Source: Companilactobacillus formosensis
GTDB taxonomy: Bacteria > Bacillota > Bacilli > Lactobacillales > Lactobacillaceae
Reading direction: 5' to 3'
Assembly (NCBI RefSeq): GCF_005405305.1
Contig: NZ_BJDU01000001.1
Span: forward strand, 308,791 to 372,790
DNA length: 64,000 bases
Shown: positions 1-64,000 of the stretch, piece by piece
How positions within the stretch are numbered: the first letter of the stretch is position 1
How the letters are laid out: each line of letters opens with the position of its first letter
The notes under the pieces: model-generated
Database searches by the model: none
Seen by the model: only the letters and a program-made list of their open reading frames with translations
Told to the model about the DNA's origin: nothing
Program-made: the position numbers and the translations under genes

Positions 1-27
1 ATCGTTGAAAAAGCAGTTAAGATCTAG
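1..27 (+). CDS. rpsQ: 30S ribosomal protein S17, C-terminal fragment
   Basis: Frame 1 encodes the last eight residues IVEKAVKI followed by TAG at 25-27. This hydrophobic and basic end resembles the S17 C-terminus, and rpsQ is the usual gene immediately before rplN in the spc operon. Only the tail lies in the window, so the call rests mainly on gene order. Confidence 0.7.
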   Translation: MVEKAVKI

Positions 28-56
28 ACTATAACGGATGAGAGGAGGGCCAAAAC

Positions 57-425
57 GTGATTCAACAAGAAAGTCGTCTAAAAGTTGCAGATAATTCTGG
101 AGCTCGTGAAATTCTAACTATTAAAGTACTTGGTGGTTCAAACCGTAAGATTGCTAACATCGGTGATATTATCGTTGCTACTGTCAAACAAGCAACACCA
201 GGTGGCGTTGTTAAAAAAGGTGATGTAGTTAAGGCAGTTATCGTAAGAACTGTTTCAGGTGCTCACCGTGCTGATGGTTCTTACATCAGATTTGACGAAA
301 ATGCTGCAGTTATTATTAATGCTGATAAAACACCTAGAGGAACTCGTATCTTTGGACCAGTTGCTCGTGAACTACGTGATAACGATTTTATGAAGATCGT
401 ATCTCTAGCACCAGAAGTGCTATAA
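57..425 (+). CDS. rplN: 50S ribosomal protein L14
   Basis: L14 is a 122-residue protein of the large subunit that contacts 16S rRNA helix 14 and forms part of an intersubunit bridge. The N-terminus [18 protein letters not shown] and the C-terminal [19 protein letters not shown] are characteristic, and the length is the family norm. Translation starts at GTG 57, preceded by a strong GAGGAGG at 42-48. It is the first complete gene of the spc operon here, followed 32 bp later by rplX. Confidence 0.97.
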
Positions 426-457
426 AAAGAACAATTAAATTCAGGAGGTGCTGAATA

Positions 458-700
458 GTGTTTGTAAAAACTGGAGACAATGTCAAAGTTATCGCTGGTG
501 ACGCTAAGGGTAAAACAGGAGTAGTTAAAAAAGCTATGCCTGCTGTAAACAAAGTTATCGTCGAAGGCGTAAACGTTGTAAAGAAACACTCTAAGCCAAC
601 TAACGCACAACCACAAGGTGGAATTGTTGACGTTGAAAGACCTATTAGCGCAACTAACGTTAAAGTTGTAAATAAGACAACTGATAAAGAAGATAAATAA
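458..700 (+). CDS. rplX: 50S ribosomal protein L24, short form
   Basis: L24 initiates large-subunit assembly and lies near the peptide exit tunnel. The KOW motif is clear ([19 protein letters not shown], residues about 3-21), as is the conserved block [18 protein letters not shown]. It starts at GTG 458 behind AGGAGGTG. The protein ends at residue 80 with an acidic and basic tail, about 20 residues shorter than the roughly 103-residue form of Bacillus. The usual C-terminal segment that carries the RVGYK motif is absent. The stop is followed at once by the rplE ribosome binding site, so this looks like a natural short form rather than a frameshift. Confidence 0.95.
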
Positions 701-716
701 GAAAGGAGAAAACTAA

Positions 717-1259
717 ATGGCTAACGCATTAAAAGAACAATATGTTAGTGAAATCACACCATCAATGATGAAGAAGTTCAACTATTCATCAATCATGGAA
801 ACACCTAAGATCGAAAAGATTGTTTTGAACATGGGTGTTGGTGATGCTATTGCTAACTCAAAGAATCTTGACGAAGCTGTTGAAGAACTAAGCTTGATTG
901 CTGGTCAAAAACCTTTGATCACAAAAGCTAAGAAATCAATCGCTGGTTTCAGACTTCGTGAAGGTATGTCAATCGGTGCTAAAGTTACTCTACGTGGCGA
1001 CCGCATGTATGACTTCCTTGACAAATTAATCAATATTGCTTTACCACGTGTTCGTGACTTCCGTGGTGTATCAACACGTTCATTCGATGGTCGTGGTAAC
1101 TATACACTAGGTATCAAAGAACAATTGGTTTTCCCAGAAATTGACTACGATAAGGTTAACAAGATTCGTGGATTGGACATCGTTATTGTTACAACAGCTA
1201 ACACAGATGAAGAATCACGTGAACTATTAACTCAAATCGGTATGCCATTCAAAAAATAA
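717..1259 (+). CDS. rplE: 50S ribosomal protein L5
   Basis: L5 binds 5S rRNA in the central protuberance and contacts P-site tRNA. The 180-residue length is typical. Conserved blocks are visible: [13 protein letters not shown] near residue 32, [16 protein letters not shown] near residue 68 and [16 protein letters not shown] near residue 115. The ATG start at 717 has GAAAGGAG upstream. It is co-transcribed in the spc operon with rplX before it and zinc-type rpsN after it. Confidence 0.97.
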
Positions 1260-1274
1260 TAGGAGGTAAATTCA

Positions 1275-1460
1275 TTGGCTAAGAAATCACAAATCGTACG
1301 TAATCATAGACCCGCAAAGTTCTCATCACAAGCTTATACACGTTGCGAACGCTGTGGACGTCCACATTCTGTATATCGTAAGTTCAAGCTTTGCCGACTT
1401 TGCCTTCGTCAATTGGCTCATGAAGGTCAAATCCCTGGTATGAAAAAAGCTAGCTGGTAA
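1275..1460 (+). CDS. rpsN: 30S ribosomal protein S14, zinc-binding type
   Basis: This is the short 61-residue S14 (rpsZ type) of the small-subunit head. A zinc ribbon is formed by Cys24, Cys27, Cys40 and Cys43 (CERC and CRLC). The C-terminal [11 protein letters not shown] is the family signature. Translation starts at TTG 1275 behind AGGAGG. A second S14 gene without any cysteine lies at 37873-38142, so this organism carries a zinc-dependent and zinc-independent pair. Confidence 0.97.
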
Positions 1461-1490
1461 AATTTTTAATTTAAAAAGGAGGCAAATCAA

Positions 1491-1889
1491 ATGGTCATGA
1501 CAGATCCTATTGCAGATTACTTAACACGTATTCGTAATGCAAACATGGTTAAACATGAATCTCTAGAAATTCCTGCTTCAAACATCAAGAAGAGTATGAC
1601 AGAGATTCTTAAGAATGAAGGATTTATCAAGGATTACGAAGTTGTTGAAGACAACAAACAAAACGTACTTCGTATTTTCTTGAAATATGGTAAAGATCAA
1701 CAACGCGTTATCTCAGGCTTGAAACGTATCTCAAGACCAGGTCTACGTAGTTATGTTGATTCAGATAACGTGCCAAAGGTTCTTAACGGATTAGGTATCG
1801 CTATTCTTTCAACTTCAAAAGGTGTTATTACTGACAAAGAAGCCCGCGCTCAACACGTTGGTGGAGAAGTAATCGCTTATATTTGGTAA
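1491..1889 (+). CDS. rpsH: 30S ribosomal protein S8
   Basis: S8 binds the central domain of 16S rRNA early in assembly, and in other bacteria it represses the spc operon. The sequence shows [15 protein letters not shown] at the start and the C-terminal [11 protein letters not shown] typical of S8, at the normal 132 residues. ATG 1491 has AAGGAGG eight bases upstream. The second in-frame ATG (1497) is less well spaced. Confidence 0.97.
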
Positions 1890-1919
1890 TATACTTAAAA
1901 AGTAAGGAGGTGCACTAAT

Positions 1920-2450
1920 TTGAGTCGTATCGGTTTAAAAGTAATTGAAATACCAGCAGGTGTTACAATTACTCAAAAAGATGAAAACATTACTGTTAAA
2001 GGCCCTAAGGGTGAATTAACAAGACATTTTGATCCAAAAATCAAGTTAACTCTTGATGAAAAAGAAGCTAAGTTCACACGTGAAAGCGAAAATGATAAAG
2101 CTCTTCATGGAACAATGCGTTCTAACTTAAACAACATGATTATTGGTGTTACAGAAGGTTATGAAAAGAAGCTTGAACTAAGAGGTGTTGGTTACCGTGC
2201 ACAAGTTAAGAACAATCAACTAACACTTACTGTAGGTTATTCACATCCTGTTGTTATGGACACACCAGAAGGTATCAAAGTTGAATCACCTTCAAATACA
2301 GAAATTAACGTTTCAGGTATTAGTAAGCAAAAGGTCGGTCAATTTGCTGCTGAAATCCGCGATGTACGTTCTCCAGAACCTTATAAAGGTAAAGGTATTC
2401 GTTATGTTGGCGAATATGTACGTCGTAAAGAAGGTAAAACTGGTAAATAG
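1920..2450 (+). CDS. rplF: 50S ribosomal protein L6
   Basis: L6 has two tandem alpha/beta domains and lies near the factor-binding centre of the large subunit. Typical segments are [15 protein letters not shown] at the start, [18 protein letters not shown] near residue 77 and the C-terminal signature [22 protein letters not shown]. Length is the usual 176 residues. It starts at TTG 1920 behind AAGGAGGTG. Confidence 0.97.
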
Positions 2451-2475
2451 TAAATAAATCCATGAGGTGAAAATT

Positions 2476-2832
2476 GTGATAACAAAACCAGACAAAAACA
2501 AAGCACGTCAAAGACGTCAAAGACGCATCCGTGCCAAAATCTCTGGTACTGCTGAGCGCCCACGCTTAAACGTATTCCGTTCGAATAAAAACATTTACGC
2601 TCAATTAATTGATGACGTAAAGGGTGTAACGCTAGCAAGTGCCTCAACTCTTGATAAAGAAGTTAAAGACGGTTCAAAAGTTGAACAAGCTCAAGCTGTT
2701 GGTGCATTAATTGCACAAAGAGCACAAGAAGCAAAAATCAGTGACGTAGTATTTGATCGTGGCGGTTACCTATACCATGGTCGTGTACAAAGTCTTGCTG
2801 AAGCAGCTCGTGAAAATGGGCTAAAATTCTAG
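2476..2832 (+). CDS. rplR: 50S ribosomal protein L18
   Basis: L18 binds 5S rRNA with L5. I chose GTG 2476 ([17 protein letters not shown], 118 residues). The TGAGGTG at 2463-2469 is then correctly spaced, and the N-terminus matches the Bacillus MITK form. The longer frame from GTG 2467 would put the start codon inside the ribosome binding site. The family blocks [16 protein letters not shown] and [24 protein letters not shown] are clear. Confidence 0.96.
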
Positions 2833-2850
2833 AAGGAGGAAACCAAATTT

Positions 2851-3351
2851 ATGACATATATCGATCCATCTCAATTAGAATTAGAAGATCGCGTTGTCTC
2901 AATCAACCGTGTTACTAAGGTTGTTAAAGGTGGACGCCGTCTACGTTTTGCTGCTATCGTAATCGTTGGTGACAAGAATGGTCACGTAGGTTTCGGTACT
3001 GGTAAAGCTCAAGAAGTTCCAGAAGCTATTCGTAAAGCTGTTGAAGATGCTAAGAAGAACCTAATCAGTGTTCCTATGGTTGGTTCAACAATTCCTCATG
3101 AAGTTATCGGTAACTTCGGTGCTGGTAAAATCTTGTTGAAACCTGCTGAAGAAGGTTCTGGTATTGCTGCTGGTGGTGCTGTTCGTGCCGTTATCGAATT
3201 ATCAGGTGTTGGTGATGTTACAAGTAAGTCACTAGGTAGAAATACACCTATCAACGTAATTCGTGCAACAATCGATGGACTAAAACAACTTAAGACTGCC
3301 GAAAGCGTATCTGAAATGCGCGGTATCTCAGCCCAAGAATTGCTTAACTAG
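2851..3351 (+). CDS. rpsE: 30S ribosomal protein S5
   Basis: S5 lies at the small-subunit decoding and mRNA-entry side and influences translational accuracy. It has the double-stranded RNA-binding N-domain (residues about 10-75, [16 protein letters not shown] and [18 protein letters not shown]) and a C-domain with [18 protein letters not shown]. Length is the family norm of 166 residues. ATG 2851 follows AGGAGGAAA. Confidence 0.97.
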
Positions 3352-3368
3352 AAGAAAGGTGCGTAATG

Positions 3369-3554
3369 ATGGCTAAACTTAAAATTACTCTAATTAGAAG
3401 TGCAGCTCACCGCCTTCCTGCTCAACGTACAATTGTTAAAGAACTAGGACTCGCAAGAGTTTCAAGTTCAGTTGTTAAGCCGGATGATCCTGCAATTCGT
3501 GGTGCTGTACGAAAAATCGCTCACTTAGTAAGCGTTGAAGAAGTTAAAGATTAA
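3369..3554 (+). CDS. rpmD: 50S ribosomal protein L30
   Basis: L30 is a small large-subunit protein. The translation [15 protein letters not shown] and the later [14 protein letters not shown] are typical of its 60-residue bacterial form. Two ATGs are adjacent (3366 and 3369). I prefer 3369 because it gives the standard MAKLKI start and about seven bases from the GAAAGGTG ribosome binding site. Confidence 0.95.
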
Positions 3555-3584
3555 TAAATTTACAAAAGATTAGGAGGTGCAATA

Positions 3585-4025
3585 ATGGAACTAAACGAAC
3601 TTAAGCCAAGTGCAGGCTCAAGACATGCTAGAAAGCGTCTAGGTCGTGGTACTTCAAGTGGTACAGGTAAAACTGCTGGTCGTGGTCAAAAAGGTCAATT
3701 AGCTAGATCAGGTGGTAAGACACGTGTAGGTTTTGAAGGTGGACAAATGCCATACTTCCGTCGTATGCCAAAACGTGGATTCAATAACATCAACCGTAAG
3801 GAATATGCTATTGTAAACCTAAGTGATTTAAGTAAGTTTAATGATGGTGCTGAAGTAAATGCTGAAACATTGAAGGCAGCCGGAATCATTAAAAAACAAT
3901 ATAATGGTGTTAAGTTGCTTGCTAACGGTGAGGTTAGTGCTAAATTAACTGTTAAAGTTGCTAAGAGTTCAGCCGCAGCTACTAAAGCAATTGAAGCCGC
4001 TGGTGGCACTGTAGAGGTGATCTAA
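3585..4025 (+). CDS. rplO: 50S ribosomal protein L15
   Basis: L15 is a late-assembly protein with a long extended glycine- and arginine-rich N-terminus (residues about 10-55: [20 protein letters not shown], then [15 protein letters not shown]). The C-domain is globular, at 146 residues overall. The TAA stop shares its last A with the ATG of secY (TAATG), so the two are translationally coupled. Confidence 0.97.
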
Positions 4026-5320
4026 TGCTTAGAACTATCAGAGATGCTCTAAAGGTTAAAGAAATCCGTAAAAAGATTCTCTTTACCTTGATGTTACTTG
4101 TTATATATCGTTTGGGATCACAAATCACAGTGCCTGGCGTTAATGCTGCGGCAATGGATAAAGTTGGTTCTACAGGGTTAGTTCCACTATTGGATACTGT
4201 AACCGGTGGTGGTCTTTCAAACTACTCTATTTTCTCAATGGGTGTTTCACCATTCATCACGGCTCAAATCGTTGTTCAACTTTTACAAATGGATATCATT
4301 CCAAAATTTGTTGAGTGGAGCAAACAAGGTGAGGTAGGTCGTAGAAAGTTAAATCAAGTAACGAGATATTTGACGATTGTTTTAGGTTTTGTTCAGTCAA
4401 TCGGTATTACTGCCGGTTTTAACCAATTAAGTGGGTTAGGGTTAGTTAAATCACCTAACATGAAAGCTTTCATTACAATTGGGATCATCTTAACTGGTGG
4501 TACAATGCTTCTTACTTGGATTGGTGAGCAGATTACCGATAAAGGTTTAGGTAATGGAGTTTCAGTAATTATCTTCGCTGGTATTATTGCTAGATTCCCT
4601 AATGGAGTTCAACAAATTTACCGTGATTATATTACTAATTCTAGCTCAGCAGATCTTGCTAAAAACATTGGATTCTTAGTTGGTCTTGTGATCATCATCT
4701 TGATTGTTGTACAGTTCGTTACTTATGTTCAACAAGCAAGTAGAAGAATTCCAATTCAATATACAAGACGTGCTGCAGGTAGTGGTAGTGAAAGTTTCCT
4801 ACCATTGAAGGTTAACGTTGCTGGTGTTATTCCTGTTATCTTTGCTAGTTCATTTATTGTTACACCACAAACTATTTTGATGGCGTTCCAAGCAAATCAC
4901 AGTGGAGATCAATGGTATCAAGTATTAACAGAAATATTCAGTATGCAGACTACAACAGGTTCGATAATTTATACATTGTTGATTGTATTATTTACATTCT
5001 TCTATGCATTTGTTCAAGTAAATCCTGAGAAGCTTGCAGAAAACCTACAAAAACAAGGGGCTTATATCCCTGGTGTTTGGCCTGGTAATGAAACAATTAA
5101 ATTCATGTCAGGTGTATTAATGAGACTATCAACTGTCGGAGCTGCGTTCCTAGGTTTGGTTTCATTACTTCCATTACTAGCTGCTAACTTATTTAATTTA
5201 CCTCAATCCATCGGATTAGGTGGTACGAGTTTATTGATTATTGTTGGTGTTGCTTTGGAAATGGATCGTCAATTACGTGGTCTTTTGATGAAGCGTGAAT
5301 ACGTTGGATTTATTAGATAA
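4025..5320 (+). CDS. secY: Preprotein translocase channel subunit SecY
   Basis: SecY is the channel of the general secretion pathway in the cytoplasmic membrane, working with SecE, SecG and SecA. The 431-residue sequence has the expected series of about ten hydrophobic segments, the plug and TM2 region with [17 protein letters not shown], and the cytosolic loop before TM5 with [14 protein letters not shown]. The start overlaps the rplO stop by one base. Its place between rplO and adk is the standard Firmicutes order. Confidence 0.97.
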
Positions 5321-5334
5321 TTGGAGATGTGACA

Positions 5335-5988
5335 ATGAATATTGTATTGATGGGATTACCTGGTGCTGGTAAAGGTACTCAAGCTGAAAAGATTGTTGAA
5401 GATTTTAAAGTTGTTCATATTTCAACTGGTGACATGTTTAGAGCAGCCATGGCTAATAAGACAGAAATTGGCTTAAAGGCTAAAGGGTTCATCGACAAAG
5501 GTGAACTTGTTCCAGATGATGTTACCGAAGGTATCGTTCAAGAACGTTTATCTGAAGAAGATGTTCAAAAAGACGGATATATGTTAGATGGATTTCCGAG
5601 AACTCTTGAACAGGCTAACGCTTTACAGACAATTGCAAAGAATGTAAACAAACCAATAGATGCTGTCATCTATATTGATGTAAAGCCTGAAACATTAGTT
5701 GATCGCTTATCTGGAAGATATATTTGTTCTAATTGTGGAGCAACTTATCATAAAGTATACAATCCTACTAAGGTTGAAGGAACATGTGACGTTTGTGGCG
5801 GACATGATTTCTATCAACGTGAGGATGACAAACCAGAAACAGTTAAGAATAGATTGAAAGTTAATATTGAAATGAATACACCATTAATTGATTTTTATGA
5901 CAAGCTAAACTTGTTGTACAAGATCAATGGTGAACAAGAAATAGATGAAGTTTATAACGAAGTTAAGAAAGTTTTACAAAACTTGTAA
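5335..5988 (+). CDS. adk: Adenylate kinase, zinc-binding LID type
   Basis: Interconverts ATP plus AMP and two ADP in the cytosol. The P-loop GLPGAGKGT spans residues 7-15, and the motifs DGFPRT and the AMP-binding STGDMFR are present. The LID domain carries a structural zinc site from Cys131, Cys134, Cys151 and Cys154, as in Gram-positive adenylate kinases. I start at ATG 5335 (217 residues), eight bases after TTGGAG, not at GTG 5329, which would give a non-conserved MTM extension. Confidence 0.97.
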
Positions 5989-6006
5989 GACTTTTTGCTT
6001 TGAATG

Positions 6007-6035
6007 TTTACATGTACGGAAAATTATTGTATAAT
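6007..6035 (+). promoter_or_regulatory. Sigma-A-like promoter before infA
   Basis: TTTACA at 6007-6012 and a perfect TATAAT at 6030-6035 are separated by 17 bases in the 95-base adk-infA gap. This suggests the distal part of the operon (infA-rpmJ-rpsM-rpsK-rpoA-rplQ) can also be transcribed independently. The assignment rests on consensus match only. Confidence 0.75.
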
Positions 6036-6083
6036 TCGCCAGTATATGCAGAATAATTTCATCCCGTATGGAGGTTAATATCT

Positions 6084-6302
6084 TTGGCAAAAGAAGATGT
6101 CATTGAAGTAGAAGGTACAATTTCAGAAACATTGCCTAATGCAATGTTTAAGGTAAAGCTTGAAAATGGAGCTACAGTTCTAGCCCATGTGTCAGGTAAA
6201 ATCCGTATGCACTATATTAGAATTTTACCCGGTGACAAGGTTACCGTGGAATTATCCCCTTATGATTTAACCAAGGGAAGAATTACATATAGATATAGAT
6301 AA
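6084..6302 (+). CDS. infA: Translation initiation factor IF-1
   Basis: IF-1 binds the A site of the 30S subunit during initiation. It is a single S1/OB-fold protein of 72 residues, with [13 protein letters not shown] at the start and [19 protein letters not shown] in the core. It starts at TTG 6084 after TGGAGG. It follows the predicted promoter and precedes rpmJ by 32 bases. Confidence 0.97.
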
Positions 6303-6334
6303 TAAGTTTTTTAATGGAATGGAGGTTCCACAAT

Positions 6335-6451
6335 ATGAAAGTAAGACCATCCGTTAAACCTATGTGCGAACACTGTAAAGTAATCAAGAGACGCGGTCGC
6401 GTCATGGTAATTTGCTCTGCAGATCCAAAGCACAAACAAAGACAAGGATAA
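6335..6451 (+). CDS. rpmJ: 50S ribosomal protein L36, zinc-binding type
   Basis: A 38-residue protein beginning [20 protein letters not shown] and ending with KHKQRQG. Cys11, Cys14, Cys27 and His33 form the zinc site of the C+ type L36. ATG 6335 follows TGGAGG. The gene lies in its standard place between infA and rpsM. Confidence 0.97.
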
Positions 6452-6474
6452 TTTAATAGGAGGTGCATTGATTA

Positions 6475-6840
6475 ATGGCTCGTATAGCAGGTGTAGATTT
6501 ACCTCGTGATAAGAGAATCGTTATTGCCCTAACATACATTTTTGGTATCGGTAATACAACAGCTCAAAAATTGCTTAAAGATGCCGGCGTATCAGAAGAC
6601 ATCCGTACTAGAGACTTAACTCCTGATCAAGAAGATAAGATTCGTGCAGAAGTTGATAAGGTACGTGTTGAAGGTGACTTACGTCGTGAAGTAAGCATGA
6701 ATATCAAGAGACTACAAGAAATTGGCTCATATCGTGGTATGAGACATCGTCGTGGTTTGCCAGTAAGAGGACAAAACACAAAGAATAACGCAAGAACTCG
6801 TAAGGGTAAGAAGACTACCATTGCAGGTAAGAAGAAGTAA
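6475..6840 (+). CDS. rpsM: 30S ribosomal protein S13
   Basis: S13 is a small-subunit head protein that contacts the P-site tRNA and bridges to the 50S subunit. The start [21 protein letters not shown], a helix-two-turn-helix core and the C-terminal [18 protein letters not shown] extension are diagnostic, at 121 residues. ATG 6475 follows AGGAGGTGC. Confidence 0.97.
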
Positions 6841-6861
6841 TAATAAGATAGGAGGTTAATC

Positions 6862-7248
6862 ATGGCACAAAATAAAGGTCGTAAACGCCGTACTAAAAAG
6901 CATATTGAATCTGGCGTGGCACACATCCACTCAACATTCAATAACACACTTGTTATGATCACTGATGTTAACGGTAATGCCGTTTCATGGTCATCAGCTG
7001 GTGCATTAGGATTCAAGGGTAGTCGTAAATCAACACCATTTGCTGCACAAATGGCTGGAGAAGCTGCTGCTAAGGAATCAATGGAACATGGTATGAAAAC
7101 AGTTGAAGTAGCTGTTAAGGGACCAGGCTCTGGTCGTGAAGCTGCAATCCGTTCACTACAAGCTACTGGTTTGGAAATTACTGCTATTCGTGATGTTACA
7201 CCAGTTCCTCACAATGGTTCTCGTCCTCCAAAGCGTCGTCGTGTATAG
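6862..7248 (+). CDS. rpsK: 30S ribosomal protein S11
   Basis: S11 lies on the platform of the small subunit near the mRNA exit site. The segments [33 protein letters not shown] and the C-terminal [15 protein letters not shown] are the family signature, at 128 residues. ATG 6862 follows AGGAGG. A 63-base gap to rpoA follows, in which I see no clear regulatory element. Confidence 0.97.
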
Positions 7249-7311
7249 AATGGTTGTATACCCATATGAACTACGCTACACACATTTCGTTTTGAAAGGG
7301 GAACTAACCGA

Positions 7312-8250
7312 ATGATCGAATTTGAAAAGCCAGCTATTACTTCTGTTGAAGAAAGCAGTAGTTATGGTAAATATATTATAGAACCGCTTGAAAGAGGTTA
7401 TGGTACAACTTTAGGTAATTCATTACGTAGAGTATTGTTAGCATCACTTCCAGGTACAGCGGTATCTGATATTCAAATAGATGGTGTATTGCATGAATTC
7501 TCAGCTATTGATGGCGTAATTGAAGACGTTACACAAATCGTGCTTAACGTGAAGAAGTTAAAGCTTAAGTCTTATGCTGAAGACAGCTTAAAAGCTGAAG
7601 TTGACATTGTTGGCCCAGCTACTGTTACAGCTAAAGATATCAAGGCTGACGATGACTTGGAAATCCTCGATCCAGAACAATTTATTTGTACTGTTGCTGA
7701 GGGTGGACACTTCCACATGCAAATGACAATTAAAAATGGTCGTGGATATACTCCTGCAGAACAAAATAAGACGGACGAAACACCTATTGGTGTTCTTCCA
7801 GTTGACTCTATTTTTACACCTGTAGAAAAAGTTAACTATCAAGTTGAAAACACTCGTGTGGGTAAGAGAAACGACTTCGACAAATTAACAATCGATATCT
7901 GGACAAATGGTTCAATTGGACCACGCGAAGCTATTAGTTTGTCAGCCAAGATCCTTACAGAACATCTAAACAGTTTTGTAAATCTTACTGAAGAAGCTAA
8001 GAGTGCTGACATGATGATTGAAAAAGAGGAAACTCAAAAAGAGAAGAAACTTGAAATGACTATTGAAGAACTTGACTTGTCAGTTCGTTCATATAATTGT
8101 TTGAAGCGTGCCGGTATTAATACTGTGCAAGAGCTTACTGAAAAATCCGAAGCAGATATGATGCGTGTCCGTAATCTTGGACGCAAGTCACTTGTCGAGG
8201 TTAAAGAAAAGCTTGCTGATCTTGGATTGTCATTGAAGCAAGAAGACTAA
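7312..8250 (+). CDS. rpoA: RNA polymerase alpha subunit
   Basis: Dimerises to scaffold RNA polymerase assembly and binds UP elements and activators through its C-terminal domain. The N-terminal domain (residues about 1-230) contains the assembly motif [21 protein letters not shown] linker rich in E and K follows near residue 240. The C-terminal domain (about 248-312) carries two helix-hairpin-helix-like stretches, with [11 protein letters not shown] and [15 protein letters not shown]. Length is normal at 312 residues. Confidence 0.98.
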
Positions 8251-8280
8251 TACTATCAAATTCAAACAGGAGGTATAGAC

Positions 8281-8661
8281 ATGGGCTACCGTAAATTAGG
8301 ACGTAACAGTTCACAAAGAAAAGCTATGTTACGCGATTTAACTACTGATTTAATCATTAATGAACACATTGTTACTACTGAAACACGTGCTAAAGAAATC
8401 AGTCGTACAACAGAAAAAATGATAACCTTAGGTAAACGCGGTGATTTGCACGCTCGTCGTCAAGCTGCTGCTTATGTTAGAAACGAAGTTGCTAACATTA
8501 CAGAAGATGATGATGCAGTTATTGTACAATCAGCTCTTCAAAAACTTTTCAGTGATATTGCACCTCGTTACAAAGAACGTAATGGTGGATACACACGTAT
8601 CTTGAAGACAACTCCACGTCGTGGAGATGCTGCACCAATGGTTGTTATTGAATTAGTTTAA
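8281..8661 (+). CDS. rplQ: 50S ribosomal protein L17
   Basis: L17 lies near the exit tunnel. [20 protein letters not shown] at the start and the C-terminal [19 protein letters not shown] are diagnostic, at 126 residues. It is the last gene of the alpha operon. A structured RNA element begins about 30 bases after its stop. Confidence 0.97.
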
Positions 8662-8689
8662 TAATAATTGTTTATTAATATTTAAAAAA

Positions 8690-8797
8690 TCAGTCATTCT
8701 GATGAATTAGTGAGTGTTAAGATGATGGCCTTCGGGCTAAGTCTATCTCTGAGATCTCTTTAAAAGGGGACACTAATTTGTCGAATGATTTTTTTTT
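8690..8797 (+). ncRNA. L17 downstream element candidate with intrinsic terminator
   Basis: The bases after rplQ fold into a long outer stem. The left arm, about 8692-8717 (AGTCATTCTGATGAATTAGT), pairs imperfectly with the right arm 8770-8788 (ACTAATTTGTCGAATGATT), and a U-run follows at 8789-8797. Inside is a GGCC-UUCG-GGCU hairpin near 8727-8738 and further short pairing (CTGAGATCTC). A conserved RNA motif called the L17 downstream element is known from the 3' end of rplQ transcripts in lactic acid bacteria and Listeria. Position and architecture fit it. The U-run suggests it also ends the operon transcript. Confidence 0.7.
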
Positions 8798-8849
8798 ACA
8801 TAAATTTTGGTATTATAAATGTATGTCACACGGTTAGGGAGATAACGCT

Positions 8850-9683
8850 GTGGAAAAAATCATATCAATAAAGAATTTAACGTATACTTACCCCGATTCA
8901 AAAGTACCGGCTATCAATGATTTGTCATTAGATATTTACAAGAATGAATGGCTCTCAATTGTGGGGAAAAATGGGAGTGGTAAGTCAACTTTGACCAAAT
9001 TGATTGATGGCTTGATTGAAGCAGATTCCGGAACGATTGCTGTCGATGGGGAAATTATCAATGAAGAGAATATTTGGGATGCCAGAACTAAAATTGGAAT
9101 CATATTCCAAAATCCTGATCATCAATTCGTTGGAGCAACGGTGGAAGATGATGTAGCCTTTGGACTTGAAAATCAAGGCATGCCTCGAGAACAAATGGTT
9201 AAAGAAATCGATCGAGCATTAGAGCTAGTTAAGATGTCAGATTTCAAAACACGTGATCCACAGTCATTATCTGGTGGTCAAAAGCAGCGTGTTGCCATTG
9301 CGGGAGTATTAGCGACTAAACCACAGATCGTCATTATGGATGAGTCTACTAGTATGTTGGATCCTGATGGTAGAAAAACAGTTCTTAACTTAGTTCAAAA
9401 ATTACGTCGAGAGCAAGATTTGACGATTATTTCTATTACGCATGATATTGAAGAGACTGAATTGTCACAAAGAATCGTGGTTATCAACGATGGAAAAATT
9501 GTTCAAGAAGGGGCACCAGCATCTATTTATGATATTGGCCCTAATTTGACTAAATTTGGACTTGAGGAGCCATTTTCAAGTCAATTAGTACAAACACTAA
9601 GGGACAGTGTAAAGTTGCCTGAAGGTTATTTAAGCGAAGAGGAGTTGAAGGAACAACTATGGAAATTACATTCGAACATGTAA
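8850..9683 (+). CDS. ecfA1: ECF transporter ATPase A1
   Basis: One of the two ATPases of the energy-coupling factor module shared by many vitamin and cofactor S-components. Visible motifs are Walker A GKNGSGKST (about 39-47), the Q-loop in IIFQNPDHQFVGATVEDDVAFG, the signature LSGGQKQR and Walker B VIMDESTSMLD. GTG 8850 follows TTAGGGAGA. Its end overlaps ecfA2 by 25 bases. No substrate-binding S subunit lies nearby, as expected for the group II shared module. Confidence 0.95.
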   Translation: MEKIISIKNLTYTYPDSKVPAINDLSLDIYKNEWLSIVGKNGSGKSTLTKLIDGLIEADSGTIAVDGEIINEENIWDARTKIGIIFQNPDHQFVGATVEDDVAFGLENQGMPREQMVKEIDRALELVKMSDFKTRDPQSLSGGQKQRVAIAGVLATKPQIVIMDESTSMLDPDGRKTVLNLVQKLRREQDLTIISITHDIEETELSQRIVVINDGKIVQEGAPASIYDIGPNLTKFGLEEPFSSQLVQTLRDSVKLPEGYLSEEELKEQLWKLHSNM

Positions 9684-10510
9684 CGCATTCTTATAACGTA
9701 AATAGTCCTACAGCAAATCTTGGTTTAGATGATGTTTCTATGACGATCAAGGACAAGAAATTTACAGCTATCGTTGGGCAAACTGGTAGTGGTAAATCGA
9801 CTTTAGTTCGTCACATTAATGCTTTACTCAAACCAACGTCAGGTACAATTTTGGTTGGAGATCGTAAAATAACTTCAGAGACTAATAATAAAAATTTGAA
9901 GTCATTACGTAAAAATATTGGTATGGTTTTTCAGTTTCCCGAAAGTCAATTATTTGAAGATACAGTTCAAAAGGATATTATGTTTGGTCCGATGAATTTT
10001 GGAGCCAGTGCGGAAGCTGCTAAAGAGGCAGCTGAAAAGATGATCAAGTTAGTCGGACTCGATGAATCCTACTTGCAAAAGTCACCTTTTGATTTGTCTG
10101 GTGGTCAAATGCGTCGTGTGGCGATTGCTGGAGTTCTAGCTAGTGATCCTGAAACAATTATTTTGGATGAACCAACAGCTGGCTTGGATCCAGTAGGTCG
10201 TGCTGAAATTATGGACTTATTCAAGGATTTACAGTTAAAAGGTAAGACAATTATCCTGATTACGCATAATATGGATGACGTGGCTAATTTTGCCGATGAG
10301 ATGGCAATTATCCACAGTGGAAAACTAATTGCAACTGGTTTGCCAGAAGATGTATTCAATCGAAAAGATTTATTAAAAGAGGACCTGTTGTCACTGCCTA
10401 AAAGCGCTGAATTTGCCAAAGAATTGAGCAGTCAAGGCTTTCACTTCGACAAATTGCCGATTACGATCGAAGCCTTAGGAACAGAAATTAAACAACAGTT
10501 AGGTGATTAA
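9659..10510 (+). CDS. ecfA2: ECF transporter ATPase A2
   Basis: Partner ATPase of EcfA1 in the shared ECF complex. Walker A GQTGSGKST, signature LSGGQMRR, Walker B IILDEPTAGLDP and the H-loop ITHNMDDV are present in 283 residues. The ATG start lies inside the end of ecfA1, and the stop is directly followed by the ATG of ecfT, so the three genes form one translational unit. Confidence 0.95.
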   Translation: MEITFEHVTHSYNVNSPTANLGLDDVSMTIKDKKFTAIVGQTGSGKSTLVRHINALLKPTSGTILVGDRKITSETNNKNLKSLRKNIGMVFQFPESQLFEDTVQKDIMFGPMNFGASAEAAKEAAEKMIKLVGLDESYLQKSPFDLSGGQMRRVAIAGVLASDPETIILDEPTAGLDPVGRAEIMDLFKDLQLKGKTIILITHNMDDVANFADEMAIIHSGKLIATGLPEDVFNRKDLLKEDLLSLPKSAEFAKELSSQGFHFDKLPITIEALGTEIKQQLGD

Positions 10511-11308
10511 ATGGATAAGATAATTTTGGGAAGGTATTTGCCTGGGGATTCGCTGTTGTACCATTTAGATCCTCGAGGTAAATTCTTATTAACGTTTTAT
10601 TTTGTGGGGATAGTCTTTTTGGCTAACAACGTTGCATCTTATGCTTTTTTACTGGCATTTGTGGTTTTTGCTGTTTACTTGTCAAAAATCAATTTTGGCT
10701 TTTTTATTAAAGGATTAAAGCCAGTCTTTTGGTTGATTTTATTCACGGTCGCCTTGCAATTGCTGTTTACGCCTAGTAGTCATCCAATTTGGCATTGGGG
10801 TATATTTACGTTCTCTAAAGAGGGGTTAGTGATTGCCGGATACATTTTTATGCGGTTCGTGTTGATTATTTTTATTTCGACTTTATTGACGCTGACGACG
10901 ACGCCTATTGAAATTTCCGATTCAATCGAGAGCATTCTTAAGCCATTGAAAAAAGTTAATTTTCCAGTGACCCAAGTAGCTTTAATGTTGTCGATTGCAT
11001 TAAGATTCGTGCCGTTACTAGTTGATGAAACAACCAAGATCATGGATGCTCAGCGTGCTCGTGGGGTCGACTTTGGTGAAGGTGGATTGATCAAACGAAT
11101 CAAGTCATTTGTACCGATTTTGATTCCATTGTTCGTCAGCAGCTTTTCAATTGCTTACGATTTGGCTATTGCCATGGAATCTCGTGGTTACAAGGATGGA
11201 GAAGGTCGAAGCAAGTATCGAGTTTTGAAATGGGAAAAGCGTGATACTTTGACGATTTTATTTATGCTAGGTTTGACGATTATTTTATTATTATTACGGA
11301 GTTATTAA
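10511..11308 (+). CDS. ecfT: ECF transporter transmembrane subunit T
   Basis: Membrane scaffold that links the two ATPases to exchangeable S-components. The 265 residues hold several hydrophobic helices. Two coupling segments with the A-R-G type motif are visible: MDAQRARGVDFGEG near residue 178 and AMESRGYKDGEGR near residue 222. The start ATG abuts the ecfA2 stop, and truA follows after three bases. Confidence 0.94.
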   Translation: MDKIILGRYLPGDSLLYHLDPRGKFLLTFYFVGIVFLANNVASYAFLLAFVVFAVYLSKINFGFFIKGLKPVFWLILFTVALQLLFTPSSHPIWHWGIFTFSKEGLVIAGYIFMRFVLIIFISTLLTLTTTPIEISDSIESILKPLKKVNFPVTQVALMLSIALRFVPLLVDETTKIMDAQRARGVDFGEGGLIKRIKSFVPILIPLFVSSFSIAYDLAIAMESRGYKDGEGRSKYRVLKWEKRDTLTILFMLGLTIILLLLRSY

Positions 11309-11311
11309 TTT

Positions 11312-12058
11312 ATGACGAGATATAAATTGACGATAGCCTACGATGGAACTAAATTTCATGGCTTTCAACGTCAAAATGATTTACGGACAGTTCAAGGAGT
11401 TTTAGAAAAAGCTCTGACTAAAATGACTAAGGGTCAACACATTGATGTCATGGGGTCTGGTAGAACGGATGCTGGAGTCCACGCTTTTGGTCAAGTGATC
11501 CATTTCGATTATCCAGGACAAATGCCAGCATCGAACATGCTAAAAGCTATTAATTCTTTGATGCCACTGGATGTTTTGGTAAAGGATTCAGAAATAGTCG
11601 ATGAAAATTTTCATGCTCGCTTTGGAGTTAAGAGAAAAACTTATCAATATCGTGTTGATTGTGGATATTATACTGATCCGTTCAAGCGGTTTTACACAGG
11701 CCACTATCCTTATCAAGTCTCTGTGGATAAAATTCAGACAGCCCTCAAGGATTTAGAAGGGGAGCATGACTTTACAAGTTTCGCTGCATCAGGTGGCGTG
11801 ATCGAAAATAAAGTTAGGACTATCTATTCGGCGACATGCGTGTATAATAAGAACAATGACGAATTAGTTTTCGAATTTACAGGCAATGGCTTCCTATATA
11901 ATATGGTTAGAATCTTAGTTGCTACTCTGTTAGAGATTGGTAATGGGCGCAGGGATGTACACGATTTCTTGAGATTATTTGAAGTGAAAGACCGTCAAGA
12001 AGCACGAGGAACAGCACCTGCTAGTGGGCTATATTTAAAAGAAGTTTTTTACGATTAA
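11312..12058 (+). CDS. truA: tRNA pseudouridine(38-40) synthase
   Basis: Converts uridines 38-40 in the anticodon arm of tRNAs to pseudouridine. The catalytic aspartate is Asp53 in [11 protein letters not shown]. The start [14 protein letters not shown] and the segment [19 protein letters not shown] near the C-terminus are family hallmarks, at 248 residues. In Lactobacillales it commonly follows ecfT, as here. Confidence 0.96.
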
Positions 12059-12072
12059 TCTGTGGATAATTA

Positions 12073-12101
12073 TTGACTTACAATGAAAATCACAGTATTA
12101 T
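12073..12101 (+). promoter_or_regulatory. Promoter of the rplM-rpsI operon
   Basis: TTGACT at 12073-12078 and TATTAT at 12096-12101 are spaced by 17 bases. This is close to the housekeeping sigma consensus and lies just upstream of a structured leader and rplM. Confidence 0.8.
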
Positions 12102-12107
12102 TGTAAC

Positions 12108-12180
12108 TGGTATTGTTTGCCCCACGATAAGCCCCGGAAACTTATTGAGTTGTCAAACAGACGTAGAAACTGGAGGAAAT
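12108..12180 (+). promoter_or_regulatory. L13 ribosomal leader RNA
   Basis: Between the promoter and rplM the transcript can form a stem in which GTTTG (about 12115) pairs with CAAAC (about 12156). An inner pairing of GATAAG with CTTATT lies around a C-rich loop. An L13 leader motif controlling rplM-rpsI is established in Firmicutes and is thought to bind L13 for feedback. Position, length and pairing fit it; covariation cannot be tested here. Confidence 0.75.
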
Positions 12181-12184
12181 TAAA

Positions 12185-12628
12185 GTGCGTACAACACCAT
12201 TAGCAAAAGCAAGTGAAGTTGAACGTAAATGGTATGTAATCGACGGTGAAGATGTTGTCTTAGGTAGACTTTCATCTGTTGTTGCTTCTATTCTTAGAGG
12301 TAAGAACAAACCAACTTACACACCTAACGTTGATACTGGTGATAATGTTATTATCATCAATGCAGATAAAGTTAAATTAACAGGTAAGAAAGCTAAGAAT
12401 AAGATTTATTATTCTCACTCAGATCACCCAGGTGGGTTGAAGAGTATTAGTGCCGGTGAAAAGAGAGCTACAAAGCCAGAACGCTTTGTTGAAGACTCAA
12501 TTCGCGGTATGTTACCTAAGAACACTCTTGGTCGTCAAGAAATTAAGAAGTTGCATGTTTATGCAGGTTCAGAACATGGCCATCAAGCACAAAATCCAGA
12601 AATGTTGGATATCAACAAACTAATTTAA
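12185..12628 (+). CDS. rplM: 50S ribosomal protein L13
   Basis: Early-assembling large-subunit protein. [20 protein letters not shown] at the start, [20 protein letters not shown] and the [19 protein letters not shown] block are diagnostic, at 147 residues. GTG 12185 follows TGGAGG. The gene forms a two-gene operon with rpsI, 13 bases downstream. Confidence 0.97.
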
Positions 12629-12641
12629 GGAGGAAAAGAAT

Positions 12642-13034
12642 TTGGCACAAGTATCATACGCCGGAACAGGTCGTCGCAAGGACTCAGTTGCTCGTGTACG
12701 CCTAGTACCCGGAAACGGAAAAATTACTATCAACAAACGTGATGTCAAAGATTACATTCCTTTTGACAATTTGATTGCTGATATGAAACAACCTCTAGAT
12801 GTTACTGAAACAGCAGACAGCTATGACGTTATTGCTAACGTTAACGGTGGAGGCTTCTCAGGACAAGCTGGAGCAATTAGACATGGTATCGCAAGAGCCC
12901 TACTTGATGTTGATCCTGATTTCAGACCATCACTTAAGTCAGCCGGCTTCTTAACACGTGACCCTCGTATGAAGGAACGTAAGAAACCAGGTCTTAAGAA
13001 AGCCCGTAAGGCTTCACAATTCTCAAAACGTTAA
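12642..13034 (+). CDS. rpsI: 30S ribosomal protein S9
   Basis: S9 extends a basic C-terminal tail to the P-site tRNA. The sequence shows [17 protein letters not shown] at the start, [19 protein letters not shown] in the core and the C-terminal [16 protein letters not shown] tail. Length is normal at 130 residues. It starts at TTG 12642 behind AAGGAGG, and an intrinsic terminator follows. Confidence 0.97.
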
Positions 13035-13062
13035 TATTTATTTATTTCCAGTTTTGGTTCAA

Positions 13063-13094
13063 AAACATCTCTCAATGCGAGGGATGTTTTTTTG
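13063..13094 (+). terminator. Intrinsic terminator after rpsI
   Basis: AACATCTCTC pairs with GAGGGATGTT around a short AATGC loop, followed by a run of seven T. It ends the rplM-rpsI transcript. A TATAAT-like -10 element (13096-13101) lies right after it and may serve the next genes, though no convincing -35 is visible. Confidence 0.9.
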
Positions 13095-13124
13095 TTATAA
13101 TTAAGAAAAAATTGGAGGATATCG

Positions 13125-13370
13125 ATGTTCTGGTTATTACTAGTACTGATTATTATCGTCAATCTATATTTGTATTTTCATTACAGCAAACGCAGTAAGC
13201 AAAAAGTTCAATCAATTCTTGATACTCCAGAAATTATTAATGAGATCAAGGAGATAGTTCGCAATCACAACGATTCGAAAATAGTGTTAAAATTGATGCG
13301 CGATAAGTACTTCTTGAACACCAAAGAAGCCATTTTAGTCTTAAAGAGGATAAAAGAGGAGAAAAAATGA
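13125..13370 (+). CDS. Small membrane-anchored protein with L7/L12-like tail
   Basis: The 81-residue protein has one N-terminal membrane helix (residues about 2-17, FWLLLVLIIIVNLYLYF), a basic linker and a soluble helical part. The part around KIVLKLMRDKYFLNTKEAIL resembles the helical pattern of the ribosomal L7/L12 C-terminal domain, which is common in small Firmicutes proteins of unknown function. ATG 13125 follows TTGGAGG. Its stop overlaps the next start by four bases (ATGA). I do not assign a function. Confidence 0.7.
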   Translation: MFWLLLVLIIIVNLYLYFHYSKRSKQKVQSILDTPEIINEIKEIVRNHNDSKIVLKLMRDKYFLNTKEAILVLKRIKEEKK

Positions 13371-13870
13371 TAGATTTGACAAAGTTATCCACAAGTTATC
13401 AAGTAAGGAGACTAAAACCTCAAGATGCTGATCATGTTTTGAAGTTAGTCTTGAGCAATGATAGTTATTATAATTTTTGTCCACCACGTCCTAATCGTCA
13501 TACTATTTTGGAAGATATTAAAGTTGTTCCTGCCGATAAAACAATGGATGATAAGTATTATGTTGGTTTTTATGAGGAAGATAAATTAGTCGCTGTTTTA
13601 GATTTGATCAGTGGTTATCCCGATGAAAAAACTGCTTGGATTGGCTTTTTCATGGTCGATGCTGCTTTGCAGGGCAATGGGATTGGCTCCAAAATATTTG
13701 TTGGAATTGAGAATGAATTAACGAAACAAGGTTTGTCGAAGGTAGAATTAGCTTTTGCTAAAGGAAATGCCAAAAGTGAGAAATTCCTTTTGAAGAATGG
13801 CTATCAAAAGACTGGGCAAGAACTTAATGTACCTGGCTATACTGTTGTAGTTGTGGAAAAAAAGTTATAG
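13367..13870 (+). CDS. GNAT family N-acetyltransferase
   Basis: Likely transfers an acetyl group from acetyl-CoA to an unknown amine. The fold is indicated by the N-terminal strand YQVRRLKPQDADHVLKL. The acetyl-CoA-binding stretch is WIGFFMVDAALQGNGIGSKI (residues about 87-106), with the Q-x-x-G-x-G signature. Length is 167 residues. It is coupled by a four-base overlap to the small membrane protein upstream. Confidence 0.85.
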   Translation: MIDLTKLSTSYQVRRLKPQDADHVLKLVLSNDSYYNFCPPRPNRHTILEDIKVVPADKTMDDKYYVGFYEEDKLVAVLDLISGYPDEKTAWIGFFMVDAALQGNGIGSKIFVGIENELTKQGLSKVELAFAKGNAKSEKFLLKNGYQKTGQELNVPGYTVVVVEKKL

Positions 13871-13992
13871 ACATTTAAAATCTTTGTAAACAAGACTTAA
13901 TATTAAGAAAGTATAAAATCTAAACGCCAAGTAGTAGTTGAAGTTATAATATTAATTGTCATTATGTATACAAAGAATTTAAGAGGTCTAAA

Positions 13993-14454
13993 ATGTCATA
14001 TAAAGTAAATTTTGAAAATATTGAAACAACGGGTCTGGAGGATTCCCCAGTTGCCAAAGATTTAGCTAAATTACGAGCTAATGAGGCCCAGTTTTTTTGG
14101 AATAAATATCAACATGAACTAGTTACTATGCCAGCCGATGAAGTACCGGAGATTTTGAATCGGATTGAAGCAATTTTGAAGGAGCGAGATTTAGATTTGC
14201 CTTATAAAGCTCTGGAAGTCAGTGACTTTGCTGCCAACAATGTTCGCTGGTCACAAGTTTATTACGATAATGGGCTAGAAGTTAGCGTTATTTATAGTCT
14301 TGATAAAAATGGTCGTCATTCGGTCAGTTTTAAATTAGCACATGGAATTGACGTACCAGCTGAATTGAATAAGAAGTTTAAATTTGTTCATCAAAGATCA
14401 CAAGCGGCGGATAAAATTAGAAGTGCATATTTTATTTTGCAACGTAATTATTAA
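13993..14454 (+). CDS. Hypothetical protein, unknown function
   Basis: A 153-residue soluble protein with a good ribosome binding site (AAGAGG) before ATG 13993 and codon use like its neighbours. The first half is helical and acidic. The second half has alternating strands (RWSQVYYDNGLEVSVIYSL, then HSVSFKLAHG). No signal peptide, membrane segment or catalytic motif is evident, and I do not recognise the family. It ends at a shared bidirectional terminator. Confidence 0.75.
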   Translation: MSYKVNFENIETTGLEDSPVAKDLAKLRANEAQFFWNKYQHELVTMPADEVPEILNRIEAILKERDLDLPYKALEVSDFAANNVRWSQVYYDNGLEVSVIYSLDKNGRHSVSFKLAHGIDVPAELNKKFKFVHQRSQAADKIRSAYFILQRNY

Positions 14455-14510
14455 AAAAAGATATCACTAGGACGGCAACAAGATTGCTGCATCTTAGTGA
14501 TATCTTTTTT
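14454..14510. terminator. Bidirectional intrinsic terminator
   Basis: AAAAAAGATATCACTA (14454-14469) is perfectly complementary to TAGTGATATCTTTTTT (14495-14510), with a secondary GGCAAC/GATTGCTGC-type stem between them. It has A and T runs on both sides, so it can stop the + strand gene ending at 14454 and the - strand gene ending at 14509. Confidence 0.9.
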
Positions 14511-17001
14511 ACTTAGCTTGTACCACATCTAAAGTATCAGCTGGAATCCATTCATCGGTAGCGACACGATACATCTTAACTCCGTTAATTTTGGCATAAC
14601 TATCAGTTCTCCAGCTAGTTTTAGTTGGTAAACTTTTATCTAGATCGGGTCCTTGTGAATCGTAAAGTTCAGCGGTTTTTGTAAGGTTAACGTCCGTTTT
14701 AGTATTAATTGGAATATACGGAACACCGCTATCGACTGAAACGAATTCATTAGTTGCTACTTGATAAAAATCGTTATCGTCGATTGAAACGATTCTGTTG
14801 AATTTCCAACCAGTATTTGGCCCCAATTCTCTGGTTAACAATTGACCATTGCTATTTATTAGACTAGCTACTTCATTATAGATTCTGACGTAGCCTAATT
14901 CATCAGTTTCTACAATATCAAAATCATCAGCAGAAACCCATTTGTTACCGATTTGGTAATATTCTTGACCGTTGATCATCGCAGTTGCTGAGATTGTGAT
15001 TTCACTGCCATTTACCACAAGATCTTTACCAGTTTCAGCACCAGTTAAGTCATGCAATGAAACTGTACCGACGACTTTTGGAATAATAGTAATTGGTGTG
15101 GCTAGTGTATTTACTGTTGGCGTGTTTTCATCATCGTTTGCACTAACGGGTAGCGGATTTTCCTTATAGCTTAATTTGATAACTTGTGGTGCTTGTTCAT
15201 ATTTGCCTTGCAAACTAGTTGTTGGACTCAATAAAGTATAGCCATTTAGACTAGCTTCTTTAGTTAAATCAAAACTATCACCAATCAAATTGCCATTGAC
15301 TGTTTTAGTCAAAGGAACATCATTTGACATGATTGGATTGCCATTTTGATCAACATATTCGATAGTAACATTAGGATGATCTTGCCAAATTATCGGTTGA
15401 TCATGCATAACATTTCCAAAAAATGGATTACCTTCCTTTGGCTCGATAGAACCTAAGCTACTATTACCATAAACCAGCATTTTTGAATCGCCATCAGGAT
15501 GTTGGATTTCATAATATTCATTACCCAAGTATTTCAAATCAGTAGTATCATTCTTGTCATTAACAGTAAAATTATATAGAGTACCGTAATTTCGATAAAC
15601 ATTTTTAGGATTATCAAATAAGTTACCAGAGTTGTCATAAAAAGGATCAGCTTTAAATATGAGTGGTTGACCAATAACGCCATAAATAGTTTTAGGATTA
15701 TAATTCCAACTATTTGTCCAAGCAATTAAATAACCATTATTAAAGAGACCTTGGAAAAGCTTCATATTTTTTAATGATGAAAAGTCACTAACAGTAGAAT
15801 TAAAAAAATATACGTCTCCTGTCATACCTAAGTTAGCATATTTAGTTAGCCATGGGGCGATTTCCTTTACATCGTCATTAGTAAAACCGTTAAAAGTTTC
15901 GTCGCCATCAAATGAGAATTTATTAGTTATATCTAGATTTAATGTAGAGTCATTTATGAATGCTGGCAAAATAGTAAGATCAGGTATTTGACTAACATTG
16001 ATTTCTTTTCTAGATGGATCACTATAATTACCGTCTAAAGTTAAACTAGAAAATTTTAGACCGTCTAGTGGGACCAAACTTGGATTAGCTTTTTTATCTG
16101 AAGCTAATGTCACTGATAAATCAACAGCATCACTGCTAGGCAACAAATTTAAATATTGCATGCCATCTAAACTTTCAATGGCTTGAGGTAATTCTACTTG
16201 ATTAGGTAGATCTCCTGAAATAGTAAGTATTGAATTTGATTTGTAATTTTTAATGTCACCGACAGTAATATTATCGCTTGTTTTTATTCCTAAACTAGTT
16301 TTGACTAAGGCGGCTAAATTGGGATCACTAAAATTTACTACGGTATCATCAGTTAAATTATTTGGTAAAGCATATGATTGAGTATCATTAGTAATATTGG
16401 TTTGACTAACTATCGTAGTTGAAGGCATGGCAATATTAGGTTGACCATCTTGGGCAAGGCCATTATAAATATAAGATTCATTGCTAGGTGGGGTATTTTC
16501 TACCGTATATGAATATAAAGGAGTTGTGGGATATGTTACTCTAATTGGATTTTCACTAGAATCCGTTTGTGTAGAAGTATCCGTATTAGATGTTGGAGCC
16601 GTACTCGTTGAATCAGATGAGTTGCTGTTATCAGTGATTGATGGATTTGTTTCATTGTTATCGGTAGAAGTTATTGTTGGATTTGTATTCGCGTCTGTAT
16701 TATCGTCGGTATTTTTGACCGGAGCGGCAGCTGTATTATTAGAATCATTATTGATAGTTGTGGCAGATTGATTATTAGTTACAGGTTCATTTTCCGTCGA
16801 AGTCTTTTGATTAGTAGCTGTTGCTAATTGACTATTAGTTGTACCGGATGTTGCTTCATTTTTTGAGACGTTGGTTACCGTAGCAGATTGATTCACTGGA
16901 TTGGTTGCATCTGCTTTAACGGTTTGTCCAGATAGAATCGTTAATATCATTGCTGAAAAAATTGTTGCTCCTAAATAAATACTTTTTTTATTTGTTAACA
17001 T
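14509..17001 (-). CDS. Secreted surface protein with MucBP and SLAP domains
   Basis: The 830 residues begin with a signal peptide (1-30, cut after QTVKA). A Ser/Thr/Asn/Asp-rich low-complexity region (about 31-165) suggests a spacer or glycosylation zone. A middle region (about 215-415) resembles leucine-rich strands (LDGMQYLNLL, LKFSSLTLDGN). A MucBP-type domain lies near residues 545-615 (VTIEYVDQNGNPI). The C-terminus (about 640-828) holds three repeats of the SLAP type, each ending in a YYQIGNKWVSADD- or YRVATDEWIPAD-like stretch. SLAP domains bind the cell wall non-covalently in lactobacilli, and no LPxTG motif is present. An adhesin role is inferred. Confidence 0.88.
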   Translation of the reverse strand: MLTNKKSIYLGATIFSAMILTILSGQTVKADATNPVNQSATVTNVSKNEATSGTTNSQLATATNQKTSTENEPVTNNQSATTINNDSNNTAAAPVKNTDDNTDANTNPTITSTDNNETNPSITDNSNSSDSTSTAPTSNTDTSTQTDSSENPIRVTYPTTPLYSYTVENTPPSNESYIYNGLAQDGQPNIAMPSTTIVSQTNITNDTQSYALPNNLTDDTVVNFSDPNLAALVKTSLGIKTSDNITVGDIKNYKSNSILTISGDLPNQVELPQAIESLDGMQYLNLLPSSDAVDLSVTLASDKKANPSLVPLDGLKFSSLTLDGNYSDPSRKEINVSQIPDLTILPAFINDSTLNLDITNKFSFDGDETFNGFTNDDVKEIAPWLTKYANLGMTGDVYFFNSTVSDFSSLKNMKLFQGLFNNGYLIAWTNSWNYNPKTIYGVIGQPLIFKADPFYDNSGNLFDNPKNVYRNYGTLYNFTVNDKNDTTDLKYLGNEYYEIQHPDGDSKMLVYGNSSLGSIEPKEGNPFFGNVMHDQPIIWQDHPNVTIEYVDQNGNPIMSNDVPLTKTVNGNLIGDSFDLTKEASLNGYTLLSPTTSLQGKYEQAPQVIKLSYKENPLPVSANDDENTPTVNTLATPITIIPKVVGTVSLHDLTGAETGKDLVVNGSEITISATAMINGQEYYQIGNKWVSADDFDIVETDELGYVRIYNEVASLINSNGQLLTRELGPNTGWKFNRIVSIDDNDFYQVATNEFVSVDSGVPYIPINTKTDVNLTKTAELYDSQGPDLDKSLPTKTSWRTDSYAKINGVKMYRVATDEWIPADTLDVVQAK

Positions 17002-17183
17002 ATATCATTACTCTTTTCTTAATTCCCTTATTTCTCATAAATAATGTTAGAAAGTATTCAGGAATCTTTCCAATAAAAGGGGAGCAATGTATATTAAAAA
17101 AATAATAGGATGTTAAAAACGCTTACTGTCTCTTGCATTCTTAAATTAATACTTATACTAAATGTAAACATGAAGGTAATATA

Positions 17184-17214
17184 AAAAGACATTAAAATTA
17201 ATGTCTTTTTGTTT
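17184..17214 (-). terminator. Intrinsic terminator after the DUF218 gene
   Basis: AAAAAGACATTAA and TTAATGTCTTTTT form a perfect short-loop hairpin with A and T runs on both flanks. It lies just beyond the stop of the - strand DUF218 gene. The rest of 17002-17228 holds the upstream region of the SLAP gene; I see no clear promoter there. Confidence 0.85.
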
Positions 17215-17228
17215 AAAAATAATTCATA

Positions 17229-18332
17229 TTATTTAGTTGCAATATCTGTGTAAATAGTAATTCCGACCATCAACAAGGTGATGAGTACGATTAGTCCAAT
17301 TACGATGAAATGACGTTTTTTGTTCATCAAGAAAATGGCCGCAAATTCTCGAATTAAAGCATTGGGCAAAAAGTAAAATCGAGTTGGTGCACCGATTCCA
17401 TTGGCAGCTAAATGTGCCATTTTGGCATAAATTCCAGCTCGAAAGATGTGATAATTGTTGCTGAAAAATTTGATATAAGCTTTGTTGCTGCCAAAATCTT
17501 TTTGAATCAGTTCCTTAGAATATTGCATATTTTGCAAAATATTACGTGACTTATCTTCTAGAAGAACTAAGTCTTTGTCCCAACCTTGAGCAATCGCAAA
17601 ATCGGCCATTGCTTGAGCTTCAGACAATTTTTCGTCGGGACCTTGACCACCAGAAAAGACGATCTTGGGTGCAGGACGACCTTTGCTGATTTGCTTTTGA
17701 GCAAATTTGATAGCGGCTTTGATACGATTGCCTAGTAATGTTGAAACTTGGTCTCCGTTGATCAAGCCGGCTCCAAGGACAATTAAGTAATTAGCTTTGT
17801 AACGTCGTGGCAAGAATTGATAAAGCAGAACATTTACTAAGAAATTGTAAGAACAAATTATTAAGTAAGTACCAATGACAGGTAGTCCTGCAATTAAAGT
17901 ATTGAACCAATCGGGTAAAAACTTGGAATGTCCAGCCATGAATAAGTTAGCAAACCATAGAATAATCAAAAATATTGCTAACAGTAATGTCAGCATGTTG
18001 GATAAGGTGTGACTTTCTCTTTTCCAAACGATAAACGCATTCCACAAGAGGAGCAGCCACATCATACCCAGAGTAACTACGATTATACCTAAGATGATTA
18101 AAAAAATAATTCCCATCGTGGTAATAAAAATTAAATTAGCAGTGCTAAAAATTAGAACCGCTAGTTCTGCTAAAAAACTAAAAAAGAAAATTGTAAAAGT
18201 GATTCCATTTATTAATCGGCGTGGTTCATAAAGCCATAATCCCAAGAAAATACCAAAAAGAATTAACGTGATAATCCCCCAATAAACTGATATCCTCTGG
18301 AGTTCATTCATGTATGAAACGAGTCCGTTCAT
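17229..18332 (-). CDS. DUF218/YdcF-like integral membrane protein
   Basis: The N-terminal half has about six hydrophobic helices. The C-terminal half is a DUF218 (YdcF-type) domain with NYLIVLGAGLINGDQVSTLL, IVFSGGQGPDEKLSEA and an ESRN-like KSRNILQNMQYSK stretch. A final membrane helix lies near residue 345. Start ATG 18332 (367 residues) is chosen because AGGAGGG precedes it by about seven bases; an upstream in-frame ATG at 18353 lacks a site. DUF218 proteins are linked to envelope functions in several bacteria, but the reaction is unknown here. Confidence 0.85.
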   Translation of the reverse strand: MNGLVSYMNELQRISVYWGIITLILFGIFLGLWLYEPRRLINGITFTIFFFSFLAELAVLIFSTANLIFITTMGIIFLIILGIIVVTLGMMWLLLLWNAFIVWKRESHTLSNMLTLLLAIFLIILWFANLFMAGHSKFLPDWFNTLIAGLPVIGTYLIICSYNFLVNVLLYQFLPRRYKANYLIVLGAGLINGDQVSTLLGNRIKAAIKFAQKQISKGRPAPKIVFSGGQGPDEKLSEAQAMADFAIAQGWDKDLVLLEDKSRNILQNMQYSKELIQKDFGSNKAYIKFFSNNYHIFRAGIYAKMAHLAANGIGAPTRFYFLPNALIREFAAIFLMNKKRHFIVIGLIVLITLLMVGITIYTDIATK

Positions 18333-18441
18333 AATCCGCCCTCCTATAATCATTCTAATTTTAGCATATTGGATAATTTCTGAAACGTTATTAGCAACGC
18401 CTCATTGTTCATGTCATAATGGAAATAGAGGAGGGTTTTAG

Positions 18442-19263
18442 ATGAGTGAAATTAAACTAATTTTGAGTGATATTGACGGAACGATTTTGAATGATGAAAA
18501 TGTAATCGATACTGGTTTAAAAGCTGCTATTAAGAAATTGCGTCAAAAAGATGTACCTTTTGTTTTAGCTTCGGCTAGATCTCCTGAAGGGATGAAACAA
18601 ATTGCTTCAGAGCTAGATGTTTTGGATAATCCGATTGCTTGTTATAACGGAGCTTTAGTGGTTAAAGACTTACAAGACAAAAACTATGCCACTATCTTGA
18701 GCCATGAATTAAACGTTGCCGAAGTGGAAAAGATGTTTACAATTCTTGACCAAAAATTCCCAGAAATCTCTATTAATTTGTATTCGGGATCTGACTGGTA
18801 TGTCAAGGATGTGGACAAATGGGTTCAAATGGAAGCTGATATTACCAAAATGAATCCAATCGTAAAAGATTTGCCTGCATTGATAGCAGAACATACTATA
18901 CCAATTCACAAATTATTGTTGATTGGTGAAACTGAACAGATTCAAAAAGCTTTAAATTATTTTAAGCAGTTGAATTTCTCAGATAGTTCGTTTTACTTGT
19001 CAAAACCTAATTATTTAGAGATTACTAATAGTAATGTTTCTAAGGAAAAAGCCCTACGCGAATTAGCTAAAACGTACAATTTGGATTTAGAAAATACGAT
19101 GACTTTGGGCGATAATTTCAATGATGTACCAATGTTGAAAATGGCTGGGTTAGGCGTTGCAATGCAAAATGCTCCAGTTGAAGTTAAAAAATGTGCTAAT
19201 GTGGTAACGGAGACTAATAATCGAAACGGAGTCTCAAAAGCTATTGAAAAATACGCTCTCTAG
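18442..19263 (+). CDS. Cof-type HAD-IIB sugar phosphatase
   Basis: Predicted cytosolic phosphatase of the haloacid dehalogenase superfamily. The nucleophile motif is LSDIDGTILND (residues about 8-18). Motif II is SARSPEG, and the metal-binding motif is MTLGDNFNDVPMLKMAG near residue 218. The GVAMQNAP ending is typical of Cof/YidA proteins. Length is 273 residues. ATG 18442 follows GAGGAGGG. The substrate is probably a sugar phosphate but is not determined by sequence. Confidence 0.92.
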   Translation: MSEIKLILSDIDGTILNDENVIDTGLKAAIKKLRQKDVPFVLASARSPEGMKQIASELDVLDNPIACYNGALVVKDLQDKNYATILSHELNVAEVEKMFTILDQKFPEISINLYSGSDWYVKDVDKWVQMEADITKMNPIVKDLPALIAEHTIPIHKLLLIGETEQIQKALNYFKQLNFSDSSFYLSKPNYLEITNSNVSKEKALRELAKTYNLDLENTMTLGDNFNDVPMLKMAGLGVAMQNAPVEVKKCANVVTETNNRNGVSKAIEKYAL

Positions 19264-19272
19264 GGGGTTAGT

Positions 19273-19770
19273 ATGATGGAAAAAATTTCAGTTATTAAAG
19301 GTGATATCGCCTATTTACCATTTCATGTGGATGCGATTGTTAATGCGGCCAATTCAGCTTTAGTGCCAGGTGGCGGCGTTGATGGAGCTATTAATAAAAA
19401 AGCCGGTCCAGATCTTGGTCGAGCCATGTTGAAGTTCGGTGGTACGCCGACAGGAACCGCTGTTTATACGTCAGCATTTGATTTGAACGCTGATTATGTC
19501 ATTCACGCCGTTGGACCTAGATATCAAGACGGTGAACATGGTGAAGAAGAATTATTAAGCAATGCTTACCAATCAGTTATGAAACTTGCTCAAAAACTAG
19601 AAGTCAATTCTTTAGCAATTCCCTTTTTGAGCACTGGTGTTTACGGTTATCCATTAGAAGATGCCGTTAAAATTGCTGTAGAAACGGTAAAGAAGTTCGA
19701 TTTGGAAGCACGTATTTACTTTGTAGCTTTCGATGAATCGACTGAAGAAATCGCTAAGAAATGTTTGTAA
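19273..19770 (+). CDS. Macrodomain protein, probable O-acetyl-ADP-ribose deacetylase
   Basis: A single macrodomain of 165 residues. It shows GDIAYLPFHVDAIVNAANSA, the glycine-rich loop VPGGGVDGAINKKAG and the second loop IPFLSTGVYGYPLEDA that bind ADP-ribose. This pattern matches YmdB-type enzymes, which hydrolyse O-acetyl-ADP-ribose. It follows the HAD gene by nine bases with GGGGG as ribosome binding site, so the two are probably co-transcribed. Either ATG at 19273 or 19276 could be used. Confidence 0.92.
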   Translation: MMEKISVIKGDIAYLPFHVDAIVNAANSALVPGGGVDGAINKKAGPDLGRAMLKFGGTPTGTAVYTSAFDLNADYVIHAVGPRYQDGEHGEEELLSNAYQSVMKLAQKLEVNSLAIPFLSTGVYGYPLEDAVKIAVETVKKFDLEARIYFVAFDESTEEIAKKCL

Positions 19771-19806
19771 TTTTTTAATAAAATTAAATAAATTCAAATT
19801 TAACTA

Positions 19807-20153
19807 TTGACAAAAGTAAGATTAAGAATTAATCTCATAACAACAAATTAATTCGTCCATAAACCGATGAGATGGAGATCAAGATTATTGTGCACGCCCA
19901 GAGAATTGCCGGTGCTGAGAATGGCAGTCGAACGCAGATAATTAAATGGACCATCGAGGGTTTCCCCGAAATTATAGTACGGGAAGACGTCAGGCATACG
20001 TAAGTTGTCGGGAGGATGTTGGTCCTTCGCTAAGAGTAATGGATGAAGAATTTGAGTATATTTTTTGGTATACTCTATTTTTCTCCATTAAAATAAGGTG
20101 GCACCGCGGGTAATCCGTCCTTAAACTTAATTGTTTATGGACGGATTTTTTTT
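19807..20153 (+). promoter_or_regulatory. T-box leader, probably tRNA-Trp, with terminator
   Basis: TTGACA at 19807 begins the promoter; the -10 (TAATCT) is weak. Stem I is closed by CGATG/CATCG, and its apical part has AGAGAATTGCCGGTG. The likely specifier codon is TGG at 19947-19949, on the 3' side of the loop and followed by A. Stem III is TAATGGA...GAGTATA/TATACTC...TCCATTA (about 20037-20090). The invariant T-box AAGGTGGCACCGCGG is at 20095-20109. The terminator AATCCGTCC/GGACGGATT plus T-run is at 20112-20153. Uncharged tRNA-Trp should favour readthrough into trpB-trpA. Confidence 0.92.
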
Positions 20154-20173
20154 ATTCTCAAGGAGGCTTTTTT

Positions 20174-20209
20174 ATGAAAAATAATAGACGATGGCAAACT
20201 TCAAATTAA
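20174..20209 (+). CDS. Possible 11-residue leader peptide with one Trp
   Basis: Right after the T-box terminator, AAGGAGG stands eight bases before an ATG that encodes [11 protein letters not shown] and then TAA. The trpB ribosome binding site follows 16 bases later. The strong site and the tryptophan codon could mean a translated leader. It could equally be the remnant of a gene once between the T-box and trpB. No homology is claimed. Confidence 0.4.
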
Positions 20210-20241
20210 CTAACAAACTATTAATTTGGAGGATTTCGAAA

Positions 20242-21450
20242 ATGAAAGAAATGCAAAAAGATACAACTGATATTAGAAAATACGGTCAATTCGGTGGCCA
20301 GTACATTCCTGAAACTTTAGTCAATGAGATCAATGCTGTTTCTAAAGCTTATAATCGTTACAAAGATGATCCAGAATTTTTGGCAGAATTTCATGATTTA
20401 TTAAACAATTATGCTAACCGACCATCATTACTATATTACGCAGAGAAGATGACTAAAGACCTCGGTGGAGCAAAAATTTATTTGAAACGTGAAGACTTGA
20501 ATCATACTGGAGCTCACAAAATCAACAACGTTATCGGACAAGCTTTAATTGCCAAGAGAATGGGCAAAACACGTTTGATTGCTGAAACTGGAGCCGGTCA
20601 ACATGGTGTCGCTACGGCTACAATTGCAGCATTGTTCGGGATGGAATGTGAAATTTTCATGGGAAAAAAAGATACCGAAAGACAAAAATTGAACGTTTAT
20701 CGAATGCAATTACTCGGTGCCAAAGTTCACGCGGTTACTAGTGGTTCGATGGTCTTAAAGGATGCCGTCAATGCCACAATGCAAGAGTGGGCTAGTCGAG
20801 TTGATGATACCTTTTACATTTTAGGGTCAGCCGTTGGACCTTATCCGTTCCCTGAAATGGTACACGATTTTCAAAGTGTCATCAGTAAAGAATCAAAGCA
20901 ACAAATTTTAGAAGCAGAAGGTAAGTTACCAGACATGGTCGTTGCTTGTGTCGGTGGCGGTAGTAATGCTATCGGTAGTTTTGCCGATTATATTGATGAT
21001 AAAGATGTTCAATTAATTGGTTGTGAAGCAGCAGGAAAAGGCATCGATACTGACCAAACCGCTGCAACGATTGAACGTGGATCAGTTGGAATTTTTCACG
21101 GGATGAAGTCGCTCTTCTTACAAAATGACGACGGCCAAATTGATAAAGTTTATTCCATTTCAGCGGGACTTGATTATCCAGGTGTTGGGCCAGAACATGC
21201 CCGTTTAGCAGAACTAAAACGCGCTCAATACGTTGGAATTACAGACGATGAAGCAGTCAATGCTTTTGAATACATTGCCAAAACTGAAGGCATCATTGCA
21301 GCAATTGAAAGTTGCCACGCTTTAGCTTACGTTCAAAAAATTGCTCCGAAAATGTCTAAAGACCAAATCATTATTTGTACAGTTTCTGGACGTGGAGATA
21401 AAGATGTTTCATCAATTGCTAAGTATAGAGGGGTAAATATCGATGACTAA
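20242..21450 (+). CDS. trpB: Tryptophan synthase beta chain
   Basis: Condenses indole with L-serine to give tryptophan, using PLP. The PLP lysine is Lys93 in HTGAHKINN. The phosphate-binding [12 protein letters not shown] and the [12 protein letters not shown] stretch are conserved. The start at ATG 20242 (402 residues) has TTGGAGG upstream; the longer reading frame from 20191 adds residues unlike the family. It overlaps trpA by eight bases. The genes trpE, G, D, C and F are not adjacent. Confidence 0.97.
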
Positions 21451-22216
21451 TTTAACTGAAGTATTCCAAAATAAAAAAGCTTTCATTCCATTCGTTGTGG
21501 CTGATGATCCAAATTTTGACACGACTGTTGAAAGTATTTTAACGTTATCCAAAAATGGGGCTGATATTGTGGAATTGGGAATTCCATTTTCTGATCCAGT
21601 GGCTGACGGGCCAGTGATTCAAGCGGCAGATTTAAGAGCCTTTAGTGCTGGCGTTAACACAGATACTGTTTTTGAAATTGTTGAAAAAGTTAGGGAATCT
21701 AGTTCGGTACCGCTAGTTTTTCTAACTTACGCCAATATTCCGTTTAAGTATGGCTATGACAAATTTTGTCGAAGATGCCAAGAACTATATATTTCTGGTT
21801 TAGTTATTCCCGATTTACCTTTGGAAGAACAAGCCGAAATCAAACCCTATGCTGATGAATATGACATTGCCCTGATTCCTTTGATTGCTCCAACTTCAGC
21901 TGACAGAATCGAAAAAATAGCTCGCAATGCTACTGGATTTATCTATGTGGTGTCATCCCTTGGTGTAACTGGAATTAGGGATGAAATTGCTATTCAAAAT
22001 TTATCAGAGACTATTGCTAGGATTCGCCAAATGACTGATGTGCCGGCCGCAATTGGTTTTGGAATCCACTCGCCAGAACAGGCACGCAAACTATCTGAAA
22101 TTGCTGATGGAATTATTATTGGCAGTGCGGTAGTCAAAATTATTTCTGAAGGTGGAATTGACGTGCAAAACCAGCTGGTACAATACACGCAATCAATCAG
22201 AGAAAACTTATTTTAA
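21443..22216 (+). CDS. trpA: Tryptophan synthase alpha chain
   Basis: Cleaves indole-3-glycerol phosphate to indole and glyceraldehyde 3-phosphate and channels indole to TrpB. Catalytic Glu44 and Asp55 lie in [20 protein letters not shown]. The phosphate-binding end [11 protein letters not shown] and [10 protein letters not shown] is intact, at 257 residues. The usual VAGDP near residue 20 reads VADDP. Its start lies within the end of trpB, indicating coupled expression under the T-box. Confidence 0.97.
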
Positions 22217-22236
22217 TAAAAAGAAAAAAATACTTA

Positions 22237-22265
22237 TTGATTCATTCAAGAAACAATATTACAAT
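22237..22265 (+). promoter_or_regulatory. Promoter of the 5-oxoprolinase operon
   Basis: TTGATT at 22237-22242 and TACAAT at 22260-22265 are spaced by 17 bases in the gap between trpA and pxpB. No hairpin terminator for trpBA is evident in the gap, so some readthrough is possible. Confidence 0.6.
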
Positions 22266-22300
22266 TAATTTAATTTATTTCTAATTTATGGAGGGTATTT

Positions 22301-23038
22301 ATGATGGATTACAGTTATTTTCAAGTAAACGAGCAGTCTTTGGAAGTCGAGTTTCCCGAACAGATCAACGTTGAAGAAAATAAACTAATCCAAAATATAG
22401 CTCGTGAACTAATCGAACAAAAGGCGGTTGGGGTTACGGGTGTCATACCTGCATATCATACGTTAACCGTCAATTTTGATTTTGACTTAACTTCTTTTAA
22501 AGAATTAGTTAATCAAATTGATGAAATCATTGTAAATTATAGTGAACTAACAAAAACGGGCAGGTCAATTATTGAACTGCCTGTTTTTTATAGTCCAAAA
22601 TATGGTCCAGACTTAGAAGATGTGGCTAAGTTTGCTTCTATCAGTGTTGAGGAATTGATTAAACTGCATTCAGGGACGGATTATTTCATTTATATGATGG
22701 GCTTTTTGCCAGGATTCGCATACATGGGTTCAGTTCCTGAAGAAATTGCTATGCCAAGACTTGAGATTCCTCGTAAAAGTATTGCTCCGGGTAGCGTCGG
22801 TATTGCAGGAGCCCAGACAGGAATGTATCCAGTCGAATCTCCTGGTGGATGGCGTATATTAGGGCGGACTCCAGTTAAACTGTATGATCCAGCCCGACCA
22901 CAATTAAAATATCGATCTGGCGATTATATTCGTTTCGTTCCCATCGATGAAAAAGAATATCAGAGAATCAAGCAGTTGGATGCTGCCGGTAAGTATTCAT
23001 TAAAGGTGATTAAGGAAGGAGACATTGATAATGGCTAA
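22301..23038 (+). CDS. pxpB: 5-oxoprolinase subunit B (KipI-like)
   Basis: Part of the ATP-dependent PxpABC complex that opens 5-oxoproline (pyroglutamate) to glutamate. It carries the KipI/allophanate hydrolase subunit 1 signature: MGFLPGFAYMGSVPEEIAMPRL, then APGSVGIAGAQTGMYPVESPGGW. Length is 245 residues. Two ATGs (22301, 22304) fit the GGAGGG site. The next gene starts eight bases before this one ends. Confidence 0.93.
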   Translation: MMDYSYFQVNEQSLEVEFPEQINVEENKLIQNIARELIEQKAVGVTGVIPAYHTLTVNFDFDLTSFKELVNQIDEIIVNYSELTKTGRSIIELPVFYSPKYGPDLEDVAKFASISVEELIKLHSGTDYFIYMMGFLPGFAYMGSVPEEIAMPRLEIPRKSIAPGSVGIAGAQTGMYPVESPGGWRILGRTPVKLYDPARPQLKYRSGDYIRFVPIDEKEYQRIKQLDAAGKYSLKVIKEGDIDNG

Positions 23039-24047
23039 TTTTGTTCGTGTTATTCAACCAGGGTTGTCGACTACTGTTCAAGATTTGGGACGTCCTAATC
23101 ATCAAATTGAAGGTTTTCCTGAATCTGGTGCAATGGACAGGTTTAGTTATAAATTGGCTAATTTGCTAGTCAATAATCATCGCAATTCAGCTTCCTTGGA
23201 GTTTGTCTCAACCGGTCCGACTTTACGATTTGCTTGCGATTCCTTTATCGCTTTAACTGGTGGCAAAGTCAATGCTACTTTGAACGGTCAACCGATATTG
23301 CAAAATGAAGTAATAGAAGTGGCTGATGGTTCAATTTTAAAAATCGGTCCAGTGATTGAAGGTAATTACGGCTACTTAGCTTTTTCAAACGGTGGTGTTA
23401 TTACTCAACCAGTTTTGGATAGTCGCTCAACAACTTTACGAACAAAAATGGGTGGACTTGATGGACGAGCGTTAGAAACTGGTGATACGATACCGATTCG
23501 AGATAGCGTAGTGATGCCTAGTTTAAGTTCTCGAAAAATCGTAATTAAATCAAAAAAAGTTACTGAGATTCATTTCGTCAAAGGACCGCATTGGGAGATG
23601 TTTTCGCGAAAAGCTCAAGAACAGTTCCAAAGTGAAATCTATCAAATATCAGAACAGATGGATCGAATGGGTTATCGCCTCAATGGTCCTAAATTAGAAG
23701 TTCCTAAAAAGAGCTTGCTGTCAGAGGGAACAGTTTTGGGCAATATTCAGATTACTCGTGATGGTAGTCCGATTGCTCTATTGGCCGACCGTCAGACGAC
23801 TGGTGGTTATCCGGTGATTGGAACGATTATTCGTGCTGATTTGAATAGATTTGTCCAGATGAAACAAGGTCAGCAATTCAAATTTGTTTTGACGGATATA
23901 GATACAGCAGTTGAAAAATTAGTTCAGCAGCAAAAAGTTATTAACGATACTTTTGAAAAATGGTATGCCGGACGCTACATCGAACCGATTGGACCAATTA
24001 GACGAAATGCCATCAAGATTAGTCGCTTGATTCAGGCTAACAAATAG
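23031..24047 (+). CDS. pxpC: 5-oxoprolinase subunit C (KipA-like)
   Basis: Biotin-dependent carboxyltransferase-like (allophanate hydrolase subunit 2) family member that pairs with PxpB. Diagnostic stretches are VIQPGLSTTVQDLGRPNHQ at the start and SEGTVLGNIQITRDGSPIALLADRQTTGGYPVIGTI near residue 240 (read as two adjoining motifs). ATG 23031 follows AGGAAGGAG and overlaps pxpB by eight bases. Length is 338 residues. Confidence 0.93.
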   Translation: MANFVRVIQPGLSTTVQDLGRPNHQIEGFPESGAMDRFSYKLANLLVNNHRNSASLEFVSTGPTLRFACDSFIALTGGKVNATLNGQPILQNEVIEVADGSILKIGPVIEGNYGYLAFSNGGVITQPVLDSRSTTLRTKMGGLDGRALETGDTIPIRDSVVMPSLSSRKIVIKSKKVTEIHFVKGPHWEMFSRKAQEQFQSEIYQISEQMDRMGYRLNGPKLEVPKKSLLSEGTVLGNIQITRDGSPIALLADRQTTGGYPVIGTIIRADLNRFVQMKQGQQFKFVLTDIDTAVEKLVQQQKVINDTFEKWYAGRYIEPIGPIRRNAIKISRLIQANK

Positions 24048-24061
24048 GGAGGATGAATGAA

Positions 24062-24460
24062 ATGGAATTAGATAAAGTTCAAAAAATGATTGAATTGATG
24101 AATGAAGCAGGTTTGAGTCATTTAGAAATTGATGACAAAGAAGGTCATATCGTTTTAGAACGAAACATTACTAACTCTGAAAATGTTGCTCCACAACAGA
24201 TGACAAGTTCTGAACCAACATCAGAGGAAAAAACTATCACAGCACCATTCGTGGGGACATTTTATTCATCCAAACAGCCTGATAAGGCTCCTTTAGTGAA
24301 ACTAGGTGACAAAGTAACAAAAGGTCAGTCAATCGCAATTATTGAAGCTATGAAAATGATGAATGAAGTAAAAGCAGATAAAGATGGTGTCGTTGATAAA
24401 ATTCTCGTATCAAACGGTGATCAAGTTGAATATGACCAACCACTGTTCATGTTGAAATGA
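24062..24460 (+). CDS. Biotin carboxyl carrier protein in oxoprolinase operon
   Basis: A 132-residue AccB-like carrier. It has an N-terminal helical part, a short Ser/Thr/Glu linker (residues about 38-57) and a C-terminal biotinyl domain with the acceptor Lys98 in EAMKMMNEV. I chose ATG 24062, nine bases after AGGGAGG; ATG 24053 abuts that site. It is followed by a biotin carboxylase but no carboxyltransferase pair (accD/accA) is adjacent. It may therefore serve the oxoprolinase complex rather than fatty-acid synthesis. Confidence 0.92.
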   Translation: MELDKVQKMIELMNEAGLSHLEIDDKEGHIVLERNITNSENVAPQQMTSSEPTSEEKTITAPFVGTFYSSKQPDKAPLVKLGDKVTKGQSIAIIEAMKMMNEVKADKDGVVDKILVSNGDQVEYDQPLFMLK

Positions 24461-24470
24461 GGTGGTTCGA

Positions 24471-25778
24471 ATGAAAAAAATATTGATTGCTAATCGCGGT
24501 GAAATTGCCGTAAGAATTATTCGCGCCTGCAAAATTTTGGATATTCTCAGCGTGGCTGTTTATTCGACAGCTGATAAAGATGCGATGCACGTTGCTATGG
24601 CTGATGAAGCAGTTTGTATCGGAGGACCGAATCCAGAAGATAGTTACTTGAATCAGAAAAGCATCATTGCTGCGGCTGAAATTACTCAGGCTGATGCGAT
24701 TCATCCTGGATATGGCTTCTTGTCAGAGAATGCTGATTTTGCCAAATTGTGTGAAGAACAAGGTATTAAGTTTATTGGTCCAAGTTCGGAAGTTATTGCA
24801 ACGATGGGTGAAAAATCGACCGCTCGTGAAACGATGATTCAAGCTGGAGTTCCCGTTATAGCTGGTTCAGAAAGTGATTTTTTAGACCTTGATGATGCCA
24901 AAAATGCTGCCGAAAAAATTGGCTATCCAGTCATGCTCAAAGCTAGTGCCGGTGGTGGTGGCAAAGGGATGCGTGTTGTTGAAGATGTAAAGGATTTAGA
25001 AAGAGAATTTGATTTAGCTCAGGCTGAAGCCAAAGTATCTTTTGGAGATTCGCACATGTACCTCGAAAAGTTCTTAGCCCATCCACGTCATATTGAAGTT
25101 CAAGTTGCAGCTGACCAGTTTGGTAACGCAATTGCTATTGGAGAAAGAGACTGTAGTTTGCAGCAACGCCATCAAAAAGTTATCGAAGAAGCACCTGCTA
25201 GTACGTTAGACGAAAAAACACGTCAACAAATGTATGACGTGTCAGTGAAAGCAACTCAAGATATTGATTTTGAAGGATTAGGGACAATGGAATTTTTAGT
25301 CAATGGTCCCGGAGAATTTTACTTTATGGAAATGAATACTCGAGTTCAAGTCGAGCATCCCATTACGGAATTGACTAGTGATGTCGATTTGATAGATCTA
25401 CAGATTAAAATTGCCCAAGGAGAACCGATTCCTTTTGCGGAGATTCATGAACACAACTTTGCTTTGGAATGTCGAATCAATGCTAAAACTGCCGGTAAGA
25501 TTGAAGCACTGCACTTGCCAGCCGGTCACGGAATCAGAACGGATAGTGCTTTGTATCAGGGATATAAGGTGCCATCACAGTATGACTCAATGATTGCCAA
25601 AATTATTAGTTTTGCTTCTGACCGTGAAACAGCGATTCGTCAAATGTCAGAAGCTCTAGAAGAGACAGTTATTGATGGAGTTCAGACTAATCTAGACTTT
25701 TTGATGCAAGTAATTGAAGAGCCTGATTATAAAATTAACCATACCGATATTAGTTGGTTAGATAATTTAGCTAATTAA
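24471..25778 (+). CDS. Biotin carboxylase subunit in oxoprolinase operon
   Basis: AccC-like ATP-grasp enzyme that carboxylates biotin on the carrier using bicarbonate and ATP. The N-terminal domain shows IANRGEIAVRIIRAC and HPGYGFLSENADFA. The glycine-rich ATP loop is KASAGGGGKGMRVV, and the active-site block is FYFMEMNTRVQVEHPITEL. Length is 435 residues from ATG 24471, slightly below the usual 445-450. The ribosome binding site GAGGTGG overlaps the stop region of the carrier gene. Confidence 0.94.
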   Translation: MKKILIANRGEIAVRIIRACKILDILSVAVYSTADKDAMHVAMADEAVCIGGPNPEDSYLNQKSIIAAAEITQADAIHPGYGFLSENADFAKLCEEQGIKFIGPSSEVIATMGEKSTARETMIQAGVPVIAGSESDFLDLDDAKNAAEKIGYPVMLKASAGGGGKGMRVVEDVKDLEREFDLAQAEAKVSFGDSHMYLEKFLAHPRHIEVQVAADQFGNAIAIGERDCSLQQRHQKVIEEAPASTLDEKTRQQMYDVSVKATQDIDFEGLGTMEFLVNGPGEFYFMEMNTRVQVEHPITELTSDVDLIDLQIKIAQGEPIPFAEIHEHNFALECRINAKTAGKIEALHLPAGHGIRTDSALYQGYKVPSQYDSMIAKIISFASDRETAIRQMSEALEETVIDGVQTNLDFLMQVIEEPDYKINHTDISWLDNLAN

Positions 25779-25802
25779 GCAACTTAAAAATAGGGGGACA
25801 TC

Positions 25803-26552
25803 ATGACAAAAATTGATTTGAATAGTGATTTAGGAGAAAGCTTTGGCAGATACAGTTTAGGAAGAGATTCTGAAATTATTCCATTAGTTAGTTCAGTTAA
25901 TATTGCCTGTGGTTTTCACGCTGGAGACCCAGATGTAATGGCAAAAACTGTTGCTTTAGCAGAAGAAGCTGGTATTGGCGTGGGTGCTCATCCCGGATTT
26001 CCCGATCTACAAGGGTTCGGTCGTCGCAAAATGGCAATGAAACCAGCAGAAGTGAAGAATATGATTACCTATCAAGTTGGTGCTTTGATGGCCTTCACGT
26101 CTAACAAGAAATTGCAGCACGTGAAACCACACGGGGCTCTTTACAACATGGCTGCCACGGATCACGATTTAGCAGTTGCCATCTGTGAAGGAATCAAACA
26201 AGTTGATCCTAATTTGCCAATTTATGGTTTAGCCAATTCCGAATTGATCAAAGCCGCTCAAGAAGTGGGAATTCCTTACGCTCAAGAAGCTTTTGGCGAT
26301 CGCAATTACAATGCTGATGGAACTTTGGTCAGTCGCTCATTGCCAAATGCAGTTATCAAAGACCCTCAAGAAGTGGCTAAAAGAGTCAAAACCATGATTG
26401 AGAATGAAGAAATAATTGCTGTTGATGGAACAAAAATATCTCTAAAGCCAGATTCAATCTGTGTCCATGGCGATAACCAGCAGGCTTTAAATATCGTTTC
26501 TGAATTGAGAGCCACATTAATTGATGCTGGGATTGAAATTATTCCCTTCTAA
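25803..26552 (+). CDS. pxpA: 5-oxoprolinase subunit A (LamB/YcsF family)
   Basis: The third oxoprolinase subunit, with an NodB-like barrel fold. IDLNSDLGESFGRY at the start, VNIACGFHAGDPDVM, GVGAHPGFPD and the HVKPHGALYNM block are the family signature, at 249 residues. With pxpB and pxpC in the same operon the full ATP-dependent oxoprolinase can be made. The biotin carrier and carboxylase genes sit between pxpC and pxpA. Confidence 0.95.
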   Translation: MTKIDLNSDLGESFGRYSLGRDSEIIPLVSSVNIACGFHAGDPDVMAKTVALAEEAGIGVGAHPGFPDLQGFGRRKMAMKPAEVKNMITYQVGALMAFTSNKKLQHVKPHGALYNMAATDHDLAVAICEGIKQVDPNLPIYGLANSELIKAAQEVGIPYAQEAFGDRNYNADGTLVSRSLPNAVIKDPQEVAKRVKTMIENEEIIAVDGTKISLKPDSICVHGDNQQALNIVSELRATLIDAGIEIIPF

Positions 26553-26577
26553 AATATAGGAAAAGGTAAAGAGGATT

Positions 26578-27807
26578 ATGGATAAGAAAGAAAAAGAATT
26601 TGTGGATCCAAAAATGACTCCAACTCGTTCTCCACGAAGCATAGCTATGGGTGCAGCTTTCTTGATGGCGATGGCAGCTGTGGGACCAGGATTTTTAACT
26701 CAAACAGCGACTTTTACAGGTGAAATGGGGGCGAACTTTGGTTTTGCAATTTTACTGTGTATCGTTGTAGACTTCATTGTTCAAATGAATGTTTGGCGAA
26801 TCATCGTCGTCAGTGGAAAGAGAGCTCAGGTTATTGCTAACGAAGTCTTACCAGGATTAGGCTATGTTTTGTCATTTTTGGTTGCCGTTGGGGGACTTTT
26901 GTTCAATATCGGTAATATCGGTGGAGCAGGTTTAGGATTGAATGTTTTGTTTGGAATCTCTCCTGAAAATGGTGCGGTGATAGCGGCATGTATTGCGATT
27001 GCTATCTTCGTTGCTAAGAATGCCATGACGGTCGTTGATCGAACAGTTCAGTTATTGGCAGTCGTAAAAATCGGTATCTTGATTTATATCATCTGCGTTA
27101 TGGCTGTTCCTTATCAACAAGCTGTGACACATACATTCATGCCAACTAATATCAACTTTTATTCAATCGTTACTATTATTGGTGGAACTGTTGGAGGATA
27201 TATTTCTTTCTCCGGAGGTCATCGTTTGATTGAAGGCGGAATGAAAGGCGAGAAGGAATTGAAATACGTTAACGAAGGTGCTATTACAGGTATCGGTGTT
27301 GCATCTTTGATTCGTATTCTCCTATTCTTGGCTGGCTTGGCGGTCGTTAGTGTCGGCTATAAACTGGATCCAAGTAATCCTGCTGCTTCTATTTTTAAGT
27401 ATGCTGCAGGGAACTTCGGTTATAAATTTTTCGGACTCTTGTTATTTGCAGCCGGGATGACATCTACTTTAGGTTCAACTTTTACTTCAATTTCCTTTTT
27501 AAATTACGCTAGAAAAGAAAAATCAGAAGCAAAAATGGCTCGTTACAATCGACTTTTAGTGATGGGCTTCATTATTTTTTCAACTGTAGTCTTTTACTTC
27601 ATCGGTGAACCTGCCAAAGTCTTAGTTGTAGTAGGAGCTATCAATGGTTTCATCTTGCCGATTTCCTTAGCTATCTTATTGATTGCCGCTAAGAAAAAAG
27701 ACATCATTGGTAAGTATCATCATTCATGGTTCTTGACAATCACGGGTTGGTTCGTAGTAGTCTTCATGCTATACGCTAGTGTTGAAGCCGTTCTTAATCT
27801 TTTGTAA
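26578..27807 (+). CDS. NRAMP-family permease (YcsG-like), atypical metal site
   Basis: Integral membrane protein of 409 residues with about eleven hydrophobic helices. The first has MAMAAVGPGFLTQTATFTGEMGANFG, where a true metal NRAMP has a DPGN motif; that motif is absent here. B. subtilis YcsG, in the pxp (ycs/kip) region, belongs to the same branch. The substrate could therefore be something other than Mn2+, perhaps oxoproline or a related acid. That is inference from context. It ends the pxp operon. Confidence 0.85.
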   Translation: MDKKEKEFVDPKMTPTRSPRSIAMGAAFLMAMAAVGPGFLTQTATFTGEMGANFGFAILLCIVVDFIVQMNVWRIIVVSGKRAQVIANEVLPGLGYVLSFLVAVGGLLFNIGNIGGAGLGLNVLFGISPENGAVIAACIAIAIFVAKNAMTVVDRTVQLLAVVKIGILIYIICVMAVPYQQAVTHTFMPTNINFYSIVTIIGGTVGGYISFSGGHRLIEGGMKGEKELKYVNEGAITGIGVASLIRILLFLAGLAVVSVGYKLDPSNPAASIFKYAAGNFGYKFFGLLLFAAGMTSTLGSTFTSISFLNYARKEKSEAKMARYNRLLVMGFIIFSTVVFYFIGEPAKVLVVVGAINGFILPISLAILLIAAKKKDIIGKYHHSWFLTITGWFVVVFMLYASVEAVLNLL

Positions 27808-27809
27808 AA

Positions 27810-28568
27810 TTAAATACTAATCTTAGAAACTTCACCACTATTAAATAGGTGGTGATTTTTTTTGTCGTCAATGACAATCAAAGCTCCTGAATCATCAACG
27901 TTGACTGCCTGACCAACAACTATTTGTTTACCGTTAATTACTTCAACGCGATGTCCAAAGGTAGAACAAAGTAAACGAAATTGGGGGATGATTTGTTGAT
28001 TATTTGATAATAGTTCTAAAAACAAATTAATTATCTCAGCTATAAAAAGATTACGGTCAAATTCTTGAGATTGTGGGATGTTGCTAGCGATGCCGATTAG
28101 TTCATTTGGAAATTGCTTAACGTCAATATTGACACCAATACCCACGATATAATTTGAATTGCCATTATCATCAGAGATGTTTTCTGCCAAAATGCCACCG
28201 CATTTGAGATCATCTATCAAAATATCATTGACCCATTTTAGAGAAAAAGCTCCATTAGGAATTATTTTTTTCAAAACAGAACAAACGGCCACCCCAGCTG
28301 CCAGAGTTAGTAAATTAGGATTTTTTACTAATTGATGTGGCAATAAAATACTGAAATAAACTCCAGAATTAGGAGAAAAAAATTTTCTTTTAAATTTTCC
28401 ATAACCAGCAGATTGGGAATTAGCCACTACTAGAGAAGGGTGTTCAGACGAAAGATTTGTAAAATTTTGTTTCAAAAAAGTATTAGTCGAGTCTATCTCA
28501 TCGAAGACTTGAATCGAAACAGGAGAGTTTAAGTGGGATAAAATACTATTTTTATTTAAGGGTAACAA
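27810..28568 (-). CDS. birA: Biotin-protein ligase, catalytic type without HTH
   Basis: Attaches biotin to the acceptor lysine of carboxyl carrier proteins. The catalytic Lys111 is in LKWVNDILIDDLKCGGILAE. The biotin-AMP loop near residues 52-66 reads SAGYGKFKRKFFSP, degenerate compared with the usual GRGRxGRxW. There is no N-terminal winged helix, so it is a class I enzyme (252 residues). It starts at TTG 28568 behind GGAGG. It converges on the biotin-containing pxp operon, a plausible functional pairing. Confidence 0.9.
   Translation of the reverse strand: MLPLNKNSILSHLNSPVSIQVFDEIDSTNTFLKQNFTNLSSEHPSLVVANSQSAGYGKFKRKFFSPNSGVYFSILLPHQLVKNPNLLTLAAGVAVCSVLKKIIPNGAFSLKWVNDILIDDLKCGGILAENISDDNGNSNYIVGIGVNIDVKQFPNELIGIASNIPQSQEFDRNLFIAEIINLFLELLSNNQQIIPQFRLLCSTFGHRVEVINGKQIVVGQAVNVDDSGALIVIDDKKNHHLFNSGEVSKISI
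27832..27863 (+). terminator. Terminator of the pxp operon, inside birA
   Basis: TCACCAC and GTGGTGA pair around a 10-base loop, followed by eight T. It lies 25 bases after the permease stop and within the coding 3' end of birA on the other strand, encoding NHHLFNSGE there. It would act only on + strand transcripts. Confidence 0.8.
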
Positions 28569-28638
28569 GATGAACCTCCAAGTGAATAATTAACACTATT
28601 ATACAAAAAAGGACTTCAACCCCTTAGATAAATTAAAA

Positions 28639-28680
28639 ATCCTCGTTAGATTGCATTATTAATACAATTTAGCGAGGATA
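28639..28680 (-). terminator. Terminator after the GPH symporter gene
   Basis: On the - strand ATCCTCGCTAAATTG pairs with CAATCTAACGAGGAT and a T-rich stretch follows. It lies just beyond the stop of the symporter gene. The arm sequence TCCTCGTTAGA recurs in the terminator at 32773-32820 at the other end of the sugar locus. Confidence 0.85.
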
Positions 28681-28686
28681 TATTTT

Positions 28687-30078
28687 TTATTTAAGATTTT
28701 TTAGTTCAGCTACGATTTGTGGTTGTTTTTTATCAAGATCATAGAAGAAAAGTAAAACGATCATGATAGCAATAACCAGCATTGGTAACCAAACGAATGA
28801 GTTGGTTAGTGATGAAACAGTGGCGGCTGTTTGATGTAGCAATTTTCCGTTATAATTTGAAAATGCTAAAATCCAAGCAACCATGGCACTGGATAGTCCC
28901 ATACCAACTTTCATACCGAAACTGTTGGCTGAGAAAATCAAACCATCGGCACGAATTCCAAATTTCCATTCACCATAATCAATAACATCAGTCAACATTG
29001 GATTAAGTACAGCTGTCAAAGGAACAACTCCCAAGGTTCTGATGATAATTGATGTCATTAAAATCCATGTACTATGTGTATTGACTAGAGTTAATAAACT
29101 ACCAGGGAAGACGAGAATTAAACCGATAATGGCAGCATTTCTTTTGCCAAATTTTTTAATAATTGGTCCTGATAAAGGAATACCGATGATATTAGGTAAA
29201 ACAGTTGCAATTCCAAGGATTGCAAGCAGTGAAGCATTCCCAAGAACGTATTTGGCCATATAAGCATTCAAACCATTAGCAACACCAGAATAGATCCAAT
29301 TGACTAAACTCATAACAGTTGTGAGCCACCAATATTTATTCTTAAACAAGGCATTGAATTGTCGTTTGATACTAACATGCTCTTTAGTATCACTAGCTTG
29401 AATAGATGGTTTAACACGTTCTTTAGTTTTTAGAAAAGTGAACAAGTAACCGAAAGGAATCAAAATACCAATGATGCCAAATAAAATGGTCCAACCGGTT
29501 GCACTATCAGCAGGGAACATGTTGATAATTGGCATAGCAATAATGTAGAGGATAATCGCACCAACATTGGCAATGGTCATTCTAAAGATATTTAAAGTAG
29601 TTCTTTCATCGGCGTTGTTAGTAATTAATGAATTCAATGATCCATAGGGAATGTTAACGGCTGAGTAAAAGAAGTTAACGACAAAATAGGAAATAAAGGC
29701 ATATGTAAAAGCTGCTTGAGCTGAATGGAAAGGATTCATGAATAAGAAAATGAATGAAAGCCCAAAGAGAATTCCACCCCAGAGAACCCAAGGTCTTGCT
29801 TTACCGTATTTAGTATGAGTTCTATCAACTGCGACGCCGACAATGATATCCCAAACGGCGATAATTAATCTTACAACTAGTAATAGCCAAGCAACGGTAG
29901 CGGCAGCAATACCAACCACATCAGTATAAAACATAGTTAGATAAGATGAGAATGCGGTGTAGACGATACTTGTCCAAAAATCACCCATTCCAAAAGCTAA
30001 TTTTTCAGTTAAATTTGGATGATAATTTGCATCATCAATATCTTCTTCAAGATGATCAGAAACGATTGATTCTTTCAT
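28687..30078 (-). CDS. GPH-family sugar:cation symporter
   Basis: Twelve-helix major facilitator of the glycoside-pentoside-hexuronide type. It shows LAFGMGDFWTSIVYTAFSSY near the start and the family loop DIIVGVAVDRTHTKYGKARPW near residue 75. The second half has NPMLTDVIDYGEWKFGIRADG, a cation-symporter hallmark. I start at ATG 30078 (463 residues), ten bases after AAAGGAG. It follows the glycosidase gene with which it shares a promoter, so it probably imports the glycoside or its fragment. Confidence 0.92.
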   Translation of the reverse strand: MKESIVSDHLEEDIDDANYHPNLTEKLAFGMGDFWTSIVYTAFSSYLTMFYTDVVGIAAATVAWLLLVVRLIIAVWDIIVGVAVDRTHTKYGKARPWVLWGGILFGLSFIFLFMNPFHSAQAAFTYAFISYFVVNFFYSAVNIPYGSLNSLITNNADERTTLNIFRMTIANVGAIILYIIAMPIINMFPADSATGWTILFGIIGILIPFGYLFTFLKTKERVKPSIQASDTKEHVSIKRQFNALFKNKYWWLTTVMSLVNWIYSGVANGLNAYMAKYVLGNASLLAILGIATVLPNIIGIPLSGPIIKKFGKRNAAIIGLILVFPGSLLTLVNTHSTWILMTSIIIRTLGVVPLTAVLNPMLTDVIDYGEWKFGIRADGLIFSANSFGMKVGMGLSSAMVAWILAFSNYNGKLLHQTAATVSSLTNSFVWLPMLVIAIMIVLLFFYDLDKKQPQIVAELKNLK

Positions 30079-30083
30079 GAGTA

Positions 30084-31634
30084 TCAAACTCCTTTTTTAG
30101 CAACTAATAATAGTGCTAGATATTTTTTACGTGGTAATTCAAAATAATGTTCTGCATCAATATCAGTATCCATTGGCTTAGTTGTCATATTCCAAGCATC
30201 TATCAAGGTTGCTGAATATTTTTTGTCTTTTGGTAGGAAATCAAAGATATCAAATTGAGGTTGATTTTCTCCTAAATAAACTAATACTTTTTGTTTGTCG
30301 GCCGATTCTCCAGCGACTAGTTCCCAATGAGGTCCAGTCGTTGCTAAAGGATTGAAGTAACTAATTTTTTCTTTTTTGAGAATTTCAGTTAAGAAATTGA
30401 TACGTAGTTGACTTTGACCGCGTAAGATACCACCGTGTGCCCACCAAATGGGACGATCTGTATTTGGACGATCGATATAAGTTTCACCGTGAGTGGCAAA
30501 TCCACCACGAACAACAATTCTCCAATAATTATCCATCATGCCTTCAGCCGTGTTGTCTCCCCAACCGAATTCGATATTGCCTTCATAACGACATTCATCT
30601 ACGACAACTGGTTTTTGAAATTCTTTACGCCATTTGGGTATGAAGAAAACATTATCGCTTTGGATGCTCAAATGAGTTATCCAAGGCTTAGAATTGTCGT
30701 ACCAATTAGCTGTAGTATCTTTATGAACGGGTGGATCATAGAAGTTGTGAATGGAAATTAGATGTTGGCTAGGGTCTAATTGTTGAACAGTTTGACCAAT
30801 GACGTCCCATTCGGCATATTTCTTTTGTCCCAGTTGATCCATCAAATCATACTCATTAGCTAGAGCCCACCAGACATTTTTATAACTAGCAAAACGAGCA
30901 ATAACGTATTTAAGGTAAAGTTTGTCAAACTTTTCTCCCATTCGTGCAAATCCCCAGGAATCATAAGGATGGAATAGGATAAGATCTGCTTCAACACCAA
31001 TATTGTCTAGTTTGGCAATTGAATTTTCGACGTGTTGGAAGTATTTTGGATTGAATTTGGAAAAGTCGAAGCCGATATCTTCTGGTTTAACTTGCCAAGA
31101 ATCATCATCAAAAATTCCTGTCACTTTTTTAGGCTGACCAACATATGGGTAAAGAGCAGGTTCTTTAGTGTTGTAATTGTAATATTTTGGAAAAACAGTC
31201 ATTCTGATTTTGTTAAATTGATTTTCCGAGAGGGTTTTTAAAGTTTGCTTTTGTAATTCAGGACTTTGAAAAATCCAAGCGTAGGCTGTCGTACCAACAG
31301 GCATAAATGAGGTCCCATCGGCATAAGCAAAATGAGTTTTACCTGATACTCTGACTGGTCCGTGATTGTTTTCTTTTGCGGGTATACAGTTGAAAATATC
31401 TGTTTGTCCATTTAATTCGGGTACGTTTGAATTAGTAATTACAGTCCATTCGCCAATGATTTCTGGCATGTATCGAATTTTGTAGATGCCATTGCCATCA
31501 TAAAATCCATTAACGGTAAATTTTATTTGTTGATGAGAAAAGGTAGCGGATAAGTTTACATCGATAAAAGGATTACCATCTTGGGGTCCGTTGAGAGTCA
31601 ATTCAAATTGTCTCCATTGTTCAACTTGTTTCAT
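30084..31634 (-). CDS. Clan GH-A-like glycoside hydrolase with DUF5060 domain
   Basis: Predicted intracellular glycosidase of 516 residues without signal peptide. Residues about 1-85 form a DUF5060-like beta domain (FIDVNLSATF, GEWTVITNS). Residues about 95-425 look like a TIM barrel with HFAYADGTSFMPVGTTAYAW at its start. The probable acid/base is Glu261 (WWALANEYD) and the probable nucleophile is Glu347 (VVVDECRYEG), spaced as in clan GH-A. A small C-terminal beta domain follows. The substrate is unknown. Related proteins act on plant side-chain sugars, so a plant glycoside is a guess. The gene is coupled to the symporter downstream. Confidence 0.82.
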   Translation of the reverse strand: MKQVEQWRQFELTLNGPQDGNPFIDVNLSATFSHQQIKFTVNGFYDGNGIYKIRYMPEIIGEWTVITNSNVPELNGQTDIFNCIPAKENNHGPVRVSGKTHFAYADGTSFMPVGTTAYAWIFQSPELQKQTLKTLSENQFNKIRMTVFPKYYNYNTKEPALYPYVGQPKKVTGIFDDDSWQVKPEDIGFDFSKFNPKYFQHVENSIAKLDNIGVEADLILFHPYDSWGFARMGEKFDKLYLKYVIARFASYKNVWWALANEYDLMDQLGQKKYAEWDVIGQTVQQLDPSQHLISIHNFYDPPVHKDTTANWYDNSKPWITHLSIQSDNVFFIPKWRKEFQKPVVVDECRYEGNIEFGWGDNTAEGMMDNYWRIVVRGGFATHGETYIDRPNTDRPIWWAHGGILRGQSQLRINFLTEILKKEKISYFNPLATTGPHWELVAGESADKQKVLVYLGENQPQFDIFDFLPKDKKYSATLIDAWNMTTKPMDTDIDAEHYFELPRKKYLALLLVAKKGV

Positions 31635-31662
31635 AAAATCACTCCAAATATATTTTTTCTTT

Positions 31663-31678
31663 GAGTAACCGGTTACTC
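31663..31678. promoter_or_regulatory. LacI-family operator O1
   Basis: Perfect 16-base palindrome GAGTAACCGGTTACTC just downstream of the predicted start point of the glycosidase-symporter operon, with the central CG typical of LacI-family sites. A second copy of its core lies 79 bases away before the regulator gene. Confidence 0.9.
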
Positions 31679-31695
31679 ATTTGCTAACGAAATTT

Positions 31696-31724
31696 ATAAT
31701 AAAACGTTTTCATTTGGGTGTCAA
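31696..31724 (-). promoter_or_regulatory. Promoter of the glycosidase-symporter operon, with cre
   Basis: On the - strand TTGACA (31724-31719) and TATTAT (31701-31696) are spaced by 17 bases. Between and over them lies a CcpA cre-like site, ATGAAAACGTTTTAT on the - strand (31713-31699), one mismatch from the consensus. The layout predicts repression by both the local LacI protein and CcpA. Confidence 0.85.
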
Positions 31725-31743
31725 TAGGTTTTTTAAAATTAAT

Positions 31744-31755
31744 GTAACCGGTTAC
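31744..31755. promoter_or_regulatory. LacI-family operator O2
   Basis: GTAACCGGTTAC, extended on one side to GTAACCGGTTACTC, repeats the core of O1. It overlaps the region expected for the -35 of the lacI promoter, whose TATAAT lies at 31772-31777. This suggests autoregulation and possible looping with O1, 79 bases centre to centre. Confidence 0.88.
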
Positions 31756-31807
31756 TCAAATTTTGATATAGTATAATGGAACTATTAATTTAAAGGGATG
31801 AAGTTTT

Positions 31808-32773
31808 ATGGTAACCGTTAGAGATATAGCTAAAGTGGCAAATGTTTCAGTCGCAACTGTTTCAAGAGTTATTAATCATACAGGACGCGTCGGTGATGAC
31901 ACGCGAAAACGTGTTGAAAAAATTATTAGTGATTTGAATTATGTGCCTAACCAAGTGGCAAGATCTTTATACAATAAAACCTCAAATTTAATAGGTGTCA
32001 TACTTCCTGATCTTGGAAATCCGTTTTATAACCAAATCATTTCCGGTATCGAGGATGTTTTATCACAAAACGATTATCAAATGATTTTGTCTGTTAATAA
32101 CCATGCAGACAGAGATAAATATAACCAAGCAATTACGAATTTTATACAAAATAATATTAGTGGAATAATTTCTACCAATTTTGAGAATCCAATTGATATT
32201 GAGGTTCCATTAGTTTTATTTGATAGTGGTCTAATTACAGATGATAAAATTAGAGTAAATAGTGACAATAAATATGGTGGCTATTTGGCAGCCAAAGCAC
32301 TTGTAGATGGTGGGGCAAAAAATATTATTATTGAACATGGTTCACTATCATTCTTGAATTTAAAAGAAAGATTAGATGGAGCAACTCAATATTTGAATAA
32401 AAAAAATATTCAATATCGTTTATTTGAAGTGGATGATTTTACATATGAAGCAGCCCAGAAGAATGCTGATAAATTTTTAAAGCAATTTAATAACTTTGAT
32501 GGCGTTATAGCTGCTAATGATCTCCATGCCGCTAGTATTGTTGAAAAAGCTAATAAGATAGGTTTAAAAGTACCAGAAAAATTTCAGATAGTTGGTTATG
32601 ATAATAGTTATATTAGCAATCTTACTACTCCGGGCATTTCATCTATATCTCAGGAACCAGAAAAAATTGGGCGAGCTACGGCTGAATTGTTACTATCAGC
32701 GATTGATAATACATTAAATAAAAAACAAATAGTTACGCCAGTAGCTTACGTTAAAAGAGATACAACAGTATAA
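31808..32773 (+). CDS. LacI-family transcriptional repressor
   Basis: The N-terminal helix-turn-helix is classical: MVTVRDIAKVANVSVATVSRV, then the hinge helix YVPNQVARSLYNK. The periplasmic-binding-protein-like core follows, with IGVILPDLGNPFYNQII and the C-terminal VPEKFQIVGYDNSYISNLTTPGISSI. Length is 321 residues. It is transcribed away from the glycosidase operon, and the two palindromes between them are its likely targets. The inducer is probably the sugar brought in by the symporter. Confidence 0.94.
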   Translation: MVTVRDIAKVANVSVATVSRVINHTGRVGDDTRKRVEKIISDLNYVPNQVARSLYNKTSNLIGVILPDLGNPFYNQIISGIEDVLSQNDYQMILSVNNHADRDKYNQAITNFIQNNISGIISTNFENPIDIEVPLVLFDSGLITDDKIRVNSDNKYGGYLAAKALVDGGAKNIIIEHGSLSFLNLKERLDGATQYLNKKNIQYRLFEVDDFTYEAAQKNADKFLKQFNNFDGVIAANDLHAASIVEKANKIGLKVPEKFQIVGYDNSYISNLTTPGISSISQEPEKIGRATAELLLSAIDNTLNKKQIVTPVAYVKRDTTV

Positions 32774-32820
32774 AAAATCCTCGTTAGAAAATTTCACATT
32801 ATTTCTAACGAGGATTTTTT
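32773..32820. terminator. Bidirectional terminator between lacI and lectin gene
   Basis: AAAAAATCCTCGTTAGAAA is perfectly complementary to TTTCTAACGAGGATTTTTT across a 10-base loop. It ends the converging lacI and lectin-protein transcripts. Confidence 0.92.
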
Positions 32821-32825
32821 GTACT

Positions 32826-35060
32826 TTAACCAATATTTTCAATTCCATCTACAGCAGTCCAAGTAATGGTAGAAGTATAAGTACCAGTAGGTTCGATGCC
32901 ACTTTGTTGCAATAAGATACCATTATCGTGGCCCCAACTGTCATCGATGTCGAATTGCTGTTCAGCATCTTGAGATTTAGTGCCGTTAGCAATGTTTGCG
33001 ACTTTATTAGTAAGTGGATAAATATTACCGTCTTTGTCAACAAAGATTATTCCACCATTATCCCAAGTTTGCGAACCATTAGAAAGGGATGTTGCTTGAG
33101 CTTGCAAGGTCCAAGAAGAGTTTTTTGAACGTTGGTCGTTAACAGTCAAAGACCAGTCTTTACTACGATGGATCATTCGATTAGTTGGATATTCTTGAAC
33201 AGTTTGGAAGTGACTTGTTTGAGCTGCATTAACAATCAAATCACCTACAACATTGACTGTATAACTGATGGTATTTGATTTATTAAAATTCTCATCTTCA
33301 GCATAGAAAGAGACGGTATTTTTACCTTCAGTTAAGTCTTTTGCCAAAACGTTATAACTGAACGTATCGGCTGAACTATCAGAATTCAAAGTTCCTAAAA
33401 GTGGTGCATCGCTTGCATCCGGTGTTTCAGAACCATTGATGATTCGGTGAATAGTTATCTTGGAATCATCGAGTGTATCAGTTGGCTTGTAAGCTACAAT
33501 ACCGCCTAAGTTAGTTTGACCGGAAATTTGAATTTTTTGATTGTCTTCGCTGTTAGCAGTCAAAGTTAATGTTTTTGGCTGAACGATAGTAAATGCTGGA
33601 GACATAACGTTTTTCTGTAAATTAGTTCCAATAAAACTGGCGTGTTGACTAGCTACTGGAGTTGAAACAGTATTGTCGTCAGCTTTGGCAGTTCCAGTGA
33701 AAGTTATTTTGGCTAACTTATTAGTAGAAGAAATATCTTTACTCAAAGTTGTCGTTACATTCGTTGAATCCCCATTAACTGAAAGACTCTGTGTCGTGCC
33801 ATCAGTATAAGTGATTTGACCACCACTGTAAGTAATATTAGTAGGTAAATCGATATCCGCAGCGATTGACTTCCAATCTTGCGAGCCACTGAGATATTTT
33901 AGATCGTATTCAAGCGACAATTTATCGCCATTGTTGACTTTGCCAGAATCACCGACTTCACGAGGGTTGCCATTACCGTCAGCTTGAGTGATATCGAACA
34001 ATTTGCTAGTAGTGTCAGCTTCAACGATTGATGGGACTGATTCAAAGACAACTAGGTTGGTTTCAGTGTCTGTACCAGTTGAACCAGTAAAGCCCCAGTA
34101 CAACTTTGTTAATCCATCCAAATGCATCTTCGATAAATCAATATTGACGTTTTTTTCAATGTCGGCTTCTCTAGGGGCACCGTCTAGAGTTTCATCATTG
34201 AATTTGTAAGTAATCATAGGTTTACCAGTATCAGTCATTGATTCCGGTGTCCAAGTGACAGTTAAGTGGTGCCATTGTTGATCAGTTAAAATGTTTCTTT
34301 GTCCATTGACTTTGAAAGTGGGATCATAGTGAATCAGTTCGGGATAATCATTTTCTGAATCAAAGGTATAAGAACTTGAATCACCAGGATAACTATAAGC
34401 AATATGATTGATTTGTGTTGGATCAGGAAATGAATTTAAGGGTACATCGTAGTAACTATCGATACTATTATCACCATTAAATTTAGTATCAAATTCAAGA
34501 GCCCAACTCTTTTGGATGGCTGAGCTAGCTAATTCTGCAACTGTCGTTCTAAGAGGTACACCCCAAACCCCCATAGTTTCACCACCGACAGGAGTATTGG
34601 TAATTAGTTGATGGTTGAAAGCATCAGCTCCTTGTCCTTGTAAAACAAAAGCCATCCCATCACCGTAATTACCGTTGCTACGACCACCACCAAAGAGCAA
34701 CCACATTGAGACAGTTTGCTTTTTGTTAATGTCGATATAATTTTGATTAGCCTTATCAGAGGCATTGAGATTAGACCAGACAGCGCCAAAACTACCTGTG
34801 TTACCTTTTTCGGTAACTTCAATAACGTTACGACTAGTGAAATTGCTACCGGAATTTGGTGGCAACAATTTAGCTTTATTAGTACCGTTGTTTAAATTGG
34901 CAATATCAAACCATTGACTGACATCCGATAGTCCATTAGGAACGTGATCATCGTCACTCAAAAGTTTATATAAAGAAGCATTTTCTGATAATCCAGAATA
35001 TTCAGAAATTGCTTGTACATTATTTATATTAAACGCCAAAAAAGCCCCAAAATTAAGCAT
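32826..35060 (-). CDS. Secreted L-type lectin protein with WxL domain
   Basis: The frame from ATG 35060 gives 744 residues. The N-terminal third after the signal (about 25-350) is an L-type lectin fold (VSMWLLFGGGRSNGNYGDGMAFVLQG, WALEFDTKFNGD, WHHLTVTWTP, LYWGFTGSTG). Ig-like repeats follow (about 350-570). The C-terminal 170 residues form a WxL domain (SSWTLQAQ, then TITWTAVDGIENIG) for non-covalent wall binding. The reading frame stays open upstream to 35099, and IIKKLVYLLSLI would complete a normal signal peptide, but no ATG, GTG or TTG is available there. The true start may be ATT or ATC near 35093-35099, after a GGGGGG run. Adhesion to glycans is inferred. Confidence 0.85.
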   Translation of the reverse strand: MLNFGAFLAFNINNVQAISEYSGLSENASLYKLLSDDDHVPNGLSDVSQWFDIANLNNGTNKAKLLPPNSGSNFTSRNVIEVTEKGNTGSFGAVWSNLNASDKANQNYIDINKKQTVSMWLLFGGGRSNGNYGDGMAFVLQGQGADAFNHQLITNTPVGGETMGVWGVPLRTTVAELASSAIQKSWALEFDTKFNGDNSIDSYYDVPLNSFPDPTQINHIAYSYPGDSSSYTFDSENDYPELIHYDPTFKVNGQRNILTDQQWHHLTVTWTPESMTDTGKPMITYKFNDETLDGAPREADIEKNVNIDLSKMHLDGLTKLYWGFTGSTGTDTETNLVVFESVPSIVEADTTSKLFDITQADGNGNPREVGDSGKVNNGDKLSLEYDLKYLSGSQDWKSIAADIDLPTNITYSGGQITYTDGTTQSLSVNGDSTNVTTTLSKDISSTNKLAKITFTGTAKADDNTVSTPVASQHASFIGTNLQKNVMSPAFTIVQPKTLTLTANSEDNQKIQISGQTNLGGIVAYKPTDTLDDSKITIHRIINGSETPDASDAPLLGTLNSDSSADTFSYNVLAKDLTEGKNTVSFYAEDENFNKSNTISYTVNVVGDLIVNAAQTSHFQTVQEYPTNRMIHRSKDWSLTVNDQRSKNSSWTLQAQATSLSNGSQTWDNGGIIFVDKDGNIYPLTNKVANIANGTKSQDAEQQFDIDDSWGHDNGILLQQSGIEPTGTYTSTITWTAVDGIENIG

Positions 35061-35212
35061 TATTAATGAGAGTAAATAAACTAATTTTTTGATAATAATC
35101 CCCCCAATAAGGATATAACCACAATTGTTCTTATCTGATTAAACAGATTTCTAATCTCATATTAGTATAAACAAGTTAATAATTCCATATAAATGCTTAT
35201 ATTTTAAAAATA

Positions 35213-35246
35213 AAAAAACGATTGGATTTTATCCCAATCGTTTTTT
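35213..35246 (-). terminator. Terminator of the ABC exporter gene
   Basis: AAAAAACGATTGG pairs with CCAATCGTTTTTT around a short loop just beyond the exporter stop. It is symmetrical, but only the - strand has a gene ending here. The rest of 35061-35257 is the upstream region of the lectin gene. A TATACT -10-like element is visible near 35176-35181 on the - strand, without a clear -35. Confidence 0.9.
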
Positions 35247-35257
35247 ATTTAGAACTA

Positions 35258-37012
35258 TTAGACCATTTGCTCATTAACATATTGAGCATACAATTTATGA
35301 CCTTGCATGAGCTGTTGGTGAGTTCCGTGTCCAGTTATTTGGCCATGTTCAATGAAGTAAATTTGATCTGCATCAACGATTGTTGAAAGTCGATGTGCGA
35401 TAACTAAAGTAGTGCGACCGACCATCAATTGATCCAAAGCACGCTGAACTTTTTCCTCGGATTCTGAATCAAGACTGGCTGTGGCTTCATCTAACATTAG
35501 AATCTTAGGATTGCGCAAGAAAGCACGAGCAATAGCAATTCGTTGTTTTTGACCGCCGGATAGTTTTACACCTCGTTCACCAATTTGTGTATCCAATTGT
35601 TCAGGAAAATTAGATACGAATTCTTTGGCGTAGGCTAATTCTAATCCATGCCACAATTGTTCATCAGATAGTTTTTCATCCAAACCGTATTGTAAGTTGT
35701 CACGAATACTACCAGCAAAGACGGCGCTGTCTTGAGAAACGTAACCAATTTGTGATCGCCAATTATTTAAATCAATTTGCTTGATGTTATCTTTACCAAT
35801 GAATATCTCGCCACCGTCAGGTTGGTAAAATCTTTCTAGTAGTGAAAAGATAGTCGATTTACCACCACCAGATGGTCCGGCAAAGGCAATCACCGTATTA
35901 GGTTTAGCTTCAAAAGAGACATCTTGCAAAATGGGATGCTTGGGGTCATAACTGAAGTCCAGATGCTGAGCATTAATTGTTTGCCCTTCGGCATCTAAAA
36001 CTTTACCTTGAGTGTTTTCGGGTTCAGTATTTAGTATTTCTTGGATTCTTTCTGTGGAACCCATGGCCTTTTGAACTTGTGAGAAGAATGTTGCAAAACT
36101 AGCAACTGGGGTAATGATGTTGAATAAATATAATAGGAAGGCTACTAATGAACCACTAGTCAAAGTTCCTTGTTGAATTCTGACAGCTCCGTATCCTAAA
36201 ATACCGACAAAAATTCCTAACATTACAGTCGTCATAATGGGTTGGAGGACAGCTTCAACTTTGGCGTCTTTGATACCAACTTTAAAAATTTTATTGATTA
36301 GATTGCCACCAGTTTGTTTTTCAAATTGTTCGCCATTGCTGGATTTGATCAATCTTACTTCGGATAATTTTTCGCTAGCATCGGCATTGAAGTCAGCTGT
36401 AGCAGCTTGCAATTTTCGCCCTAGTCGTGACATGATTCGACCAATTGGCAAGAGAATCAAGACAATAATTGGAACGATACTGAACATTAACGCTGCCATT
36501 TTCCAATCCATGAAAAAGAGAATGATCATTGAACCGACTAATTGAATAGCACCGGTGATGAAGTTAGGAAATTGAGAGGTAATCAAATCTTTGATAACGC
36601 TAGTATCGTTAACTAAACGAGAACTACTTTCACCAGACTTGTGATCATCAAAATAATCAACTGGCAATTTGAGTAGATGCGCCCAAAGTTTCTCACGCAA
36701 TGTTTTAACAGAACTTTCGCCAACAAAACGTAGAATGTAGCCGCCGATTGTGCCAAAGCCTAATTGGATTATGAAGGCTAGAATTAAGACCGCCAACATT
36801 TTACCGTCAATTTTTGACAGTCCGGAAGTATCAACTAATCCTTTGGTCAATTGTGGCACAATCAAGCTTGCACCACTAGTAACTAAACTTAAGAGCAGTC
36901 CTATTATAAATAATGATTTTTTCGGATTGACGCTGTTAATTAGTTGAAGAAAATTTTTGAAATTGAATTTAGAGCTTTTAGGTAAATCTTGTCTGATTGC
37001 AGGATTGCGCAT
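35258..37012 (-). CDS. ABC multidrug-type exporter, half transporter
   Basis: Type IV ABC exporter with six membrane helices (residues about 28-310) fused to one ATPase domain. Visible motifs are Walker A AGPSGGGKST near 365, Q-loop IGYVSQD, signature LSGGQKQRIAIARAFL and Walker B ILMLDEATASLDSESE. It probably works as a homodimer, as in LmrA/BmrA. I choose ATG 37012 (584 residues), eight bases after GAGG; ATG 37018 lies only two bases from that site. The gene is 19 bases after the MarR regulator and shares its promoter. The substrate is unknown. Confidence 0.92.
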   Translation of the reverse strand: MRNPAIRQDLPKSSKFNFKNFLQLINSVNPKKSLFIIGLLLSLVTSGASLIVPQLTKGLVDTSGLSKIDGKMLAVLILAFIIQLGFGTIGGYILRFVGESSVKTLREKLWAHLLKLPVDYFDDHKSGESSSRLVNDTSVIKDLITSQFPNFITGAIQLVGSMIILFFMDWKMAALMFSIVPIIVLILLPIGRIMSRLGRKLQAATADFNADASEKLSEVRLIKSSNGEQFEKQTGGNLINKIFKVGIKDAKVEAVLQPIMTTVMLGIFVGILGYGAVRIQQGTLTSGSLVAFLLYLFNIITPVASFATFFSQVQKAMGSTERIQEILNTEPENTQGKVLDAEGQTINAQHLDFSYDPKHPILQDVSFEAKPNTVIAFAGPSGGGKSTIFSLLERFYQPDGGEIFIGKDNIKQIDLNNWRSQIGYVSQDSAVFAGSIRDNLQYGLDEKLSDEQLWHGLELAYAKEFVSNFPEQLDTQIGERGVKLSGGQKQRIAIARAFLRNPKILMLDEATASLDSESEEKVQRALDQLMVGRTTLVIAHRLSTIVDADQIYFIEHGQITGHGTHQQLMQGHKLYAQYVNEQMV

Positions 37013-37031
37013 AAACATTTCCTCGTTTTAA

Positions 37032-37697
37032 TTAGTATTTAAAACCGTTCCAGAAATCTTGACGAAAATCTGGACGGCGACCGTGGTGTTCATGGTGATC
37101 TCGTGGCATGCAATGATTGAAAGGTGAGTGACGCATATGTTCACGCATTTCATGACGCATGTGTTCGATATCCTCGGGGGTCATTTTGTCACGCATATCC
37201 ATCATTTGTTCACGCATATTGAGCATGGCCTGGTAACGATCAGTTGGATCGATGAATTTTTCAGAATTTTGTTTGAAATCATCGTCCCAACCCTCGGAAA
37301 TCTTTTTGAGATAATCACTGAAATTGACTTTTTCTTCATCGTTTAAGCCAGCCAAAAAGGCTTCACTGTAATTCTCATTTTTGAGAGAGGCGTTATCTTC
37401 GGCTTTTTGGCGACCGGCATCAGTTAAGTAAATCAGTTTACTGCGTTTGTCGTGTTCATCTTCTTTACGAATGATGTCGCCATTGTTTTCCATTTTCTTC
37501 ATCAATTCAGCGATTGAGCTTGGACTCAAATCCAAAATTTCACGTAAATAATTTTGAGTGAGACCATCGCCTAATTTCAAAACAGCTAGGACTCGTTGTT
37601 GTCCTGTAAGTTTTTGCTTCTTTTGACTCATGTAAAAATTGGCAGCCTCACTGATAAAGCGTAGTTGTTTCATTAAATCATCTGTTAAGTTACTCAT
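37032..37697 (-). CDS. MarR-type repressor with His/Met-rich tail
   Basis: A winged helix of the MarR type spans residues about 5-145 (QQRVLAVLKLGDGLTQNYLREILDLSPSSIAELMKKMENNG, read as adjacent helices, then the wing KRSKLIYLTDAGRQKAE). Residues about 160-221 form an unusual tail with about ten Met and nine His (DIEHMRHEMREHMRHS, then DHHEHHGRR). The tail might bind metal or a hydrophobic cation. It is the first gene of an operon with the exporter. Two inverted palindromes lie over its promoter, which points to autorepression. Confidence 0.88.
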   Translation of the reverse strand: MSNLTDDLMKQLRFISEAANFYMSQKKQKLTGQQRVLAVLKLGDGLTQNYLREILDLSPSSIAELMKKMENNGDIIRKEDEHDKRSKLIYLTDAGRQKAEDNASLKNENYSEAFLAGLNDEEKVNFSDYLKKISEGWDDDFKQNSEKFIDPTDRYQAMLNMREQMMDMRDKMTPEDIEHMRHEMREHMRHSPFNHCMPRDHHEHHGRRPDFRQDFWNGFKY

Positions 37698-37720
37698 ATT
37701 AAAATCCTCATTTCTATTAA

Positions 37721-37777
37721 TTTGTTTCGGTACCGAACTTTATTACGGAAACTAGTATAGTTCGGTACCGAAACAAA
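37721..37777. promoter_or_regulatory. Paired inverted MarR operators over the promoter
   Basis: TTTGTTTCGGTACCGAACT (37721-37739) and its exact inverse AGTTCGGTACCGAAACAAA (37759-37777) each hold the palindrome TTCGGTACCGAA. Centres are 35 bases apart. On the - strand the promoter is TTGACA (37783-37778), an 18-base spacer filled by one operator, and TATACT (37759-37754); the other operator lies downstream of the start point. This is a strong autoregulation layout. Confidence 0.92.
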
Positions 37778-37809
37778 TGTCAACTATTTTCTTTCAGAAA
37801 TTAAAATTA

Positions 37810-37837
37810 TTGACTCTGAGTGATAAAGGAGTATTAT
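37810..37837 (+). promoter_or_regulatory. Promoter of the second S14 gene
   Basis: TTGACT at 37810-37815 and TATTAT at 37832-37837 with a 16-base spacer. A Zur-box-like palindrome follows over the predicted start point. Confidence 0.75.
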
Positions 37838-37842
37838 CTTAA

Positions 37843-37857
37843 TAGTAAAAATTACTA
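37843..37857. promoter_or_regulatory. Zur-box-like operator
   Basis: TAGTAAAAATTACTA is a 15-base inverted repeat. It matches 11 of the 14 defined positions of the Firmicutes Zur box TCGTAATNATTACGA. It covers the start point of the cysteine-free S14 gene. Repression of such genes by Zur in zinc-replete cells is established in Bacillus and other bacteria, so the match is functionally sensible. Confidence 0.7.
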
Positions 37858-37872
37858 TTTAGGGAGAATTAA

Positions 37873-38142
37873 ATGGCTAAAAAATCAAAAATCATTAAAA
37901 ATCAAAAGCAACAAGAACTAATTGAAAGATATGCAGCAGTACGACAAGAATTAAAGGCCAAGGGTGATTACATTGGTTTATCCAAACTGCCTCGTAATTC
38001 TAGTCCGGTTCGTTTAAAGAATCGTGATGCAATTGACGGTCGTCCACACGCTTATATGCGTAAATTTGGGATGTCCCGTTTGAACTTTAGAAAGCTAGCT
38101 CACGCCGGTCAAATTCCCGGTGTGAAAAAGGCTAGTTGGTAA
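37873..38142 (+). CDS. rpsN2: 30S ribosomal protein S14, zinc-independent paralogue
   Basis: An 89-residue S14 of the C- type. [20 protein letters not shown] at the start, [20 protein letters not shown] in the region where the zinc ribbon would be, and [11 protein letters not shown] at the end. There is no cysteine anywhere. It can replace the zinc-binding S14 encoded at 1275-1460 when zinc is scarce, which releases zinc. ATG 37873 follows AGGGAG. A 37-residue protein gene follows after nine bases. Confidence 0.96.
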
Positions 38143-38151
38143 GGGGAAATT

Positions 38152-38265
38152 ATGGAAAAAATGAATGTAGCAACAGCTTATCGCAATTTAAAAAGTCCCA
38201 ATTTGAGGACTAGAAAGAGAGCTTTACGAGCTATTAAAGATAGTAAAAAGAAACCTGTGAAGTAA
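38152..38265 (+). CDS. Small basic protein, putative metal-homeostasis family
   Basis: A 37-residue, lysine- and arginine-rich protein, MEKMNVATAYRNLKSPNLRT and onward to KKKPVK. ATG 38152 follows AGGGGAAA, nine bases after the S14 paralogue. Short proteins of this look (AYRxLKSPNxRTRKRAL) occur in lactobacilli and enterococci and are often labelled putative metal homeostasis proteins. I recall that label from memory and have not checked it. Co-transcription with a Zur-like regulated gene supports a link to metal limitation. Confidence 0.7.
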   Translation: MEKMNVATAYRNLKSPNLRTRKRALRAIKDSKKKPVK

Positions 38266-38277
38266 TTAACAATCTGA

Positions 38278-38292
38278 ATGAAAACGTTTTCT
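38278..38292 (+). promoter_or_regulatory. CcpA cre site before the YfcC gene
   Basis: ATGAAAACGTTTTCT matches the 15-base cre consensus WTGNAANCGNWNNCW at every defined position. It lies nine bases upstream of a perfect TATAAT (38301-38306), over the expected -35 region, so catabolite repression of the carrier gene is likely. Confidence 0.85.
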
Positions 38293-38350
38293 TTCTCTGA
38301 TATAATTAACTTGTGTGTAATTAATAATATGGGGAAAGAGGGGACAAATC

Positions 38351-39880
38351 ATGGCTGGTACGAAGAAGAAAAAACATAGTTTTCCGTCTGCGTATACTGT
38401 TATCGTTATTGTTCTAATTTTGGTTCAAGCTCTGACTTTCTTTATTCCTTCGGGAAAATACAGCACGTTGGAATATAATTCGGGTTTGAACAAGTTTGTT
38501 ATTACTGAGGCTTCAGGGAAGACAATCAAGAAGCCGGCAACACAGAAAACATTGGATAAGTACAAAATTAAAATCAATGTTTCTAAATTCAAGGATGGTA
38601 CGATCTATCGTCCAGCAGCAATTCCAAATACTTACCACCAAATTAAGAAACCTAAGCGTGGAGTCTTTGGAACTATTAATCAATTTTTAACCTCACAAGT
38701 GCAAGGTATCGTTGACAGTGTTGATATCATTGTCTTCGTTTTGATCCTTGGTGGGGTTATCGGAGTCGTCAATGCCACTGGAGCAATGGATTCAGGGATG
38801 ATGCGACTTTCTGAAAAACTAAAAGGAAAACAAAAGTGGTTGATTGTAATCGTTACTTCCTTGATTGGTCTAGGTGGAACGACCTTTGGTATGGCTGAAG
38901 AAACGATTGCCTTTTATCCTATTTTGATTCCAATTTTCTTACTGGCGGGGTACGATACCCTAACGGCAGTAGCGGCAGTTTATTTAGGTACGGCAATTGG
39001 TTCGATGAGTTCGACTATTAATCCGTTCTCAACTGTTATTGCTTCTAACGCTGCCGGAATCAACTTCACTGATGGTCTTCCAATGAGAGCCTTGATGTGG
39101 GTTTGTGCAATTGGAATCTCAATCGTTTATACAATTAGATACGCTGAAAAAGTTAGAAAAGATCCATCGAAGTCATTAGTTGCTGATCAAGCTCAAGAAG
39201 ATAAAGACCGTTTCTTAGGTGATTTAGATTTATCCGAAAAGAGTGACTTCACAGCTCGTCAGAAATTGTCATTGATTATTTTTGCTTTAGGCTTCGTCGT
39301 GATGATTTACGGTGTTCAACAATTAGGTTGGTACTTTACTGAAATTGCGGTAGTCTTTTTAGCTGTGACTTACTTGTTGATTTTTACGGCCGGTCTCAAA
39401 GAGTCCAAGTTTGTCGATAGTTTCGTTTCTGGAGCTGGAGACTTATTAGGAGTTGCTCTGACAGTTGGTTTAGCAAGATCTGTTGGTATCGTTATGGAAA
39501 ACAGTTATGTTAGCGATACAATTATGAATTACTTCAGCAACAAGATCAGTGGCATGAACAGTGTGTTATTCATCTGTGTCTTGTTCTTCGTTTATATCGT
39601 CTTAGGATTCTTCATCCAATCATCTTCAGGTTTGGCGGTACTTTCAATGCCAATCATGGCTCCTTTAGCCGATGTTGTAGGAATCGATCGTGCTTTGATC
39701 ATCAATGCTTATAACTGGGGACAAGGTTTGATTGGTTTGATTGCGCCAACGGGATTGATTCTAGTATCGTTGTCAATGGTTAAAGTTGGTTTCGATAAGT
39801 GGATCAAATTCGTTACAAAATTGCTGATTATGATAGTTGTTTTGATTTTAGTATTCTTAAGTGTCGGTGTTTTACTATAA
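38351..39880 (+). CDS. YfcC-family membrane carrier
   Basis: A 509-residue integral membrane protein of the YfcC/DcuC-like ion transporter superfamily with about twelve helices. A soluble insert near residues 40-110 follows the first helix. Conserved glycine-rich stretches are GGTTFGMAEETIAFYPILIP near 177 and IGSMSSTINPFSTVIASNAAG near 217. The matching second-repeat stretch is IQSSSGLAVLSMPIMAPLAD. Members carry dicarboxylates, amino acids or peptides, and the substrate is not evident here. It has its own cre-controlled promoter and terminator. Confidence 0.87.
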   Translation: MAGTKKKKHSFPSAYTVIVIVLILVQALTFFIPSGKYSTLEYNSGLNKFVITEASGKTIKKPATQKTLDKYKIKINVSKFKDGTIYRPAAIPNTYHQIKKPKRGVFGTINQFLTSQVQGIVDSVDIIVFVLILGGVIGVVNATGAMDSGMMRLSEKLKGKQKWLIVIVTSLIGLGGTTFGMAEETIAFYPILIPIFLLAGYDTLTAVAAVYLGTAIGSMSSTINPFSTVIASNAAGINFTDGLPMRALMWVCAIGISIVYTIRYAEKVRKDPSKSLVADQAQEDKDRFLGDLDLSEKSDFTARQKLSLIIFALGFVVMIYGVQQLGWYFTEIAVVFLAVTYLLIFTAGLKESKFVDSFVSGAGDLLGVALTVGLARSVGIVMENSYVSDTIMNYFSNKISGMNSVLFICVLFFVYIVLGFFIQSSSGLAVLSMPIMAPLADVVGIDRALIINAYNWGQGLIGLIAPTGLILVSLSMVKVGFDKWIKFVTKLLIMIVVLILVFLSVGVLL

Positions 39881-39917
39881 AAAAATCGTTGGTGAATTTA
39901 TCATCAACGATTTTTTT
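39881..39917 (+). terminator. Terminator after the YfcC gene
   Basis: AAAAATCGTTGGTGA pairs with TCATCAACGATTTTTTT (one mismatch allowed) around a short AT loop, ending in seven T. The GH65 promoter begins within its T-run. Confidence 0.9.
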
Positions 39918-39944
39918 GTACAATTTGTCATTTTTAAGTATTAT
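39916..39944 (+). promoter_or_regulatory. Promoter of the GH65 gene
   Basis: TTGTAC at 39916-39921 and TATTAT at 39939-39944 with a 17-base spacer, directly after the YfcC terminator. Confidence 0.6.
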
Positions 39945-40003
39945 AAAATGTCATTCATTTTTAAATCATCAATACTTAAATAAAAGTATTAGGAGATAAA
40001 AAA

Positions 40004-42136
40004 ATGAATAATAATGCAAAAATTCTTTCTAATCATGAATTACAGTCACAAGTTCCTAGTTATTTGGAAACGATTTTTTCTCTAGCCAATGGACATTTTG
40101 GTGTTCGTGGTAGTAATCCTTTGCAGGAGTCATCGACCAGTGGCACTGTCGTTAATGGTTTTTATGAAATTTCTCCAATTCATTATGGGGAATCCGCTTT
40201 TGGTTATGCTAAAAACAATCAAACCATTGTCAACTTACCAGATTTCTATGCATTAGAAATTTTTGATGAGAATGAAGATAAATTTTTTGCAAAGCTGGAT
40301 ACAAAATCATTGGATATGCAAACGGGGATGTTGACTAGCAATTATATTTTGACCAATTCTAAACAACAAAAAATTAAATTAATTGTCAAAAGTATTTTAA
40401 GCCAGAATAATGATTCATTCATTGGTTTGAAATATGAGATTCAAAGTTTGGATTATCAAGGTAAATTGTTTATTAAAAAACATTTGCAACCAATCAAGAA
40501 TATCAAAGAAAATGATGATCCTAGAAAATCTCGAGCTGTTCAAACGTTGGATTACCAAAGAGAGACTGTTAATAACAGCTGTGAAATATTAAAAATCGCA
40601 ACTAAATTCAGCCATCTTCACCTTGAGTTAGGTCTGTATTCTAAAGTTCCACAGGAGCAAAATGTTGTCTTAAAAGAGCCACTTACATTTGAATTCATTG
40701 GTATCGTTAGTGAAATCAATCAAACATTGAATTCGGATAAAATACCGACATTTCAAGATGTTTTGGCAGATAGTCAAGATTTCTGGGATAAATTTTGGCA
40801 CAACAGTGAAGTGATTATTTCTGGAAGTGACGAATTGAATCAGGCTTTGCATTACAATATTTTTCAATTGATGTCATCCAGTGGCCGTGATGGAAAAACT
40901 AATATTGCAGCTAAAGGTCTGTCTGGGACTGGCTATGAAGGACATTACTTTTGGGATACGGAAATGTATATGGCACCATTTTTTGATTTTACTAATCCAC
41001 AGATTGCTCGTAATTTGATTAAGTATCGTTATAGCATTTTGCCAGAAGCCAAGAAAAGAGCTGAAACCTTAGGCGTTAACCGGGGAGTGTTATTTGCTTG
41101 GCGGACAATCAATGGCCAGGAAGCTAGTGCTTATTATCCAGCTGGAACGGCGCAATATCACATTGATGCTGATGTTGCTTTTGGCGTTTATCGATATTTA
41201 TCGGCAACGGATGATTGGCAATTCATTGAAGATTATGGTTTAAAAATCGTTTTAGAAACAGCTAGGTTTTGGCGTAATTTTGGTAGTTATACAGAGATGG
41301 GTGGTCAAAAGAAGTTTTGTTTTTATGATGTAACAGGTCCAGATGAATACACAGCTATTGTGGATAATAATTATTACACTAATCGAATGGCTAAATTTAA
41401 TATGAATTTTGCAGTGAAATTGATTGAGAAATTCCCTCAAAAAGCTCAAAACTTGGGAGTAACTTCCAAAGAAACTACGGACTTAAAACAGACAGCTCAA
41501 GCAATTTATTTACCATATAATAAGAAACTAGGAATCAATCAACAAGATGACAGTTCATTCAAGAAGCCAGTTTGGCCATTTGAAAAAACACCTAAAGAGA
41601 ATTATCCACTGCTTTTGCACTATCATCCGTTAACTATTTATCGTTATCAAGTTAACAAACAAGCTGACACGATTTTGGCTGATTTTTTATTCAATGATAT
41701 TTCTCAAGCACAGTTAAAACGTGAATATGACTACTATGAAAAAATAACGACACATGATTCTTCACTTTCTAGATCCATTTTTAGTGCAATGGCCGCTCGA
41801 ATTGGTATCAAGCAAAAAGCTTATGATTACTTCATTGATACGGTCAGAACTGATTTGACTGATTTACAAGGGAATTCTGCTGACGGTTTACATGTGGCTA
41901 ATCTTGGTGGAAGTTGGTTGACAGTTGTCTTTGGCTTTTGTGGGATAGAGGTTAAAAATGGAACTCTATTTCTTCATAATAATTTACCGAAAGTATGGAA
42001 TGAATTGTCTATTCGCTTGAAATTTAAAGGACGCTTATTGAAAATGACATATTCTCCAAACAAGATAGAAGTTGAATTGTTAGCTGGTCAACCAATAAAA
42101 ATATTTATTGATGGAACTAGTCAAATGATTGTCTAA
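40004..42136 (+). CDS. Glycoside phosphorylase, family GH65
   Basis: Cytosolic enzyme that cleaves an alpha-glucoside with phosphate to give beta-glucose 1-phosphate. The N-terminal beta-sandwich begins PSYLETIFSLANGHFGVRGS. The (alpha/alpha)6 barrel has GYEGHYFWDTEMYMAPFF and the general acid Glu448 in VTGPDEYTAIVDNNYYTN. Length of 710 residues is somewhat below the usual 750-780 of maltose, trehalose or kojibiose phosphorylases. No beta-phosphoglucomutase gene is adjacent, so specificity cannot be inferred from context. Confidence 0.92.
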   Translation: MNNNAKILSNHELQSQVPSYLETIFSLANGHFGVRGSNPLQESSTSGTVVNGFYEISPIHYGESAFGYAKNNQTIVNLPDFYALEIFDENEDKFFAKLDTKSLDMQTGMLTSNYILTNSKQQKIKLIVKSILSQNNDSFIGLKYEIQSLDYQGKLFIKKHLQPIKNIKENDDPRKSRAVQTLDYQRETVNNSCEILKIATKFSHLHLELGLYSKVPQEQNVVLKEPLTFEFIGIVSEINQTLNSDKIPTFQDVLADSQDFWDKFWHNSEVIISGSDELNQALHYNIFQLMSSSGRDGKTNIAAKGLSGTGYEGHYFWDTEMYMAPFFDFTNPQIARNLIKYRYSILPEAKKRAETLGVNRGVLFAWRTINGQEASAYYPAGTAQYHIDADVAFGVYRYLSATDDWQFIEDYGLKIVLETARFWRNFGSYTEMGGQKKFCFYDVTGPDEYTAIVDNNYYTNRMAKFNMNFAVKLIEKFPQKAQNLGVTSKETTDLKQTAQAIYLPYNKKLGINQQDDSSFKKPVWPFEKTPKENYPLLLHYHPLTIYRYQVNKQADTILADFLFNDISQAQLKREYDYYEKITTHDSSLSRSIFSAMAARIGIKQKAYDYFIDTVRTDLTDLQGNSADGLHVANLGGSWLTVVFGFCGIEVKNGTLFLHNNLPKVWNELSIRLKFKGRLLKMTYSPNKIEVELLAGQPIKIFIDGTSQMIV

Positions 42137-42200
42137 GGGCTTTGGTTTGAATGTAGCTTTTCGTTATAATTAGAGTAACAATTTTGCTTGGAGGAAAAAT

Positions 42201-43598
42201 ATGTCAGATTATCGAATTGAAGAAGATACTTTAGGAGCTGTCAAGATTCCCAAAGATGCACTCTGGGGAGCACAAACGCAACGTAGTCGCAATAACTTTT
42301 CCACAGGAAGTAAGATGCCACTGGAAATCATTAAGGCTTTATTGCAGATAAAAAAAGCGGCAGCTATTGCCAATAAAGAAGTTGGTGCAATTGCCGAAGA
42401 TAAAGCTGATCTGATTGTAAAGTCAATCGATCAATTGTTAAAGCTTGATGATGTCAGTTTACGTAAAGATTTCCCATTGGTGGTTTATCAAACAGGTTCC
42501 GGTACGCAGACGAATATGAACGTGAATGAGGTTGTCAGTCATGTTGCTCAAAACATCAATCCACAATTAGAAATTTTACCGAATGATGATGTCAATCACG
42601 GACAAAGCTCCAATGATATTTTTCCTACAGCAATGAATATTACAGCAGCTATGGCAGTAGAAAAATTAATAGATTCTCTAAAACATTTGATAGAAGAGTT
42701 GCAAACAAAGCAAACTAAATACTGGCACGTAGTCAAAATTGGTCGGACACATTTGCAAGATGCCACACCATTAACCTTTGGACAAGAAGTCAGTGGTTGG
42801 GTTTCAATGTTGCAACATGACTTAGATTATTTACAAACGCTCAAAAAAACTCTCGGCGAATTAGCAATCGGTGGAACAGCTGTGGGAACTGGCTTGAATG
42901 CTGCCTCCGGTTTTGCTGAAAAAATTGCTGAACAAATGAGTGTTGTTTATGATTTTGAATTTACTGCCGATACGAACAAGTTCTTTGGCTTAGCAGCACA
43001 TTCAGGTTTAAATGTCGTTCATGGAGCAATCAAAACTTTGGCAAGTGATTTATTGAAGATTGCTAACGACGTCAGATTTTTAGCTAGTGGTCCACGCTCT
43101 GGCTATGGAGAATTGAATATTCCTGCTAATGAGCCTGGTTCTTCAATCATGCCAGGAAAAGTTAACCCGACTCAAGCAGAAGCTATTACGATGGCGGCAG
43201 TCAAAGTTATGGGTAATGATGTCACAATCGATTTGGCTGCCAGTCAAGGTAACTTTGAAATGAACGTTTATAAGCCAGTTTTAATCAGTACTTTCTTAGA
43301 ATCAGCTGAATTGTTGACGGGAACGATGACTGGTTTTGCGGATAAAATGATTGCTGGTTTAACAGTCAATGAAACGCGGATGCAAGAACTAGTCGACCAA
43401 TCACTGATGACAGTTACGGCTTTGTCGCCACACATTGGTTATCACCACAGTGCTGAGATTGCCCAACTGGCTCAAAGGGAAGGAACGACTTTACGAGAGG
43501 CTGCTATTAAATCTAAATTAGTTACCGCAGAACAATTTGATCAATGGGTCGTGCCAATTGAGATGACAAATATTGAGGAGAAAAAAGATGGCGAATAA
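42201..43598 (+). CDS. fumC: Fumarate hydratase, class II
   Basis: Interconverts malate and fumarate. The fumarase/aspartase signature is GSSIMPGKVNPTQ near residue 316. Substrate-site stretches are VYQTGSGTQTNMNVNEV, NDDVNHGQSSNDIFPTAM and KIGRTHLQDATPLTFGQE. Length is 465 residues. ATG 42201 follows GGAGGAAAAA. It overlaps the next gene, a fumarate reductase, by 11 bases, so the pair can run malate to fumarate to succinate. Confidence 0.96.
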   Translation: MSDYRIEEDTLGAVKIPKDALWGAQTQRSRNNFSTGSKMPLEIIKALLQIKKAAAIANKEVGAIAEDKADLIVKSIDQLLKLDDVSLRKDFPLVVYQTGSGTQTNMNVNEVVSHVAQNINPQLEILPNDDVNHGQSSNDIFPTAMNITAAMAVEKLIDSLKHLIEELQTKQTKYWHVVKIGRTHLQDATPLTFGQEVSGWVSMLQHDLDYLQTLKKTLGELAIGGTAVGTGLNAASGFAEKIAEQMSVVYDFEFTADTNKFFGLAAHSGLNVVHGAIKTLASDLLKIANDVRFLASGPRSGYGELNIPANEPGSSIMPGKVNPTQAEAITMAAVKVMGNDVTIDLAASQGNFEMNVYKPVLISTFLESAELLTGTMTGFADKMIAGLTVNETRMQELVDQSLMTVTALSPHIGYHHSAEIAQLAQREGTTLREAAIKSKLVTAEQFDQWVVPIEMTNIEEKKDGE

Positions 43599-44973
43599 GT
43601 TTGTTTTTAAACCAAATATGATTGAGGAATTAAAGGATAGTTACGATGTCGTGATTGTCGGTTCTGGTGGAGCTGGTTTGACGAGTGCTATTCAGGCTTA
43701 TGAATTAGGACTTTCACCAGTTATTTTAGAAAAAATGGACAAAATAGGTGGGAATACTAATCGTGCTTCTTCAGGAATGAATGCTGCCGAGACTTTTGTC
43801 CAATTGAATCACCATATCGTTGATAGCTTTCAAGAGTTTTATGATGAAACTTTTATCGGTGGTGGTAAACAAAATAATCCTGAACTTTTGAAGTTTTTCA
43901 CTGAACATGGAGCTCTAGCGATTGACTGGTTGGATCAACACGGATTAAAACTCGATGATTTAACCATCACGGGTGGAATGAAAACTATGAGAACGCATCG
44001 TCCTAGTAGTTTGATGCCAATCGGTGGCTATTTGATTACTGAATTGTTGAAATACGTTGAAAAATACCAAATTCCTTTATTTGATAATGTTAAAGTGACT
44101 GATATTTTATCTGACAATGGACAAGTCACTGGAATCAAAGCTGAATCAGATCGTGAAATTGAAATTAAAACTTCGGCGGTGATTTTAGCAACTGGTGGTT
44201 TTGGAGCTGGGAAAGATCTCTTAGCACAATACCGCTCTGATTTGCTTAATCTCAGAACGACTAATCAACCGGGCGCCACTGGGGATGGTATTAAATTAGC
44301 TCAAAAATTAGGTGCTCAATTAGTCGACATGGAACAAGTTCAAGTTCATCCAACCGTTCAACAAGATACACCGCACGCTTATTTGATTGGTGAAGCTGTT
44401 CGTGGTGAAGGTGCCATTTTGGTCAATAATGATGGAACTCGTTTCGTCAATGAATTGGATACTAGAAAGAATGTTACTCAAGCTATCGATGATTTAGGTG
44501 GAACTGGTGCTTACTTGATTTTTGATACTGATATTCGTAAGCGAGTCAAAGCTATCGAGTTTTATGACCACGTTGGCTTAGTAAAAACAGGACAAACTTT
44601 GTCAGAACTAGCTACAGAAATTAAAGTGGATGTGGATAACCTAGAAGGAACAGTATCTAAATGGAATCAAGCGGTTAAATCTCAACAAGACACAGAATTC
44701 AATCGTAGTACGGGTATGGAACGTGATATTTCAGATGGACCATTTTATGCCATTCATATCGCACCAGCCGTTCACTATACAATGGGTGGCTTGAAGATTA
44801 ATGATAAGACTCAAGTATTGAATACGGATAATAAAGTTATCAATGGATTGTTTGCGGCCGGTGAAATTGCTGGTGGCTTACATGGTAATAATCGAATCGG
44901 TGGTAATTCAATCGCTGAAACAGTTGTCTTTGGTAGACAAGCTGGACAACAAGTTTATAAATATCTCCACTAA
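43588..44973 (+). CDS. frdA: FAD-dependent fumarate reductase, soluble
   Basis: Reduces fumarate to succinate with an FAD flavoprotein fold. The dinucleotide site is YDVVIVGSGGAGLTSAIQAY near residue 16. The substrate region has GGLHGNNRIGGNSIAETVVFG near the C-terminus. The VNNDGTRFVNELDTRKNVTQ stretch is typical of the FrdA/flavocytochrome c group. I use ATG 43588 (461 residues) behind GAGGAG. There is no haem motif, membrane segment or FMN-binding domain, so an NADH-linked soluble electron sink is likely. Confidence 0.9.
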   Translation: MANKFVFKPNMIEELKDSYDVVIVGSGGAGLTSAIQAYELGLSPVILEKMDKIGGNTNRASSGMNAAETFVQLNHHIVDSFQEFYDETFIGGGKQNNPELLKFFTEHGALAIDWLDQHGLKLDDLTITGGMKTMRTHRPSSLMPIGGYLITELLKYVEKYQIPLFDNVKVTDILSDNGQVTGIKAESDREIEIKTSAVILATGGFGAGKDLLAQYRSDLLNLRTTNQPGATGDGIKLAQKLGAQLVDMEQVQVHPTVQQDTPHAYLIGEAVRGEGAILVNNDGTRFVNELDTRKNVTQAIDDLGGTGAYLIFDTDIRKRVKAIEFYDHVGLVKTGQTLSELATEIKVDVDNLEGTVSKWNQAVKSQQDTEFNRSTGMERDISDGPFYAIHIAPAVHYTMGGLKINDKTQVLNTDNKVINGLFAAGEIAGGLHGNNRIGGNSIAETVVFGRQAGQQVYKYLH

Positions 44974-45002
44974 AAAAGCTGACCAAAACGGTCAGCTTTT
45001 TT
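44973..45002. terminator. Bidirectional terminator
   Basis: AAAAAAGCTGACC pairs with GGTCAGCTTTTTT around AAAAC, ending the fumC-frdA transcript and, in reverse, the HAD gene that stops at 45001. Confidence 0.93.
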
Positions 45003-45627
45003 AGACTAATTCAATGAGATCAAAAGGTGTTTTTAGGTGATAATCAACTTTTGCAAATTCAGGGTTTTCTTTAGCACCCCAACTGGCTAAGCCAAATTCA
45101 ATCCCCGCGTTTTGAGCACATTGGAAATCATAGATTGAATCACCAACGTACATTGTCTCTCGAGGTGCTAAGTTTAAGGTCTCCATAGCTTTTAGGATAG
45201 GTTCAGGATTAGGTTTGTGTAATTTAGTTTTGGAAGCGGTGATGAAGACGTCAAAATATTTATCGATATCGAAATTATCTTTAACGACTTGCATTTCAGC
45301 ATCAGTTCTTGAAGTAACGATACCTAGTTTAATATTTTGTTGGCGTAATTGTTCTAGGGCTTGTTCGATACCATCAAAAACTGTGGCATAGTGGAACATA
45401 GCGTGGTCATTTTCATTCCAGTCATCTAATAATTTTTGGCTCTCAGCTTCTGAATGTACGTATCTTTCGACAGCTTTAGTGCCAGGTATTCCTAGAATGT
45501 AGAAGAGTTCTTCAGCCGTAGGCGAAATACCATAAGTGTCAGACAGTGTCTTTTGAAAAGATTTGATAATCGTTTTTTCAGTATCAATCAAAGTGCCATC
45601 AACATCGAATAAAATTGTACTCTTCAT
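45001..45627 (-). CDS. HAD-family phosphatase, phosphoglycolate phosphatase-like
   Basis: The 208 residues show motif I LFDVDGTLIDTEKT, motif II GIVTSRTD, the lysine in KLHKPNPEPILKAM and motif IV YVGDSIYDFQCAQNAG, with a helical cap between motifs I and II. This matches the Gph/PpaX group. It lies 12 bases after the deoR-type gene, so it may remove or detoxify a sugar phosphate linked to that regulon; this is inference. Confidence 0.88.
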   Translation of the reverse strand: MKSTILFDVDGTLIDTEKTIIKSFQKTLSDTYGISPTAEELFYILGIPGTKAVERYVHSEAESQKLLDDWNENDHAMFHYATVFDGIEQALEQLRQQNIKLGIVTSRTDAEMQVVKDNFDIDKYFDVFITASKTKLHKPNPEPILKAMETLNLAPRETMYVGDSIYDFQCAQNAGIEFGLASWGAKENPEFAKVDYHLKTPFDLIELV

Positions 45628-45639
45628 AATAAAAGCCTC

Positions 45640-46392
45640 CTAAATATAAATCATTTGCGTTTTAGATTTGATTAATTTGTTCTCGAGTTTTTGAGGTAAT
45701 TCGCCATTCGTAATAATATAATCAATTTGGTTTAGCTTAAGAGCCTTGAAGTTGTGTTGAACGTTTACCTTGCTACGATCCAATAAGAGGACAACTTTTT
45801 TAGATTGTTTACGGATTTTTGCTTTGTAATCAAGGTCATCTTCATAGGCATAATAAACTCCTTGTCCATCGATTCCCACACAACTGAGAAAAGCATAGTC
45901 GAATGAATAGTTTTCCATATCAAGACAAGGTTTGGTTCCAACGACGCAGCGCTTCTCGGGGTCCAAATTACCACCTAAGATTCGTGACTTGCAGGGGGCA
46001 AAACGGATTAATTGATCAGCAATATCTAGGGAATTAGTTACAGCAAATAAATCTTTTTTAGTGATGTATCTCGATAAAAAGCTGATCGTTGTAGAAACGT
46101 CTAAATAAATTTGATTAGCTTGATTGGCAAAGACAGCAGCCTTTTTAGCTAATTTTTGTTTGTCAGTAACGTGTTGATCATTACGCTTTAAATAGTTATC
46201 GAGCTTTTTAAAAGTGTTGGGTAAGCTAATACCACCATAATTTCGCTCTACTAAGTCATTATCAGTTAATTTGACGATATCACGACGAGCAGTGTCTCTG
46301 GAAGTATTAGTTAAATCGATGATTTCTTTGAGAGATAGGGATTGTTTTTCTTGGAGAGTTTTCATGATTAGTTCTAGTCGTTCTTTTTGCAT
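45640..46392 (-). CDS. DeoR-family sugar regulator
   Basis: N-terminal helix-turn-helix (LIMKTLQEKQSLSLKEIIDL, then TNTSRDTARRDIVKL) and a C-terminal sugar-phosphate-binding DeoRC domain with YLDVSTTISFLSRYI, GGNLDPEKRCVVG and LLLDRSKVN. Length is 250 residues. It is separated from the PTS gene upstream by a strong hairpin but may respond to the phosphorylated PTS product. Its ribosome binding site AGGCGG is ten bases upstream. Confidence 0.9.
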   Translation of the reverse strand: MQKERLELIMKTLQEKQSLSLKEIIDLTNTSRDTARRDIVKLTDNDLVERNYGGISLPNTFKKLDNYLKRNDQHVTDKQKLAKKAAVFANQANQIYLDVSTTISFLSRYITKKDLFAVTNSLDIADQLIRFAPCKSRILGGNLDPEKRCVVGTKPCLDMENYSFDYAFLSCVGIDGQGVYYAYEDDLDYKAKIRKQSKKVVLLLDRSKVNVQHNFKALKLNQIDYIITNGELPQKLENKLIKSKTQMIYI

Positions 46393-46409
46393 ATGTTTAC
46401 CGCCTAAAA

Positions 46410-46452
46410 AAAATAAGTTACTATAAGTATTTATCTTATAGTAACTTATTTT
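46410..46452 (-). terminator. Terminator between PTS gene and deoR-type gene
   Basis: AAAATAAGTTACTATAAG and CTTATAGTAACTTATTTT form an almost perfect 18-base stem with a 7-base loop. On the - strand it is followed by a run of T. Readthrough or a promoter in the loop region would be needed for the regulator gene; the stem itself is a possible operator too. Confidence 0.82.
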
Positions 46453-46468
46453 GACTTAAAACACAATA

Positions 46469-47890
46469 TTAAGCTTCTTGATCACTTGATTGCATTTTGT
46501 CATTGTAACCAAAGAGGTAAGTAAGGACAAAAGCGGCACCGAAGGCAATCAAATGAGAAACAATGTAGGCTGTGAAATTAGAATCGATTCCACCTTTAGG
46601 GTTGATGAATGAAGGAAAACCAATCAAACTGCCAGTAAAACCATAAATTACTAAGTTCATTCCTCCGGCGACAGCACCACCGATAGCATTACCAATCATT
46701 GTCATATAGAAAACTTTTTTATACTTCAAAAGGATTCCGTAAAGTGATGGTTCAGAAATTCCACAAAGTGCAGAAACTCCGGCTGAATATCCAAGAGCTT
46801 CGAATTTCTTTTTCTTAGTTTTGATGGCGACTGCAAAAACTGCACCAGCAATACCCATAGCAGTAATGGAAGTTAAAGCACAGATAACACTTTGACCGTT
46901 AACAGCTAAATCATTGATAACGATAGGAATCAAAGGCCAATGTAGACCAAAGACTACTAGGATTGGATAGAAAGCGCCGTAGATAGCACCACCGATGATA
47001 CCATTGAAAGCTAATAGACCAGAGATACCGTCAGCTAGGCCTTTACTTAAGACAGTGATGATTGGAGCAACGGCTAATAATAGAACAAAAGATAAAATAA
47101 TAATTTCAATAATAGGAACGAAGATACCTTGAATCATTTCAGGAATAGCTTTTTTGAGGTATTTTTCAACATATTTACCTAACCAGGCAGCTACGATAAT
47201 AGGGAAGACGGATCCAGAGTAATTCATGATTTTAACGGCGAAGTCACCGAACAATCCGATTTCTGGAACCTTGTTGCCAGCAATGCCAATAATATTGGGA
47301 TGAATCAAAAAGGCACCGATAACAGCCATAGCGATAGGATCAGAACCAAGTTTTTTAGCAGCAGTGAATCCTAAAATAACTGGTAAGAAATAGAAAATTG
47401 TGTCAGCCATCGTATTGATCAATAAGTAAATACCGGCTTTATCACTTAAAACTCCGGCACTGACTAAACCAGCTAGGATACCTTTAGTGATACCAGAACC
47501 AGCTAAAACACCGATAATTGGCATCATAGAAGCAGTTAATACACCGATAAATTCATCATAGCCGTGTTTGATTTTTGTACCAAGACTTTGATTTTCTACT
47601 TGTTCTACAACGGCCTCTTTAGGAATTGTTTTTTCAGTATTAAGACGAGGCAAAACATCCAAGATTGAGTTGAAGACATCAGTCACCTTATTGCCAATAA
47701 CAACTTGATATTGACCTTGAGCCTTCATAACTTTGATGGTAACGTCCATGTTTTCTAGAGCCTCAGTATCAGCTTTTGATTCATCTTTTAAAGTAAAACG
47801 TAGTCTTGTCATGCAGTGAATTAAAGTGTTGATGTTTTCATCGCCGCCGACGTGCTTGATAATTTGTTTTGCATCAGCTGTGTAATCCAT
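46469..47890 (-). CDS. PTS EIIBC, glucose/sucrose/beta-glucoside superfamily
   Basis: Phosphotransferase permease with the EIIB domain first: phosphorylated Cys26 in NTLIHCMTRLRFTLKDES. The EIIC membrane domain follows from about residue 105, with MPIIGVLAGSGITKGILAGL and the GISEPSLYGI loop near residue 375. No EIIA domain is present in the 473 residues, so a separate EIIA is needed. The sugar is not evident. It is co-directional with the esterase gene 12 bases upstream, a possible pairing for acylated sugars. Confidence 0.92.
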   Translation of the reverse strand: MDYTADAKQIIKHVGGDENINTLIHCMTRLRFTLKDESKADTEALENMDVTIKVMKAQGQYQVVIGNKVTDVFNSILDVLPRLNTEKTIPKEAVVEQVENQSLGTKIKHGYDEFIGVLTASMMPIIGVLAGSGITKGILAGLVSAGVLSDKAGIYLLINTMADTIFYFLPVILGFTAAKKLGSDPIAMAVIGAFLIHPNIIGIAGNKVPEIGLFGDFAVKIMNYSGSVFPIIVAAWLGKYVEKYLKKAIPEMIQGIFVPIIEIIILSFVLLLAVAPIITVLSKGLADGISGLLAFNGIIGGAIYGAFYPILVVFGLHWPLIPIVINDLAVNGQSVICALTSITAMGIAGAVFAVAIKTKKKKFEALGYSAGVSALCGISEPSLYGILLKYKKVFYMTMIGNAIGGAVAGGMNLVIYGFTGSLIGFPSFINPKGGIDSNFTAYIVSHLIAFGAAFVLTYLFGYNDKMQSSDQEA

Positions 47891-47902
47891 AATTTTTCTC
47901 CT

Positions 47903-48697
47903 TTAACATAGTCTTTCTTCAGGTAAGTAATTGATTGGCAACCAGCTTAAAATATCTTCTAAGAATTTGTCCCAGTAATACCAATCATGTTTACCATTGG
48001 TAAAATCAGCTTCAACTTGAATACCGATTTGTGATAATTCGTCAATGAATTTTTGATTGTCTTGATAGAGAAAATCTTGTTTACCACACCAATCAAATAA
48101 TTTAGGGATAGTTTCATTACAAGCAAGTTTTTGTTTGGCTAAATGTACGAGATCATTTTGGGAATCGTCAAACTCTTTTTGATTGAAAATACCATTCCAA
48201 TAATTTTGAGGACGAAAGCTTTCGAGAATTTCATTGCTACAAGGATAGAAAGCTCCGGATAAAGCAGCGGCATAACTAAATTGATTAGTGGAAAGGGCTA
48301 TTTTATAAGCTCCATAGCCACCCATCGAAGCTCCCATAATGAAATTCTTTTCTCGATCAGTAGAAATCTGTGGGAAAAATTCATGGACGACTTTGGGTAG
48401 TTCTTCAGCAATGTCGTTGTAGTAGTTCAAACCGTAATTAGTATTGGCATACCAACTTAAATCGGCGTTGGGCATAACGATCGCAACAGCAGTGTTTTTG
48501 AGTAAACGTTCAAGACGAGTTTTACGTAGCCAAGAAGTGTTGTCATCGCTCATGCCATGGAGTAAATAAATTACCGGAAGATCATTTAAAATATTTTGGT
48601 CCCAAGTTGTATCGTTAGTAACTTGTGGTAAGAGGACGTCCATTTGACAATCTTTAAGCAAAGCATTAGAAAAGTAATTGATTTTTAAATGTGCCAT
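47903..48697 (-). CDS. Esterase, EstA/esterase D-like alpha/beta hydrolase
   Basis: Cytosolic serine esterase. The nucleophile is Ser124 in IMGASMGGYGAYK. The oxyanion region is YLLHGMSDDNTSWLRKT. The acid is probably the Asp in WCGKQDFLYQ and the histidine that in NGKHDWYYW. It resembles lactococcal tributyrin esterase EstA and S-formylglutathione hydrolases. I start at ATG 48697 (264 residues), because AAGGAG lies between the upstream ATG 48712 and this codon. It leads the operon with the PTS gene and is divergent from an AraC regulator. Confidence 0.88.
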   Translation of the reverse strand: MAHLKINYFSNALLKDCQMDVLLPQVTNDTTWDQNILNDLPVIYLLHGMSDDNTSWLRKTRLERLLKNTAVAIVMPNADLSWYANTNYGLNYYNDIAEELPKVVHEFFPQISTDREKNFIMGASMGGYGAYKIALSTNQFSYAAALSGAFYPCSNEILESFRPQNYWNGIFNQKEFDDSQNDLVHLAKQKLACNETIPKLFDWCGKQDFLYQDNQKFIDELSQIGIQVEADFTNGKHDWYYWDKFLEDILSWLPINYLPEERLC

Positions 48698-48737
48698 TTT
48701 TTGCTCCTTCATATTTTAGTTATTTAAACGAATCTCA

Positions 48738-48767
48738 TTGACAAGGCTTATTGTATACGATTACAAT
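48738..48767 (+). promoter_or_regulatory. Promoter with inverted repeat before the AraC gene
   Basis: TTGACA at 48738-48743 and TACAAT at 48762-48767 with an 18-base spacer. ATTGTA (48750-48755) and TACAAT (48762-48767) form an inverted repeat over the spacer and -10, a candidate binding site in the divergent AraC/esterase region. Confidence 0.65.
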
Positions 48768-48827
48768 TTAATTAATCAGTTTATATTTGCTCAAATAACT
48801 ACCATTTTTTGTCTAGGAGTGAAGAGT

Positions 48828-49676
48828 ATGACTACACCAATGGAAATACTGGAATTTGATTATGTTAATCCCGTCAAATGTATTTATCATCGGCCGATTG
48901 GAAAAAAATATGTCGTTCCACATTGGCATGAAGCAATTGAAATTACGTATGTTGCTAAAGGAAACCCGGGAACTATGTTTATTGAGGATCAGACATATCA
49001 ATTAGAGCAAGGGGATGTTTATGTTATTAACTCTCGCTTGATTCATGGTTTTGATACGAAGATAACTAATAGTCAGCGAATAGTTACTTTGTTGATCAAT
49101 TATGGTTGGCTACGACATTGTTTACCAAAAACTGTTCGCAATAAAAGTTTTTCTTTAATTAAACAACCAAAAAAAGACAGCCAATTGGCTGCCTTCAGGG
49201 AGTTAGTAGGTTTAATAAATAATATCAAGGATTATCAATGTTTAGATACTAGCGAGGATAATCATCTGCACCAATTGTCAATGTCGGTAGAACTAATCAG
49301 TGTTTTAGTAAAGAATTTTACAGTTGATCAGGAATTGCAACATCAAATACCACAGATAATTGCTCAAGTGATTGAAGATTTTCATCAGCAATATCAAAAT
49401 GAGATTCAATTATCAGATATGGCTAAAAATTATAATTATAGCTATGCTTATTTTTCGAAATTATTTAAGCGCTATTTAGGTATCTCACCTAAGAAGTATT
49501 TGACCTTATTGCGGGTTCAAAAGGCGGCAGAAATGATTGAGACGAGTGATGACAAGTTGAGTCAGGTAGCTTTAAAAACTGGTTTTCCTGATGAAAAAAG
49601 TTTTTATGCTGCTTTCAAAGCTAGGTATCGTCAAACGCCTTTGGAATATCGTAAGAAATTACAAAGTATCACCTAA
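48828..49676 (+). CDS. AraC-family transcriptional regulator
   Basis: The N-terminal half is a cupin-like sensor (HWHEAIEITYVAKGNPG, then YQLEQGDVYVINSRLIHGF). The C-terminal 100 residues hold two helix-turn-helix units, with IQLSDMAKNYNYSYAYFSKL, FKRYLGISPKKYL and the family signature FPDEKSFYAAFKARYRQTPLEYR. I start at ATG 48828 (282 residues) behind AGGAGTGA, not at the unsupported upstream codon 48738. It probably activates the divergent esterase-PTS operon. Its end overlaps the convergent thrB by four bases. Confidence 0.9.
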   Translation: MTTPMEILEFDYVNPVKCIYHRPIGKKYVVPHWHEAIEITYVAKGNPGTMFIEDQTYQLEQGDVYVINSRLIHGFDTKITNSQRIVTLLINYGWLRHCLPKTVRNKSFSLIKQPKKDSQLAAFRELVGLINNIKDYQCLDTSEDNHLHQLSMSVELISVLVKNFTVDQELQHQIPQIIAQVIEDFHQQYQNEIQLSDMAKNYNYSYAYFSKLFKRYLGISPKKYLTLLRVQKAAEMIETSDDKLSQVALKTGFPDEKSFYAAFKARYRQTPLEYRKKLQSIT

Positions 49677-50554
49677 ATCAAGTCACTGCTAGCACCTTTA
49701 GTGTCGACAGATAATAAATGAGTTTCCCAATTTGGGAAGCTTTTTTTTGTTTCCTCAATAATTTTTTGAGCATCATTGAGATTAGAGGTAATTGCCATCA
49801 AAGTTGAACCACTACCACTGATGTAAAGAACACCACCATCTTTTTGACAAATAGCTTTAACCATTGAATAGTCGGGAATCAATTTACTACGGAAAGGTTC
49901 ATGCATTTTATCGATAATAGCTTGACGGATCAATTGCAAGTCACCATTTTCTAAAGCTTTGGAAAGAGCTACGGCATGTCCAACTTGGTAACTGACAGTT
50001 TGATAATCCATCGATTTGGGGAGGACCTGACGAGCTTTTTTGGTACTAAGTTGGTAATCAGGAACTAAGGCTACAAAGAATAAATCCGAGGAAACTTTAA
50101 AAGCAACATTTTGAATATTTTCTTGGCTATCGGTAAAAGAGACATTCAAGTTGCCTAAGATGGCAGGAGCAACATTGTCGGGATGTCCTTCCATTTCAGT
50201 TGCTAGAGTCAAAATTTCTTCTTTATCTAATGGAGAGTCGAACCACAAGTTAGCTCCCATCAAACCACCAACGATGCAAACAGCTGAACTGCCTAACCCA
50301 CGAGAAACGGGAACGTGATTATCGATAGTAATTTTTACGTTAGGAACTGGATGATTGAGAAATTGGCAACCGTGAACAAAAGCCTGATAGATCAAATTCT
50401 GTTCATTTTGAAACTGTTCATCGCAGCCATTTATGATCAATTTCTGAGAGCTTTGTTCAAAGTCAATAATCGAATAGAGTGAAACGGCTAAACCCATGCA
50501 GTCGAAACCAACACCCAGATTGGCACTCGTAGCGGGGACTTTAATTCTTATCAT
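49673..50554 (-). CDS. thrB: Homoserine kinase
   Basis: GHMP kinase that phosphorylates homoserine in threonine synthesis. IKVPATSANLGVGFDCMGLA at the start and the ATP loop VPVSRGLGSSAVCIVGGLMGA near residue 85 are diagnostic, with the C-terminal ISGSGSTLMAI. I start at ATG 50554 (293 residues). The open frame extends upstream, but that part only shadows thrC. It overlaps the thrC end by 14 bases, with GAGG as ribosome binding site. Confidence 0.95.
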   Translation of the reverse strand: MIRIKVPATSANLGVGFDCMGLAVSLYSIIDFEQSSQKLIINGCDEQFQNEQNLIYQAFVHGCQFLNHPVPNVKITIDNHVPVSRGLGSSAVCIVGGLMGANLWFDSPLDKEEILTLATEMEGHPDNVAPAILGNLNVSFTDSQENIQNVAFKVSSDLFFVALVPDYQLSTKKARQVLPKSMDYQTVSYQVGHAVALSKALENGDLQLIRQAIIDKMHEPFRSKLIPDYSMVKAICQKDGGVLYISGSGSTLMAITSNLNDAQKIIEETKKSFPNWETHLLSVDTKGASSDLI

Positions 50555-52031
50555 AAAAATCGGCCTCGACTTTCTGCTGAATATAGTCTTCCATTTTATC
50601 TTTATCAATAACATCATCATGCAAAACTGGCAAATTCCAAACTTCAGCGAGATTTTTAGGGATTGGTAAATTAGTTTTTTCATGGATAGCTTGCATAGCG
50701 TCGAAGTCATTGTCAATTTTTTGCTTGAGAATTGCTTCTGCCACCACATGAGTGAACTTATAAGGACTAGCAGTACTGAGTAAAATCATTGGTGTCTCAG
50801 AATCTTGCTTTTGGTAGTCACGCATAACTTTGTAGCCGACTGCAGTGTGAGGATCCATTAAATAGTTGTCTTTTTCATAAACTTTTTCAATTGCTTGTTT
50901 GATTTCTTCATCAGTACTGTATCCGCAATAGAAATCCTTTTGAATCTCGGCGAGAACTTCGGGTTTAACTTGATACTTACCAGAGCTTTCCAATTGATCC
51001 ATTAATTGTTTAACGTATTTTGTATCTTCGCCACTCTTGTAGTAAAGCAATCTTTCAAAATTACTAGAAATTTGGATATCCATACTAGGAGCAAAAGTCT
51101 TTAGGAATGGACGATTGCGGTCATAAATACCAGTTTGGAAAAATTTTGTTAAAACGTTATTTTCATTACTGGCGACGATAAATTTTTTAACAGGCAATCC
51201 CATTTGTTTAGCATAATAGCCAGCTAAGACGTCACCGAAGTTACCAGTTGGAACGGTGAAATTAACTTGATCACCTAATTTAATTTGACCTTTTTCTATT
51301 AGTTGTATATATGAAGCAAAGTAGTAAACAACTTGCGGAATCAGACGGCCAATGTTGATGGAATTAGCACTTGAAAGACTGATATTTTCGCCTAGTTTTT
51401 GTTTGAAGCTTTGGTCGTTGAAAATTTTTTTGACATTACTTTGAGCATCGTCGAAATTTCCTTTAATGGCAGTGATTTCTGTGTTACTACCAGTAGTTGT
51501 CTGCATTTGTAGTTGTTGGATCTTGCTGACACCATTGTATGGATAGAAGACCGTGATACCCATTTTTTCAAGATTCTTAAAGCCTTCAAGAGCGGCCTTA
51601 CCAGTATCGCCACTTGTGGCTGTTAAAATCATAACTCTTTGATCTGGTGTTAAAACTTGTTTCATTAATTGTGGCAACATTTGTAGACCAATATCTTTGA
51701 AAGCACTTGTTGGTCCGTGAAATAATTCTAAAACATTAAAATCGTTAACTTTTTTGATAGGAGTTATAAGTGAGGTGTCAAAGCTATGATTATAGGCATT
51801 TTGGATACATTCTTCAATTTGTATTTCTGAAAAATCTGGCAATAATTTCATCAAAACAATTTTAGCGATTGCTTGATAATTTTTATGTACCAATTGTCCT
51901 AAATTTATTTTTAATTTTGCCAATTCTGGATAAACGAAGAGTCCACCATCATCAGAGAATCCCTTCTTGATTGCTGCTTTGGCAGGTAATTGCACCTGGT
52001 TGTCTCGTGTACTTGTATAATTTTTATTCAT
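50541..52031 (-). CDS. thrC: Threonine synthase
   Basis: PLP enzyme converting O-phosphohomoserine to threonine. The PLP lysine is Lys112 in HGPTSAFKDIGLQMLP. Other conserved stretches are TATSGDTGKAALEGF and FTVPTGNFGDVLAGYYAKQMGLP. At 496 residues it belongs to the longer, yeast/E. coli-like type. ATG 52031 lies eight bases after AAGGAG; ATG 52037 is too close. It is divergent from hom across a 109-base gap where I see no clear promoter or riboswitch. Confidence 0.96.
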   Translation of the reverse strand: MNKNYTSTRDNQVQLPAKAAIKKGFSDDGGLFVYPELAKLKINLGQLVHKNYQAIAKIVLMKLLPDFSEIQIEECIQNAYNHSFDTSLITPIKKVNDFNVLELFHGPTSAFKDIGLQMLPQLMKQVLTPDQRVMILTATSGDTGKAALEGFKNLEKMGITVFYPYNGVSKIQQLQMQTTTGSNTEITAIKGNFDDAQSNVKKIFNDQSFKQKLGENISLSSANSINIGRLIPQVVYYFASYIQLIEKGQIKLGDQVNFTVPTGNFGDVLAGYYAKQMGLPVKKFIVASNENNVLTKFFQTGIYDRNRPFLKTFAPSMDIQISSNFERLLYYKSGEDTKYVKQLMDQLESSGKYQVKPEVLAEIQKDFYCGYSTDEEIKQAIEKVYEKDNYLMDPHTAVGYKVMRDYQKQDSETPMILLSTASPYKFTHVVAEAILKQKIDNDFDAMQAIHEKTNLPIPKNLAEVWNLPVLHDDVIDKDKMEDYIQQKVEADFYDKN

Positions 52032-52140
52032 AATCATAACTCCTTGCTTTTCGAATATCTATATAGTAGACTGTTCATAAATTAAAAACAAGTGTTTATT
52101 GTCGATAGACACAAATAAAAGAAAACAGGAGGTTAAACCT

Positions 52141-53313
52141 ATGAAAATTGCAATCTTAGGATTTGGTACAGTAGGAAAAGGCGTATATGAAATAGTTAAG
52201 AAGGCCAATATGCAAACCCAAAACCTCTCTGTAAGTCACATTTTGATTAGGAAAAATAAAATTCGGACAATGTCTGAGATGACAGATAATATGTCAGAAA
52301 TTTTGAATGATAAGGACGTTGATGTTGTCGTAGAAGTAATGGGTGGCATCGAACCAGCTCATGAATATATCTTGGCAGCCTTAAATCATGGTAAGAATGT
52401 TATTACAGCTAATAAGGCTGTTGTAGCTATTTACTTGAAAGAATTCACAGAAGCAGCTGAAAGAAATCAAGTAAAATTTTACTTTGAAGCTTCTGTAGGT
52501 GGCGGTATTCCTTGGATTCAAGGTTTGGAAAAAGCTTTACGTATCGATAACGTTAATTCAATTTCTGGTATCTTCAATGGTACAAGTAACTTTATATTGG
52601 ATCAGATGAGCAAAAAAGGTCAATCATTTATTGAAGTACTAAAAGAAGCCCAAAAACTTGGCTATGCTGAAGCTGATCCGAGCGCTGATATTGATGGATA
52701 CGACATTGCTAATAAGTTGTGCATCAGTGCTGACATTGCCTACGACATTGATATTAAAAATCACCAAAAACTACCTATTTTTGGAATTAGAAACATCACT
52801 TGTGAAGATGTGAAGTATTTTCAAAAACGTGGCCTAGCAATTAAGTTGATTGGTCGTTCACATCAAAAAGACAACAAATTCGATTATGTAGTTGAACCAG
52901 CACTCTTTCTAGATCAAACATTGGAAGCTAATACTCCAGACAATTACAATTTGATTTCTTTAAATGGAGAAACAATTGGTAAACTAGACTTCTTTGGTCA
53001 AGGAGCTGGAATGTTGCCAACCGCTAATGCAATCGTGCAAGATATTTTGGACGTTAAAGAAAGAAAAAATCATTTGAAACGCGATTTTGATAAACGCATG
53101 GAATATTGTCCAGATTTAACTAAAGGTGATTATCTCTTGCGAACAAAGGTTGATGTCAGTGATCTATTTAAAAACTATCAAGTTTCAAAAGAAGGCTCAT
53201 ATTTAGCCGTTCATCAAATTCCTGTTGGGATGATGCACAAGTTAATGAAATTAGTTTTACAAAAGGATAAAACAGCCTTTATGGTCAGCCTTCCAGATCA
53301 GGAGGTTGCCTAA
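52141..53313 (+). CDS. hom: Homoserine dehydrogenase
   Basis: Reduces aspartate semialdehyde to homoserine. The nucleotide-binding site is IAILGFGTVGKGVYEIV at the N-terminus. The catalytic region has VGGGIPWIQGLEKAL, GIFNGTSNFILDQMS and GYAEADPSADIDGYDIANKL. ATG 52141 follows AGGAGG. At 390 residues it is shorter than forms with a full C-terminal ACT domain (about 430), so feedback control may differ. It overlaps the aspartokinase start by one base. Confidence 0.95.
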   Translation: MKIAILGFGTVGKGVYEIVKKANMQTQNLSVSHILIRKNKIRTMSEMTDNMSEILNDKDVDVVVEVMGGIEPAHEYILAALNHGKNVITANKAVVAIYLKEFTEAAERNQVKFYFEASVGGGIPWIQGLEKALRIDNVNSISGIFNGTSNFILDQMSKKGQSFIEVLKEAQKLGYAEADPSADIDGYDIANKLCISADIAYDIDIKNHQKLPIFGIRNITCEDVKYFQKRGLAIKLIGRSHQKDNKFDYVVEPALFLDQTLEANTPDNYNLISLNGETIGKLDFFGQGAGMLPTANAIVQDILDVKERKNHLKRDFDKRMEYCPDLTKGDYLLRTKVDVSDLFKNYQVSKEGSYLAVHQIPVGMMHKLMKLVLQKDKTAFMVSLPDQEVA

Positions 53314-54638
53314 TGAAAGTCGCAAAATTTGGTGGAAGTTCAGTAGCCGATGCTGGGCAATTTAAAAAAGTTAAACAAATTATTCAAGCAGATCCTGAAA
53401 GACAAATAGTCGTTGTCAGTGCTGCAGGTAAGAGTGCTAGTGAAAAAATCAAGGTTACTGATCTTTTGATAGACATGGAACGAGCTATTAAAAATGGTGA
53501 CGATTTTTCTGAATTATTCTCAAAGATTAGTTCACGGATTTTAAAAATTAGAGATGATTTGGATTTAAAACTTGATATTGAAGCAAACTTAAAGGAAATT
53601 GCTAAACATTTAAATAGTTGTTCCCATGATTATTTGATTTCTCGTGGTGAATTTTTGACAGGTAAGATGATGGCTGAATTTTTAGGTTATTATTTCGTCG
53701 ATGCTAAAGATATTTTGATTTTTGATGGTGACAATTTAAATTACGAATTATCTCGTCAAAAACTATTAATGATTTTACAAAAACATCAAAATATTTTAGT
53801 TCCTGGTTTTTATGGCAGCAACAAAGATGGTTCAATTCATCTAATGCCTAGAGGTGGTAGTGATATTACTGGGGCTATTTTGGCTAATTTAGCCGATGCT
53901 CAATTGTATGAGAACTGGACTGATGTGTCAGGAATCCTAATGGCCGATCCTCGAATCGTTGATCACTCAAAGAAAATCGATGTTTTAACTTATGAAGAAC
54001 TACAAGAATTATCATATATGGGTGTCGGTGTTTTCCAAGAGGAAGCTGTGCGTCCAGTACGTCAAAAAAATATTCCAACAGAGATTCTCAATACTAATTG
54101 TCCCAGCGCTGGTGGAACTTTAGTCGTCGCTAAAGAGAAGCATTTGAATAACAATATTGTTACTGGGATTGCTGGTAAAAAAGATTATATAGTTATTACT
54201 ATTAAAAAATATCGTTTGAGTAAACATTTGGAAGTTTTGCAAAAAGTATTAGCTGTTTTTCAGAAACAACATATTTCAATTGATTCGACTCCTTCAGGAA
54301 ACGATGGTTTTAGTTTCTTGTGCCAACGTGGAGATATTGGCAATAAGTTAAAATTGATCATTCAAGAATTGAAGGCTAATTGTGGTGTTGATGCAGTTAA
54401 CGTCCGGGAAAACATTGCTTTAGTGGCGGCTGTTTCATTGAAATTAAGTAGTCGTCCAGCCATTGCGGGAAGAATTCTTAATTACTTAGATGAAAGTCTA
54501 ATTAAAGTGAAGTTTGTCTTCCAAGATGGTAGCGATATTAAAGTGGTTTTTGGTGTTAACAATGAAGATTACGAGAAAACAATTGAAAAAATTTATCATG
54601 AATCAATTAATTCAATCACACAAAAAATTTCCGCATAG
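53313..54638 (+). CDS. Aspartokinase
   Basis: Phosphorylates aspartate, the first step toward lysine, threonine and methionine. The kinase start is VAKFGGSSVADAGQFKKV, and the catalytic stretches are LMPRGGSDITGAILANLADA and WTDVSGILMADPRI. Two C-terminal ACT-type regulatory units follow, near residues 295-360 and 375-441. Length is 441 residues. It is coupled to hom by TAATG, so the two early steps of the homoserine branch are co-expressed; asd is not in the window. Confidence 0.94.
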   Translation: MKVAKFGGSSVADAGQFKKVKQIIQADPERQIVVVSAAGKSASEKIKVTDLLIDMERAIKNGDDFSELFSKISSRILKIRDDLDLKLDIEANLKEIAKHLNSCSHDYLISRGEFLTGKMMAEFLGYYFVDAKDILIFDGDNLNYELSRQKLLMILQKHQNILVPGFYGSNKDGSIHLMPRGGSDITGAILANLADAQLYENWTDVSGILMADPRIVDHSKKIDVLTYEELQELSYMGVGVFQEEAVRPVRQKNIPTEILNTNCPSAGGTLVVAKEKHLNNNIVTGIAGKKDYIVITIKKYRLSKHLEVLQKVLAVFQKQHISIDSTPSGNDGFSFLCQRGDIGNKLKLIIQELKANCGVDAVNVRENIALVAAVSLKLSSRPAIAGRILNYLDESLIKVKFVFQDGSDIKVVFGVNNEDYEKTIEKIYHESINSITQKISA

Positions 54639-54639
54639 A

Positions 54640-54676
54640 AAAAGCTCTCAAGGTCATACCTTGCGAGCTTTTTTTT
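54640..54676. terminator. Bidirectional terminator after aspartokinase
   Basis: AAAAGCTCTCAAGG pairs with CCTTGCGAGCTTTT (one mismatch) around a short loop, with eight T. It ends the aspartokinase transcript and overlaps the end of the convergent reductase gene. Confidence 0.9.
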
Positions 54677-55544
54677 AATGGTTTTGAGTTGAATAAGTGA
54701 TTGAGTTGGCTAAAAATTCTTTGTCGTCAGGATCGGCTCCAACACGTTTATCACTATCTAATTTCTTAATTTGTTCCATTTCTTCAGGCGTTAAGTCAAA
54801 GTGATAGTCGAAAAGATCGATGTTTTCTTTGATACGACTTTCATGCGTTGATTTAGGAATGATTATTTCACCACGTTGGATGTGCCAGCGTAGGACAATT
54901 TGTGCAGGTGTTTTGTGGTGATTTTCAGCAATTTCTTTAATTACTGGATCTTCGATGACTTTATTTAAACCGCCGCCTAATGGACTCCATGATTCGTGAG
55001 CAATGTGCTTTTCTTGTAAATATTCATGAAGATCAGTTTCTTGCAAATAAGGATGTGTTTCAATTTGGTCGACCATAGGAGCAATCGTTGCTTTTTCCAT
55101 TAATTGTTTGATGTGATGAGCTTTGAAGTTAGAAACTCCGATGGCTCTAACTTTGCCTTGCTTATAAAGATCTTCCATAGCGCGCCAATTCTCTTCAAAG
55201 CCTTCAGCTGGCCAATGAATTAAATAAAGATCTAAATAATCTAAGCCTAATTTTTGTAGAGAGTTGTTGAATTGAGCAATCGTTGCATCGTATCCTCGAA
55301 CATCATTCCAAATCTTAGTAGTAATGAATAAATACTTTCTGTCGATGCCACTTTCTTTGATAGCTTTACCGACGGCCGTTTCATTATCGTAAAAACTAGC
55401 TGTATCGATGTGACGGTAGCCACTTTGAAGAGCCCATTTGACACTGTTTAATACTTCATCGTCTGACATTCTAAATACGCCTAGACCTACTTGGGGAATC
55501 ATTACACCATTGCTTAATTCAATATAAGGAATATTTGTCGCCAT
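54675..55544 (-). CDS. Aldo/keto reductase
   Basis: NADPH-dependent carbonyl reductase with a TIM barrel. The catalytic tetrad is visible: Asp47 and Tyr52 in HIDTASFYDNE, Lys77 in FITTKIW and His110 in LYLIHWP. The cofactor-binding end IIPKSTHESRIKENIDLFD is intact, at 289 residues. It resembles 2,5-diketogluconate reductase-type AKR5 enzymes; substrates of these are broad. ATG 55544 follows AGGAGG, and a TATAAT lies near 55573-55578 on the - strand. Confidence 0.93.
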   Translation of the reverse strand: MATNIPYIELSNGVMIPQVGLGVFRMSDDEVLNSVKWALQSGYRHIDTASFYDNETAVGKAIKESGIDRKYLFITTKIWNDVRGYDATIAQFNNSLQKLGLDYLDLYLIHWPAEGFEENWRAMEDLYKQGKVRAIGVSNFKAHHIKQLMEKATIAPMVDQIETHPYLQETDLHEYLQEKHIAHESWSPLGGGLNKVIEDPVIKEIAENHHKTPAQIVLRWHIQRGEIIIPKSTHESRIKENIDLFDYHFDLTPEEMEQIKKLDSDKRVGADPDDKEFLANSITYSTQNH

Positions 55545-55634
55545 AAATTTACCTCCTATGTTTTTTCAAAACTATTATAGCCCATTTATTTGTATAAAAA
55601 ATGTATAAAGAATGTAAATGTTATATCTGATTAT

Positions 55635-55662
55635 TTTACAGAAAATATATTTTTATTTTACA
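55635..55662 (+). promoter_or_regulatory. PhoP-box-like repeats before phnD
   Basis: TTTACA occurs at 55635-55640 and again at 55657-55662, exactly 22 bases apart. This is twice the 11-base period of PhoP direct repeats (TTNACA). The middle repeat is not conserved. A weak TTTACA-N17/18-TACATT promoter could also use the first copy. Phosphate-starvation control of the phosphonate operon would make sense but is tentative. Confidence 0.35.
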
Positions 55663-55719
55663 TTCGTTTGTTACTCTTATGTTGCTCGAAAAAAACAAAC
55701 AGAAAGTTGGGATTTATCT

Positions 55720-56763
55720 ATGAAAAAAGGGCGATTATTAACCGCTGTTTTAGGGGTATTTTTACTACTCGCAGGGGTATTAACTGGATGTTCATCTAAC
55801 AGTTCAGCATCACAAAAAGCTGGTAGTAAGGATAATAAGGAAATCACAATGGTTTTCTATCCAAATGAATCAGCTAAGAACTTCACTGCTTCACGTAAAG
55901 CTTTACAAGAAGAATTACACAAGGCTACAGGTAAGAAGATCAATATTCAAACGACAACTGATTACAACGTAGCAATTGCTGCTATTGCTTCAGGTAAAGC
56001 ACAATTAGCATTCATGGGTGCCGATGGTTATATTCAAGCACACGCTCAAAACAAGAAAGTTGTTCCTTTGCTTCTACAATCAGGTCCAGATGGAACTACT
56101 AAGGGTGCTAGTTACCGTTCATATCTAATGGTTCAAAAAGATAAAGCCGATCAATACAAAAAAGATGGCAAGTACAATATCGACAAGATTAAGGGTGAAA
56201 AGATTTCATTCGTTTCAGCTAGTTCAACATCAGGTTTTGCCGTACCAACAGATGAAATTGCAAAGCATTTCAAACTAAAGAACAAAGACGAATTATCAGA
56301 AGGTGGCAAGTTCTTCAGTAAAGTACTATATGGAACAACTCACCCAGGCTCAGCTATTAACTTGTTAAAGGGTGACGCTGACGTTGCTGCATTTGATGAC
56401 GGTGACCTAACACCATTTTTGAAAGTTACAGAAGGTAGCTACGATAAAGTTGGTTCAACATTTACAGTTCGTGATGATGCTGATGCACCATTTGCTGAAT
56501 TCAAGGGTAAGCAATTAGTTAACTTATCAGTATTGCCAGTTCAAAATGGACCTTTCGTAGTTAACTCAGGCGCATTGAGCAAGAAAGATATTGATGCAAT
56601 TACAAAACGTTTCACAACTAAAGAATTTACAGAAACAAAGGGTCTATTCTCAGATGGTAAGGGTAAGACACCAACACTATGGCAAAAGAAGAGTGACAAG
56701 ACAATTCTTCTAAAAGTTGATGATGACTGGTACAAACCTACACATGAACTAGTTGGTAAATAA
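55720..56763 (+). CDS. phnD: Phosphonate-binding lipoprotein
   Basis: Membrane-anchored substrate-binding protein of the phosphonate ABC transporter. It has a lipoprotein signal MKKGRLLTAVLGVFLLLAGV with the lipobox LTGC (Cys24). The mature domain has ITMVFYPNESAKNF, VAIAAIASGKAQLAFMGADG and ISFVSASSTSGFAVPT, as in PhnD proteins. I use ATG 55720 (347 residues), since the upstream part of the open frame is not a signal sequence. Genes for AEP breakdown follow, so the ligand is probably 2-aminoethylphosphonate. Confidence 0.93.
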   Translation: MKKGRLLTAVLGVFLLLAGVLTGCSSNSSASQKAGSKDNKEITMVFYPNESAKNFTASRKALQEELHKATGKKINIQTTTDYNVAIAAIASGKAQLAFMGADGYIQAHAQNKKVVPLLLQSGPDGTTKGASYRSYLMVQKDKADQYKKDGKYNIDKIKGEKISFVSASSTSGFAVPTDEIAKHFKLKNKDELSEGGKFFSKVLYGTTHPGSAINLLKGDADVAAFDDGDLTPFLKVTEGSYDKVGSTFTVRDDADAPFAEFKGKQLVNLSVLPVQNGPFVVNSGALSKKDIDAITKRFTTKEFTETKGLFSDGKGKTPTLWQKKSDKTILLKVDDDWYKPTHELVGK

Positions 56764-56775
56764 GAGAGGTATCTT

Positions 56776-57531
56776 ATGTTAGAGGTTAAGAATTTACAAA
56801 AGAGTTACGAGAAAGACAAGCCAGCTTTGACAGACATTTCTTTCGACATTAAACCAGGGACTTTTGTTGCAATCATTGGACCTTCTGGTGCTGGTAAGAC
56901 AACAATTTTAAGAAGTTTAAATCAATTGATCAAAGATGATGATGGTCAAATTCTTCTCGATGGTAAGGATATTCGCGGTGCTAATAAAGAACAATTGCGC
57001 AAATTCCGTCGTCAAATCGGGATGGTTTTCCAAAATTACAATTTGGTTGAAAGATTGACAGTTATTGAAAATGTTTTACACGGTCGATTAGGTTATAAGT
57101 CAACTTTGGCGGGTGTTTTTGGTAGATATACTCAAGAGGAAAAAGAAGAAGCAATGTCTCTTTTGAAAAAAGTTGGTTTAGAGAATTTTGCTTTAAAGAG
57201 ATGTTCCGAATTGAGTGGTGGTCAAAAACAACGTGTTGGGATTGCCAGATCATTGATTCAACATCCAAAGGTTATTCTCTGTGATGAACCGATTGCTTCT
57301 CTGGATCCGGCCTCTGCACAAAATGTCATGGAATTACTGAAGAGATTGACTGATGAGTACAACTTAATTTGTATAGCTAACTTGCATCAAATCAATATGG
57401 CAAAAAAATATGCTGATCAAATTATTGGCATTAGAAAAGGACATTTAGTCTTTGATGAAGATGCCGATTTATTGTCAGAAGATATTTTGAGGACTCTTTA
57501 TGATCAAGATATTACAAAGGAGCTTGAATAA
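56776..57531 (+). CDS. phnC: Phosphonate ABC transporter ATPase
   Basis: Walker A GPSGAGKTT (about 36-44), Q-loop in IGMVFQNYNLVERLTVIENV, signature LSGGQKQRVGIARSL and Walker B VILCDEPIASLDP are present in 251 residues. This matches PhnC, including the VLHGRLG stretch common to the family. It lies 12 bases after phnD and overlaps phnE by one base. Confidence 0.95.
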   Translation: MLEVKNLQKSYEKDKPALTDISFDIKPGTFVAIIGPSGAGKTTILRSLNQLIKDDDGQILLDGKDIRGANKEQLRKFRRQIGMVFQNYNLVERLTVIENVLHGRLGYKSTLAGVFGRYTQEEKEEAMSLLKKVGLENFALKRCSELSGGQKQRVGIARSLIQHPKVILCDEPIASLDPASAQNVMELLKRLTDEYNLICIANLHQINMAKKYADQIIGIRKGHLVFDEDADLLSEDILRTLYDQDITKELE

Positions 57532-58322
57532 TGCAATCTCCTACAAATTTTTTAAAACGCAAAGGATGGCATCAGACAGCGATTATCGCAATTATTGGCG
57601 TTATCTATATATTCGCTAGTTGGATCCTGAGCTTCGATAATCTAGCCGGTTTCACTGCAATTCCCAGAGCTTTTGCTTGGTTAGGAGTTAATTTCAAACC
57701 AACAGCAAGTTCGACAGAATTCTTACCTAAAATTTGGCAAAAATTACTACAAACTGTTCTTTTAGCAATTTCTTCTACAGTAGTAGCATCAGCTATTTCT
57801 ATCTTTGTAGCTCTATTGGGTTCCAAAGTTACAGGAATTAACGGGACGGTTCAGACAATTGTGCGAGGAATTGCTTCTTTCTTTAGAAATATTCCGTTAG
57901 TAGCTTGGTCTATGATTCTTTTGTTCTCATTTAAGCAAAGTGATTTTACCGGTTTTCTAGCACTTCTATTGCTATCAATCGGTTACTTGATCCGTGCTTT
58001 TATGGAAATTATTGAAGATGAAGCCAGTGAAACGATGTTAGCTTTAAAGGCCACTGGGGCTAGCTATTTCCAGGTTATTTTTCAAGCAGTTTTGCCACAA
58101 ATTTTACCAAGTATTTTAAGTTGGATACTTTACATGATTGAGAATAATGTTCGTGATGCGACTTTAGTTGGTATTTTGACAGGTACAGGAATTGGTTTTA
58201 TCTTTGATGTTTACTTTAAGAGTTTTCGATACGATGCCGCAGGAATGACCGTTTTAGCAATTATCATTGTTGTTATCGCATTAGAAACTATTTCCAATCA
58301 AATTAGGAGGGTGATTTTATGA
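57531..58322 (+). CDS. phnE: Phosphonate ABC transporter permease 1
   Basis: Integral membrane permease of 263 residues with about six hydrophobic helices. The ATPase-contact loop lies near residues 155-185 (EIIEDEASETMLALKATGAS). The PhnE-type stretch RGIASFFRNIPLVAWSMIL is visible. It is encoded with a one-base overlap after phnC and a four-base overlap before the second permease gene. Confidence 0.94.
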   Translation: MQSPTNFLKRKGWHQTAIIAIIGVIYIFASWILSFDNLAGFTAIPRAFAWLGVNFKPTASSTEFLPKIWQKLLQTVLLAISSTVVASAISIFVALLGSKVTGINGTVQTIVRGIASFFRNIPLVAWSMILLFSFKQSDFTGFLALLLLSIGYLIRAFMEIIEDEASETMLALKATGASYFQVIFQAVLPQILPSILSWILYMIENNVRDATLVGILTGTGIGFIFDVYFKSFRYDAAGMTVLAIIIVVIALETISNQIRRVIL

Positions 58323-59170
58323 TCAATGCGGACGAACAAGTTATTTCAAAACCTAATCCACCGAAATCCCCTGAAATCAAATTGCACGAAAATAGTTTAT
58401 CGAGAACAATGATTGTAGTTGTTTTTGCTAGTTTAGTAATTATAACTGGTTATACATTGATGCATTTAGATGCAGCGGGAATTCAATTGAACACTGCCTT
58501 TAAAGAGTTAGCCACAAATTTACAACAAATGTTTTTACAGCCTAGTGCTGGAACTGATGGCTTCATGCCTTTGTTACAAGCCTTAGCTGGTAGTGTTTTA
58601 CTTTCGATTCTAACAACGATTATTGGTGCAGTTTTTGGATTCTTCTTTGCAGTTTTGGCATCTAAGAATTTGACTAATGCATACTTAGGAGCCGGAATAA
58701 GAGTAGTTATGGCAATTGTGCGAGCAATTCCAACGATTATCTGGGCTTTGATCTTTTCGATTATTTGTGGACTGGGTACTACAGCTGCAGTTTTGGGTCT
58801 GAGCTTTCATAGTGTGGCCTATTTAACTAAGGCATATTCAGAAAGCATTGAAGGAATTGATAAATCGACAATTGAATCATTAAAAGTAACCGGAGCAAAG
58901 TTTTGGGTCGTTGTTTTTCAAGCAATTTGGCCTACAATTATTGCCTCATTCGTTTCATGGACGTTCATTCGTCTAGAAATCAATTTTGCTAACGCGATTG
59001 CTGTTGGTGCCGCTGCCGGTGCTGGTGGAATTGGTTATCAACTGTTTGTTGCTAGTGGGATGAGTTTTGACTTCCACGAAACAGGATTGATTGTTTATCT
59101 AGTTATTTTTGTAACGTTTGCACTTGAGTTTATAGCGGTTAAAATTCGTCAAATGTATTTAAACCGTTAA
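58319..59170 (+). CDS. phnE2: Phosphonate ABC transporter permease 2
   Basis: A second PhnE-like permease (283 residues) that would pair with the first as a heterodimer. It has an N-terminal cytosolic extension of about 30 residues, six helices, RVVMAIVRAIPTIIWALIF and the coupling loop SIEGIDKSTIESLKVTGAKF. Two different permease genes are common in phosphonate transporters of Gram-positives. GGAGGG before ATG 58319 lies in the phnE end. Confidence 0.93.
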   Translation: MINADEQVISKPNPPKSPEIKLHENSLSRTMIVVVFASLVIITGYTLMHLDAAGIQLNTAFKELATNLQQMFLQPSAGTDGFMPLLQALAGSVLLSILTTIIGAVFGFFFAVLASKNLTNAYLGAGIRVVMAIVRAIPTIIWALIFSIICGLGTTAAVLGLSFHSVAYLTKAYSESIEGIDKSTIESLKVTGAKFWVVVFQAIWPTIIASFVSWTFIRLEINFANAIAVGAAAGAGGIGYQLFVASGMSFDFHETGLIVYLVIFVTFALEFIAVKIRQMYLNR

Positions 59171-59186
59171 TTAGGGAGAAGATTTT

Positions 59187-59981
59187 ATGATTGAAGCAGT
59201 TATATTTGATTGGGCAGGAACAACCGTTGATTATGGTAGTTTGGCACCTGTCATTGCATTTAAAAAGGCCTTTAAAAATGCCGGTATTTCATTAACTGAT
59301 AATGAGATCCGTCGTGATATGGGGATGGCCAAATGGGACCATATCGGGAAGATATTGGAACTAGAAGATGTCAAACAACAATGGGAAAAAATGTATTCTA
59401 AATTGCCAACAGATGATGATCGTAAGAAAATTTACGAAGATTTTCAACAATCGTTGTTGCATTATTTGAGAGAAGATACTGACTTAAAAGCTGGTGTTTT
59501 GAAAACTTTCAATTATTTGAAGGAATATGGAATCAAGGTTGCTACGACAACAGGATATACTGCTGAAATGATGAAAATCGTTCAAGAAAAAGCTGCTGAC
59601 CGTGGCTATACTCCTGAATTAGTGGTGACTTCAGAAGATGTTGACGGAGTTGGTAGACCATCACCAGCAATGATTCAATTCATTATGAAGAAATTCAATA
59701 TCAGCGATCCTAAAAAAATCATCAAAGTTGGGGATACTTTGGTAGATATTAAAGAAGGTCAAAATGCTGGTGTCAAAACAGTTGGGATAGTTGAAGGAAG
59801 CAGTTTGATGGGATTGACACAGGTTGAATTCGATGAATTGAGTAATGAAGAACAAATTGCTAAACGTAATGAAGTCAAGCGTAAATTTGAATCAGTAAAT
59901 GCTGATTTTGTAATTGATAGTATTTTGGATTTAGTCCAAATTGTAGAATATTTAAATGAATCGATGGATAAAAAATGGTAG
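59187..59981 (+). CDS. phnX: Phosphonoacetaldehyde hydrolase
   Basis: Cleaves the C-P bond of phosphonoacetaldehyde to acetaldehyde and phosphate. It is a HAD enzyme with nucleophile region AVIFDWAGTTVDYG and the cap lysine that forms the Schiff base, Lys49, in MGMAKWDHIGKI. Motif II is TTGYTAEM, and the end motif is VGDTLVDIKEGQNAGVKTVG. Length is 264 residues. It overlaps phnW by seven bases. Confidence 0.96.
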   Translation: MIEAVIFDWAGTTVDYGSLAPVIAFKKAFKNAGISLTDNEIRRDMGMAKWDHIGKILELEDVKQQWEKMYSKLPTDDDRKKIYEDFQQSLLHYLREDTDLKAGVLKTFNYLKEYGIKVATTTGYTAEMMKIVQEKAADRGYTPELVVTSEDVDGVGRPSPAMIQFIMKKFNISDPKKIIKVGDTLVDIKEGQNAGVKTVGIVEGSSLMGLTQVEFDELSNEEQIAKRNEVKRKFESVNADFVIDSILDLVQIVEYLNESMDKKW

Positions 59982-61066
59982 AAAAAAATTATTTACTCTT
60001 AACTCCTGGTCCCTTAACAACCAGTGAAGAAGTAAAGCAAGCAATGGACTTTGATTACTGTACTTGGGATGATGATTATAAAAAAATCACTCAATCATTT
60101 CGCCATTCGCTTTTAGAAGTTGCACAGGTAAGTGACGAAGAGTATACGGCAGTCCCTATTCAAGGTAGCGGTACTTATGGTGTCGAATCAGTAATTAGCT
60201 CTACTATTTCTGATGATGATACTTTGTTGATTGCCATGAATGGTGCTTATGGTAAGCGTATTGGAGAGATGGCAGACATATATGGGATTAACCATGTTGA
60301 TTTAGTTGTCGATGAAAGACAGCCAATTACTTTAGAAGCTGTTACAAAGTGTTTGGATGCTAATCCTGATGTAACTCATTTTGCGATGATCCACTGTGAA
60401 ACTACGACTGGAATTTTGAATCCGATTGAGGATATAGTTCCTTATGTTAGTGGTAGAGGAGTAACAACAATCGTGGATGCTATGAGTAGTTTTGGCGGTA
60501 TTCCAATTGATGTTAAAGCTAACAAGATTGATTATTTGATTAGTAGCTCCAATAAATGTATTCAAGGTGTTCCAGGATTCTCATTTGTCATTGCTAGAAA
60601 AGAAGCTTTGGAAAAAGCTAAGGGAATGGCAAGAACTTTATCTTTGGATCTTTACGGACAATACATTGAAATGGAACGTAATAATGGTAAATGGAGATTT
60701 ACTTCACCAACTCATGTTGTTCATGCTTTCTATGAAGCTCTTAAAGAGCTAAAAGAAGAAGGTGGAGTAGAGGCTCGTCATCAACGTTATGAAAATAATC
60801 AAAAGCATCTTGCTACGGGTATGGAAGAACTTGGGTTTAAAGTTTTGATTGATGAAAAATTCCAGTCACCAATCATTACATCTTTCATTTATCCAACTGA
60901 AGATTTTGATTTCTATGCATTTTATCAACAATTAAAATCAGATGGTTTTGTAATTTATCCAGGGAAAATATCACAAGTTCCTACATTTAGAATTGGTAAC
61001 ATCGGTGAAGTTTATGATGAGGACATTACCAAGTTGCTTCTTGCAATTAAAGAAATTACTGAATAA
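59975..61066 (+). CDS. phnW: 2-aminoethylphosphonate:pyruvate transaminase
   Basis: PLP transaminase that converts 2-aminoethylphosphonate and pyruvate to phosphonoacetaldehyde and alanine. LLLTPGPLTTSEEVKQAM at the start, VDAMSSFGGIPID and the PLP lysine Lys194 in SSSNKCIQGVPGFSF are family features, at 363 residues. With phnX it completes the two-step AEP pathway, which yields phosphate, acetaldehyde and alanine. It is the last gene of the operon. Confidence 0.96.
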   Translation: MVEKNYLLLTPGPLTTSEEVKQAMDFDYCTWDDDYKKITQSFRHSLLEVAQVSDEEYTAVPIQGSGTYGVESVISSTISDDDTLLIAMNGAYGKRIGEMADIYGINHVDLVVDERQPITLEAVTKCLDANPDVTHFAMIHCETTTGILNPIEDIVPYVSGRGVTTIVDAMSSFGGIPIDVKANKIDYLISSSNKCIQGVPGFSFVIARKEALEKAKGMARTLSLDLYGQYIEMERNNGKWRFTSPTHVVHAFYEALKELKEEGGVEARHQRYENNQKHLATGMEELGFKVLIDEKFQSPIITSFIYPTEDFDFYAFYQQLKSDGFVIYPGKISQVPTFRIGNIGEVYDEDITKLLLAIKEITE

Positions 61067-61068
61067 AT

Positions 61069-61103
61069 AAAAAGGGCTTGGCAATCTGCCAAGTCCTTTT
61101 TAT
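61069..61103. terminator. Bidirectional terminator after phnW
   Basis: AAAAAGGGCTTGGCA pairs with TGCCAAGTCCTTTTT around ATC. It ends the phn operon and, on the - strand, the PAP2 gene that stops at 61100. Confidence 0.92.
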
Positions 61104-61756
61104 TCAACTGGAATATCAATCTTTGATCTGTTTTCGCAATATCGTAAGTAGAGTAATTCACTACTTTCCCACCAAGCTCCGGCAAGTAGCATACTGCCGA
61201 TTACATCAGTAGGAAAATGTCCATGTAGATAAACTCTAGAAATAGCAACTAGTATCAACCAAAGAATTAAAATGGTTTTATAGAGCCAATTAAATGATTG
61301 ATTCTTTAGATAAGGTAAGATAAATAAAATAATTGCTAGGACGACTAAAGTAGTACCAAAGACATGACCACTAGGAAAACTATATCCAGTTGCAGGAATG
61401 ATTTTTCCCGTAGGACGAGTTCTTCTAACAGTAATCTTTACTAGAAAAGCAATGATATTACCTGATATCAAAACGAATCCTAGCCACAAAGCACTTTTCT
61501 TACGTTTAACAAACCACAGGAAAACCATAATAATAATTAAATAAAAGACATCCATTACAGGTTTAGCCAAAAGCGTGATAAATTCGAAAATTTTGTTGTT
61601 AGTGCTATTAGTGATGTCAGCTAATAAATTTTGGATTGAATAATCAAAATTCGAAGTGATCTGACTATTAGTTACAATCATCAATTCTAATAAGAAGAAC
61701 ACGACAATGTAACTGAGAGCAAACCATTTTCGAGAGGAATTTTTTTTGAATATCAA
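61100..61756 (-). CDS. PAP2-family membrane phosphatase
   Basis: Membrane phosphatase of the phosphatidic acid phosphatase type 2 group with about six helices. The three catalytic motifs are KITVRRTRPTGK, SFPSGHVFGT and SRVYLHGHFPTDV. Members dephosphorylate undecaprenyl pyrophosphate or phosphatidylglycerol phosphate; which applies is unclear. It starts at TTG 61756 (218 residues) with AAAGGAGC upstream. Confidence 0.92.
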   Translation of the reverse strand: MIFKKNSSRKWFALSYIVVFFLLELMIVTNSQITSNFDYSIQNLLADITNSTNNKIFEFITLLAKPVMDVFYLIIIMVFLWFVKRKKSALWLGFVLISGNIIAFLVKITVRRTRPTGKIIPATGYSFPSGHVFGTTLVVLAIILFILPYLKNQSFNWLYKTILILWLILVAISRVYLHGHFPTDVIGSMLLAGAWWESSELLYLRYCENRSKIDIPVE

Positions 61757-61896
61757 AATAAGCGCTCCTTTTTCTTTAAGCCTTGATTGTAATATGTTTT
61801 TTATTATAATAAAAGTTTTTTATTATAAAATTTGAAATAATTTCCTCAAATTATAATTACATGATATAATCAGTCTTACTAAAAAGGAGGCGTAAA

Positions 61897-62142
61897 ATGC
61901 TCACATTAATGGCGGCCAGCTCAAGTAGCTCGGCACCTTTATTAATTGCTATTGGAGTGGCAATTTTAGTTATTATTTGGTTATTTATCAAAACTGGAAT
62001 TGCTTTACTTCATCATCCAATAATTGGAATTATCTTGATTCTTTTAGGGGTATTAGGATTATGGAACTACTTGATTATTGGTATTGGGGTAATTGTAGGT
62101 GGGATAGTTTTCTTAGTCATATCACAATTCTTTAATAATTAA
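61897..62142 (+). CDS. Small two-helix membrane protein
   Basis: An 81-residue hydrophobic protein with a Ser-rich N-terminus (MAASSSSSAP). The first long helix is near residues 14-36. A HHP turn follows, with one or two further helices (IIGIILILLGVLGLWNY, then LIIGIGVIVGGIVFLVI). ATG 61897 follows AAGGAGG, and a perfect TATAAT is at 61865-61870. I do not recognise a function. It has its own terminator. Confidence 0.75.
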   Translation: MLTLMAASSSSSAPLLIAIGVAILVIIWLFIKTGIALLHHPIIGIILILLGVLGLWNYLIIGIGVIVGGIVFLVISQFFNN

Positions 62143-62146
62143 TCTG

Positions 62147-62174
62147 AAGCAGGACAATTTGTCCTGCTTTTTTT
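62147..62174 (+). terminator. Terminator after the small membrane protein gene
   Basis: AAGCAGGACA and TGTCCTGCTT pair around a short loop, followed by a run of T. Confidence 0.93.
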
Positions 62175-62234
62175 AATCAAAAAAATATCGTTTATAAATA
62201 CTTAAATCTATATTAAAGATATGAAGGTGAAAAA

Positions 62235-63164
62235 ATGTTAACGATATTAATTGGTTTGATAATTGGAATTGGTTTGCCAATCCAAACAAGTATTAATTCT
62301 CGACTAAAAATTTCAGTGGGATCGCCCTTTGTAGCTTCGTTGATATCATTCTCATTAGGAACATTGTTTTTGGCACTTATTACGATATTTATTGATAAGT
62401 CGTTATTCTTCCCTTTAACTCTATTTGAAAGAGAACCAGTTTGGCTATGGTTAGGCGGCTTGTTAGGAGTGATTTATTTAACATCCAATATTCTTTTATT
62501 TCCTAAACTCGGTAGTGTGCAGACCGTAATAATGCCAATTTTAGGGCAGATAATTATGGGGTTAATAATTGATAACTTTGGACTGTTTGGTTCACTAGTT
62601 AAGCCATTGAAATGGAATAGAGTTGTTGGAGCAATATTGGTAATTGTTGGTGTAATTGGAGCAGTATCCATCAACCAAATCATTGCGTATCGTCATAAGC
62701 AATTTTTACCTGATAAATCAGATAATCTTTGGTTCTATCGTTTAATTGGAATAGTGGTGGGGATGTTTAGTGCTACGCAAACTGCTATTAATGGTCATTT
62801 AGGAATAGTTTTAAATTCTTCAGTTAAAGCAGCTTTTGTTTCGTTTTTTGTCGGCACAATTTCTCTGATTGTTATCGTTACAATAATTCATCCACATTTA
62901 AATTTTCAAAGAAGTAAAGAGACTCCTTGGTGGATCTGGTTAGGTGGATTTATTGGCGCACTATTTGTCTTAGGAAATGTTTATTTGGTCCCCAAGATTG
63001 GGACAGGATTAGCAGTAGTGATTGTATTGGTTGGATTGATTATTGGTAGTTTATTGATAGATCAATTTGGTTGGCTTAATTCAAATAAGAATCCCATTGC
63101 TTTTGCTCAAATAGTTAGTTTATTAATTATGATTTTTGGTGTAATTATCATCCGACTTTTATAA
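62235..63164 (+). CDS. DMT transporter, tandem DUF606/YdcZ type
   Basis: Ten predicted helices in two homologous halves. The first half has LIGLIIGIGLPIQTSINSRL and the second IGIVVGMFSATQTAINGHLG. Each half later repeats WLWLGGLLGVIYL or WIWLGGFIGALFV, followed by LGSVQTV- or IGTGLAV-type turns. This tandem DUF606 arrangement is seen in some Gram-positive permeases, where single-domain pairs also exist. The substrate is unknown. ATG 62235 follows GAAGGTG. No clear terminator follows. Confidence 0.88.
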   Translation: MLTILIGLIIGIGLPIQTSINSRLKISVGSPFVASLISFSLGTLFLALITIFIDKSLFFPLTLFEREPVWLWLGGLLGVIYLTSNILLFPKLGSVQTVIMPILGQIIMGLIIDNFGLFGSLVKPLKWNRVVGAILVIVGVIGAVSINQIIAYRHKQFLPDKSDNLWFYRLIGIVVGMFSATQTAINGHLGIVLNSSVKAAFVSFFVGTISLIVIVTIIHPHLNFQRSKETPWWIWLGGFIGALFVLGNVYLVPKIGTGLAVVIVLVGLIIGSLLIDQFGWLNSNKNPIAFAQIVSLLIMIFGVIIIRLL

Positions 63165-63221
63165 GTAACAAGTTAAAAAGTTAACAAGAAAGATTATTTG
63201 ATTTTTTATCAAAAGTATTCG

Positions 63222-63236
63222 ATGATAGCGTTTACA
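63222..63236 (+). promoter_or_regulatory. CcpA cre site before pyruvate oxidase gene
   Basis: ATGATAGCGTTTACA matches the cre consensus with one mismatch. A possible promoter, TTGATT (63198-63203) and GATGAT (63221-63226) with a 17-base spacer, overlaps it. Carbon-catabolite control of pox genes is known in Lactobacillus plantarum. Confidence 0.7.
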
Positions 63237-63280
63237 AGGGTAGACGATAAACCTATTTAAAAAAGAGGGAAAGTGTAATT

Positions 63281-64000
63281 ATGACAAAAATGATAGCTGG
63301 ACAAGCTTTAGTAAAAGTTCTTGAAGATTGGGGCGTCGACCATATTTATGGTGTACCTGGCGGTTCTATCAATCATACTGTTGAAGGTCTATATTTAGAA
63401 AAAGATAAAATTAAATATATTCAGGTTCGTCATGAAGAAGTCGGTGCTATTGCTGCTTCATCCGATGCTAAATTTACTGGAAAAATTGGTGTTGCTTTTG
63501 GTTCAGCAGGTCCTGGTGCCACTCATCTATTTAATGGTTTGTATGATGCCAAGATGGATCATGTTCCCGTATTAGCTTTGGTAGGACAAGTTCCTCAAGA
63601 AAACATGAATACTAATTATTTCCAAGAAATGGATGAAGGACCTATGTTTGAGGATGTGGCAGTCTACAATCGTACCGTCACGACCTCTGAACAAATTCCT
63701 TACGTAATCAATCAAGCAATTCGTGAAGCTTATCGTCAAAATGGTGTAGCGGTAGTTATTTTGCCTGAGAATTTGACGACTGAAGAAATTGACTATGTAC
63801 CTGCTAAAACTCCAAAAATTGTTAAAAATAATTACTCACAAAAAATTGATCAAAAAGATATCGACAATACTTTGAAACTTCTCAAGGAAGCTAAGCATCC
63901 ACTAGTTTATGCTGGTCGTGGTTTGTTAGGAGCAAAAGAAGTTTTGACTAAGTTTTCGGAACAGTTCAATATTCCAGTGATGAATACCGTTCCAGCAACT
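63281..64000 (+). CDS. pox: Pyruvate oxidase, N-terminal part
   Basis: ThDP- and FAD-dependent enzyme that turns pyruvate, phosphate and oxygen into acetyl phosphate, CO2 and hydrogen peroxide. The first 240 residues are in the window and the frame is open at the edge. WGVDHIYGVPGGSINHTVEG, the catalytic glutamate in QVRHEEVGAIAASSDAK and GSAGPGATHLFNGLYDAKMDHVP are typical of lactobacillal pyruvate oxidases, though other ThDP enzymes such as acetolactate synthase share the fold. ATG 63281 follows AGAGGGAAAG. Confidence 0.9.
   Translation, partial: MTKMIAGQALVKVLEDWGVDHIYGVPGGSINHTVEGLYLEKDKIKYIQVRHEEVGAIAASSDAKFTGKIGVAFGSAGPGATHLFNGLYDAKMDHVPVLALVGQVPQENMNTNYFQEMDEGPMFEDVAVYNRTVTTSEQIPYVINQAIREAYRQNGVAVVILPENLTTEEIDYVPAKTPKIVKNNYSQKIDQKDIDNTLKLLKEAKHPLVYAGRGLLGAKEVLTKFSEQFNIPVMNTVPAT

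Follow-up and report, generated by a model that had tools for sequence, protein, structure and literature searches.

The window, by which we mean the whole 64,000-nucleotide stretch of Companilactobacillus formosensis DNA that was analysed, holds a MarR-family gene followed on the same strand by an ABC exporter gene, with a divergent S14 gene on the other side of the MarR promoter. The features of the locus are listed below by their position in the window.

35258 to 37018, minus strand: ABC exporter gene of the BmrA/LmrA type (586 aa), with Pfam ABC_membrane and ABC_tran matches
37032 to 37697, minus strand: MarR-family repressor gene, an ORF of 221 aa with a Pfam MarR_2 match
37720 to 37778, no strand assigned: whole inverted-repeat region, with exact 20-base inverse copies at 37720-37739 and 37759-37778
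37726 to 37737, no strand assigned: putative operator 2, TTCGGTACCGAA, downstream of the -10 element and 35 bp from operator 1
37754 to 37759, minus strand: -10 element TATACT (TATA(A/C)T in relatives)
37761 to 37772, no strand assigned: putative operator 1, TTCGGTACCGAA, within the -35/-10 spacer
37778 to 37783, minus strand: -35 element TTGACA (TTGACA or near variants in most listed relatives)
37873 to 38142, plus strand: S14 (rpsN2-like) gene, 89 aa, divergent from the MarR gene
38152 to 38265, plus strand: 37-residue ORF matching the NCBIfam model 'putative metal homeostasis protein' (RsaX20_sORF; 58.6 bits, cut-off 30)

A gap of 13 nt separates the MarR stop codon from the exporter ORF, and upstream of the MarR gene TTGACA and TATACT are separated by an 18-bp spacer. 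The initial annotation had described two exact inverse copies of a 19-base element in this promoter, one in the spacer and the other downstream. We confirmed both the copies and their placement, with the correction that each is 20 bases long; the arms reach 26 nt at 92% if mismatches are allowed. The two copies look like mirror images because each holds a perfect 12-bp palindrome, TTCGGTACCGAA, which has no other exact match in the 2.47-Mb genome. Allowing up to one mismatch adds two single sites (L044 and L045), both within coding sequence; this is chance level, since a reversed control pattern gives 3 at the same tolerance. Within the window, two-mismatch sites showed no significant excess (3 versus 1.46 expected, with 17 of 100 shuffles reaching 3). 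The case for an operator rests on the exact pair, its position in the promoter and its conservation. A palindromic operator predicted to overlap the MarR gene's own promoter is an arrangement that marks the MarR family. No Rfam family matched at its gathering threshold between 35000 and 39500.

The MarR protein has a core of about residues 1–149, a predicted helical Met-rich tail (150–190) and a predicted disordered His/Arg-rich end (191–221). Its match to PF12802 (MarR_2; E 1.2e-7, 32.2 bits versus a cut-off of 27) identifies a MarR domain; PF01047 gave 24.4 bits, just under its cut-off of 24.6, and MarR folds ranked top in a structure search. The MarR protein of genome G011 is 95% identical to it.

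The best solved match of the exporter was BmrA (residues 15–585 aligned, E 1.4e-174), and its NBD matched 1mv5, which we take to be LmrA, at E 6.9e-110. Exporters encoded by plasmids of beer bacteria, presumably HorA, share about 52% identity with it. By these matches the exporter is a single-chain TMD-NBD protein of the BmrA/LmrA type, and multidrug exporters are what it resembles best. BmrA of Bacillus subtilis, LmrA of Lactococcus lactis and HorA of beer lactobacilli plasmids belong to the same exporter family; unlike them, the present group is chromosomal and has its own adjacent MarR regulator. There was no adjacent MarR gene at the one Listeria exporter-homologue region examined.

We compared 81 loci: 78 named ones, that of the window and one from each of two near species. 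Sites of the type TTnGGTACCnAA, which is looser than the type used in the tail-length survey, were counted before the MarR gene. At least two were present in 75 of the 81 loci, one in 5 and none in 1; where there were just two, they lay 31–37 bp apart, mostly 35 or 36. A BmrA/LmrA-type exporter gene was directly downstream of the MarR gene in 71 of the 81. An overlapping set of 41 loci, which holds one genome twice (L030 and L041), gave at least two sites in 39, one in L036 and none at two mismatches in L040. Of 395 genomes of the order, 9, among them the window's own, carry the strict exact pattern TTGACA-site-site; its reversed control came to 0 among the matches listed. Three of the seven genus genomes in that sample match the strict pattern and the other four carry at least one altered site. 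These conservation counts are inflated and not independent, because the species are related.

The outer flanks of the two operators within a species were also compared, with shuffled flanks as the control. The match was 3.72 of 5 bases versus 2.81 in 29 Companilactobacillus loci, and 2.95 versus 2.21 in all 73 loci that remained after 8 of the 81 without exactly two sites were dropped (0 of 2000 shuffles reached the observed value in either set). No excess was found in 28 Enterococcus loci (262 of 2000 shuffles reached the observed value) or in 11 Lactobacillus loci (1442 of 2000). The flank match carries no weight in our conclusions, since species kinship weakens it.

An rpsN2 homologue lies near the MarR gene in 17 Companilactobacillus loci and one Enterococcus locus (L073). 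We considered a metal link through the S14 gene and the 'metal homeostasis' ORF and rejected it as a general feature, given that S14 is near in only these 18 of 81 loci. As a separate observation, a palindrome, TAGTAAAAATTACTA, stands at 37843–37857, upstream of the S14 gene, and with at most one arm mismatch it is present in 6 of the 18 S14-bearing loci (the window, L002, L003, L046, L048 and L050). We take it to resemble a Fur/Zur-type box.

In genome G030 the regulator and the exporter are apart. Contig C23 carries the exporter gene, whose product is 83% identical, contig C26 carries the regulator gene, and each gene has an exact site pair of its own: 36 bp apart before the exporter start codon, with TATACT between, and 35 bp apart at the regulator. 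This split, with sites on both genes, is good comparative evidence that the putative operator controls the exporter.

Five further genomes (G011, G033, G016, G007 and G032) keep the regulator and at least one exact site, with a best exporter match of 30–32% identity. A close exporter homologue was missing in these 5 of the 10 Companilactobacillus genomes searched, a set that is not random because 6 of them, G030 included, were chosen for having a locus without the exporter. The exporter-less genomes count against a regulator that exists solely for the exporter. The regulator may have another role there, or the exporter may have been lost recently. A MarR gene with at least one operator and no adjacent exporter was seen in L046, L049, L091, L092 and L099 (C. 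futsaii, C. halodurans, C. furfuricola, C. zhongbaensis and C. versmoldensis). In C. futsaii, the gene that sits beyond the exporter in the window comes next after a MarR gene whose product is 95% identical, and the L091 contig ends shortly past the MarR gene. A further exact single site in G032 (L164) falls where no ORF of at least 60 aa is listed.

We consider it quite probable, on the sequence comparisons above, that the MarR protein is an autorepressor that also represses the adjacent exporter gene through two operators and is released by a ligand. Two repressor dimers would bind the palindromes TT(C/A)GGTACC(G/T)AA, one in the spacer and one just past the -10 element, and with both occupied the promoter would be shut. 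The repressor would then be released by a ligand, for which a toxic exporter substrate of lipophilic or cationic nature is the best candidate. What comparison shows is that the operator is conserved, that the two genes form a pair and that each has the operator where they have parted. DNA binding, repression, release and the identity of the ligand are what we infer. The earlier proposal of operators that control the ABC exporter is upheld as far as comparison reaches, together with control of the regulator itself, by the sites in 75 of 81 loci, the adjacent exporter in 71 and the split in G030. A cationic or hydrophobic drug, or heme, would suit this type of exporter better than a metal ion. 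The arrangement of operator and exporter is of a familiar kind; the conserved Met/His-rich tail is the unusual addition.

After residue 149 the window protein holds 9 His, 10 Met and 1 Cys. About ten Met and nine His had been placed in the last 60 residues; the nine His are there, with 8 Met and 1 Cys, but reaching 10 Met together with the 9 His takes residues 158–221. The crowding itself is confirmed: the best 60-residue window contains 20 H+M+C, compared with a maximum of 10 and a median of 6 in 289 background ORFs, which came from the window and 27 related loci and so are not genome-wide and repeat homologues. Across the 30 Companilactobacillus MarR proteins the same measure runs from 9 to 21 (clades follow the record titles, except that L058, a MAG titled uncultured Lactobacillus, was counted as Companilactobacillus by sequence). 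A search for homologues with the same tail next to exporters had been suggested, and a tail beyond the core, 55–138 residues long, is present in 81 of 81 loci, most of them with the exporter adjacent, but each clade has a different residue make-up there.

Mean His and Met fractions are higher in the tail than in the core in all four groups of loci. The tail means for His and Met are 0.078 and 0.145 in the 30 Companilactobacillus and 0.035 and 0.063 in 31 Enterococcus; in 14 Lactobacillus those for His, Met and Cys are 0.105, 0.056 and 0.042. None of the 81 cores contains Cys. The tail has at least one in 27 of 30 Companilactobacillus (exactly one in 26) and in 14 of 14 Lactobacillus, and none in 17 of 31 Enterococcus. 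Twelve of the 31 Enterococcus tails hold 0–2 His, all of them with an adjacent exporter. In Lactobacillus loci L101-L104, L106, L109-L114, L117, L118 and L123, which are presumably bee-associated, the tails are rich in Cys (2–7) and His (6–11), not Met, and most sites read TTAGGTACCAAA or TTAGGTACCTAA.

By position, Met is best conserved among 36 genus-level sequences at 158 (36), 172 (35), 184 (34), 166 and 188 (33 each), and less so at 161, 168 and 197. Across three clades, 73 of 75 sequences have Met at 184, including 14 of 14 Lactobacillus. Enterococcus (n = 31) has Met at 158 in 26 sequences and at 188 in 29, with Leu at 172 in 22. Most of the Companilactobacillus Met positions have another residue in the 14 Lactobacillus sequences (Met at 158 in 2, at 172 and 188 in 0), which have Met at 180 in 9. 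At position 205, His occurs in 14 of 30 Companilactobacillus and 10 of 14 Lactobacillus. Pooled dN/dS was 0.04 both for residues 150–190 and for the core, and 0.17 for the end, values that are approximate because they come from 19 hand-chosen overlapping pairs with dS saturated in several. Residues 150–190 thus appear, approximately, to be under purifying selection like the core. The ends of the tails are of low complexity and vary in composition between loci.

AlphaFold2, given 59 of the 81 proteins with the window's among them, predicted helices at 139–148, 151–171 and 174–189 beyond the core (mean pLDDT 67.5). Block pLDDT was 56–67 over 141–190 and below 50 from 189 on, so the tail model is of low confidence. 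We picture the tail as a conserved extra module, a predicted Met-faced helical stretch followed by a disordered His/Arg-rich end, which would most likely tune the response or the contact between two DNA-bound dimers. Such a role, whether tuning or cooperative, seems to us likelier than sensing, and a metal is a less likely ligand than a lipophilic or cationic compound.

The tail may have no sensing function at all. Its Met-faced helices could join two DNA-bound dimers or stabilise the dimer, while the disordered end would add solubility and nothing else. This concerns the tail alone and is compatible with a MarR autorepressor of the exporter; we regard it as possible, if somewhat short of an even chance. 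It accords with the occurrence of a tail in every locus alongside at least two sites in nearly all of them, with ends that differ in composition, and with residues 150–190 being constrained like the core. The promoter alone may fix the operator spacing, though, and there is no close member without a tail among the 81 loci.

In calmodulin or SRP54, helices rich in Met bind a variety of hydrophobic partners. The tail could likewise be a second sensing module, in which a Met-faced, flexible helical hairpin captures exporter substrates or soft metals and signals to two clamped operators. Lineages would then have swapped side chains for different chemicals (Met and His in Companilactobacillus, Cys and His in Lactobacillus, a smaller number of ligands in Enterococcus) while the operator type and the exporter stayed constant. 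We think this unlikely.

Sensing of copper, silver, zinc or a cationic drug by the tail had been suggested at the outset. As a metal or thiol sensor, the tail would use its Met, His and Cys to ligate a soft metal such as Cu(I), Ag(I) or Zn, which would alter DNA binding and thereby induce the exporter. The density of these residues above all 289 background ORFs, the His- and Met-enriched tails of all four groups with their His/Cys-rich version in Lactobacillus, the confinement of Cys to the tail and the recurrent His at 205 speak for it. Against it, no His position of the window is His in even half of the 36 genus-level sequences (the best reaches 16), 12 of 31 Enterococcus tails nearly lack His and yet keep the exporter, 17 of 31 lack Cys, multidrug exporters are the exporter's best matches, and the S14 gene is near in a minority of loci. 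Disordered metal-binding tails may keep their composition while positions shift, and for that reason the hypothesis is weakened and no more; we now judge it improbable. AdcR and ZitR, zinc-dependent MarR regulators, share the fold and are metal-sensing members of the superfamily. Identity with AdcR was rejected (NCBIfam equivalog NF038251, 23.3 bits versus a cut-off of 175), and we take the operator here to differ from the AdcR site.

Heme or a porphyrin, ligated by Met, His and perhaps Cys of the tail or core and removed by the exporter, would be sensed as in PefR; this too seems a poor prospect. PefR structures were the two top matches in the fold search (7dvu, E 4.7e-8; 7dvr, E 1.7e-7), but many other MarR proteins score close behind, and identity to PefR is 26% over the common MarR core. 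The genetic design is shared with pefRCD (PMC2858704). The heme ligands of PefR are His114 and the N-terminus, with no tail involved (PMC8044140).

PefR-PefCD of Streptococcus agalactiae and S. pyogenes is the closest functional precedent among the systems compared. There a MarR repressor in an operon with a multidrug-type ABC exporter is autoregulated and has two sites upstream of pefRCD (PMC2858704, PMC4837585), and repression, the two sites and relief by heme were shown by experiment (PMC2858704, PMC8044140, PMC4837585). The PefR-type operator, TAAAATAGTTCTCACGATAACTA, is absent from the promoter here when compared by eye with TTCGGTACCGAA. PefCD is a two-subunit exporter and the one here a single chain, the ligand of PefR is heme or porphyrin, and PefR chains in the PDB have 153–162 residues without such a tail, compared with 221 here. 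By analogy, the pair most likely works like PefR-PefCD and yet is not PefR, since operator, exporter make-up and tail differ.

LmrR belongs to the PadR type of regulator and LmrCD is built of two subunits, compared with a MarR-type regulator and a single-chain exporter here. What LmrR-LmrCD shares with our locus is a local repressor in control of a major multidrug transporter, in Lactococcus lactis of the same order (PMC5428041).

Tailed MarR proteins also occur elsewhere. A paralogue on an Enterococcus raffinosus megaplasmid (NZ_CP081847) is 39% identical over residues 1–176, is tailed and shares the promoter layout, there with three GGTACC palindromes. It differs in that its tail is not His/Met-rich, a GNAT gene follows it and a cation diffusion facilitator gene is divergent from it; a metal-sensing repressor gene and a MATE gene are nearby (L183:1081-4693). 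An Enterococcus faecium plasmid encodes a distant MarR protein with 26% identity and a Gly/Phe-rich end; its gene immediately precedes that of an exporter with 50% identity, and the stretch read before that MarR gene contained no GGTACC palindrome. A search of the class gave matches at E 1e-20 in 11 of 398 genomes, three of them from this order (G000, G038 and G046). In a different genus, four genomes have tailed MarR proteins before MATE-like genes (neighbours named by eye), and three of another genus have MarR proteins of 160–169 aa without a comparable tail. One class-search genome, from another family of the class, encodes a MarR protein of 290 residues whose long tail is rich in His and Gly (L172:1396-2268). 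From these sequences, a tailed MarR protein beside an efflux gene may be a recurring design.

We searched the open-access literature, with subscription papers mostly outside its reach, and found no dedicated MarR regulator of LmrA/BmrA-type exporters in Lactobacillales. The same literature gave matches to the operator sequence on animal subjects alone, one match for a metal-tailed MarR that was limited to a zinc-binding protein, nothing on a disordered MarR tail, and no title on a regulator-exporter pair for Companilactobacillus, MarR and ABC transporter together.

Exporters of the LmrA/BmrA type are models of multidrug transport, and a conserved local regulator whose operator is well defined offers a direct way to learn what induces them in nature. 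A tail that varies by clade on a similar repressor and exporter would let the grafting of new sensing chemistry onto MarR be tested.
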